The translations under genes and the position numbers were made by a program. Below the pieces are notes generated by a model, which was not told the origin of the DNA, made no database searches, and saw only the letters and a list, made by a program, of their open reading frames with translations. Below are positions 1 through 35,298 of a DNA stretch of 35,298 nt, in pieces (the stretch's first letter is position 1; each line of letters opens with the position of its first letter). The stretch is from Candidatus Manganitrophaceae bacterium (GTDB taxonomy: Bacteria > Nitrospirota > Nitrospiria > SBBL01 > JAADHI01): contig JAADHI010000053.1 of assembly GCA_013151935.1 (NCBI GenBank), positions 1-35,298 on the forward strand, in the 5' to 3' direction.

Positions 1-77
1 TAGATTTATTCATCTCTAATGCCTTAAAATAACTGTTAACTTTAGAATTAATGAAATGACCTAACCTAATTATTGTA

Positions 78-98
78 CGGATTTTTCATCCGTTTTTT
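78..98 (+). terminator. Terminator-like hairpin with T6 tract
   Basis: CGGAT and ATCCG form a 5-bp stem around a TTTTC loop, followed directly by six T on the plus strand. It would end a transcript entering from the left edge. The stem is short, so efficiency is uncertain. Confidence 0.4.
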
Positions 99-350
99 AG
101 GCGTTTATCCTGAATAAAAATCTTTAATAATCCTATTATTTTTTGTTCTAAACAGATAGAATTCTGCCTAATCCTCTCCCATATCCCGCATTCTACATTT
201 ACTGAGCCTCTAAAGATTTTCCGCGACCAAAGACTGGCCCTCAGGATAAAGCCTTTCTTTTGAGCAAACTGCAAGTCCCTCAAAAGACGCTCCTTCATCC
301 TGACAAGGAGTACTAGGGATCTTGCTTGTTTAATGCGTAACATCTGTCCA

Positions 351-378
351 CTGGATTTCCGCTTTCGCGGAAATGACG
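351..378. repeat. REP-like palindromic repeat, copy 1
   Basis: TTTCCGC and GCGGAAA pair around a TTTC loop inside the wider sequence tGGATTTCCGC...GCGGAAATGAC. This matches the widespread dispersed element whose spurious translation reads RFRGND on one strand and PAKAGI on the other. A decayed second copy lies at 28845-28872 next to the proteasome ATPase gene. The element is intergenic and probably non-coding. Confidence 0.6.
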
Positions 379-550
379 CTTGTATGACATTAATCTTTAG
401 TCTGATAAGGAAGAGCCGAATATGTCATATGAAAAAACAAAAGTCAAAACAGCCTATATTCCCCAAAATAAAATTGGATTCTTATCATATGTCCGAAGAT
501 TTGGAATGGCAGGGTCATCCTGATACACAGGCGAAGTGTTCTATGAGGAC

Positions 551-886
551 TTATTTGAGTTGTTTGTAGCCATAATATATTTTTGAATTTCTTGTCCCGA
601 TATTTTTAATGCTGTGTTTGCACTTTGCGGGGATAAATAATTCTTGATTCCGTTTCAATTGAAATGTTTTCCCTTCAAGGGTCACTTCAGTCTTTCCATT
701 GCCGTTCACGAATAACTCGTCCTGATTTTCATGAACGGCATTTGAGACGCCTTTCTCAAGCTCTAGATTCCCCGTTTCAAAAGAGAAACCGCGTTCAAGC
801 CAGTTTGCTCTCAATTCGTCTTCTGTCATCTCTATGTCTTTCTTGCTTCGGTCCGGATATCCGGTGCTAGACCCATGCGAAAACAA
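551..886 (-). CDS. Small cupin-fold protein
   Basis: This is a single-domain cupin of about 111 residues. Cupin motif 1 is visible as VHENQDELFV followed by a Gly-rich turn and a beta strand (GKTEVTLEGK). Motif 2 is visible as FIPAKCKHSIKN, giving the usual His/Glu/His metal-site pattern. The family includes metal-binding sensors, isomerases and oxygenases, so no substrate can be assigned. The gene follows the histidine kinase on the same strand with an 8-base gap and is probably co-transcribed with it. The annotated start is TTG with no clear ribosome site. An ATG at 829 (MTEDELRANW) is an alternative start giving 92 residues and leaving the whole cupin core intact. Confidence 0.7.
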   Translation of the reverse strand: MFSHGSSTGYPDRSKKDIEMTEDELRANWLERGFSFETGNLELEKGVSNAVHENQDELFVNGNGKTEVTLEGKTFQLKRNQELFIPAKCKHSIKNIGTRNSKIYYGYKQLK

Positions 887-894
887 AGACCCGA

Positions 895-1581
895 TCAGCC
901 TATCTGTTCTTGAGGGATATTGATGACCAGTGTTACGCCTTTTTCATTTACATTATTTTCAAAAACCATCCATCCACCGTGTTGTTTGACGATTTGTTGT
1001 GAAATCGCAAGCCCTAAGCCCGATCCATTGCGTTTCGTCGTGAAAAAGGGAAAAAAGATTTTTTCTAGATTTTCTGGTGGAATGCCTGGGCCGCTGTCTT
1101 GTATTTTAATCATTAAATGCTGTTTAGGTCTCTTGACTTGAATTTCAAGCCTGCCCTTGCCCTGCATCGCCTGAAGGGCATTGAGTATCGCGTTAACCAA
1201 GACTTGATGCATTGCATCGGGATCAAGTCGAGCTTGCGGCAAGTGCTCAGGAATGTCTGTCCGAATCACTTGTATTGCATTTTGTTCCGGTGTTATGGCG
1301 AAGCTTAAGGCTTTTTGGATGAGTGTGCCGATGTCGACTGTTTCGTATTGTAGCTCAGGGACTCTGCCGTATTGTAGAAATTCGCCCAGGAAACGGTTGA
1401 GGCGTTTGACTTCAGTGACAATGGCTTCAGCCAGTGCCTGTTGGTTTTTGTCCTGCGTTTTTTGTGCAAGTAACTCGACCAGAGATTGGATGACCGCGAG
1501 TGGATTTCGGATTTCGTGAACGACGCCGACAGAGAGCATTCTGAGGGCAGAAAATTCTTCTTCTGTTTTTGTAGTTGACAA
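895..1581 (-). CDS. Sensorless NtrB-like histidine kinase
   Basis: This is a histidine kinase of 228 residues made only of the transmitter. The H box GVVHEIRNPLAV places the phospho-acceptor at His22. The N box (NAILNALQAM), G1 box (DSGPGIP), F box (FFPFFTTK) and G2 box (GSGLGLAIS) follow in order, so the HisKA and HATPase_c domains are complete. There is no PAS, HAMP or membrane segment, so it is probably cytosolic and must receive its signal from a partner. No response regulator is adjacent. The start is TTG with an AAGG about 13 bases upstream; no better start exists in frame. The gene is divergent from the rTCA operon and shares its upstream region, which makes a role in sensing metabolic or redox state attractive but unproven. 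The cupin gene downstream is a candidate partner. Confidence 0.85.
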   Translation of the reverse strand: MSTTKTEEEFSALRMLSVGVVHEIRNPLAVIQSLVELLAQKTQDKNQQALAEAIVTEVKRLNRFLGEFLQYGRVPELQYETVDIGTLIQKALSFAITPEQNAIQVIRTDIPEHLPQARLDPDAMHQVLVNAILNALQAMQGKGRLEIQVKRPKQHLMIKIQDSGPGIPPENLEKIFFPFFTTKRNGSGLGLAISQQIVKQHGGWMVFENNVNEKGVTLVINIPQEQIG

Positions 1582-1617
1582 GGGAAAGGGAACCTTTTTA
1601 GAATCTACAGATTTTTC

Positions 1618-1639
1618 TGAGTGCTTTACAGAGCACTCA
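1618..1639. promoter_or_regulatory. Perfect inverted repeat between divergent kinase and aclB
   Basis: TGAGTGCT and AGCACTCA are perfectly complementary across a 6-base spacer. There is no T tract on either side, so this is not a typical terminator. It lies in the shared upstream region of the histidine kinase (minus) and the ATP-citrate lyase operon (plus). It could be an operator for a dimeric regulator; no known consensus is claimed. Confidence 0.35.
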
Positions 1640-1741
1640 ATGTTATCACCATCGTTATGGCTAAAGTAAGTGGGTTTTTGTACGTGTAAGGATGTTCTAA
1701 CATTAAGACGCTGAATCAGTGAAATAAGTGGAGGCAGTATT

Positions 1742-2947
1742 ATGGCAAAGGTATTAGAAGGACCGGGGATGCGGCTCCTTTCAAAATGGGGTATGGCAGT
1801 GCCGAATTATGTGGTGATTACCGAAGCGGCACAGATCGATAATTTGTCCGAGGCCAACCCCTGGCTGAGAGAATGTAAATTGGTGGTTAAAGCCCATGAG
1901 GCCCTCGGGGGTCGGATGAAGTTGGGTTTGGTTAAAGTCGGACTCGATTTAGACGGTGCGCGGGCTGCGGCGAAAGAAATGATTGGTAAGGCTGTGGCCG
2001 AAGTGACGATTTCTCAGGTCATTATCTCTGAGATGGTGGAACACGACGAGGAATATTATCTGGCGGTCACATCGACCCGTGATGGTGCGGAAATTCTCTT
2101 GACCAGTATGGGAGGCATTGAAGTCGAAGCCAATTGGGAAAAAGTGAAAAAACTTGCAGTGCCTTTGGGTGCTGATCCTGATATGCAGGCTTTGACAGAT
2201 TTGGCAAAGGATGCGGGTTTTGACGAAGCTTTGCTGCCACGTGTTGCCAGTTTTGCAAATAAGCTTTTCAAATGTTACGACCAGGAAGATGGCAGCTATC
2301 TGGAAATCAACCCCCTGGTGAGGCGCAGTTCCAATGGCGAACTAACCGCATTAGATGCTGTGACAATGGTGGATGGGGATGCACGTTTTCGTCACCCGGA
2401 TTGGAATTTCAATTTTGCCTCTGAATTTGGTCGTCCCTACTCGGACAATGAAAAAGTCATTATGGATATTGACTCTAAAGTAAAGGGTTCTGTGAAATTT
2501 ATTGAAATTCCCGGGGGCGATACGGCCTTGCTTCCCGCAGGTGGCGGGGCTTCGGTTTATTATTCAGATGCGGTATTGGCGATGGGTGGGACGCTGGCGA
2601 ATTATGCGGAGTATTCCGGTGATCCGCCCGACTGGGCTGTTGAAGCCTTGACAGAAAAAGTGTGCGCCCTTAAAGGCATCAAACGCATTATTGTGGGCGG
2701 TGCCATTGCGAACTTTACCAATGTAAAAAAGACTTTTTCCGGTATTATTAAGGGATTTCGAAAAGCCAAGGCTGATGGGAAATTGGAAGATGTTTCGATT
2801 TGGGTTCGGCGTGGCGGCCCTTTTGAAAAAGAGGGTTTGGCTGCAATGAAGGTGCTTGAGGGCGAAGGGTTTGATATTCATGTTTATGATCGTTACACCC
2901 CTCTGACTGATATCGTGGACTATGCAATTGTGGGAGGTGGCAAATGA
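1742..2947 (+). CDS. aclB: ATP-citrate lyase, small (beta) subunit
   Basis: This is the ATP-grasp-type subunit of the two-subunit bacterial ATP-citrate lyase (ATP + citrate + CoA to acetyl-CoA + oxaloacetate + ADP + Pi), the defining enzyme of the rTCA cycle. The 401-residue length and the N-terminus (LEGPGMRLLSKWGMAVPNYVV) match the small subunit of the Chlorobium-type enzyme, which resembles the beta chain of succinyl-CoA synthetase. The C-terminal part carries a CoA-ligase-like fold (YYSDAVLAMGG, RIIVGGAIANFTN). The ATG is preceded by GGAGG at good spacing. It overlaps aclA by four bases (ATGA), which implies translational coupling and equal stoichiometry. It opens the rTCA run. Confidence 0.95.
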   Translation: MAKVLEGPGMRLLSKWGMAVPNYVVITEAAQIDNLSEANPWLRECKLVVKAHEALGGRMKLGLVKVGLDLDGARAAAKEMIGKAVAEVTISQVIISEMVEHDEEYYLAVTSTRDGAEILLTSMGGIEVEANWEKVKKLAVPLGADPDMQALTDLAKDAGFDEALLPRVASFANKLFKCYDQEDGSYLEINPLVRRSSNGELTALDAVTMVDGDARFRHPDWNFNFASEFGRPYSDNEKVIMDIDSKVKGSVKFIEIPGGDTALLPAGGGASVYYSDAVLAMGGTLANYAEYSGDPPDWAVEALTEKVCALKGIKRIIVGGAIANFTNVKKTFSGIIKGFRKAKADGKLEDVSIWVRRGGPFEKEGLAAMKVLEGEGFDIHVYDRYTPLTDIVDYAIVGGGK

Positions 2948-4755
2948 GTATTATTACCAATAAAGAGACACGTGTCGTGATTCAGGGTGGCCCTGCGGGG
3001 GTCAGTGCGGCAAAACGCATGGCGGAATTTTGCCATTTAAGCCAGATTCCTTTTAATGTGTTTGTTTTTCCGCCCAGTGCAGGAAAAACAAACGAGATTG
3101 CCTTTGGCAGTACCCTTGTTTCAGTGCCCATTTTCAAAAGTGTTGCGGCTGCGACGGAGGTTTTTCCTGAGATTAACACCTCCTTGATTTATATCGCCCC
3201 AAACCGTGCCTTTGCAGGCACGATGGAAGCACTGGATGCACCCAATATTAAGCTCGTTTCTATGATTACGGAAGGTGTGCCTGAAAAAGACGCCAAACAA
3301 CTGAGAATCGAAGCTGAAAAACGGAATAAAGTGTTTAACGGCCCTTCTTCTATTGGTGTGATTTCTGCTGGAGAGTCGCGTCTCGGTGTCATTGGTGGAT
3401 CCTACGATAACCTCATGCTGTGTAAGCTGCATCGTCAGGGCTTTGGTGTGATTACAAAATCGGGGGGTCTTTCAAACGAAATCATGTGGATCTGTAGCCA
3501 ATTTGCGGATGGCATCACCACTGCGATTGGCATTGGTGGAGATACCTATCCCGGCTCAGATTTTGTGACCTATCTCGAAAAATTTGAAGATGATCTCCAG
3601 ACCAAAGTTGTGGTGATGGTGGGTGAAATGGGTGGCGATTTAGAAGAAAAAGCCGCCACGTGGTTTGGCGAAAAGAAACGTCGCATTCAACTGATTGCCG
3701 TTGTCTCGGGGTATTGCCAGGAACAATTGCCCAAGGGTATGAAGTTTGGTCATGCCGGTGCAAAAGAAGGTCTGCATGGCGAAGGTTCAGCCAGAAACAA
3801 AGCGGAAGCCCTAAAAGCCGCGGGTGCCATCGTGCCAGATACTTTTGGCGGCTTAGGCCCTGCAATCAAAGCAGCTTACGAAGAAATTCTTGCCAGCGGA
3901 GCCTTAGAGGGAAAAGAAGAGCTTGCGCCACGACACTTACCTAGAACCATTGAAGAAACGATTAAAGATGGCGATGTTTTTGCTGAGCCTTTGATTAAGT
4001 CCTCCATTTGCGACGACCGGGGTGAGGAACCACTTTATAACGGGTATCCTGCCTCCGAGCTGATTGATAAAGGCTATCAGATTCCCCATGTCATTGGTCT
4101 GCTTTGGGACAAACGTCTGGTCACGCCCGTTGAAGCAGAGATCATCAAACGTATTGTTATATTGTCTGCGGATCACGGCCCTTGTGTCTCGGGGGCTCTG
4201 GTGACCATTATTGGCGCGTGTGCGGGTATTAGCATGGCGCAAGCGGTGGCAGCCGGGATGATTATGATCGGCCCACGTTTTGGTGGTGCGGTCACCGGTG
4301 CCGGAAAATGGTTTAGTTACGGGGTCAAAAACAAAATGTCGGTCGATGATTTTCTCACGCACATGAAAAAAAATGTTGGCCCTGTGCCGGGTATTGGTCA
4401 TCGTGTGAAATCACTGCGCAACCCAGATAAACGTGTCAAATCCTTGATTGCGTATGTCAAATCCACAGGGATTCCGACACCCCATCTTGATTTTGCCTTG
4501 GCGATTGAGGAAAAAACGACAGCCAAAAAAGACACCTTGATTTTAAATGTAGACGGCACGATGGCGGCGATCTTGGTGGATTTACGTTTTCCTGTTGATG
4601 CCTTGAACGGATTTTTCATCCTTTCCAGAACCATCGGGATGATTGGTCATTGGATCGACCAAAAACGAGAAGGAAGTCGCCTCATCCGTCTCTTCAAATA
4701 TCTGGCGAATTACACCTCTCACAAAAAGAGAGCCGTGCCACCACTCGATTCCTAA
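2944..4755 (+). CDS. aclA: ATP-citrate lyase, large (alpha) subunit
   Basis: This is the catalytic large subunit of ATP-citrate lyase (603 residues). The N-terminal half is a succinyl-CoA synthetase alpha-like module with the phosphorylated His in KFGHAGAKEG (about residue 270), matching the equivalent HAGA in SucD of this window. The C-terminal half is a citrate-synthase-like lyase domain, with SADHGPCVSGALV and PGIGHRVKSLRNPDKRV as the recognisable motifs. A GGAGGT site sits inside the end of aclB, six bases before the ATG. With AclB it forms a cytosolic complex. The gene is intact, and organisms that have it usually run the TCA cycle reductively, although reversible use is possible. Confidence 0.95.
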   Translation: MSIITNKETRVVIQGGPAGVSAAKRMAEFCHLSQIPFNVFVFPPSAGKTNEIAFGSTLVSVPIFKSVAAATEVFPEINTSLIYIAPNRAFAGTMEALDAPNIKLVSMITEGVPEKDAKQLRIEAEKRNKVFNGPSSIGVISAGESRLGVIGGSYDNLMLCKLHRQGFGVITKSGGLSNEIMWICSQFADGITTAIGIGGDTYPGSDFVTYLEKFEDDLQTKVVVMVGEMGGDLEEKAATWFGEKKRRIQLIAVVSGYCQEQLPKGMKFGHAGAKEGLHGEGSARNKAEALKAAGAIVPDTFGGLGPAIKAAYEEILASGALEGKEELAPRHLPRTIEETIKDGDVFAEPLIKSSICDDRGEEPLYNGYPASELIDKGYQIPHVIGLLWDKRLVTPVEAEIIKRIVILSADHGPCVSGALVTIIGACAGISMAQAVAAGMIMIGPRFGGAVTGAGKWFSYGVKNKMSVDDFLTHMKKNVGPVPGIGHRVKSLRNPDKRVKSLIAYVKSTGIPTPHLDFALAIEEKTTAKKDTLILNVDGTMAAILVDLRFPVDALNGFFILSRTIGMIGHWIDQKREGSRLIRLFKYLANYTSHKKRAVPPLDS

Positions 4756-4772
4756 ATCGATAAAGATCACAA

Positions 4773-4818
4773 AACGCAGAGGCAATCTGTATCCTTGATT
4801 CAAGGTTGTCTCTGCGTT
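4773..4818 (+). promoter_or_regulatory. Long hairpin after aclA
   Basis: AACGCAGAGGCAA pairs with TTGTCTCTGCGTT over 13 positions, including one G-U pair in RNA, and the loop contains a further CCTTG/CAAGG pairing. No T tract follows on the plus strand, so it is not a classical terminator. It could stabilise the aclBA transcript 3' end or mark a processing site between aclBA and acnA. Confidence 0.45.
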
Positions 4819-4825
4819 AAAATCA

Positions 4826-4875
4826 GGCGCCCCGTCCCGCAGGAAATTTGAAGATAAGACGGGGGAGCCCTTTTT
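4826..4875 (+). terminator. Attenuator-like hairpin before acnA
   Basis: GGCGCCCCGTC pairs with GACGGGGGAGCC (imperfectly, with a bulge) and is followed by C and five T, immediately before the AAGGAG site of acnA. The position suggests partial termination between aclBA and acnA, or a structure that controls acnA expression. No leader peptide or riboswitch class is recognised in the 21-base loop. Confidence 0.5.
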
Positions 4876-4887
4876 AAGGAGATGACA

Positions 4888-7134
4888 ATGTCAACTAAAA
4901 CAATAGAAACACAGTATCAGCAGATGTCCGTCCGCGTGGATGCCATGCGTAAGAAAGTCGGTCACCCTTTAACACTGACCGAAAAGATTCTTTTTTCTCA
5001 CTTAGACAATCCTGAAGCTCAAGTTTTAGAACGTGGAAAAGCCCAACTTGCTCTCCGTCCTGACCGAGTGGCCATGCAGGATGCGACGGCTCAGATGGCC
5101 ATGCTGCAATTTATTCAGGCCAAGAAAAAACGTGCTGCTGTGCCCACAACCATTCATTGTGACCATTTAATTCGGGCACAAAGTGGTGCAAAAGAAGACA
5201 TTGATCGTGCCATTGCCGAAAACAAGGAAGTGTATGATTTTCTTGCTTCTGCTTCGGAGAAATATGGCATCGGTTTCTGGAAACCGGGTGCGGGCATCAT
5301 TCACCAGGTTGTGCTTGAAAACTATGCCTATCCGGGTGGATTGATCATCGGTACAGATTCCCATACACCCAATGGCGGTGGTTTGGGCATGCTCGCAATT
5401 GGTGTGGGTGGCGCAGACGCAGGCGAAGTCATGGCAGGTCTACCTTGGGAAGTTTTACATCCCAAGCTCTTAGGGGTGCGTTTGACCGGTTCTCTTCAGG
5501 GTTGGGCCTCTGCAAAGGATGTGATTCTGTCTTTACTTGGAAAATTGACGACAAAGGGTGGAACAAATAAAATTGTCGAGTATTTTGGTCCGGGTGCTGA
5601 AACGATCAGTGCAACAGGAAAAGGCACCATTACCAACATGGGGGCCGAGTTGGGGGCGACCACTTCTGTTTTTCCCTATGATCACAAGATGGCCGCCTAT
5701 TTGAAAATTACGGATCGTGCGGATATTGCGGCCTTGGCCGAAGAAAACAAAGCCCTTTTAACCGCCGACCCGGAGGTCTTGGCTGATCCTGAAAACTATT
5801 ATGATGAGGTGGTTGAAATCAACTTGTCCGAATTAGAGCCTTATGTGGTTGGCCCACATTCTCCTGATTTGGCCCGTCCCATTTCTGCATTGGGTGATGA
5901 AGCCCGTGAAAAAGGGTATCCCATGGAAGTCAGGGCGGCCTTGGTTGGAAGTTGCACGAACTCCTCTTATGAAGACATTACCCGTGCAGCCCATATCGCT
6001 CGCCAAGGCTTAAAGGCGGGTCTGAAAGCCAAAGGCATCTTTTTGATTTCTCCAGGTTCCGAACGGATTTATCACACCATGAAACGTGATGGGTTTATGA
6101 AAACCTTTGAGGAAATGGGCGGTACTGTTTTAGCGAATGCCTGTGGCCCTTGTATTGGGCAGTGGAAACGCGAAGATGTGGAAAAAGGCACGGCCAATTC
6201 AATTTTTAGCTCCTTTAATCGCAATTTTAAAGCCCGGAACGACGGCAATACAGAGACACTTTCTTTCTTGAGTAGTCCTGAGCTTGTCACTGTGATGGCT
6301 TTTGCAGGAAACCTGGGTTTTAATCCGCTCACGGATAGCTTGGAAACAGCAGACGGCACAAAAATTAAATTCGAACCCCCGCAAGGGCAGGAACTTCCGG
6401 CCAATGGTTTTGCAAAAGGGGAAGAGGGTTTGATTCCTCCTGCAGCAAATGGGGATGGTATTTCCGTGATCGTTCCAGAGGAAAGTGAGCGCTTACAACT
6501 GCTTGCGCCGTTTCCGATCTGGGATGGCAAAGATTTTGAGGATTTGATTGTATTGCTTAAGGTCAAAGGCAAATGCACCACAGATCATATTTCTCCGGCT
6601 GGCCCCTGGCTACGTTATCGAGGTCATTTGGATCGCATCAGTGACAATATGTTTTTGGGGGCGAACAACGTTTTTACCGATACCCCGGGAAAAGCAAACG
6701 ACATGCTTTCCGATGAAAAAGACCTCACCCCCGCACAAGTCGCGCGACGCTACAAGTTAAAGGGCGCGGCCTCCATTGTGATTGGGGACGAAAACTACGG
6801 GGAAGGCAGCTCTCGCGAGCATGCCGCGATGTCGCCGCGTTTTCTGGGTGTCAAAGTCGTGATTACCAAAAGTTTTGCGCGGATTCATGAGACTAATTTG
6901 AAAAAACAGGGAGTCTTGCCGCTGACTTTTGCCCATCCGGATGACTGGGAAAAGATCGGAGAAAGTGATCGTGTGAGTGTGCGGGGTTTGGCCGATTTAG
7001 CACCGGAAAAACCGGTTGATGTCGTGATCCTGAAAGATGGCAAGGAAACCTGTATTCAAACAAATCACAGTTTGACGGAACAACAGGTGCTCTGGTTTAA
7101 GGCCGGTTCAGCCTTAAATGCCCTGAATGCATGA
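4888..7134 (+). CDS. acnA: Aconitate hydratase (mitochondrial-type)
   Basis: This enzyme isomerises citrate and isocitrate via cis-aconitate using a [4Fe-4S] cluster. The cluster cysteines are visible at about residue 356 (GSCTNSSYED) and residues 419 and 422 (CGPCIGQW). Substrate-site segments such as GTDSHTPNGGGLGMLAIGVGG are intact, and the swivel domain follows (GDENYGEGSSREHAA, ITKSFARIHETNLKKQG). At about 748 residues it resembles mitochondrial aconitase more than the longer bacterial AcnA or AcnB. The ORF track starts at 4882, but the AAGGAG site ends at 4881, so the second ATG at 4888 with 6-base spacing is the better start. In an rTCA setting it would run from citrate toward isocitrate or the reverse as flux requires. 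Confidence 0.95.
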   Translation: MSTKTIETQYQQMSVRVDAMRKKVGHPLTLTEKILFSHLDNPEAQVLERGKAQLALRPDRVAMQDATAQMAMLQFIQAKKKRAAVPTTIHCDHLIRAQSGAKEDIDRAIAENKEVYDFLASASEKYGIGFWKPGAGIIHQVVLENYAYPGGLIIGTDSHTPNGGGLGMLAIGVGGADAGEVMAGLPWEVLHPKLLGVRLTGSLQGWASAKDVILSLLGKLTTKGGTNKIVEYFGPGAETISATGKGTITNMGAELGATTSVFPYDHKMAAYLKITDRADIAALAEENKALLTADPEVLADPENYYDEVVEINLSELEPYVVGPHSPDLARPISALGDEAREKGYPMEVRAALVGSCTNSSYEDITRAAHIARQGLKAGLKAKGIFLISPGSERIYHTMKRDGFMKTFEEMGGTVLANACGPCIGQWKREDVEKGTANSIFSSFNRNFKARNDGNTETLSFLSSPELVTVMAFAGNLGFNPLTDSLETADGTKIKFEPPQGQELPANGFAKGEEGLIPPAANGDGISVIVPEESERLQLLAPFPIWDGKDFEDLIVLLKVKGKCTTDHISPAGPWLRYRGHLDRISDNMFLGANNVFTDTPGKANDMLSDEKDLTPAQVARRYKLKGAASIVIGDENYGEGSSREHAAMSPRFLGVKVVITKSFARIHETNLKKQGVLPLTFAHPDDWEKIGESDRVSVRGLADLAPEKPVDVVILKDGKETCIQTNHSLTEQQVLWFKAGSALNALNA

Positions 7135-7145
7135 TTGACTTATAA

Positions 7146-7835
7146 ATGACAGTCTCTTCAGCAAAAGAAAAAACATCTCACACCGTGAAGGTTGAGATTA
7201 TGGGGAAGCAGCATTACGTCCCCGAAGGTCTGACGATGCTGCAGGCCATGTGGCACACGGGTCATGAATTGACCCGTGGTGTCGGATGCCTTGGTGGTAT
7301 TTGTGGGGCCTGTCCCTCAAAATATACAACTCCCGAAGACGCTAAAATTAAGACGGCCTTGGCTTGCCAGACCCAGGTTGAGGAGGGTATGTCGTTTTCC
7401 TTAACTGCGGCCTACTATCCCAACCGTAAAGTTGTTTCTGATTTCAAAAAAATGGAAGATCCGAAACAGGAGATTTTCCGTCTTTACCCGGAAACAGCCC
7501 TTTGCCGAAACTGTGATGCCTGTACTCGGGCCTGCCCCAAGGGTATTGATGTGCGCACCGGGGTTTGGAAGGCGGCTTTTGGTCAGTTTAAAGAGGGAGC
7601 CGATCTGTTTCTTTCTTGTGTCATGTGCAGTCTTTGTGTGCCAGTTTGCATCGCCGATATTGCCCCCAACCAGGTTGGGCTTTACATGCGTCGGGCGCAG
7701 GGGATCTTTTTTAATGAAAAGTCCAGTCATCTTTTGGCCCGTTTGGAAGAGATTGAGCAGGGCAAGTTTGATGCAGAATGGGAGCAGCTTTTAAGTCTAT
7801 CGGACGAGGCCATTATCTCTAAATCCTTGGCTTAA
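7146..7835 (+). CDS. FrdB/TfrB-like iron-sulfur subunit, copy 1
   Basis: This is a soluble electron-transfer protein of 229 residues. The N-terminal beta-grasp domain has a [2Fe-2S] pattern (GCLGGICGAC plus a later ALACQT). The C-terminal half has two C-x2-C-x2-C-x3-C sets (CRNCDACTRACPKG and CVMCSLCVPVC), as in HdrC or thiol:fumarate reductase-type subunits. It lies 11 bases after acnA and upstream of a paralogue and a flavoprotein, so it most likely passes electrons to fumarate reductase in the rTCA cycle. No Shine-Dalgarno sequence is clear, but the ATG keeps the conserved first strand (VKVEIMGKQHYVPEG) that the paralogue also has. There is no membrane segment. The electron donor is unknown. 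Confidence 0.8.
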   Translation: MTVSSAKEKTSHTVKVEIMGKQHYVPEGLTMLQAMWHTGHELTRGVGCLGGICGACPSKYTTPEDAKIKTALACQTQVEEGMSFSLTAAYYPNRKVVSDFKKMEDPKQEIFRLYPETALCRNCDACTRACPKGIDVRTGVWKAAFGQFKEGADLFLSCVMCSLCVPVCIADIAPNQVGLYMRRAQGIFFNEKSSHLLARLEEIEQGKFDAEWEQLLSLSDEAIISKSLA

Positions 7836-7861
7836 TTAGCCCTTAAAAAGGGAGATTGATC

Positions 7862-8500
7862 ATTTCAAGATCTGTAGCGATTACCCTTGATGGCGAAGCA
7901 CATCAGGTTCCGGAGGCCATTACGATTATTCAGGCCATGTGGCATCTGGGTCGGTCGATGGAAAAAAATATCGGTTGTCTCGGTGGCGCTTGTGGTGCTT
8001 GTGTTGTTGTAACGCGTTTGCCTGGACAGATGCTTCCTCACACCGCTCTCGCCTGCCAAATGATGGTTGCCGAAGGTTTGAATGTCAGCTTTCTTCAGGG
8101 CGATCCTTCTCAAAAAGCACTTGCCCCATTGCCCGCAGAATCTCCCAGTCGTGAGACGGTTTTTCAATATTATCCCGAAACAAAACGCTGTGTGGCTTGT
8201 GGTGCCTGTACCACAGCCTGCCCCCAAAAGATTGATGTCATGGCCGGTGTGCGTGAGATGATGATGGGGGATCTTGCCGTGGTTGCAGAGCGTTTTACCA
8301 CTTGTGTTTCATGTGACCTGTGTGCTGTTGTTTGTGAATCTCGCATTCGTCCTTATCGCATGGGTTTATATGCGCGACGTTTGGCGGGCGCATTTCATCC
8401 CCAAAAACCCCTGCAACTCCTTAATCGTATTGAAGAAATCGCTTCGGATAAATTCAAGGCAGAGTGGGAGGACGTGATGCAGGTGGGCAAAAATGTCTAA
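7862..8500 (+). CDS. FrdB/TfrB-like iron-sulfur subunit, copy 2 (probable AUU start)
   Basis: This is a paralogue of the preceding gene with the same order: a [2Fe-2S] site (GCLGGACGAC, ALACQM), then CVACGACTTACPQK and CVSCDLCAVVC for two further clusters. The two proteins align over their full length, so this is an old tandem duplication that has diverged. The ORF track starts at a TTG (7856), which is only one base from the GGGAG site. An ATT at 7862 has 7-base spacing from that site and lies in frame, and the only other in-frame candidate nearby is ATC 7859. I therefore favour AUU initiation, giving about 212 residues. It ends 12 bases before frdA and is probably a subunit of the same enzyme. 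Confidence 0.8.
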   Translation: MSRSVAITLDGEAHQVPEAITIIQAMWHLGRSMEKNIGCLGGACGACVVVTRLPGQMLPHTALACQMMVAEGLNVSFLQGDPSQKALAPLPAESPSRETVFQYYPETKRCVACGACTTACPQKIDVMAGVREMMMGDLAVVAERFTTCVSCDLCAVVCESRIRPYRMGLYARRLAGAFHPQKPLQLLNRIEEIASDKFKAEWEDVMQVGKNV

Positions 8501-8512
8501 GGAAAATGATGT

Positions 8513-10099
8513 ATGAATGCGTTTGAACTTTCAAAACAAGCGGTGATTGATGGACGTGAGGCCCGCAAAAAGGGAGAGATGCCACGTCTTTCAGAAGACG
8601 AAAAAAAGGCCCTTTTAAGCCGTTACCATCCTGATTTAAAAGAGGAAGCGTATACCACGATTCGCATCGGTGTGAATAAAGGCCAAAAAACCGTTCATGA
8701 GGTCGTCCGTTTGTTGGAAGGTGAGAGTCCTCTGGCCGAAAATCCTCCTGATCTGACTCCGAAACATCAAGTGGATGTGCTTGTGATTGGTGGCGGGGGT
8801 GCAGGAGCGAGTGCGGCATTGATGGCGCAGTCCGCAGGTTCAAAGGTTCTTATGTCGACCAAGTTGCGGCTTGGTGATTCAAATACGGTCATGGCCGAAG
8901 GCGGGATGCAAGTGGCCATTTCTCCCGAAGATTCACCCGTACGCCACTTTTTGGATACCCTAAAAGGGGGTCAAATGGCGAATGATCGCACACTCTTAAA
9001 AACCTTGGTTTCGGAAGGCCCGGCAAATGCGAAGTGGCTGATGGATTTGGGGGTGATGTTTGATCGGGAGGAAGATGGCAACTTAAGTATCCGATCGGGG
9101 GGCGGAAGCAGTCTGCCACGTTTGTTACGATGTAAAGATTACACGGGTCTTGAGCTGATGCGTGTCTTAAAAGATGCCGTTTTAAATGAAGACATTGAGA
9201 TCTTGGAGTTTAGTCCCGTAATCGAGTTTCTTACCGATGGTAATGGTACTTGTACGGGTGCGGTCTTAAAGGATTTGGATACCGATAAACGCATTGTGGT
9301 TCAAGCAAAAACTGTCATTTTGGCGACAGGGGGTATTGGTCGTCTTCATATTCAAGGGTTTCCCACAAGCAATCACTATGGGGCAACGGGAGATGGGCTT
9401 GTTTTGTCTTATCGTGCCGGTGCTGAGCTTAAATTTCAAGACACTTTTCAATATCATCCCACGGGCTCTATTTTTCCTGAAGCCATGGCGGGGCTGTTGG
9501 TGACCGAAGCCATCCGTTCTGTTGGTGCCCAGCTTCTGAATGTAAAGGGCGAACGTTTTGTTTATGAATTAGAAACACGCGACGCCGTGGCCTCGGCGGT
9601 TATTCGAGAATGTGAAGAAGGGCGAGGGGTTGAAACGCCTGCCGGGCGCAAAGGCGTTTGGCTGGACATGCCCTTGGTGGATGTCCTTCATGGTGAGGGG
9701 ACATTGGCAGATCATTTCCCAAATATGCTGCGGCAGTTTTCACGTTACGATATTGATATTACAAAAGCGCCTGTTTTGATTTACCCGACACTCCACTATC
9801 AAAATGGTGGGGTGAAAATTGATGTAGAGGGTGAGTCCACTTTGAAAAATCTTTTTGTGGCCGGTGAAGCCTCCGGCGGGATTCATGGTCGAAACCGCTT
9901 GATGGGTAACTCTCTGCTCGACATTGTTGTCTATGGTAGACGTGCGGGTGTGGCTGCGGCAAAAAGGGCGAGTGCCTTGGGTTTTTGTCCCTTGACGCTG
10001 AAACATCTTGAGGATTTTAAAACGCAGAAAAAGGCTGCGGGAGTCGTTTCTGAAACAGTTTCACCGATTCTTTTTCCAGATTATGTGAATAAGGGATGA
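8513..10099 (+). CDS. frdA: Fumarate reductase/succinate dehydrogenase flavoprotein subunit
   Basis: This is an FAD-dependent oxidoreductase of the FrdA/SdhA/NadB superfamily (528 residues). The dinucleotide-binding fold is at about residues 85-105 (VLVIGGGGAGASAA). The substrate-site HPTG is at about 315 (FQYHPTG), and GGIHGRNRLMGNSLLD near 455 is the typical FAD and active-site segment. About 85 N-terminal residues precede the FAD fold, which is longer than in classical FrdA and could dock the Fe-S subunits. No membrane-anchor gene is present, so the complex is probably soluble and reduces fumarate for the rTCA cycle. L-aspartate oxidase is an alternative within the superfamily but is disfavoured by the two Fe-S partner genes directly upstream. 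AAGGA lies about 10 bases before the ATG. Confidence 0.85.
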   Translation: MNAFELSKQAVIDGREARKKGEMPRLSEDEKKALLSRYHPDLKEEAYTTIRIGVNKGQKTVHEVVRLLEGESPLAENPPDLTPKHQVDVLVIGGGGAGASAALMAQSAGSKVLMSTKLRLGDSNTVMAEGGMQVAISPEDSPVRHFLDTLKGGQMANDRTLLKTLVSEGPANAKWLMDLGVMFDREEDGNLSIRSGGGSSLPRLLRCKDYTGLELMRVLKDAVLNEDIEILEFSPVIEFLTDGNGTCTGAVLKDLDTDKRIVVQAKTVILATGGIGRLHIQGFPTSNHYGATGDGLVLSYRAGAELKFQDTFQYHPTGSIFPEAMAGLLVTEAIRSVGAQLLNVKGERFVYELETRDAVASAVIRECEEGRGVETPAGRKGVWLDMPLVDVLHGEGTLADHFPNMLRQFSRYDIDITKAPVLIYPTLHYQNGGVKIDVEGESTLKNLFVAGEASGGIHGRNRLMGNSLLDIVVYGRRAGVAAAKRASALGFCPLTLKHLEDFKTQKKAAGVVSETVSPILFPDYVNKG

Positions 10100-10169
10100 T
10101 CGTGATTATCCTAAAACTAAAATCAATCTTGTGAATTGATTGACTAACCTTGAGTCCTGGGAGGAAAAG

Positions 10170-10598
10170 ATGAATTTTTTTAAGTTGTGGTTTTTTGTCG
10201 GCGTTTTGTTTTTGGTCAGCGTTTTTGTTCCCCGAGCAAATGCCGGAACCCCTTCGCCCGAAGGCGCTGAGCTCTACATCATTTCACCTAAAGACGGTGA
10301 AACGGTTTCAAAAAGTGTTACCATTCGTTTTGGTCTTAAGGGTATGGGCGTGGCCCCGGCCGGGACAGATAAAGCCAAGACTGGTCATCATCACTTGATG
10401 CTTGATGGTGAAAAACTGCCGCCGATGGATCAGCCCATGAACAAAGAAGTTGTGAAACATTTTGGCGGCGGTCAAACTGAAGTGACACTCTCTCTTTCGC
10501 CCGGAAAGCATACACTTCAGTTGATTTTAGGGGATAAGGCACATGTGCCACATAAGCCTCCTGTGGTCTCGAAGTCCATTACCATTACCGTGAAATAA
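10170..10598 (+). CDS. DUF4399-type secreted protein
   Basis: This is a small exported protein of about 142 residues. The N-terminus from ATG 10170 is a typical Sec signal peptide (hydrophobic [15 protein letters not shown], probable cleavage after ANA). The mature part is one Ig-like beta domain with GHHHLMLDG and [12 protein letters not shown], which are hallmark segments of DUF4399 proteins; the His-rich turn could bind metal. The ORF track begins at a TTG 30 bases upstream, but the GGGAGG site points to ATG 10170. It lies between frdA and sucC inside the rTCA run, which is odd for a periplasmic protein. Its function is unknown. Confidence 0.8.
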
Positions 10599-10609
10599 AA
10601 AGGAAAACC

Positions 10610-11770
10610 ATGAATATTCATGAATATCAAGCAAAGGCCCTCTTTGCGACCTACAAAATCCCGGTTCCCAAAGGGAATGTGGCCTTCTCCGCAGATGAAG
10701 CGGCGACGATTGCGGCGACATTGGAAAGCGCTGTGTGTGTTGTAAAGGCGCAAATCCACGCGGGCGGTCGAGGGAAAGCCGGTGGTGTCAAACTCGCAAA
10801 AACACGCGATGAGGTCATTCCTTTCGCCAATGAAATTCTGGGAAAGATTTTAGTGACGCCGCAGACAGGCCCCGAAGGCAAAGAGGTTAGAAAACTGCTG
10901 ATAGAAGAGGGTGCGGATATCCAGAATGAGCTGTATGTGAGTCTCGTAGATGATCGGGCCACGGGTTCGATTGTGATTATTGCCAGCACCGAAGGGGGCA
11001 TGGAGATCGAAGAAGTGGCCGAAGCGACGCCTGAAAAAATCATCCGCTGTGTGGTTGATCCTGTTTTGGGTTATCAGGCCTATCAAGGCCGATCAGTTGC
11101 CTTTCAGATGGCACTGCCGAAAGAAGTGATCGGGCAGTTTGTCAAATTACTTGGAAATCTCTATCGTCTTTTTGTCGAAAAAAATGCGACACAAATCGAA
11201 ATCAATCCTCTCATTATCACCGGAGACAATCGTTTGATTGCCTTGGATGCCAAAGTGGGTTTTGATGACAGTGCGCTTTTTAAACATCCTGATATCAATG
11301 AATTACGTGATTTAGACGAAGAAGATCCACTCGAAACCCGAGCCGCCCAGCATGGTCTGAACTATGTCAAATTGGATGGAAAAATCGGCTGTATGGTCAA
11401 TGGGGCGGGGCTTGCGATGTCTACGATGGATGTCATTAAACTGGCTGGCTCTGAACCCGCCAATTTTCTGGATGTGGGGGGCGGGGCTTCAAAAGAGACG
11501 GTTCAACAGGCCTTTCAAATTTTATTAGACGACCCGAATGTGAAAGGGGTTTTTGTCAATATTTTTGGTGGCATCGTGCGTTGTGACCGCATCGCAGGTG
11601 GCATTATTGAAGCTGCAAAAGAGGTGGATTTAAATGTCCCGCTGGTGGTGCGTTTGGAAGGCACCAATGCAAAAGAGGCAAAAGACATGCTGGCGGCTTC
11701 CGATATTAAACTCATTGTGGCCGATACTCTTTGGGATGGCGCACAAAAGATTGTAGCCGCAGTGACTTAA
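10610..11770 (+). CDS. sucC: Succinyl-CoA synthetase, beta subunit
   Basis: SucC is the ATP-grasp subunit of succinate:CoA ligase, which in the reductive direction makes succinyl-CoA from succinate, CoA and nucleotide triphosphate. The N-terminus ([20 protein letters not shown]), the nucleotide-binding segment ([18 protein letters not shown]) and the C-terminal ligase part ([30 protein letters not shown]) are all typical, as is the 386-residue length. AAGGA precedes the ATG. It is 11 bases from the DUF4399 gene and 10 bases from sucD. The enzyme is cytosolic and heteromeric with SucD. Confidence 0.96.
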
Positions 11771-11780
11771 AGGAGTTTTC

Positions 11781-12653
11781 ATGTCTATTTTAGTCAACAA
11801 AGATTCAAAAATATTGGTGCAGGGCATTACGGGAAAAGAGGGTTCTTTTCACGCAGCGGCCTGCAAAAGCTACGGCACACAGGTGGTTGCAGGGGTGACA
11901 CCAGGCAAAGGGGGACAGGTCTTTGAAGGCATCCCCGTTTTTAATACCGTTGAGGATGCGGTGCATGAAACCGCAGCTGATGTCGCGCTGATTTTTGTGC
12001 CGCCGCCTTTCGCAGCCGATGCGATTATGGAATCTGCCGCTGCCAGTGTGCCTTTGATTATCTGTATCACCGAAGGCATTCCGGTCATGGATATGATGAA
12101 GGTGAAGCGCTTTTTGGCGGATAAACCTGTGCGGCTTATCGGTCCAAATTGTCCGGGTTTGATTACGCCGGGCGAATGTAAAATTGGCATCATGCCGGGT
12201 TTTATTCACAAAAAAGGCAATGTCGGCGTGGTCTCTCGCAGTGGCACCTTAACCTACGAAGCCGTGCTGCAATTGACCGATTTGGGCTTGGGGCAATCGA
12301 CCTGTATCGGCATTGGGGGCGATCCTGTGAATGGCACGAATTTTATTGATGTGCTTGAAATGTTCGAAAAGGACGGCGAAACCGAAGCCATTGTCATGAT
12401 TGGCGAAATCGGGGGTGATGCGGAAGAATTGGCTGCAGAATACATTCAGAAAAATGTCAGCAAACCAGTGGTCGCTTTTATCGCAGGCATGACCGCCCCC
12501 CCTGGACGGCGTATGGGGCATGCGGGTGCCATTGTTTCCGGGGGAAAAGGAACGGCGGCAGACAAGATGGCGGCGCTTGAATCGGCGGGGGTGACCGTTG
12601 TGAAAAACCCTGCAATGATTGGGGAAGCGATACAAAAAAGTCTCGTCAAATAA
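11781..12653 (+). CDS. sucD: Succinyl-CoA synthetase, alpha subunit
   Basis: SucD binds CoA and carries the phospho-His of succinyl-CoA synthetase. The Rossmann CoA-binding start ([19 protein letters not shown]) and the active-site segment [20 protein letters not shown] (His247) are intact, and 290 residues is the normal family length. AAAGGAG precedes the ATG at good spacing. It is the last gene of the rTCA run; isocitrate dehydrogenase, 2-oxoglutarate and pyruvate synthases, malate dehydrogenase and fumarase are not in this window. Confidence 0.96.
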
Positions 12654-12720
12654 CGGAAGTCTTAAGGTTTTTATTTTATGGCAATGGTTTTAAAAATCGT
12701 GATTTAATTGCCTTTTTCTA

Positions 12721-12757
12721 AAAAGCACTGGAGAATGAAGCGATTTTCCAGTGCTTT
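12721..12757. terminator. Hairpin after sucD
   Basis: AAAGCACTGGA pairs perfectly with TCCAGTGCTTT over 11 bp around a 14-base loop, 70 bases after sucD. There is only a short T run on the plus strand and five T on the minus strand. It probably ends or stabilises the rTCA transcript; a pure intrinsic terminator is not certain. Confidence 0.5.
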
Positions 12758-12863
12758 AGCGCTGTTTCTTCCTCTTCGTAAAAATTCTGGTTCTAAAAAT
12801 GATCATATGTTTTTCTTATAAAAGCCTCATTCCCGTAAAGGCCAAAAAGCGGGTGGTCTATTC

Positions 12864-13655
12864 ATGAGTGAATGGATGAAGGCGATCCTCCTGGGTTTGG
12901 TCGAAGGCTTGACGGAATTTATCCCCGTTTCGTCAACCGGACACTTGATTGTGACAGGAGACCTGCTGCAATTTAAAGGGAGTGCGGCCTCAACGTTTGA
13001 AGTTTTCATCCAACTGGGTGCCATTCTCGCGGTTCTTTTACTTTATAAAGAACGATTTTACGGCCTGCTTGATTTTAAAAAAAGAGAAGGTTTATCAGGC
13101 ATGAATGGTCTCATTCTGCTTGGCATCACAACCACTCCGGCCCTCATTTTTGGATTTTTAGTGCATGGTTACATCAAAACCTACTTGTTTAATCCTTTTA
13201 CCGTTGCACTGGGTTTAGGTGTGGGTGGTGTAATCATGATTGTCGCTGAGTCTAAACTGCCTCGACCTAGGATCAAAAAAGTGGATGAATTTAAAAAATT
13301 GGATGCTTTATGGGTCGGTCTCTTCCAATGTCTTGCAATGTGGCCGGGTGTGTCACGATCAGGTGCGACCATTGTGGGGGGAATGTTGGTTGGTATTGAG
13401 CGCAAAACCGCCGCAGAATATTCATTCTTGGCGGCCGTTCCGGTCATGTTTGCTGCGACGGCTTATGATCTTTTCAAAAGCCGCGCTTTTTTATCGTCTT
13501 CAGACATCCCCATTTTTATGATTGGTTTTGTCGTGTCCTTTATTTCTGCCTGGTTTGCCATCAAGTTTTTTATTCATTTGTTGGGAAAATGGACTTTAAA
13601 ACCTTTTGGCTGGTATCGCATTGTCATCGCGCTCTTGATTCTGGCTTATTTATGA
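12864..13655 (+). CDS. uppP: Undecaprenyl-diphosphatase (BacA/UppP family)
   Basis: This integral membrane enzyme dephosphorylates undecaprenyl pyrophosphate, recycling the lipid carrier for peptidoglycan and other envelope polymers, and it commonly confers bacitracin tolerance. The two family signatures are present: GLVEGLTEFIPVSSTGHL near the N-terminus and PGVSRSGATI in the middle, both with catalytic Glu/Ser/Arg candidates. The 263 residues contain about seven or eight hydrophobic segments. The start ATG is preceded only by a weak GGTGG. It sits 210 bases after sucD and 43 bases before the cytochrome gene, with no evident functional link to either. Confidence 0.95.
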   Translation: MSEWMKAILLGLVEGLTEFIPVSSTGHLIVTGDLLQFKGSAASTFEVFIQLGAILAVLLLYKERFYGLLDFKKREGLSGMNGLILLGITTTPALIFGFLVHGYIKTYLFNPFTVALGLGVGGVIMIVAESKLPRPRIKKVDEFKKLDALWVGLFQCLAMWPGVSRSGATIVGGMLVGIERKTAAEYSFLAAVPVMFAATAYDLFKSRAFLSSSDIPIFMIGFVVSFISAWFAIKFFIHLLGKWTLKPFGWYRIVIALLILAYL

Positions 13656-13698
13656 TGGAAGACTGTGGGACTAAAAAACGAAGGAGTAAATCTATAAC

Positions 13699-14862
13699 AT
13701 GAACGTTTCCAACTCGGATCAATCTGTCCCAATCTGGAAATTGGTCTTGGTCTTTATCGCTGTAATCGCTTTAACCGTCCTTGTTCTTAAAGGGCCTCCT
13801 ACATCAAAAGAAAAAACAGGGGCAATCCCGGTAGAAGAAAAAGTCATCCTTGATCTTGATTTGCTTTTTTCTGCGGAAACCCTGGTTTCAGAAGGGGAGT
13901 TTGTCATCTTCGGTCGTCATCAGCCTGTCATGGAAACCAGTCCCTCAGGAAAATTTGACCGGATGCCGATAGGAAAAGGAAAGTGTGCCCATTGCCATAT
14001 CTTTGTCGAAGGCCAAAGACAAGACATTGGGCCCAATCTGATCGGTCTCGAGCAGAGATCACACACACGACTCCAGGAAGCCCGTTATAAGATGTTTTCA
14101 GAGCAATATAGAGATACGCCTGAAGCTGTTTCTGGATTAAAAGCAACAGCGACAACAGGGGGTGAATACATCCTGGAATCCATCTACTGTCCGAGCTGTT
14201 ATGTGGTTGCAGGCTTTGCTTTGCCCGAAAGCAATGACCTGGTCAGTAAAATGCCTGTCATGAACCACATGCCCTATCAATTGAGTGATTACGAAATAAT
14301 TGCCATTGTATCCTACCTGCAAGCCACCACCTCGTCTGGGGGACTTAGCAAGGTCACGGCAGTTGAAGACTGGCAAAATTATTTTAAGAAAGAATTGCCG
14401 CTCCCCGAAGATGCTCCCAAGGTTTTTGCTTCGAGTGTGGGGCTGGCTGTCACCGAAAAAATGACGGCTTCAGTCGAAGAAGTCATTAAAAGAAATGGCT
14501 GTTCCGTTTGTCACAAGATTCCCGGTATTGAGATTGCCCAAACAGGTCTCATCGGCCCCATTCTGGCAATGAAAAGTACAGCCCCACGGCGTTTGGCCTC
14601 GAAAGAATACCAAAAAGCAGTTTTAGAAGGGCGTGCAAAAGCAATGACAAATCGAGAATACGTCAAGGAGTCGATTTTAAACCCAAGCGCTTTTATTTCG
14701 CCCGGTTTTCGAGGGGGAGACGGAATGCCTTCCGACTACGGTCAGAAGATGACTTTGGGAGATCTGGATAAACTGCTTTCCTTTCTATTGGCGATTGATG
14801 AAACAATGATCAATAAAAAAGACCGCTCATCCCCTCTTGGTTTGACTGAATTGACCCGGTAA
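13699..14862 (+). CDS. Membrane-anchored two-domain cytochrome c
   Basis: This protein of 387 residues has one N-terminal membrane anchor (WKLVLVFIAVIALTVLVLKG) and two cytochrome c domains facing the periplasm. Haem-binding motifs are CAHCH at about residue 96 and CSVCH at about residue 271. Each domain ends with the same conserved stretch: ESILNPSAFISPGF in domain 2 and ESIYCPSCYVVAGF in domain 1. The CPSCY in domain 1 therefore aligns with NPSAF and is not a third haem site; it adds two unusual cysteines. It is a likely respiratory electron carrier or a subunit of a redox enzyme. No oxidase gene is adjacent. AAGGAG lies 12 bases before the ATG, a long spacing. Confidence 0.85.
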   Translation: MNVSNSDQSVPIWKLVLVFIAVIALTVLVLKGPPTSKEKTGAIPVEEKVILDLDLLFSAETLVSEGEFVIFGRHQPVMETSPSGKFDRMPIGKGKCAHCHIFVEGQRQDIGPNLIGLEQRSHTRLQEARYKMFSEQYRDTPEAVSGLKATATTGGEYILESIYCPSCYVVAGFALPESNDLVSKMPVMNHMPYQLSDYEIIAIVSYLQATTSSGGLSKVTAVEDWQNYFKKELPLPEDAPKVFASSVGLAVTEKMTASVEEVIKRNGCSVCHKIPGIEIAQTGLIGPILAMKSTAPRRLASKEYQKAVLEGRAKAMTNREYVKESILNPSAFISPGFRGGDGMPSDYGQKMTLGDLDKLLSFLLAIDETMINKKDRSSPLGLTELTR

Positions 14863-15064
14863 CAAAAAAGGGTCTGTCGTATAAATTGAATAATTGAATA
14901 TCTCACAAATTTTATAAGATTTTATTCCCTTCCGATAGAGGGGCTTCCTGTGATGAGTCAATTGATTCTTGCCGGGTTTTATTATACCCTGAGCCTCAGA
15001 TGATGGTTTTTTTACTTTAAGATCTGCGTGGAGATTTGCCACAAAACCCAGAGGAGCGCATAAA

Positions 15065-15451
15065 ATGACCATGACCCCATTGGCACTGCTTATGCACAGG
15101 AATATCGAGGAAATTTCTCACCTGGCAAGTCTGCACGAAGCCGCACAGCAGATGCGTGATAAATCAGTCGGATCTCTTCTTGTTACGCATGGAGAGCAGA
15201 AAATCGGTATTGTCAGCGATCAGGATTTTGTTCGAAAGGCATTTGCCGAAGGCTTAAGCGCAGATACAACGACGATTGATGCCATCATGAGTCAACCGAT
15301 TATTACTATTGATATTGATCAGACTGCAAAAGAAGCCAATGTCAAGATGGCGGAGGAGGGGGTGCGGCATCTGATCATCACGGACAGAGAAAAAGTGGTG
15401 GGGATCATTTCAATGCGGGATCTAGTCCTCTGTTTTAAGAACAGAATTTAA
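15065..15451 (+). CDS. Tandem CBS-domain protein
   Basis: This stand-alone protein of 128 residues is made of two CBS domains (a Bateman module). Each repeat ends in a characteristic strand-helix unit: KIGIVSDQDFVRK in the first and KVVGIISMRDLVL in the second. Such proteins bind adenine nucleotides and act as energy or redox sensors, often on a separate partner enzyme. The partner is not evident here. GAGGAG lies 8 bases before the first ATG; a second ATG two codons later is possible. A strong terminator follows. Confidence 0.88.
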   Translation: MTMTPLALLMHRNIEEISHLASLHEAAQQMRDKSVGSLLVTHGEQKIGIVSDQDFVRKAFAEGLSADTTTIDAIMSQPIITIDIDQTAKEANVKMAEEGVRHLIITDREKVVGIISMRDLVLCFKNRI

Positions 15452-15500
15452 GATGTTTAGGCTGTGTCGAGATAACCCTCTTTTCAGCAGATTCAAAATA

Positions 15501-15540
15501 AAAAAAGCCGAAGACTTTATAAAGTCCTCGGCTTTTTTTT
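15501..15540. terminator. Bidirectional intrinsic terminator
   Basis: AAAAAAGCCG pairs with CGGCTTTTTT, with a further GACTTT/AAAGTC stem inside, flanked by A and T runs. It lies between the convergent CBS gene (plus) and ferredoxin gene (minus) and can terminate both. Confidence 0.9.
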
Positions 15541-15559
15541 AGTTTTTTGATTTTGTCTT

Positions 15560-15955
<396 letters not shown>

Positions 15956-15984
15956 TTAAATAAGATGTTCAAACAAGATTCTTG

Positions 15985-16014
15985 TATATATCACGGCATT
16001 TTCTGGGTTGTCAA
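15985..16014 (-). promoter_or_regulatory. Sigma-70-type promoter for ferredoxin
   Basis: Read on the minus strand, TTGACA (16014-16009) and TATATA (15990-15985) are separated by 18 bases, about 45 bases before the ferredoxin ATG. The -35 box is a perfect match and the -10 box matches four of six positions. Confidence 0.55.
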
Positions 16015-16043
16015 TTTTTTTAAGATGCCTTTTTTTGAACCTT

Positions 16044-16526
16044 TTACGCGTTAATCGCATTCAGAACCTGATCGACATGTCCTTTTACTTTTACGCCATA
16101 AATGGCTTCGATGATCTTACCGTCTTTTCCGATGACAAATGTTGAGCGTTCAATGCCCATGTATTCTCGACCATAATTCTTTTTGAGTTTAAAAACACCG
16201 TAGGCTTTGCAAGCCACGGTATCGGGATCACTCAATAAAGGGAAATTGAGTGTTTGTTTGTTGACAAAGTTTTGATGCGATTTCAAAGAATCACGACTGA
16301 CGCCGAGGATGACCGTATCTTTTTGATCAAACTGTGCCGAAGCATCCCGGAAGTCACAGGCTTCTATCGTGCACCCTGGGGTACTGTCTTTGGGATAAAA
16401 ATAAAGCACAACATTTTTTTTGCCCTGAAAGCCCGCAAGATCAACATCTTCTCCACGATCCGAGGTCAATACAAAAATGGGGGCTTGATCTCCTGGTTTT
16501 AAAACCACTGGTGTTGCATCTGACAT
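16044..16526 (-). CDS. bcp: Peroxiredoxin, BCP/PrxQ type
   Basis: This thiol peroxidase reduces hydroperoxides using a peroxidatic Cys in the PGCTIEACDF motif; the second Cys five residues later is the usual PrxQ resolving Cys. The thioredoxin fold is complete (VVLYFYPKDSTPGC at the active site, RSTFVIGKDGKI in the C-terminal part), and 160 residues is normal. AGGAG precedes the ATG. It lies 15 bases after the hdrB-like gene on the same strand, so oxidative defence may be co-expressed with oxygen-sensitive Fe-S enzymes. Confidence 0.95.
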   Translation of the reverse strand: MSDATPVVLKPGDQAPIFVLTSDRGEDVDLAGFQGKKNVVLYFYPKDSTPGCTIEACDFRDASAQFDQKDTVILGVSRDSLKSHQNFVNKQTLNFPLLSDPDTVACKAYGVFKLKKNYGREYMGIERSTFVIGKDGKIIEAIYGVKVKGHVDQVLNAINA

Positions 16527-16541
16527 AGATTCTCCTAATTT

Positions 16542-17435
16542 TTAATGAATTTTTTGAATGAGGGGCGCTGTTGGCATGAGATGATGTTTCATCCCAAGCG
16601 ATTCAGGGCTGTAACCCATGGCCAAACCCAAGAGTTGCGGCAAATGCAGTACAGGCATATCAAGCGTATGGCTGAGGCCTTCTTTTTTTTGATGGATTTT
16701 TTCAGCATCTTTTTGATAAATATCTAAACCCATATGGCAAAGCGGACAGGGGGTCACCATGGCATCTGCTCCCGCCTTTTTTGCGGAACCCACACGATTT
16801 GCAACCAATTCGGTTGCAATTTTTTCTTTTTCTAAAAAAACAGGGAAACCACAGCACTTTGTTCGACCGTCATATTCGACCGGATACGCACCCATTGTTT
16901 TGATCAATTTTTCGAGAGACTGGGGGTTCTCCCAGTCGTCAAAACCTGTGGCAGATTCTGGTCTTAAAATGTAACAGCCGTAAAATGGCGCAATGGACAC
17001 ATCGGTGAGTGGATTGGAAATAAAAGGTTTCAGTGCCTCAAGGCCAAAATCTTTCACCAGAATCCATTGGATGTGTTTGACCTTCACGGTGCCATTATAA
17101 GTGAGACCCGTTGATTTTTGTAGACCGAGGTTAATGCGTTTTCGTAAGCTTTTATCTTTCTGTAATTTTTTATTGATACCCCCTAAGACCCCCTGACAAG
17201 TTCCGCAGACGGTCATGATATCGAGATGAAGTGCTTCTGCCGTTGCGAGGGTTCTGGCATTTAAGGTGTAGGCCAAGTCAGGGTCGGCTTCTGAAATGAC
17301 ACCCGCACCACAGCAATTAAAGGCGTCCAGCTCATGGACTTCAATGCCTAAACCGTTTACGACTTTCATTGTGGATTGGTGAAGTTCTGGTGTTGCCCCT
17401 TTTCCCGCGCAGCCGGGGTAATAGGCATATTTCAT
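16542..17435 (-). CDS. HdrB/SdhE-like CCG-domain protein
   Basis: This 297-residue protein has two complete CCG domains: YYPGC...NCCGAG...CGTC in the N-terminal half and FYGCY...TKCCGF...CPLC in the C-terminal half. The family includes heterodisulfide reductase B, the C-terminal part of thiol:fumarate reductase TfrB and subunit E of non-classical succinate:quinone reductases; these domains bind non-cubane [4Fe-4S] clusters. It overlaps the sdhB-like gene by four bases (ATGA) and has an AGGGAG site, so the two products probably form one complex. No membrane segment is obvious. A role in fumarate/succinate conversion linked to the frd genes of the other strand is the leading hypothesis; a thiol-disulfide enzyme is the alternative. 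Confidence 0.88.
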
Positions 17436-18376
17436 TTTTTTCTCCCTTTGAAAATGGCACGAACGGCTTTGTGACCCGCTGGTGGATCAGCAAAAGGGTT
17501 CGGCGACTTTCCGTGAATGAGCATTTTAATGCCCAGTGGAATCATTTGAAACATTTTTTTGAAATTTCCCCAGGTCATTAAAAGAGGAAGTTTTGTTTCA
17601 TTGAGACGTCCTTCTTCCCCCACGACTTCGGTAAATTTTGTAATGTGTAAGGCGCCAATGGATTCTGTCATGTTTGCTGCGATGGATAAGCGTCGCAGCC
17701 GCACAATTTGCTCCATCGGGGCCACGTCCTTGGGGCAAACCTGAACACAATAAACACAACGCACACAATCCCAAATCCCATTGTCTTCTTGAAGTGCTGT
17801 CAGTCGGTCGATTCTCATTTCGTCTCTGGGGTCAACCTGAATACGGTAGGCTTTTGCCAGGGCCGCAGGACCCAGAAAATCAGAGGAGGCTTCAAAGCTG
17901 TTACAGGCGGAAAGACAAGCCCCACACATGATACAGGCGTCTGCATTTTCAAGGTCTTCTTGAATGTTTGTTAAGGTCTCACTTTGTACAGGGGCATCAT
18001 CATTTTGTCTCTCAACATAAGGTTTGACCGCCTTAAGTTTTTGCCAGAAAGGGTCCATATCCACAACCAGATCTTTAATGACGGGCATTTTATCCATCGG
18101 GCCGACCTGTAACTTTCCGTGACGAGAAATCTCCTCAAGTACCGAAGTACGACAAGCCAGCTTTTGAATGCCGTTGATCATCATCAAATCGGAGCCACAA
18201 ATGGAGGCCCGACAGGAAGCGCGAAAAGTGAGTGTGCCATCGATCTCTTCTTTAATTTTGATGAGTGCGAGCAGCACTGTGGTTTCACGTCCGGCATCCA
18301 GGGTGTAATCCACCCAATGGGCTTTTTTGATCTCACTTTCGGGGTTAAAGCGCTGAATTTTTATCGTGATGCGCAT
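17432..18376 (-). CDS. Succinate dehydrogenase/fumarate reductase iron-sulfur subunit (SdhB-like)
   Basis: This 314-residue protein has the classical SdhB layout. The N-terminal [2Fe-2S] domain has CRASICGSD and LACRT, with Asp at the third ligand position as in E. coli SdhB. The C-terminal part has [11 protein letters not shown] and [12 protein letters not shown] for two further clusters. A tail of about 70 residues follows ([14 protein letters not shown] onward). It is translationally coupled to the HdrB-like gene, so the pair looks like a split TfrB (SdhB plus HdrB parts). No flavoprotein gene is adjacent on this strand, so it may use the FrdA encoded at 8513-10099 or one elsewhere. The ribosome site is weak. 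Confidence 0.9.
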
Positions 18377-18425
18377 CAGGGTTTGTACTCAGGTTTTAAG
18401 GGGCAGGGTCCTTGTAAAAATTATT

Positions 18426-18707
18426 TTATCCAAATTTGTAGGAAATACCATAACCCCCTTTGGGATAATGCATTTCGATATTGTCGAATTGGTTACAGGC
18501 CACGACACAGGCCCCCATTTCCATACAGTTTTCCCATCCGACGACGATTTTTTTGCTTTCTTCATCCCATTTGTAAACACCTGCGGGACAAACCCATGTA
18601 CATTGTTTGTGCTCACATTGCAGACAGACATCAGGGGTTTTGATTTTAAGGTGGGGTTCAGAATCGACTTTGTATTGATCCAGAAAGAGTTTGTCTTCTA
18701 GTTTCAT
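18426..18707 (-). CDS. fixX: FixX-like ferredoxin
   Basis: This 93-residue protein matches FixX, the ferredoxin partner of FixC/ETF-quinone oxidoreductase. Characteristic parts are CLQCEHKQCTWVCPAGVY and a second Cys group (CMEMGACVVACN), ending with the typical PKGGYGISYKFG. FixX normally lies next to fixC, often with etfAB, but none of these is in the window. Here it lies two bases after def and 50 bases before the SdhB-like gene. Either the fixABC genes are elsewhere or the protein serves the SdhB/HdrB-like complex. Confidence 0.88.
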   Translation of the reverse strand: MKLEDKLFLDQYKVDSEPHLKIKTPDVCLQCEHKQCTWVCPAGVYKWDEESKKIVVGWENCMEMGACVVACNQFDNIEMHYPKGGYGISYKFG

Positions 18708-18709
18708 TG

Positions 18710-19258
18710 CTATACCGTGACCTCTTCAGGGGCGCGCCAATATTGCTCAAATTCAGCGAGGTGGGTTAATGTTGAAAAATCACGCATACGATCCAGAAAG
18801 ACCTTTCCAAGCAGGTGATCGATCTCGTGTTGCAATACGACGGCAAGGAAGCCTTCGGCTTCAAAGGAGATCGGGTTCATTTCACGATCAAATGCGCTGA
18901 CCGTTATTTTATTGTGACGCCATACCTTTCCCCTCAGATCTTCCACACTCAGACAGCCTTCCCAGCCTTCAATTATTTCTTCAGAATGATTTGTTAGTTT
19001 TGGATTAACCAGAATCATCAGGGGGTGGTCGGGGGCATCCGGGTAACGATTGTTTCCCGTTGATTTCAGAATGACAAGCTGTTTACTTTGACCCACCTGT
19101 GGTGCGGCCAAACCGATGCCATCCATTTTTTCCATCGTTTCGATCATGTCGTCCAGAAAGGTTTGGAAATCGGGATCGTGACACTCATCTGCTGTAATGG
19201 ATGCCGCAATTTTTCGAAGAATAGGGTTTCCTAATTTGGCGACTTCTAGTACTGCCAC
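18710..19258 (-). CDS. def: Peptide deformylase
   Basis: Def removes the N-formyl group from new polypeptides using a metal held by Cys and two His. All three family motifs are present: GIGLAAPQVG, EGCLSV and QHEIDHL. The ORF track begins at 19291, but a GTG at 19258 (translated MAVLEVAKLGNPILRK) with GGAG eight bases upstream gives 182 residues and the usual N-terminus. It heads the minus-strand cluster def-fixX-sdhB-hdrB-bcp. A possible promoter (TTGCAG, 17 bases, TACATT) lies upstream. Confidence 0.95.
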   Translation of the reverse strand: MAVLEVAKLGNPILRKIAASITADECHDPDFQTFLDDMIETMEKMDGIGLAAPQVGQSKQLVILKSTGNNRYPDAPDHPLMILVNPKLTNHSEEIIEGWEGCLSVEDLRGKVWRHNKITVSAFDREMNPISFEAEGFLAVVLQHEIDHLLGKVFLDRMRDFSTLTHLAEFEQYWRAPEEVTV

Positions 19259-19345
19259 AAGATATCTCCATGAATAAGACTCATATCCCAATGTACCATG
19301 TCATCTTCCACTCTGCAACGCTACTTTGTGTCAAAAATCAGAAAA

Positions 19346-19374
19346 TTGACAGCTTTTTCAAGCCCCTGTATCAT
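19346..19374 (+). promoter_or_regulatory. Sigma-70 promoter for polA
   Basis: A perfect TTGACA, a 17-base spacer and TATCAT (five of six) lie about 30 bases before the polA ATG. The intergenic region is shared with the divergent def gene. Confidence 0.75.
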
Positions 19375-19404
19375 GGGCCTCTTTTGATTTAGAGCGATCA
19401 TTTC

Positions 19405-22020
19405 ATGGCCTCACAATTCTATATTATTGATGGCAGTTCTTATATTTACCGTGCTTTTTACGCGATTCGCGAGCTCTCTAATTCCTCCGGTCTGCCGACG
19501 AATGCCACCTACGGATTTACAAAAATGCTGCTCAAAATCATCCACGAAAAGAAACCGGATTATTTGGGGATCGCTTTTGATGCAAAAGGCCCCACATTTC
19601 GCAGCGAAATCTACGCCGAATATAAAGCCAATCGTCCGCCCATGCCGGATTTAATGCGCCCGCAAATTCCCTATATTCACAAGATGGTCAAAGCCCTGAA
19701 AATTCCTTTTCTCGAAAAATCAGGACTGGAGGCAGATGATTTGATCGGCACCTTGGCAAACTTAGGGGAGGCCGCTGGTTTGCAGGTCGTCATCGTCACG
19801 GGTGATAAAGATATGAATCAATTGATTACCCCCAATATTACCGTCTACGATTCGATGAAAGACAGGGTACTCACTGAAGCCGGAATTCAAGAAAAGTTTG
19901 GCATAGCGGCCAATCAAATTGTGGATATGATGGGTTTAATGGGCGATACTTCTGACAATATTCCCGGTTTGCCTGGTGTCGGTCAAAAAACAGCCATCAA
20001 GCTCATCCAGGAATTTGGCAGCATTAAAAATCTACTTCAACACACCGCTGATGTGAAGCGGCCAAAACTCAGAGAAACGCTTGAATCTCAGAAGGAACTG
20101 GCCCTGCTCAGTCGAGCATTGGTTTTAATTAAAACGGATTGTGACCTAGACTTTGTACTCGAAGATTACAAAGTACAGGCCCCGGACGCCAAATTGCTGC
20201 TTCCGCTTTGCCAGGAATTAGAGTTTCCTGGTCTCATTAAAGATCTCTTGCCCAAAGAAAAAGCCCCGGAGTTGCGTTTTGAAATCGTAGATGAAAAGGC
20301 GCTGGCGCCAGTCATTCTACAAATCAAGACAGAGGGCTCTGTCGCAATTCGACTGCTTTCAAGTGACCTTAATGCCATGTATGCCAAAGTACTGGGGATT
20401 GCACTTGTTACGGCATCGGGCAAACGGGTCTATTTTCCCTTTCCAAAAGACCAAGGCCTTCCCCAAGACCTCTTAGATCTGTTGGCCGCAGCCGAAGTGC
20501 TCTTTTACGGCCATGACCTCAAACCTTTTTTGACCATACTCAATCGGCAGGGCATCGTATTTGGGGCACAGATTTTTGATATAAAAATCGCAGCCTATCT
20601 CATCAATCCAGTCAAAAGGGATTACAGTTTAGAAGCCCTTATGCTCGAATACCTCAAGGAACACCTTGAGGCCGAAACCCCAACGCTCTTTTCAAAGAAT
20701 GACCACAGCGCGGAAGTATCTGCGCCGGTCTTGTGCCGTGAAGCCGATGCCATCCTGCGTCTTTCTAAATTGCTTGAAAATAAGCTTGAGTCACGGTCGC
20801 TTAAAAAGCTCTTTGAAGAAATGGAAATATTGCTTGTCCCCGTGCTTTCTGAAATTGAACAAAATGGCGTGAAAATAGACAGCGACCTGCTTAACAAAAT
20901 GTCGGATGAGCTCAGCATAAAGCTTGCCACCGTGACCGAAAAAATCTACGCACTTGCTGGCAGTGCATTTAACATCAATTCTCCCAAGCAACTCTCAGAG
21001 ATCCTGTTTAACCGTCTGGGCCTCAACCCCATCAAAAAAACAAAAACGGGCTACTCTACAAATGAAGACGTGCTCACGCAACTTGCGATCCATCATCCCT
21101 TGCCGGAAGAGATTCTTAATAGCCGACAGATTGTCAAACTCAAGTCTACTTATGTCGATGCCCTGCCCAAACTTGTACATCCTGAAACCGGACGTATTCA
21201 TACACAGTTAAATCAAGCCGTCGCTGCGACGGGCCGACTCAGCTCCACCGAACCCAACCTGCAAAATATTCCCATCAAGGGCGACATGGGCCGTCGCATC
21301 CGCGAAGCTTTTATTGCTGAGCCGGGCAATGTCATTCTTTCTGCGGATTACAATCAAATTGAATTACGGCTGCTGGCGCATCTCTCCGGTGATCCCGAAT
21401 TATTGGCTGCTTTTCAAAACAACGAAGACGTGCATACACGTACCGCGATGGAACTGTTTCAACTGCACAAAGACGAGGTCACACCCGACATGCGTCGTGC
21501 CGCAAAGTCTGTCAATTTTGGCATTATTTACGGCATCAGCCCCTTCGGACTTGCAAAAAATATCGGCGTCTCTCTGCCCGAAGCCAAAGGATACATTGAT
21601 CGCTATTTCGAACATTATGCTGGAGTGCGTGATTTTCTGGATGAAACCCTGAAAACTGCGACAGAAAAGGGATACGTCACAACGCTCTTCGACAGACGGC
21701 GGGATATCCCAGAGCTTGCAAGCCATAATCATTTTACACGTGGGGTCGGGGAGCGCCTGGCCACCAATACCCCCTTGCAAGGCAGCGCTGCCGACATCAT
21801 TAAAATCGCCATGATTCATGTCTCAGACTGGATGTCTGAAGAGAAAGTTAAAAGTCTCATGACCCTGCAAGTCCACGATGAACTGCTTTTTGATGTGCCG
21901 GAAGACGAAGTGCCGCTCATGCACAAAAAAATCAAAGCCCTCATGGAAGGGGCGGCCCAATTGAAAGTTCCGCTGACAGTCGATGTCGGCATCGGCTTAA
22001 ATTGGGCCGAGGCACATTAG
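19405..22020 (+). CDS. polA: DNA polymerase I
   Basis: This is a family A polymerase of 871 residues, used in Okazaki fragment maturation and repair. The N-terminal 5'-3' exonuclease is intact (YIIDGSSYIYRAFYAI, SGLEADDLIGT, TGDKDMNQLI, GDTSDNIPGLPGVG). The polymerase has motif A (DYNQIELRLLAHLSGD), motif B (RRAAKSVNFGIIYGIS) and motif C (VHDELLFDVP). The middle domain keeps the 3'-5' exonuclease fold, but the Asp-x-Glu of motif ExoI is missing (SVAIRLLSSD) and ExoII lacks its Asp (GHDLKPFLTIL), so proofreading is probably lost, as in Taq polymerase. A good promoter precedes the gene. It is followed 23 bases later by a small membrane protein gene. Confidence 0.97.
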   Translation: MASQFYIIDGSSYIYRAFYAIRELSNSSGLPTNATYGFTKMLLKIIHEKKPDYLGIAFDAKGPTFRSEIYAEYKANRPPMPDLMRPQIPYIHKMVKALKIPFLEKSGLEADDLIGTLANLGEAAGLQVVIVTGDKDMNQLITPNITVYDSMKDRVLTEAGIQEKFGIAANQIVDMMGLMGDTSDNIPGLPGVGQKTAIKLIQEFGSIKNLLQHTADVKRPKLRETLESQKELALLSRALVLIKTDCDLDFVLEDYKVQAPDAKLLLPLCQELEFPGLIKDLLPKEKAPELRFEIVDEKALAPVILQIKTEGSVAIRLLSSDLNAMYAKVLGIALVTASGKRVYFPFPKDQGLPQDLLDLLAAAEVLFYGHDLKPFLTILNRQGIVFGAQIFDIKIAAYLINPVKRDYSLEALMLEYLKEHLEAETPTLFSKNDHSAEVSAPVLCREADAILRLSKLLENKLESRSLKKLFEEMEILLVPVLSEIEQNGVKIDSDLLNKMSDELSIKLATVTEKIYALAGSAFNINSPKQLSEILFNRLGLNPIKKTKTGYSTNEDVLTQLAIHHPLPEEILNSRQIVKLKSTYVDALPKLVHPETGRIHTQLNQAVAATGRLSSTEPNLQNIPIKGDMGRRIREAFIAEPGNVILSADYNQIELRLLAHLSGDPELLAAFQNNEDVHTRTAMELFQLHKDEVTPDMRRAAKSVNFGIIYGISPFGLAKNIGVSLPEAKGYIDRYFEHYAGVRDFLDETLKTATEKGYVTTLFDRRRDIPELASHNHFTRGVGERLATNTPLQGSAADIIKIAMIHVSDWMSEEKVKSLMTLQVHDELLFDVPEDEVPLMHKKIKALMEGAAQLKVPLTVDVGIGLNWAEAH

Positions 22021-22043
22021 AAATTTATCATTAGGGAATACAT

Positions 22044-22454
22044 ATGACTAAAAAAGTACGCGCACTGTTGATTACGTCCGGTCTCATCATCTTTCTGTCT
22101 TGGGCTTTTCGATTTTATGTGCTTTTCACACGTTGGGGGACAGATCGTTTTTCTATGTTTAATGCCTTTATCGCACTCATCTTTTTCAGCATAGGACTTT
22201 TCCTGCTTTGGATGGTAAAACAAGACAAAAAACTGATCCGTCGCGACTACACAATTCTCATTGTGAGTGCAATTTTCACTCTTTTTTGGTGGGGAAATCG
22301 TTGGCAAAAAGTCTGGTTCCATCCCGAAAATGATCCCAACCCCCGGCCGCACCTGCATCTGGCTTCGCTTTATTTGGTGATGGGTGCTTTATTATTGTTG
22401 ACAGGCTGGATGGGTCGAAAAAAACTTGCACAAGAATCAAAAAATCGTGACTGA
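22044..22454 (+). CDS. Small four-helix membrane protein
   Basis: This 136-residue protein is not recognised. Four hydrophobic segments are visible: about residues 7-28 (ALLITSGLIIFLSW), 40-60 (FIALIFFSIGLFLLW), 72-87 (ILIVSAIFTLFWW) and 107-125 (LYLVMGALLLLTGW). Positively charged residues flank the helices. AGGGA precedes the ATG. It lies directly after polA and may be co-transcribed with it, but no functional link can be inferred. Confidence 0.7.
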   Translation: MTKKVRALLITSGLIIFLSWAFRFYVLFTRWGTDRFSMFNAFIALIFFSIGLFLLWMVKQDKKLIRRDYTILIVSAIFTLFWWGNRWQKVWFHPENDPNPRPHLHLASLYLVMGALLLLTGWMGRKKLAQESKNRD

Positions 22455-22749
22455 CTATAAATGCAAACGAAATTTTGTGAAATTGTTTGATGGCACAAGA
22501 GGGGATGGATGAGGCTTGCGGGAGATTGTAAAAGCTTGAAAACGAGGGAAGATTTTATCTCTTAGGAAAAGAGAAGCCAAATCACATCTTTTATCATTTC
22601 TAATACGTCGATGATGCCGCCCATTGTCGTCTCCAATTACACTTTGAGTAGAGAAAATTATGTCCTGCCTAAAGAATACTATAAGCCCCATTTCAAAAGC
22701 AATGGTCAGCCTCTTCCATCAGGGGATGAGTCTGAAGTAGGTTAATCCT
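22455..22749. other. Gap with possible gene fossils
   Basis: No confident gene. The 78-codon minus-strand ORF in this stretch shows no family features. On the plus strand an ORF that reads MMPPIVVSNYTLSREN runs for 44 codons, and an adjacent frame just upstream reads RFYLLGKEKPNHIFYHF before a stop. Both look protein-like and could be pieces of one decayed gene left of the transposase remnants. Confidence 0.4.
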
Positions 22750-22782
22750 GTTCATAATGGAGGAATGAAGACCATTATGAAC
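22750..22782. repeat. Perfect 11-bp inverted repeat
   Basis: GTTCATAATGG and CCATTATGAAC are exact inverted copies separated by 11 bases. The right arm contains the ATG of a truncated transposase-like ORF. It may be a hairpin controlling that ORF or part of a mobile-element terminus. Confidence 0.5.
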
Positions 22783-22875
22783 GACACACAATTAAAAACC
22801 ATTGAAGTAATCAAAATTTTTCTATCAGGAATGGGATTCATCACACCCTCTCTCAAGAAGCACAATCGTAACTAA
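22777..22875 (+). pseudogene. N-terminal fossil of an integrase-type transposase
   Basis: The ORF MNDTQLKTIEVIKIFLSG runs for 32 residues and stops. The start resembles the N-terminus of a family of integrase-core transposases that begin MNDxxLKTLxQVxxFLxG; this is recall of a pattern, not a search. The rest of the gene is gone, and it abuts the IS3-type fossil. Confidence 0.45.
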
Positions 22876-22880
22876 TTACT

Positions 22881-23344
22881 TTGAAAGTGTTTCTTGAGGG
22901 CGATTTTAGGCTGTTTTGGCCCGATTACTGTGCGACCTCTATCCCGATGAGAAAGGGCTTTTTGTTTCTGGTCGCCATCATGGACTGGCATTCCAAAAAA
23001 GTCCTCTCTTGGCGACCGACGGTGTTCCTGTCATTTTCAACAGCGATCAGGGCTGCCAATTCACCAGCGCCGACTTCACTCAGGTCCTTAAAAATAAAGG
23101 GATTAAAATTAGTATGGATGGGAAAGGACGGTGGGTCGACAAGGTGTTCATCGAGCGACTCTGGCGCAGCCTAAAATATGAGGACGTGTATCTCAAAGCC
23201 TACGACTCAGTTGCAGAAGCAAAAGAAGGCATCGGCATTTGGATGACTTTTTATAATCAAGACAGGCGGCATGCTAGTCTTGAAAGGATGACACTGGATC
23301 AGGTGTATTATAAACTGCCTTCAGGATTACCTGAGGCAGCATGA
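22881..23344 (+). pseudogene. IS3-family transposase (OrfB) remnant
   Basis: Two reading frames together give an IS3-type DDE transposase. The first frame reads IPMRKGFLFLVAIMDWHSKKVLSWR. The second frame continues with PVIFNSDQGCQFTS, then ISMDGKGRWVDKVFIERLWR and KYEDVYLKAYDSVAEAKEG to the end. About 20 residues and the frame are lost between the two parts, and everything before the first catalytic Asp is missing. The second catalytic Asp (SDQG) and the Glu (IERLW) remain. It cannot encode an active enzyme. Confidence 0.85.
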
Positions 23345-23418
23345 CAATCGACTCAGGATTTCACTTATAAATGCCATTAGCCTGTTTCAACTCTGGGGTC
23401 CACTTCTCAAATAAACAA

Positions 23419-25620
23419 TTATTGTACACTCAAATTTGTCGGTGGAGAGGGCGGCGTGGTGTCTGGAGGAAATTCTCCTGTATTAACAACACTAAAGTCC
23501 CCATCCGGACTAAATGACACATGCCAATCCCCAAAACGTACCTCACGATCAGAAATACGAGATACGGGAACAGGACTCTGATTACCGACCTCAATAACAA
23601 GCAAAAACTCGAGTTGTTCAGGAGCATTGTTAGCGCTTTTCACAAAGAGGTTTCCCAGTCCATTCGCTTTTACTTTGGCGGCAGCTTTTTCTTTTTTCTC
23701 TGCATCAGTACCAAGCTTGTCATAGAGGTCACTTAAATAATCTGAATAACCTATACTGTCTGCACCAGCGTCTTTTCCATACCATTTTTTTTCAGGTGGC
23801 GGGCTTCTCATCTCATCATTCTTACCACCTACCCATGAAATAGTGTGATTGAGCGGCCCTACAATCGTGGTATACATTCCGGGTATTGAATACGCATTTG
23901 CGGTGATATCGGGGGGGACGGCTAAGCGCATAGACCAAGCACGTCTGAGGTTTGTCGGGACATCCGAGTAATTGTAGGCCACTATAAAATCTCGGTTTTC
24001 ATCCATAATATGAAGGATGCTTTGCCTTGCCGTTCGAACTCCCGGTGCCTTCAGTAGTTTTGCGTATTCCGTGCTAATACCACGATAGGTGTTGTTAATG
24101 ATGATGTTGTCGGGACCACCAGGGAAATACCCTGCCTGACTCACAGCCTCGTAAGCATGATTCGCACGATTAGGCCCCAAACCCCAATATGTTGAATTTT
24201 GTCCTTTTGTTTCCGTCGGATTACTCGGGTCATAAATCCAAAGTCCTGAGAAATAGCCTTCGGATGCAGCTGTCTTATTTGGCTCCGCTGGAACAGCAAG
24301 CGGTTCTTGTCCACGGTGTATTGCAAAAGAACCACTGCTGGGCTCATACCGATTTGTATCCATATACCGGGAATAAGCGCTTAGTGTCAGGACATCATTA
24401 TCCCAAGTCCTGGAACTGACAAACAAGTCCGAACCTCGGATGTATTTCGCTGTTGGAAGCCCCAGTTCCTGAGGTGATTTGGGGACTACGCGCAAGTCGC
24501 CAAGAATTAAGCGATGGACTAAGAGAGATTTGTGTCTTCCCCACTTCTCAACCATCCATCGTGCTAATGCAGCGGCATCCGGATCAATGTCCCGATATAT
24601 TCCTGTAAGGAACTCAGGCATGACTTGTCCTAAATTGGAAGGCGCCTTATTCTTTATATAGGCCCAGTGGGAAGGCAGTTTTCTGAAGAAGTCGCTTCGT
24701 GCCCACATTGGCTGAGTCGTGGCAGTTTCCCAGGCCCCCATTGGTAAAAAAGAATGCAGATACATGGCATAATAACCCTGTCCCAGTTTCCCATAAGTTC
24801 CTGCCTGAGAGCCGCCCCCATCATCAAGGGAGACTGAAGCTAACATATCGAGGAAACCAGAGCCTCTGATGGGGCCGTACGGCCCCATCACACGAGGGTC
24901 TTCATCATAGACCCACTTTAAAATGTCTTGAGCCCACTTATCATTAATGCCATCACCGGCAATTGCCAATGCCAAGATTGGGTAGTGTAATTCCTGATGT
25001 CGAGCCCATACATCGTTCCAATACCGCGATTTACCTCGATCACTCGGATTGTAGTTGAAATTTGATTTAATACGTTCAAAGGCTCTTTCTTTTTCTTCAG
25101 GTGTAAGTAGTGGAAATACCCAATCAAAAACAAGAATTGGCTCGACCCATTCACCAGCTATTTCTAGACCCTTAACATCGCCAAAATTTCCCGACAGAAG
25201 CCAGTTCTTCGCTGCATTTCCTCTGACCTTTTCTTCTTCAGCCTCCAAATCAACTTCTTCAAGCAAATACAAAAACGCGCTCGCGATCGCGCTTCCAGAA
25301 TCAGCCTCATCTCTCAATTGATTCATGTCATTGGCATAAACAAGATCATCAAGTTTCTCACGTATCCCCGGTAAATTGTCTTTCGTTAGAAATAATCGAG
25401 GATGACCAGAAATGACCTGTCGTTGCTCTGCCGAAGGGGGAGGAGTGCGAAAGGTCCATGTTTCTCCATTAATATTGACAGAAGTTGTTGCTAGAAGACT
25501 GTCAGCTGCGGGTTGGGCATGAAGCTTGGATGCATTCGTCATCACAAGGAAAAATAGGAATCCTACCCAGATAGGAAGTAGCAAGAAAGGAAGTTTTAAT
25601 TTTTTATCTGTCTTTTTCAT
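23419..25620 (-). CDS. Heparinase II/III-like secreted protein, probably truncated at the C-terminus
   Basis: This exported protein of 733 residues has an N-terminal signal peptide or anchor (LLPIWVGFLFFLVMTNASKLHAQ). Near residue 70 the segment HPRLFLTKDNLPGIREKL is typical of the helical toroid domain of heparinase/alginate-lyase-like polysaccharide lyases. WVEPILVFDWVFPLLTPEE and a beta-rich C-terminal half fit the same fold. The catalytic residues cannot be assigned by eye. The protein ends in DTTPPSPPTNLSVQ, the usual linker into a fibronectin type III domain, and stops just beside the IS right end, so a C-terminal domain was probably lost by IS insertion. AGGAGAG lies before the ATG. 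The substrate is unknown; an acidic exopolysaccharide is a guess. Confidence 0.7.
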   Translation of the reverse strand: MKKTDKKLKLPFLLLPIWVGFLFFLVMTNASKLHAQPAADSLLATTSVNINGETWTFRTPPPSAEQRQVISGHPRLFLTKDNLPGIREKLDDLVYANDMNQLRDEADSGSAIASAFLYLLEEVDLEAEEEKVRGNAAKNWLLSGNFGDVKGLEIAGEWVEPILVFDWVFPLLTPEEKERAFERIKSNFNYNPSDRGKSRYWNDVWARHQELHYPILALAIAGDGINDKWAQDILKWVYDEDPRVMGPYGPIRGSGFLDMLASVSLDDGGGSQAGTYGKLGQGYYAMYLHSFLPMGAWETATTQPMWARSDFFRKLPSHWAYIKNKAPSNLGQVMPEFLTGIYRDIDPDAAALARWMVEKWGRHKSLLVHRLILGDLRVVPKSPQELGLPTAKYIRGSDLFVSSRTWDNDVLTLSAYSRYMDTNRYEPSSGSFAIHRGQEPLAVPAEPNKTAASEGYFSGLWIYDPSNPTETKGQNSTYWGLGPNRANHAYEAVSQAGYFPGGPDNIIINNTYRGISTEYAKLLKAPGVRTARQSILHIMDENRDFIVAYNYSDVPTNLRRAWSMRLAVPPDITANAYSIPGMYTTIVGPLNHTISWVGGKNDEMRSPPPEKKWYGKDAGADSIGYSDYLSDLYDKLGTDAEKKEKAAAKVKANGLGNLFVKSANNAPEQLEFLLVIEVGNQSPVPVSRISDREVRFGDWHVSFSPDGDFSVVNTGEFPPDTTPPSPPTNLSVQ

Positions 25621-26325
25621 ATGAGTTCTCTCCTATCAATGTGAATATTTTCACTGATCGAATTTAAAACGATAAATACATCTTTTGGTGAGATATAACA
25701 GAAATATCCGTATTTACTTTGTCATAGGAGTCTGTCGGACTCCTAGTGCCTCTTTCGGCATCTGAGTCGTTATGAGGTTGTTAAATTAAGGACATTTCAC
25801 ATAAATTTCAAGTGTCTCAAGATTGCGACATGAAATGGTCGCAAAATATCGCGGCGATTTTGGTTTTTGTGTCCATGACCTGCGCTTGTTTTATAGTTCT
25901 CCAACTTTTTTACGGCTGAAATATTTACTGTTCGTACGGTTTTGTAATCGACGAAACCAGAAAACAGACCCTACAAACCACGGAGGCCACAGGAAAGTTG
26001 TAGAGAAAAGAGAGAGAAAAAGCAATGCGAAAAAGCGTGTTGAGGCGGAAATGAATTTAATCAAGGGAGGCCAGTGCATTTGGGCAATCAGAAACACACT
26101 GTTTCCGTTCCCAGGGTCTTGAACAGTCAACTGGGATAATACATGAGAAGGGTGGGTTAGGAAATGAGTGATAATGAAGTCGCCCGACAATGAAATCGAG
26201 CAAAATATCTGCTCTTTAAATAAATCGATGAACAGGAGGCTGCTTAAGTCAATAACCCCTATTCTTCAGACTCATTTCTCCATTGGAATAGACTTGGTCT
26301 CCCAAATACGGGAATTCATCATTTA
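25621..26325. other. Intergenic region of about 700 bases without a convincing gene
   Basis: Two overlapping ORFs on opposite strands (25823-26122 plus, 25891-26190 minus) and a 60-codon ORF (26168-26350) show no recognisable family features. A perfect hairpin TAGGAGTC/GACTCCTA lies at 25725-25745, in the upstream region of the heparinase-like gene, without a T tract. The stretch may hold further decayed mobile-element sequence. Confidence 0.45.
25725..25745. promoter_or_regulatory. Perfect 8-bp hairpin upstream of heparinase-like gene
   Basis: TAGGAGTC and GACTCCTA pair around TGTCG. It is about 105 bases upstream of the heparinase-like start on the minus strand. It may be an operator or a leader structure. 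Confidence 0.3.
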
Positions 26326-26955
26326 TCAGAGATTAAAGCGCAGGTTTTGAATTTTTAGATCTATTTTTTCTTTGAGTTTTTCCGCTTCTTGAAAACCGGG
26401 ACGAACGTCAAGGGCTTCTGTTACGGCATCCAGTGCTTCAAAATCTCGACCCAGGAGGAGCAGCACTTCGGCTTGTTCCTTCCAGGCCACAGCATCGCTG
26501 GCATTTCGCCGAATCAACAATTTATAGACGGCGAGTGCTTCTTTCAAACGATCTAAATCCAGCAAGACCGCGCCTTTGTTGTGTAAGGCCCGAGTGAGAA
26601 GGGGACGAATTTCCAGTGCTTTTTTAAAAGCCGCCAGCGCTTCTTCCTGGCGTTCCAGTTTGAAGAGGGCCTCGCCTTTGTAATTCCAGGCTTCGGCATC
26701 GTCTTCTTTGAGTAAAATCGCTTGATTGAAGGCAAACAATGCATCGTGGTAACGGCCTTCTCGAAAGAGTGTCGTCCCACGCCGATTCCAAGCTTTGGGG
26801 TTGTTGGCAAGATTATCCTCAGAAATGACATCAAATCCAGTCGATGAATCTGTTTGTTCACTTTCCGGAGGATCTATTATCGCAGCGAAAAGCAAAGCGG
26901 GGACGAAGAATGCGCCGTATAAACAGAGGCGTATTAAGAATGGGGGATGGGGCAT
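26326..26955 (-). CDS. TPR-repeat protein with N-terminal membrane segment
   Basis: Four consecutive tetratricopeptide repeats are visible, starting at AWNRRGTTLFREGRYHDAL, AWNYKGEALFKLERQEEAL, ALHNKGAVLLDLDRLKEAL and AWKEQAEVLLLLGRDFEAL. The N-terminus from ATG 26955 has one hydrophobic segment (LCLYGAFFVPALLFAAII), so the protein is anchored or exported. The ORF track's longer start at 27126 would run into the divergent proteasome promoter and adds a non-conserved stretch, so I choose the internal ATG (209 residues); its ribosome site is weak. TPR proteins are scaffolds; the partner is unknown. It is divergent from the proteasome operon. Confidence 0.8.
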   Translation of the reverse strand: MPHPPFLIRLCLYGAFFVPALLFAAIIDPPESEQTDSSTGFDVISEDNLANNPKAWNRRGTTLFREGRYHDALFAFNQAILLKEDDAEAWNYKGEALFKLERQEEALAAFKKALEIRPLLTRALHNKGAVLLDLDRLKEALAVYKLLIRRNASDAVAWKEQAEVLLLLGRDFEALDAVTEALDVRPGFQEAEKLKEKIDLKIQNLRFNL

Positions 26956-27059
26956 CTGATTTAAACTCGCAAAGCGGAAAATGGGATAAACACATATTAA
27001 AGAAGTGACTTGGAAATTGTAAGGGAGTCGCCTGCAAAGGTGCAAGATTAAAATCAAAA

Positions 27060-27089
27060 TTGACAAGGTCGCAGGAGGCGGTCTAGTAT
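27060..27089 (+). promoter_or_regulatory. Promoter of the proteasome operon
   Basis: A perfect TTGACA, an 18-base spacer and TAGTAT (four of six) lie about 60 bases before the proposed AUU start of the ATPase gene. No other promoter-like element is evident before pafA, so this probably drives the whole operon. Confidence 0.6.
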
Positions 27090-27152
27090 TTATTTCTTCC
27101 TCTGCTATCGCAGGGAGTGTATACACATATTTTTTTCAAGGAGGTCACACCC

Positions 27153-28841
27153 ATTAGCGATCAGAATCCTTTTAACGCAAGTGACGATGCTTCAGCGTCC
27201 AGAGCGTCTGCTCAGCAGACCGTCCTTCAACTCATTGACCTGCTCTTGCTTGAAGTCGTGGAAGAGGGCCCTCGACTGGTCTTAGGCCGACTTAGAGAGC
27301 AAGTCCTCAGTGCCGACCTTCAGGCACAGGCGACGACAACCGAGCTCAAAAAACTCACAGAAGTCGTCAAAAAAGTGACCTCACCCGCCAATCGCATCGG
27401 TACCTTGCTCAGCTTGCCAACAAAAACAACCGCACATATCGTGGTCGGGGGCGCGGAATATTACGCAAACATCGATCCGAGACTTGAAGAGAGTGAACTC
27501 GAAGTCGGCATGCAGATCTTGGTCAATGAGGCCTTTACCGTGCTCAAAACACTCGACTATGACAAAAGTGGTGCCCTCATGAAAATTAGCGACCTATTGT
27601 CCGACGGTCGTATTCGTGTCGCACAGGAAACAGGTGCAAATTCGACCTTATTGATTCGTGCGGCAATGCTCAAAGATGAAAAGCTCAAAGTTGGCGACGA
27701 AGTCCGCACCGATGCCAGCCATCGTGTCGCTGTCGAACGTGTGGAGGCCTCGCAAAAGAAAAATTACTTTTTAGAGGAAAGCCCAACGACGACCTGGGAT
27801 GACATCGGGGGACAAAAAGAGGCCATCAAATCCATTCGAGATACCTTAGAACAACCTCTGCTTTACCCCGAACTCTACCAACGCTTTCAATACAGCCAAC
27901 CCAAAGGGTTTTTACTCTACGGGCCGCCCGGCTGCGGAAAAACACTCATCGGGAAAGCCACGGCTGCCGGCATTGTGAAACAGCTCCAAAAAGAAAAGAA
28001 AGAAAAAGTTGAAGAATATTTTCTCCACATCAAAGGCCCCGAAATCCTGAACATGTGGTTGGGTGAAAGCGAACGCATGGTGCGTGACATCTTCGCGCAA
28101 GCGCGGGAAAAGGCTAATTCTGGCTACTTGCCCGTGGTTTTTATTGATGAAGCCGAATCCATCTTAGGGACCCGACGTTCTTCGCGCACGCAAAATATCT
28201 TAAGCACCCTCGTCCCCATGTTTTGTGCCGAAATGGATGGCGTCGCCTCGCTCAAAGAAATGGTGATCATCCTGGCCTCCAACCGACCGGATCTCATTGA
28301 TCCCGCCATCCTCCGACCGGGTCGCATTGATCGAAAAATAAAAGTGGGTCGACCCGACAAAGCCTCCACTCGCGATATTTTTGCAATTTATCTCTCAGAA
28401 AAACTGCCCATCGCGCAAGATTTAGTAGATGAAGCACAGGGCGATTTAGAAAAAGCCCGTCAAATTCTGATTGAATGTTGTACAGAAGCACTCTTTCAAG
28501 ACAATGCGGAAAACAAGATGATTGAAGTACGTCTTCGTAGTAACCGACGCGAAATCCTCTATCGCAAAGACCTCGTCAACGGTGCGATTATCGCTTCCAT
28601 TGTCGAACGCGCGAAAGAAACGGCCATCAAGCGTGCCATTGCGGGAGAAGCAGAAGGTCTCAGAAAAAATGACCTACTGGATGCCTTGTCTGCCGAATAC
28701 AAAGAAGGGGAAATTCTCCCCCCCACGGGTATTCTCGAAGACTGGCTGACCCTCATTGACCACGATCCAAAAAACGTGGTGGGTATTTCTCTTTTAAATG
28801 AAGAAAAAAGATCAAACGGAATTCAGAAAAGTATTATTTAA
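27153..28841 (+). CDS. arc: Proteasome-associated AAA ATPase (ARC/Mpa type), probable AUU start
   Basis: This hexameric unfoldase is expected to bind the UBact tag and thread substrates into the 20S proteasome. An N-terminal helical part (REQVLSADLQAQATTTELKK) is followed by the OB segment (AHIVVGGAEYYANID) and one AAA domain with Walker A GPPGCGKT (about residue 257), Walker B VVFIDEAES, sensor ASNRPDLIDPAILRPGRIDR. The track starts at GTG 27117, but a perfect AAGGAGGT at 27138 lies seven bases before ATT 27153 in frame, giving MSDQNPFN and about 562 residues. The C-terminus (IQKSII) lacks the Tyr-containing HbYX/QYL motif that opens the proteasome gate in known partners; a decayed REP element starts right after the stop. 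First gene of the operon. Confidence 0.93.
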   Translation: MSDQNPFNASDDASASRASAQQTVLQLIDLLLLEVVEEGPRLVLGRLREQVLSADLQAQATTTELKKLTEVVKKVTSPANRIGTLLSLPTKTTAHIVVGGAEYYANIDPRLEESELEVGMQILVNEAFTVLKTLDYDKSGALMKISDLLSDGRIRVAQETGANSTLLIRAAMLKDEKLKVGDEVRTDASHRVAVERVEASQKKNYFLEESPTTTWDDIGGQKEAIKSIRDTLEQPLLYPELYQRFQYSQPKGFLLYGPPGCGKTLIGKATAAGIVKQLQKEKKEKVEEYFLHIKGPEILNMWLGESERMVRDIFAQAREKANSGYLPVVFIDEAESILGTRRSSRTQNILSTLVPMFCAEMDGVASLKEMVIILASNRPDLIDPAILRPGRIDRKIKVGRPDKASTRDIFAIYLSEKLPIAQDLVDEAQGDLEKARQILIECCTEALFQDNAENKMIEVRLRSNRREILYRKDLVNGAIIASIVERAKETAIKRAIAGEAEGLRKNDLLDALSAEYKEGEILPPTGILEDWLTLIDHDPKNVVGISLLNEEKRSNGIQKSII

Positions 28842-28844
28842 ATC

Positions 28845-28872
28845 GTGGATTTCAGCCTTCGCGGGAATGATG
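28845..28872. repeat. REP-like palindromic repeat, copy 2 (decayed)
   Basis: GTGGATTTCAGCCTTCGCGGGAATGATG corresponds to copy 1 at 351-378, but the left arm is mutated, so pairing is weak. It fills nearly the whole gap between the ATPase stop and the dop ribosome site (GAGGAG at 28876). Confidence 0.6.
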
Positions 28873-28886
28873 CTTGAGGAGAGGAT

Positions 28887-30434
28887 GTGAAAGAAGGTAT
28901 GCAAGAAGGCCAGCCGGAATTTCGACAACTCTTTGGCATCGAAACCGAATACGGCATTATCCGTGAGGATGTGGATGAGAGTGATCCCGTTGTCGAATCC
29001 ATGGAATTGGTGCGCTGCCATAAGCGCCCTTTTCGCGCCGACTGGGATTACAGTGCCGAAGACCCCATGCAGGACGCCCGTGGTTTTCGGGTCAAGACCC
29101 TACAGCAAGAGCAAGAAGAGTTAGACTTCGAAAAGTTAGACCGCCATCGTCCTTTTTCCTTTCACGAAATGAAAAGTGACCTGATGTTGGAAAACGGGGC
29201 GCGTTTTTACAATGACCACACCCACCCCGAATATTCAACACCCGAATGCAGCACGCTCTTAAGCCTCATCGCCCACGACCGCGCCGGAGAACGTATTTTA
29301 AGAGAATGTGCCATCGCCCGAAACAAGATCTTAGATCAGAAGGATGCCCTGCAACTCTACAAAAACAACACTGATTTTCACGGTCACAGTTACGGTTGTC
29401 ACGATAACTACCTGCTCCCCCGTAGCCTCCCCTTTGAAGCCCTGGTGCAGCACCTCATTCCCTTTTTGGTCACCCGCCAAATCTTTGCCGGTGCCGGAAA
29501 AATCGGCATCGAAGACCACAGGGGATACACACAAAATGGCTTTCAGCTCTCACAACGGGCCGACTTTTTTGAAACGGAAATCAGCATCGACACCATGCAC
29601 GCCCGTCCCATTTTAAACACACGGGATGAACCCCACGCCGACCCGGCGCTTTTCCGAAGATTACATCTTATTTTGGGCGACTCCAACATGTCTGAATATA
29701 CGACCGCGCTTAAGATTGGCACGACCTCCCTGGTGCTGCGACTGATCGAAAAAGGACTCGCCCCGACAAACAGTGCCCTCAGAGAACCCGTCAATACCCT
29801 CAAAGCCCTCTCGCGTGACTGCACATTAAAACAAAACCTGCCATTGAACAATGGAAAACACATCTCGTCTATCGATCATCAGCGTCTCTTTCTGGAAGCC
29901 GCACGCAAGGCTTTTTCAAATGAGCGTGAAGAAACATCATGGATACTCCAACACTGGGAAAGTACACTGGATGCACTCGACAGTGACCCGATGCAACTCA
30001 CTGATCGCATTGATTGGGTCACTAAAAAGTGGCTCTTAGAAACATTTATGGATGCAGAAAATTGCGACTGGAGCGATTCTCGTTTGCCTGGCCTGGATCT
30101 GGAATATCACAACATCGACCCCGAACGCGGTTTGTATCTGGGTCTTGAAATGGACGGCCAAATGCGACGTTTTGTGACTGACGCCGACATCAAAAAAGCC
30201 ATGAGCACCGGCCCCCGTGATAGCCGATCTGGTTTACGTGGTCTCATTGTGCAAAAATTTTTAAAAGACATCAAAAAAATCCAGTGGGAAAAGATTGTCT
30301 TTTCGGGGGGAAAAGCCAGGGTCTACAAACTCGACCCCGCAATGACCCCGGATGAAATTGAAACAGAAATGCAGCGGATAGAATCATGCCGTAGCGTAAA
30401 AGCACTCATGGAAAAGAGTGCCGAAACTGTTTAA
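28887..30434 (+). CDS. dop: Dop-like deamidase/depupylase
   Basis: This is a carboxylate-amine-ligase-fold enzyme of the PafA/Dop family (515 residues). FGIETEYGI opens the fold. NGARFYNDHTHPEYSTPEC carries the Asp used by Dop and resembles actinobacterial Dop (NGARFYVDHAHPEYS) more than PafA. About 50 extra residues before this motif (HKRPFRADWDYSAEDPMQD onward) fit the Dop loop, absent from the pafA product. KNNTDFHGHSYGCHDNYL and LDLEYHNIDPERGLYLG complete the family signature. Because UBact ends in Glu, no deamidation is needed, so the likely job is removing UBact from substrates. GAGGAG lies five bases before the GTG start. It precedes ubact by 14 bases. Confidence 0.88.
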   Translation: MKEGMQEGQPEFRQLFGIETEYGIIREDVDESDPVVESMELVRCHKRPFRADWDYSAEDPMQDARGFRVKTLQQEQEELDFEKLDRHRPFSFHEMKSDLMLENGARFYNDHTHPEYSTPECSTLLSLIAHDRAGERILRECAIARNKILDQKDALQLYKNNTDFHGHSYGCHDNYLLPRSLPFEALVQHLIPFLVTRQIFAGAGKIGIEDHRGYTQNGFQLSQRADFFETEISIDTMHARPILNTRDEPHADPALFRRLHLILGDSNMSEYTTALKIGTTSLVLRLIEKGLAPTNSALREPVNTLKALSRDCTLKQNLPLNNGKHISSIDHQRLFLEAARKAFSNEREETSWILQHWESTLDALDSDPMQLTDRIDWVTKKWLLETFMDAENCDWSDSRLPGLDLEYHNIDPERGLYLGLEMDGQMRRFVTDADIKKAMSTGPRDSRSGLRGLIVQKFLKDIKKIQWEKIVFSGGKARVYKLDPAMTPDEIETEMQRIESCRSVKALMEKSAETV

Positions 30435-30448
30435 TAAGGAGAAAAATC

Positions 30449-30616
30449 ATGCAATTTGAACGACGTGAAAAACCGATGGATCCCATTGAGAAACCGCGGG
30501 AAGAAGGTGGGCCGAAAAAACCGGATACGGATAGTTCCCGGGATAAACTGCTTAAACGGATGCGAAAGGTTGACCCGAAACAAAGTGAAAAATACCGACA
30601 ACGCACCGGGGAATAA
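30449..30616 (+). CDS. ubact: UBact, Pup-like protein modifier
   Basis: This 55-residue gene is missing from the ORF track because of its length. The protein is highly charged and probably disordered (MQFERREKPMDPIEKP at the start), with one predicted helix (SRDKLLKRMRKVDPKQ) and the tail KYRQRTGE. A C-terminal Arg-Thr/Ser-Gly-Glu/Gln is the mark of UBact, the modifier described for Gram-negative bacteria with proteasome loci; actinobacterial Pup ends in Gly-Gly-Gln/Glu. Glu at the end means it is ready for ligation without deamidation. AAGGAG lies seven bases before the ATG. Position dop-ubact-prcB matches the dop-pup-prcB order of actinobacteria. It should be joined through its terminal Glu side chain to substrate lysines by PafA. 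Confidence 0.93.
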   Translation: MQFERREKPMDPIEKPREEGGPKKPDTDSSRDKLLKRMRKVDPKQSEKYRQRTGE

Positions 30617-30635
30617 CTCAGGAGATGTAGAAATA

Positions 30636-31427
30636 ATGATAGCCGGAAACTTTTTAGACTTACTCAAACAAGAACACAGCCCTTTTGTTTCAGCGCCGAA
30701 TCTGCTTCACACCGCTCCTGCTTCGACGCAAACGGCTCTGACTTCTGCGACAACCATCCTGGCCTTTAAATATCGGGAGGGTCTGCTCATTGCGGGAGAT
30801 CGTCGTGCAACCGCAGGCAATATGGTGATGTTCGACCGGGCCGATAAAGTCATCGATATCGACCGTCATTCTGTGATGGCGATCGCAGGTTCACCCGCGA
30901 CCGCTTTTGAGATGGCCCGCGTGCTCTCACACAGTTTTCAATATTATCGCCGTAGCCAATTGCAGGATCTCTCTCTTGAAGGCAAAGTCCGTGCGCTCTC
31001 CAGACTGCTCAAAGAAAATGTCCCGGCGGCTGTGCAGGGCATCGGCACTGTTGTCCCGATTTTTGTGGCTTATGATCCTGAGAATGCTCAAAAACACATC
31101 TATTTCTACGATATGCTCGGTGCTGAATTTGAAGTGGTCGATTTTGCGACGACCGGTTCCGGTTCCCCAGGAATTCGCGGCGTTTTGCACTTTTACAATC
31201 GTTGGAATTCCGAACCGATCTCGGCGCTTTCTCAAGACGATGCCGTGGTCTTGGCCATGCGTCTGCTCGAAACAGCGGCGGAACATGATTCGGCCACGGG
31301 GGGGATTAAAACAGCGGCTCAGGTCTTTCCGACCGTCAAAACCATCACGGAAGAAGGGGTTCGCTCCCTGTCCTTAGCCAATCTAAAATCTTTGTACCAT
31401 GAGAAAGTAGAGAATCGCCATGTTTGA
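30636..31427 (+). CDS. prcB: Proteasome beta subunit (catalytic)
   Basis: The ORF track gives 323 residues from 30456, but that start lies inside ubact in another frame. ATG 30636 with GGAG upstream is the likely start (263 residues). A propeptide of about 38 residues precedes the catalytic Thr in SATTILAFKY. Numbered from this Thr, the usual catalytic residues fall exactly at Asp17 (LLIAGDRRATAGN) and Lys33 (RADK), so the active site is intact. The residue before Thr1 is Ala rather than the usual Gly. The subunit should assemble with PrcA into a 20S core. Its end overlaps prcA by eight bases. Confidence 0.95.
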   Translation: MIAGNFLDLLKQEHSPFVSAPNLLHTAPASTQTALTSATTILAFKYREGLLIAGDRRATAGNMVMFDRADKVIDIDRHSVMAIAGSPATAFEMARVLSHSFQYYRRSQLQDLSLEGKVRALSRLLKENVPAAVQGIGTVVPIFVAYDPENAQKHIYFYDMLGAEFEVVDFATTGSGSPGIRGVLHFYNRWNSEPISALSQDDAVVLAMRLLETAAEHDSATGGIKTAAQVFPTVKTITEEGVRSLSLANLKSLYHEKVENRHV

Positions 31428-32157
31428 AGAACCCTACCGCTGGGCCGAAGCCGTCTCCAATAGACGTGAGTATTTGGAAGACCAACTGCAATCAGGAAGC
31501 CCCGTCGTTGCCCTCCCCTGTATTGAGGGAATTTTGTTGCTCTCCGTCTCGGCCGGGACACAAAAAGTCTATGAGATCTATGACCGCGTTGCTTTGGGTG
31601 CACTGGGTCATCCGGCTGATGTCGAACGACTCAGAAACATCGTCATCGACATGGCCCACCTCGAAGGTTTTAATCGCTCTCCCTCAGATGTGAGTGCGCG
31701 CCGTCTGGTTCAATTCGGCTTGGCCCCCCCTGTCAAACAAGCCTTTGAAGAAATTGGACGCGCCCCCTATATTGCACGCCTCTTGATTGCCGAGTTGGGT
31801 AAAGATCAAAGCCGCATCTTCTACAGTCTCAACTACGATGGTGTTTTTAAAGAGACCCACACAGGCCTCGTGCTTGCAACACCGGGCGAGGCCACCGAAC
31901 GTTGTGAATCCGCATTGAAAAATTGTGAGGGACTTGAAAACCGTGCAATGTCTGAGGTCTTTGGCGAAGCCTTCAAACTCTGGGGTCTTGCCGAAGTGGC
32001 AGAGGACAGCCGTGAAAGTCATCTTCGAGACGTGCTCAAAGATCGGGAAATTGAAGCCATGCTGCTCTCAGAAAGTGTGCCCGGCCCATGTAAAGTGCGC
32101 CCATTATCCAAAACAGAAATGATGACCTTCTCTCAGCCTTGGAGAGCACCTGCATGA
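31420..32157 (+). CDS. prcA: Proteasome alpha subunit
   Basis: PrcA forms the outer rings of the 20S proteasome, gates the chamber and docks the ATPase. The N-terminus (MFEEPYRWAEAVSNRREYLEDQLQ) and segments such as GILLLSVSAGTQKVYEIYDR, ALGALGHPADVERLR and RPYIAR-like RAPYIARLLIAELG are as in bacterial PrcA. The 245-residue length is normal. No catalytic Thr is expected or present. It overlaps prcB by eight bases and pafA by four (ATGA), so the three products are translationally coupled. Confidence 0.93.
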   Translation: MFEEPYRWAEAVSNRREYLEDQLQSGSPVVALPCIEGILLLSVSAGTQKVYEIYDRVALGALGHPADVERLRNIVIDMAHLEGFNRSPSDVSARRLVQFGLAPPVKQAFEEIGRAPYIARLLIAELGKDQSRIFYSLNYDGVFKETHTGLVLATPGEATERCESALKNCEGLENRAMSEVFGEAFKLWGLAEVAEDSRESHLRDVLKDREIEAMLLSESVPGPCKVRPLSKTEMMTFSQPWRAPA

Positions 32158-33566
32158 GACCGCCTCATCTCTTCGGCATCGAAACGGAATACGGTCTTCT
32201 GCATACGGATATGAATGATCCTCATGCCGCCGAGCGTCTTTCGCATGGAGTCAGGGATCATCTTTTTGATAAAAAGCGCGTGGGTCTACTCGACATGCAT
32301 CATCGTGCCCACGACGAACCCGCCGGAAACGGCGGGTTTTTATTAAATGGCGGTCGGTTTTACATCGACATGGGGCATGTCGAATACGCCACACCGGAAT
32401 GTACGCGTCTCAGCGAATTGGTGGCTTTCAATCGCGCAGGCGACCTGCTCTTGCATCAAAGTTTAGACGAAATGGGGTTGCTTGAGTCTGCGAGTTTCAT
32501 CAAAAACAACATTGATTACGAAACCGGTGCCACCTTCGGTGCGCATGAAAATTACTTGGTTTCCCGTGATTTTCCCTTTACACAAGAAGGTCTCGCACAG
32601 CTTGTGCCTTTTTTAACCACCCGCCAAATCTTCAGTGGCACCGGAAGGCTCGGTGCCAATTTTGTGCCGGAAGGTTTTGTCGCCCTGGGAGATGCAAAAT
32701 TCCCGGACATTCCCTTCCAAATTTCACAACGTGCCGATCACATTGTCAGCGACCTCTACCAATGGGTCCAGTTCAGTCGTGCCATTATCAATACCCGCGA
32801 TGAACCCCTGGCCGATCCAGAACGTTTTCGCCGGATGCATTTGTTACTGGGAGATTCCAATCTCTGCGAATATGCCACCGCCCTAAAAATCGGCACCACG
32901 GCGCTTGTGCTCGACCTCATTCACGAAGGTCTGGCCCCGATACTCGATCTGCTTGAACCTGTGATGGCCCTCAAAATCATTTCACGTGATCCCACCCGCC
33001 GCTGGAAGATCCGATTATTGGACGGCAGGGAAACAAGGGCCCTCGACATACAACGCGCTTATTTAGAGGCCGCTAAGAAGTACCTTGCGGGAGAAAATGA
33101 TGACACCGATTGGACACTTCAAGCCTGGGAAACCATGCTGAACGATCTGGAAAAGAACGATGTCGAAGTCTTGGTCGGTCGGGTGGATTGGGCCTCTAAA
33201 TTGAGCTTGTTCACACAATTCAAAGAGAGCGAAAATTTAGACTGGCAAGACCCCTGGCTCAAGAGCCTCGACCTGGAGTATCACAACCTGGATCCGGAAC
33301 GGGGCCTCTACCTCGCCCTTGAAAGTGAAGGCAAGATCGCACGCTTGAGCACGGATGAGGCCATCCAACAAGCCACTACAATGCCACCGGTGGCAAGCCG
33401 GGCCGCTGGTCGGGCCTACCTCATTCGCAAACTCATGGAAAAACCCGCGCCCTACGTCATTAACTGGGCTTCTTTCTATCTCGAAAAAGACGTGCTCGGC
33501 ACCACAGACCCCTTTAAAAACTACCTCAAAGAAGCCAAGGCGATGTGGGAAAATCAGAGCATATAA
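32154..33566 (+). CDS. pafA: UBact/Pup ligase
   Basis: PafA uses ATP to activate the C-terminal Glu of the modifier and couples it to substrate lysines. The ORF track starts at TTG 32139, but ATG 32154 with GGAGAG seven bases upstream gives MRPPHLFGIETEYGLL, 470 residues. NGGRFYIDMGHVEYATPEC matches the PafA version of the metal/Asp motif. KNNIDYETGATFGAHENYLV, NTRDEPLADPERFRRMHL and LDLEYHNLDPERGLYLAL complete the fold. The Dop loop is absent, which separates it from the paralogue three genes upstream. It closes the operon and is followed by a strong terminator. Confidence 0.92.
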   Translation: MRPPHLFGIETEYGLLHTDMNDPHAAERLSHGVRDHLFDKKRVGLLDMHHRAHDEPAGNGGFLLNGGRFYIDMGHVEYATPECTRLSELVAFNRAGDLLLHQSLDEMGLLESASFIKNNIDYETGATFGAHENYLVSRDFPFTQEGLAQLVPFLTTRQIFSGTGRLGANFVPEGFVALGDAKFPDIPFQISQRADHIVSDLYQWVQFSRAIINTRDEPLADPERFRRMHLLLGDSNLCEYATALKIGTTALVLDLIHEGLAPILDLLEPVMALKIISRDPTRRWKIRLLDGRETRALDIQRAYLEAAKKYLAGENDDTDWTLQAWETMLNDLEKNDVEVLVGRVDWASKLSLFTQFKESENLDWQDPWLKSLDLEYHNLDPERGLYLALESEGKIARLSTDEAIQQATTMPPVASRAAGRAYLIRKLMEKPAPYVINWASFYLEKDVLGTTDPFKNYLKEAKAMWENQSI

Positions 33567-33642
33567 ACCCCAGATTTAATCAGAGCTTCCTCAAACTGTA
33601 TATTTCTCAATCTTGATCTGTATCGTAAATGTTGACCCTTCC

Positions 33643-33687
33643 GGGATCGTCACCCCCCTCTTTTGAGGGGATTGACGATCCCTTTTT
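33643..33687 (+). terminator. Strong intrinsic terminator after pafA
   Basis: GGGATCGTC pairs with GACGATCCC, with an inner CCCCTC/GAGGGG stem around TTTT, followed by five T. It lies about 80 bases after pafA and marks the end of the proteasome operon. Confidence 0.88.
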
Positions 33688-33736
33688 GGAATGATAGAAC
33701 ACACCCATACATTGACTGACTTTTCCTTATTCGGGT

Positions 33737-34633
33737 TTGGATTCCAAAATGTTTCCTTCCGCTCTCTGTACAAAAACAGCACTTCTATTGGTTTCCAGGT
33801 TTCATTTCACGCTCGTCGTGACATCGCCGATTTATCTTCCCAAAAACAAAGGTGCAACACTCCGTGGCGGTTTTGGCAATGCCTTAAAAGCCGTCTGCTG
33901 TACTGTCCCGCATACGGCTTGTTCTGATTGTCCCCGCTTTAGGGTCTGTGCCTATCCCACGCTTTTTGAGACGCCCCTCCCCATTGCCGCAACACGCATG
34001 GTAAAAGGAAATGCGATACCACGTCCCTTTGTCATCGAACCGCCCCTTGGGGAAAAAATGTGTTATGCGCCGGGAGATGTGATGACCCTTTCGCTGGTTT
34101 TGATCGGAAAAGCCAGTGCATCCCTGCCGTATTTTGTTCGGGCTTTTGAGGTCTTGGGAAAAGAGGGACTCGGAATGGGGCGAGGGCATTTTAAGGTCGA
34201 GACCGTTCAGTTGCTAGAGACCGAAAAAGAACCTGTAGTGGAATGCCAAAACATCACCCTTCATTTTTTGACACCGACCCGGATTGTTGTAAAGGGTCAG
34301 GCAAAAAAAGACCTCGACTTTCCCCTTCTATTTCGCACCCTGCTTCGCCGCATCGAAAATTTAAGGGCTTTTCATGGGGTGAATCATGACGGGGCACTCG
34401 ACCCGCCCGTACATGCCGAGGCGGTTCAAGTTATTTCAAGCAGCTTAAAGTGGATTGAGCAGGAACGTTATTCCAGTCGACAAAAGCAAAACATGCCACA
34501 AGACGGCTTTGTGGGAAAAATCAGCTTTGAAGGAAATCTCGGGTCATTTTTACCTTATTTGAGCTTGGGCGAATTAGTGCATGTCGGGAAAGGTGCCACT
34601 TTTGGTATGGGGCGGTTTGAGATCAATACTTAA
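33737..34633 (+). CDS. cas6: Cas6-like CRISPR RNA endoribonuclease, stand-alone
   Basis: This protein of up to 298 residues matches the Cas6 family (RAMP fold). Near the N-terminus, GATLRGGFGNALK is followed by a Cys cluster (C-x6-C-x2-C-x5-C in CTVPHTACSDCPRFRVC) and YPTLFETP, as in the zinc-containing Cas6 subfamily. Glycine-rich loops occur at GLGMGRGHF and at the C-terminus (FGMGRFEI), after GFVGKISFEGNLGSFLPYLSLGE. Cas6 cuts pre-crRNA at the repeat. No repeat array or other cas gene is in the window. Start is TTG 33737 or ATG 33749; neither has a strong ribosome site. It follows the proteasome terminator and faces vapC. Confidence 0.87.
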   Translation: MDSKMFPSALCTKTALLLVSRFHFTLVVTSPIYLPKNKGATLRGGFGNALKAVCCTVPHTACSDCPRFRVCAYPTLFETPLPIAATRMVKGNAIPRPFVIEPPLGEKMCYAPGDVMTLSLVLIGKASASLPYFVRAFEVLGKEGLGMGRGHFKVETVQLLETEKEPVVECQNITLHFLTPTRIVVKGQAKKDLDFPLLFRTLLRRIENLRAFHGVNHDGALDPPVHAEAVQVISSSLKWIEQERYSSRQKQNMPQDGFVGKISFEGNLGSFLPYLSLGELVHVGKGATFGMGRFEINT

Positions 34634-34652
34634 AGATTAGTGAAGAAGAGTC

Positions 34653-35060
34653 TTAAAGCGGATAGTGTTTCAGGTCGGGACAGTGTTCAGTGATAAAACC
34701 ATAGTCATGATCTCGATGAAGCAGGAGGCAAGTGTAATCAATAGTGATTGTCGCGATGAGTGCATCCATTGCCGAAACAGTAACGCCCTTTCTACGAAGA
34801 GCAAAAGCCAGATTCGCAGCAAGAGACCAATGGTTATCCGTAACCTGCAACCATCGAAGTCCCTGAAGGCAGTCTTCAACATCCATTTTTTCCCGCAGGC
34901 TGCGGCATCCTTGAATCAGTTCAATAACGACCGGCCCTGCAACCGCGACGCGGTTTTCATCAAGAAGCGCGCTCAGGGCCGTCTTAATCTCTGGAAAACC
35001 CTTACGCGCGAAGAAGCAGATCCATGCACTTGTATCCACAAAAACCGGGGTTTGATTCAT
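34653..35060 (-). CDS. vapC: VapC-type PIN-domain toxin
   Basis: This 135-residue PIN-domain ribonuclease is the toxin of a type II toxin-antitoxin pair. The four acidic positions are present: VDTSAW (Asp9), VVIELIQG (Glu about 47), SAMDALIA (Asp about 98) and HRDHDYGF (Asp about 117). Such toxins cleave tRNA or rRNA when released from the antitoxin. It overlaps the antitoxin gene by four bases (ATGA). It is convergent with cas6. Confidence 0.93.
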   Translation of the reverse strand: MNQTPVFVDTSAWICFFARKGFPEIKTALSALLDENRVAVAGPVVIELIQGCRSLREKMDVEDCLQGLRWLQVTDNHWSLAANLAFALRRKGVTVSAMDALIATITIDYTCLLLHRDHDYGFITEHCPDLKHYPL

Positions 35061-35296
35061 TTGCTGTCTTTCGTCAGTGAGGCCTGCCTTGTTTCTCTCA
35101 AGTGTCTTGCGGTCTTCAGATCCCCAAGATCCCAGGTGATCGCACCGCTTCCGCTCATCTCCTTTAAGCGCTCCCGTTGCCGAAGTTTAACAAAGGCTTC
35201 CAGCGCACGATGCACAGTCTCTTTCTTGGTCTTTGACTGTGAAAGCGTCAGTGCTTTTTTCAAAAGCACCTCGTCAATATCAATGAGTGTTTTCAT
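35057..35296 (-). CDS. vapB: VapB-type antitoxin
   Basis: This 79-residue protein has an N-terminal ribbon-helix-helix DNA-binding start (MKTLIDIDEVLLKKALTLSQ) with the helix KKETVHRALEAFVKLRQRERL, then a toxin-binding tail with a conserved Trp (GAITWDLGDLKTAR). It is the antitoxin of the downstream vapC and probably represses its own promoter, which lies beyond the window edge. The ATG at 35296 is two bases from the end, so a longer N-terminus cannot be excluded. Confidence 0.88.
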   Translation of the reverse strand: MKTLIDIDEVLLKKALTLSQSKTKKETVHRALEAFVKLRQRERLKEMSGSGAITWDLGDLKTARHLRETRQASLTKDSK

Positions 35297-35298
35297 GG

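What the first reader, a model, noticed from the sequence alone, without database searches (positions are those of the whole stretch)
33737..35296. Orphan Cas6 between the proteasome operon and a VapBC pair
A full-length Cas6 with Cys cluster and both Gly-rich loops has no array and no other cas gene in the window. It follows the proteasome terminator and converges on vapC. It could serve arrays elsewhere in trans, be a relic, or process other RNAs.
Basis: partly seen in the sequence, partly recalled or inferred. Interest (0 to 1): 0.55.

Follow-up and report, generated by a model that had tools for sequence, protein, structure and literature searches.

The report
Leftover Cas6 from dismantled CRISPR
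A lone but intact CRISPR RNA-cutting enzyme (Cas6) sits beside a toxin-antitoxin pair; in related bacteria the same gene heads a complete type III-B CRISPR system that cannot be found in this genome, so it is most likely an ordinary leftover.

Summary
Window 33737-34633 (+) encodes an intact 298-aa Cas6. It is followed 19 nt later by a convergent vapC and vapB, and the contig ends right there, so nothing can be read beyond the right edge. The genome holds exactly one Cas6 of this family.

In three genomes of the same family (G001, G002, G005) the homologue (57-63% identity) stands at the head of a type III-B cmr operon. In G001 and G005 this lies near arrays with the repeat ...GCCTCGYTGATAGAGGATTGAAAC. 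None of this is detectable in the window's genome: no Cas10 or Cmr, no RAMPs, no III-B repeat.

What the genome does keep is a stripped type I-C locus: cas1, cas2 and three hairpin repeats, with no Cas3, Cas5c, Cas7c, Cas8c or Cas4, and Gabija genes upstream. Hairpin arrays of this kind are normally processed by Cas5c. Genome G006 carries a full I-C system with no detectable relative of this Cas6.

The proteasome-cas6 adjacency is not conserved. Four relatives carry other genes there, including a retron in G001.

Best reading: an orphaned, probably still foldable III-B Cas6, left behind or moved when its system was lost. The main rival is a cmr operon in the roughly 9% of the genome that is missing. 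Low interest.

The parts
33737..34633 (+). cas6, intact 298-aa CRISPR repeat endoribonuclease of the PF10040 kind, related to the cas6 of type III-B (cmr) loci
33643..33687 (+). hairpin plus T-run (terminator-like) separating the proteasome operon from cas6
   Evidence: z -6.95; sequence
34653..35060 (-). vapC, PIN-domain toxin gene, convergent with cas6 (19 nt between the stop codons)
   Evidence: NF047959, E 6.9e-28
35057..35296 (-). vapB antitoxin gene; its start lies 2 nt from the contig end
   Evidence: (PF09957, E 2.6e-12)
32139..33566 (+). last gene of the upstream proteasome operon (Dop/PafA-like ligase family); neighbour only, adjacency not conserved

Best explanation
The gene encodes a Cas6 of the type III-B lineage. 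In its intact relatives it presumably cuts the transcript of an unhairpinned array 8 nt upstream of each spacer, leaving the AUUGAAAC handle, and supplies crRNAs to the Cmr complex. In this genome the cmr operon and its array are not detectable, and the gene has ended up alone, or was moved, into a variable site downstream of a proteasome operon next to vapBC. The protein looks foldable and probably still able to bind and cut cognate repeats, but with no cognate array and no effector found it most likely has no immune function now. It is a leftover of a CRISPR estate that has lost two systems, III-B and I-C. Shown: the gene, its relatives' operons, and the absence of the other parts from the assembly. 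Inferred: the cutting site, retained activity, and loss rather than incomplete assembly.
For: Homologues at 57-63% identity in G001, G002 and G005 stand directly upstream of cmr genes (Cmr1, Cas10, Cmr3, Cmr4, Cmr5 and Cmr6 confirmed in G005 and G001), and the repeat ..GCCTCGYTGATAGAGGATTGAAAC lies near cmr in G001 (12 copies) and G005 (2 copies). The own genome has one PF10040 gene, no RAMP, no Cas10, Cmr4 or Cmr1 by a query that recovers them in relatives, no III-B repeat, no Cas5c, Cas8c, Cas7c or Cas4 and no Cas3 over the cut-off. It retains only cas1, cas2 and three I-C repeats. Mirror relics occur in the genus: G004 has four III-B repeats and G003 one, with no detectable cas6 or cmr.
Against: The ORF is intact and does not evolve significantly faster than its linked sisters (Tajima tests not significant). 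The genome is 90.8% complete and the contig ends 665 nt after cas6, so a cmr operon could be unassembled. The own copy has 7 of 77 near-invariant positions changed against 1-2 in its sisters, which hints at relaxed constraint but is weak evidence and untested statistically.
Confidence: 0.6

Rival explanations
1. The cmr operon, and perhaps its array, exists beyond the contig end or in the missing part of the genome. Cas6 is then simply separated from it by vapBC and serves it as usual.
For: The window is a whole contig that ends 665 nt after cas6. The assembly is 90.8% complete in 171 contigs, and defence islands are often lost from bins (general knowledge). Every same-family relative with this cas6 has cmr next to it.
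Against: In G001 and G002 cmr1 begins within about 55 nt of cas6, with a short extra ORF between in G005; here vapC occupies that place. Two array types, both effector sets and Cas4 would all have to be missed. The contig end shows no second copy elsewhere in the genome, so it is not an obvious assembly repeat.
Confidence: 0.24
2. Cas6 acts in trans on the remaining hairpin array beside cas1-cas2, taking the place of the lost Cas5c.
For: Both repeat types end in the same 12 nt, GAGGATTGAAAC, including the AUUGAAAC handle typical of Cas6 products. Cas5c is not found.
Against: The array has two spacers and no detectable effector to use a crRNA. The rest of the repeat differs: one is a strong 9-bp hairpin (dG -17), the other weakly structured (dG -7.2). 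Relatives with this hairpin array carry their own I-C genes (G006, G001), and G006 has no relative of this Cas6. In I-C systems Cas5d does this job (PMC5965380).
Confidence: 0.1
3. Cas6 was recruited to process non-CRISPR RNAs, perhaps linked to the proteasome or to VapBC.
For: An intact ORF kept without detectable partners; VapC is itself an RNase (family knowledge).
Against: Proteasome adjacency is absent in G001, G002, G004 and G007, none of the three same-family homologues lies beside vapBC, and no RNA family is found nearby.
Confidence: 0.04

Closest known systems
Cas6 of type III-B (cmr) loci in the same bacterial family (G005, G001, G002)
   Same: Same protein family, 57-63% identity, conserved Cys residues, Gly-rich stretches and the WxxxERYSxRQ motif
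   Different: Here no cmr gene, no cognate array; vapBC follows instead
Isolated or orphan cas loci (Zhang and Ye 2017, PMC5294841)
   Same: cas gene(s) without a companion array nearby; reported as common, 28% of type III loci
   Different: That survey counts loci of at least three cas genes; here a single gene
Stand-alone Cas6 enzymes such as SsoCas6 (PMC3652601)
   Same: Cas6 fold; SsoCas6 also lacks the canonical catalytic His yet cuts repeats
   Different: SsoCas6 serves working systems in its own genome

Membership tests
Cas6 (PF10040 / COG5551 kind) | Significant match to Cas6 profiles over the full length | tested here: met
   PDLC01477 E 1.1e-88 over residues 19-297; PF10040 above its cut-off
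Cas6 (PF10040 / COG5551 kind) | Cas6 fold with two RRM-like domains and a C-terminal Gly-rich loop | tested here: met
   Foldseek: only Cas6 entries in the top 25 (E down to 2.6e-11), TM-scores moderate at 0.43-0.54, model confidence moderate; GKGATFGMGR loop present
Cas6 (PF10040 / COG5551 kind) | Catalytic His in the first helix | tested here: inconclusive
   The likely position (48) is Asn, as in 17 of 31 aligned relatives with a residue there, including cmr-linked G005 and G001; His in 9, Tyr in 5. Assignment of this position as catalytic is an inference. SsoCas6 shows His is not essential (PMC3652601)
Cas6 (PF10040 / COG5551 kind) | Cuts CRISPR repeats | not testable with these tools
   Needs an enzyme assay
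Type III-B CRISPR-Cas system | Cas10 and Cmr1/3-6 in the same genome | tested here: not met
   No RAMP; no Cas10, Cmr4 or Cmr1 in a 90.8% complete assembly; Cmr3, Cmr5 and Cmr6 not queried separately
Type III-B CRISPR-Cas system | Cognate array repeat | tested here: not met
   GCCTCGYTGATAGAGGATTGAAAC absent with up to 3 mismatches
Type I-C CRISPR-Cas system (elsewhere in the genome) | cas1-cas2 with hairpin array | tested here: met
   C143/C147: Cas1c, Cas2c, three repeats; cas1 is split by a contig gap of about 53 codons
Type I-C CRISPR-Cas system (elsewhere in the genome) | Cas3, Cas5c, Cas7c, Cas8c | tested here: not met

The most novel reading that the evidence does not exclude
This Cas6 has been kept by selection to process cellular RNAs after its CRISPR system was lost.
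Probability: 0.04. Interest if true: 0.6.

Novelty: new member of a known kind. Interest (0 to 1): 0.14.

Why it matters
It is a clear case of piecemeal CRISPR loss within one genus: cas6 alone here, arrays alone in G004 and G003, and the III-B system in G001 and G002. It warns against reading function into a conserved-looking lone Cas6. If the enzyme proved to be maintained for other RNAs it would be of real interest, but nothing here points to that.

Tried and rejected
A conserved link to the UBact-type proteasome: rejected, the site downstream differs in G001 (retron genes), G002, G004 and G007. A catalytic lesion at position 48: rejected as a sign of decay, since Asn there is common. Accelerated evolution: Tajima tests not significant. 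Spacer targets: neither spacer core has an exact match in IMG/VR. The genome-contig scan with Cas6 found no relative; it finds only close relatives and may leave out records very near the window's own genome. Promoter scan at cas6: nothing. Rfam: nothing. A literature search for orphan, solo or stand-alone Cas6 gave one irrelevant review.

Full report
Observation. The window is a whole contig, G000:C25, 35,298 nt, in a 2.53 Mb assembly of 171 contigs that is 90.8% complete. At 33737-34633 (+) lies an intact 298-aa ORF that is Cas6 by profile (PDLC01477 1.1e-88; PF10040 6e-20) and by predicted fold, with the top PDB matches all Cas6 (model confidence moderate). A strong hairpin with a T-run separates it from the proteasome operon. 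Convergent vapC and vapB follow, and the contig ends at vapB.

Relatives. Among 58 relatives searched, six genomes have a match: the own genome, two of four congeners (G001, G002), G005 in the same family, and two more distant ones (G012, G020). In G005 and G001 the downstream genes are Cmr1, Cas10, Cmr3, Cmr4, Cmr5 and Cmr6. In G002 the operon runs off the contig after cmr1 and the start of cas10. In G012 the same order cas6, cmr1, cas10 is read from the ORFs by resemblance, and in G020 a csm-like operon; neither was profile-checked. A cognate repeat..GCCTCGYTGATAGAGGATTGAAAC, lies beside the cmr locus in G001 (12 copies) and G005 (2 copies). So this Cas6 belongs to a III-B lineage.

The own genome. 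It has a single PF10040 gene. RAMP proteins, Cas10/Cmr4/Cmr1 (where relatives serve as positives), the III-B repeat, Cas5c/Cas8c/Cas7c/Cas4 (again with positives) and Cas3 above the curated cut-off are not found. What is found: cas1 split over the ends of contigs C143 and C147 with about 53 codons missing between, cas2, and an array of three repeats with two spacers. The repeat GCACCCGTCCTTCGGGATGGGTGAGGATTGAAAC matches the type I-C hairpin repeats of G006, G001 and G005. In G006 this array follows a complete cas3-cas5c-cas8c-cas7c-cas4-cas1-cas2 operon without any relative of this Cas6. In the own genome the genes upstream of cas1 include two small ORFs that G001 carries between cas7c and cas4 (the first ends early at a TAA here), preceded by GajA and GajB. 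This is an I-C locus stripped of its interference genes.

Mechanism. In the family's intact loci Cas6 presumably cuts the weakly structured repeat (dG -7.2) upstream of AUUGAAAC; type III crRNAs carry the common 8-nt 5' handle made by Cas6 (PMC5965380). In I-C systems Cas5d does the cutting instead (PMC5965380). The own array is a strong hairpin (dG -17). With neither a cognate array nor an effector found, the gene most likely has no immune role now. That it still cuts RNA is an inference. Position 48, the likely site of the classical catalytic His, is Asn, but this is the commonest residue there among 31 relatives, and SsoCas6 cuts without such a His (PMC3652601).

Is it decaying? The evidence is mixed. 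The ORF is intact and relative-rate tests are not significant, but 7 of 77 near-invariant positions differ against 1-2 in its three closest relatives. This count was made without a significance test and other single sequences in the set also reach 9-12, so it carries little weight. In the tree the own Cas6 pairs with G005 of another genus (96/88) rather than with congeners G001 and G002, which suggests transfer or differential loss.

Adjacency. The proteasome operon is shared, but what follows it differs: retron genes (reverse transcriptase in two pieces, NDT_II-A) in G001, universal stress and other housekeeping genes in G002 and G004, other genes in G007. The contig of G006 shows electron-transport genes there. 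The proteasome-cas6 pair is therefore local.

Limits. Absence is from an incomplete assembly searched by profile and pattern; I could not read every contig. The chance that a cmr operon lies just beyond vapBC or in unassembled sequence is not negligible (about a quarter). Isolated type III loci are common (28%, PMC5294841, counted for loci of three or more genes), so the finding is ordinary either way.

Noticed in passing
L015:12465-16654 and L014:1-1198 (G000 contigs C143, C147): A Gabija pair (GajA, GajB) lies upstream of a stripped I-C remnant: cas1 split by the contig gap, cas2 and a three-repeat array.
   Followed up: partly
L078:7590-11627 (G001, downstream of the proteasome operon): Retron type II-A-like genes: reverse transcriptase in two ORFs (possibly broken), NDT_II-A, and an OLD-family ATPase, at the site where G000 has cas6.
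   Followed up: partly
G000:C25 29175-33563 and G000:C27 63-4365; also G001, G002, G004, G006, G007: Several genomes of this family carry two separate loci for the Dop/PafA-like ligase family, which suggests two proteasome operons per genome.
   Followed up: no
L016:901-1806 and L017:2066-2620: SAVED-type proteins (one TIR-like, one with a membrane/CARF-like match) lie just downstream of the cmr operons in G005 and G001, probably cyclic-oligonucleotide effectors.
   Followed up: no
window 22916-23344: ORF resembling an IS3-family integrase fragment, upstream of the proteasome region (read by eye, not profile-checked).
   Followed up: no
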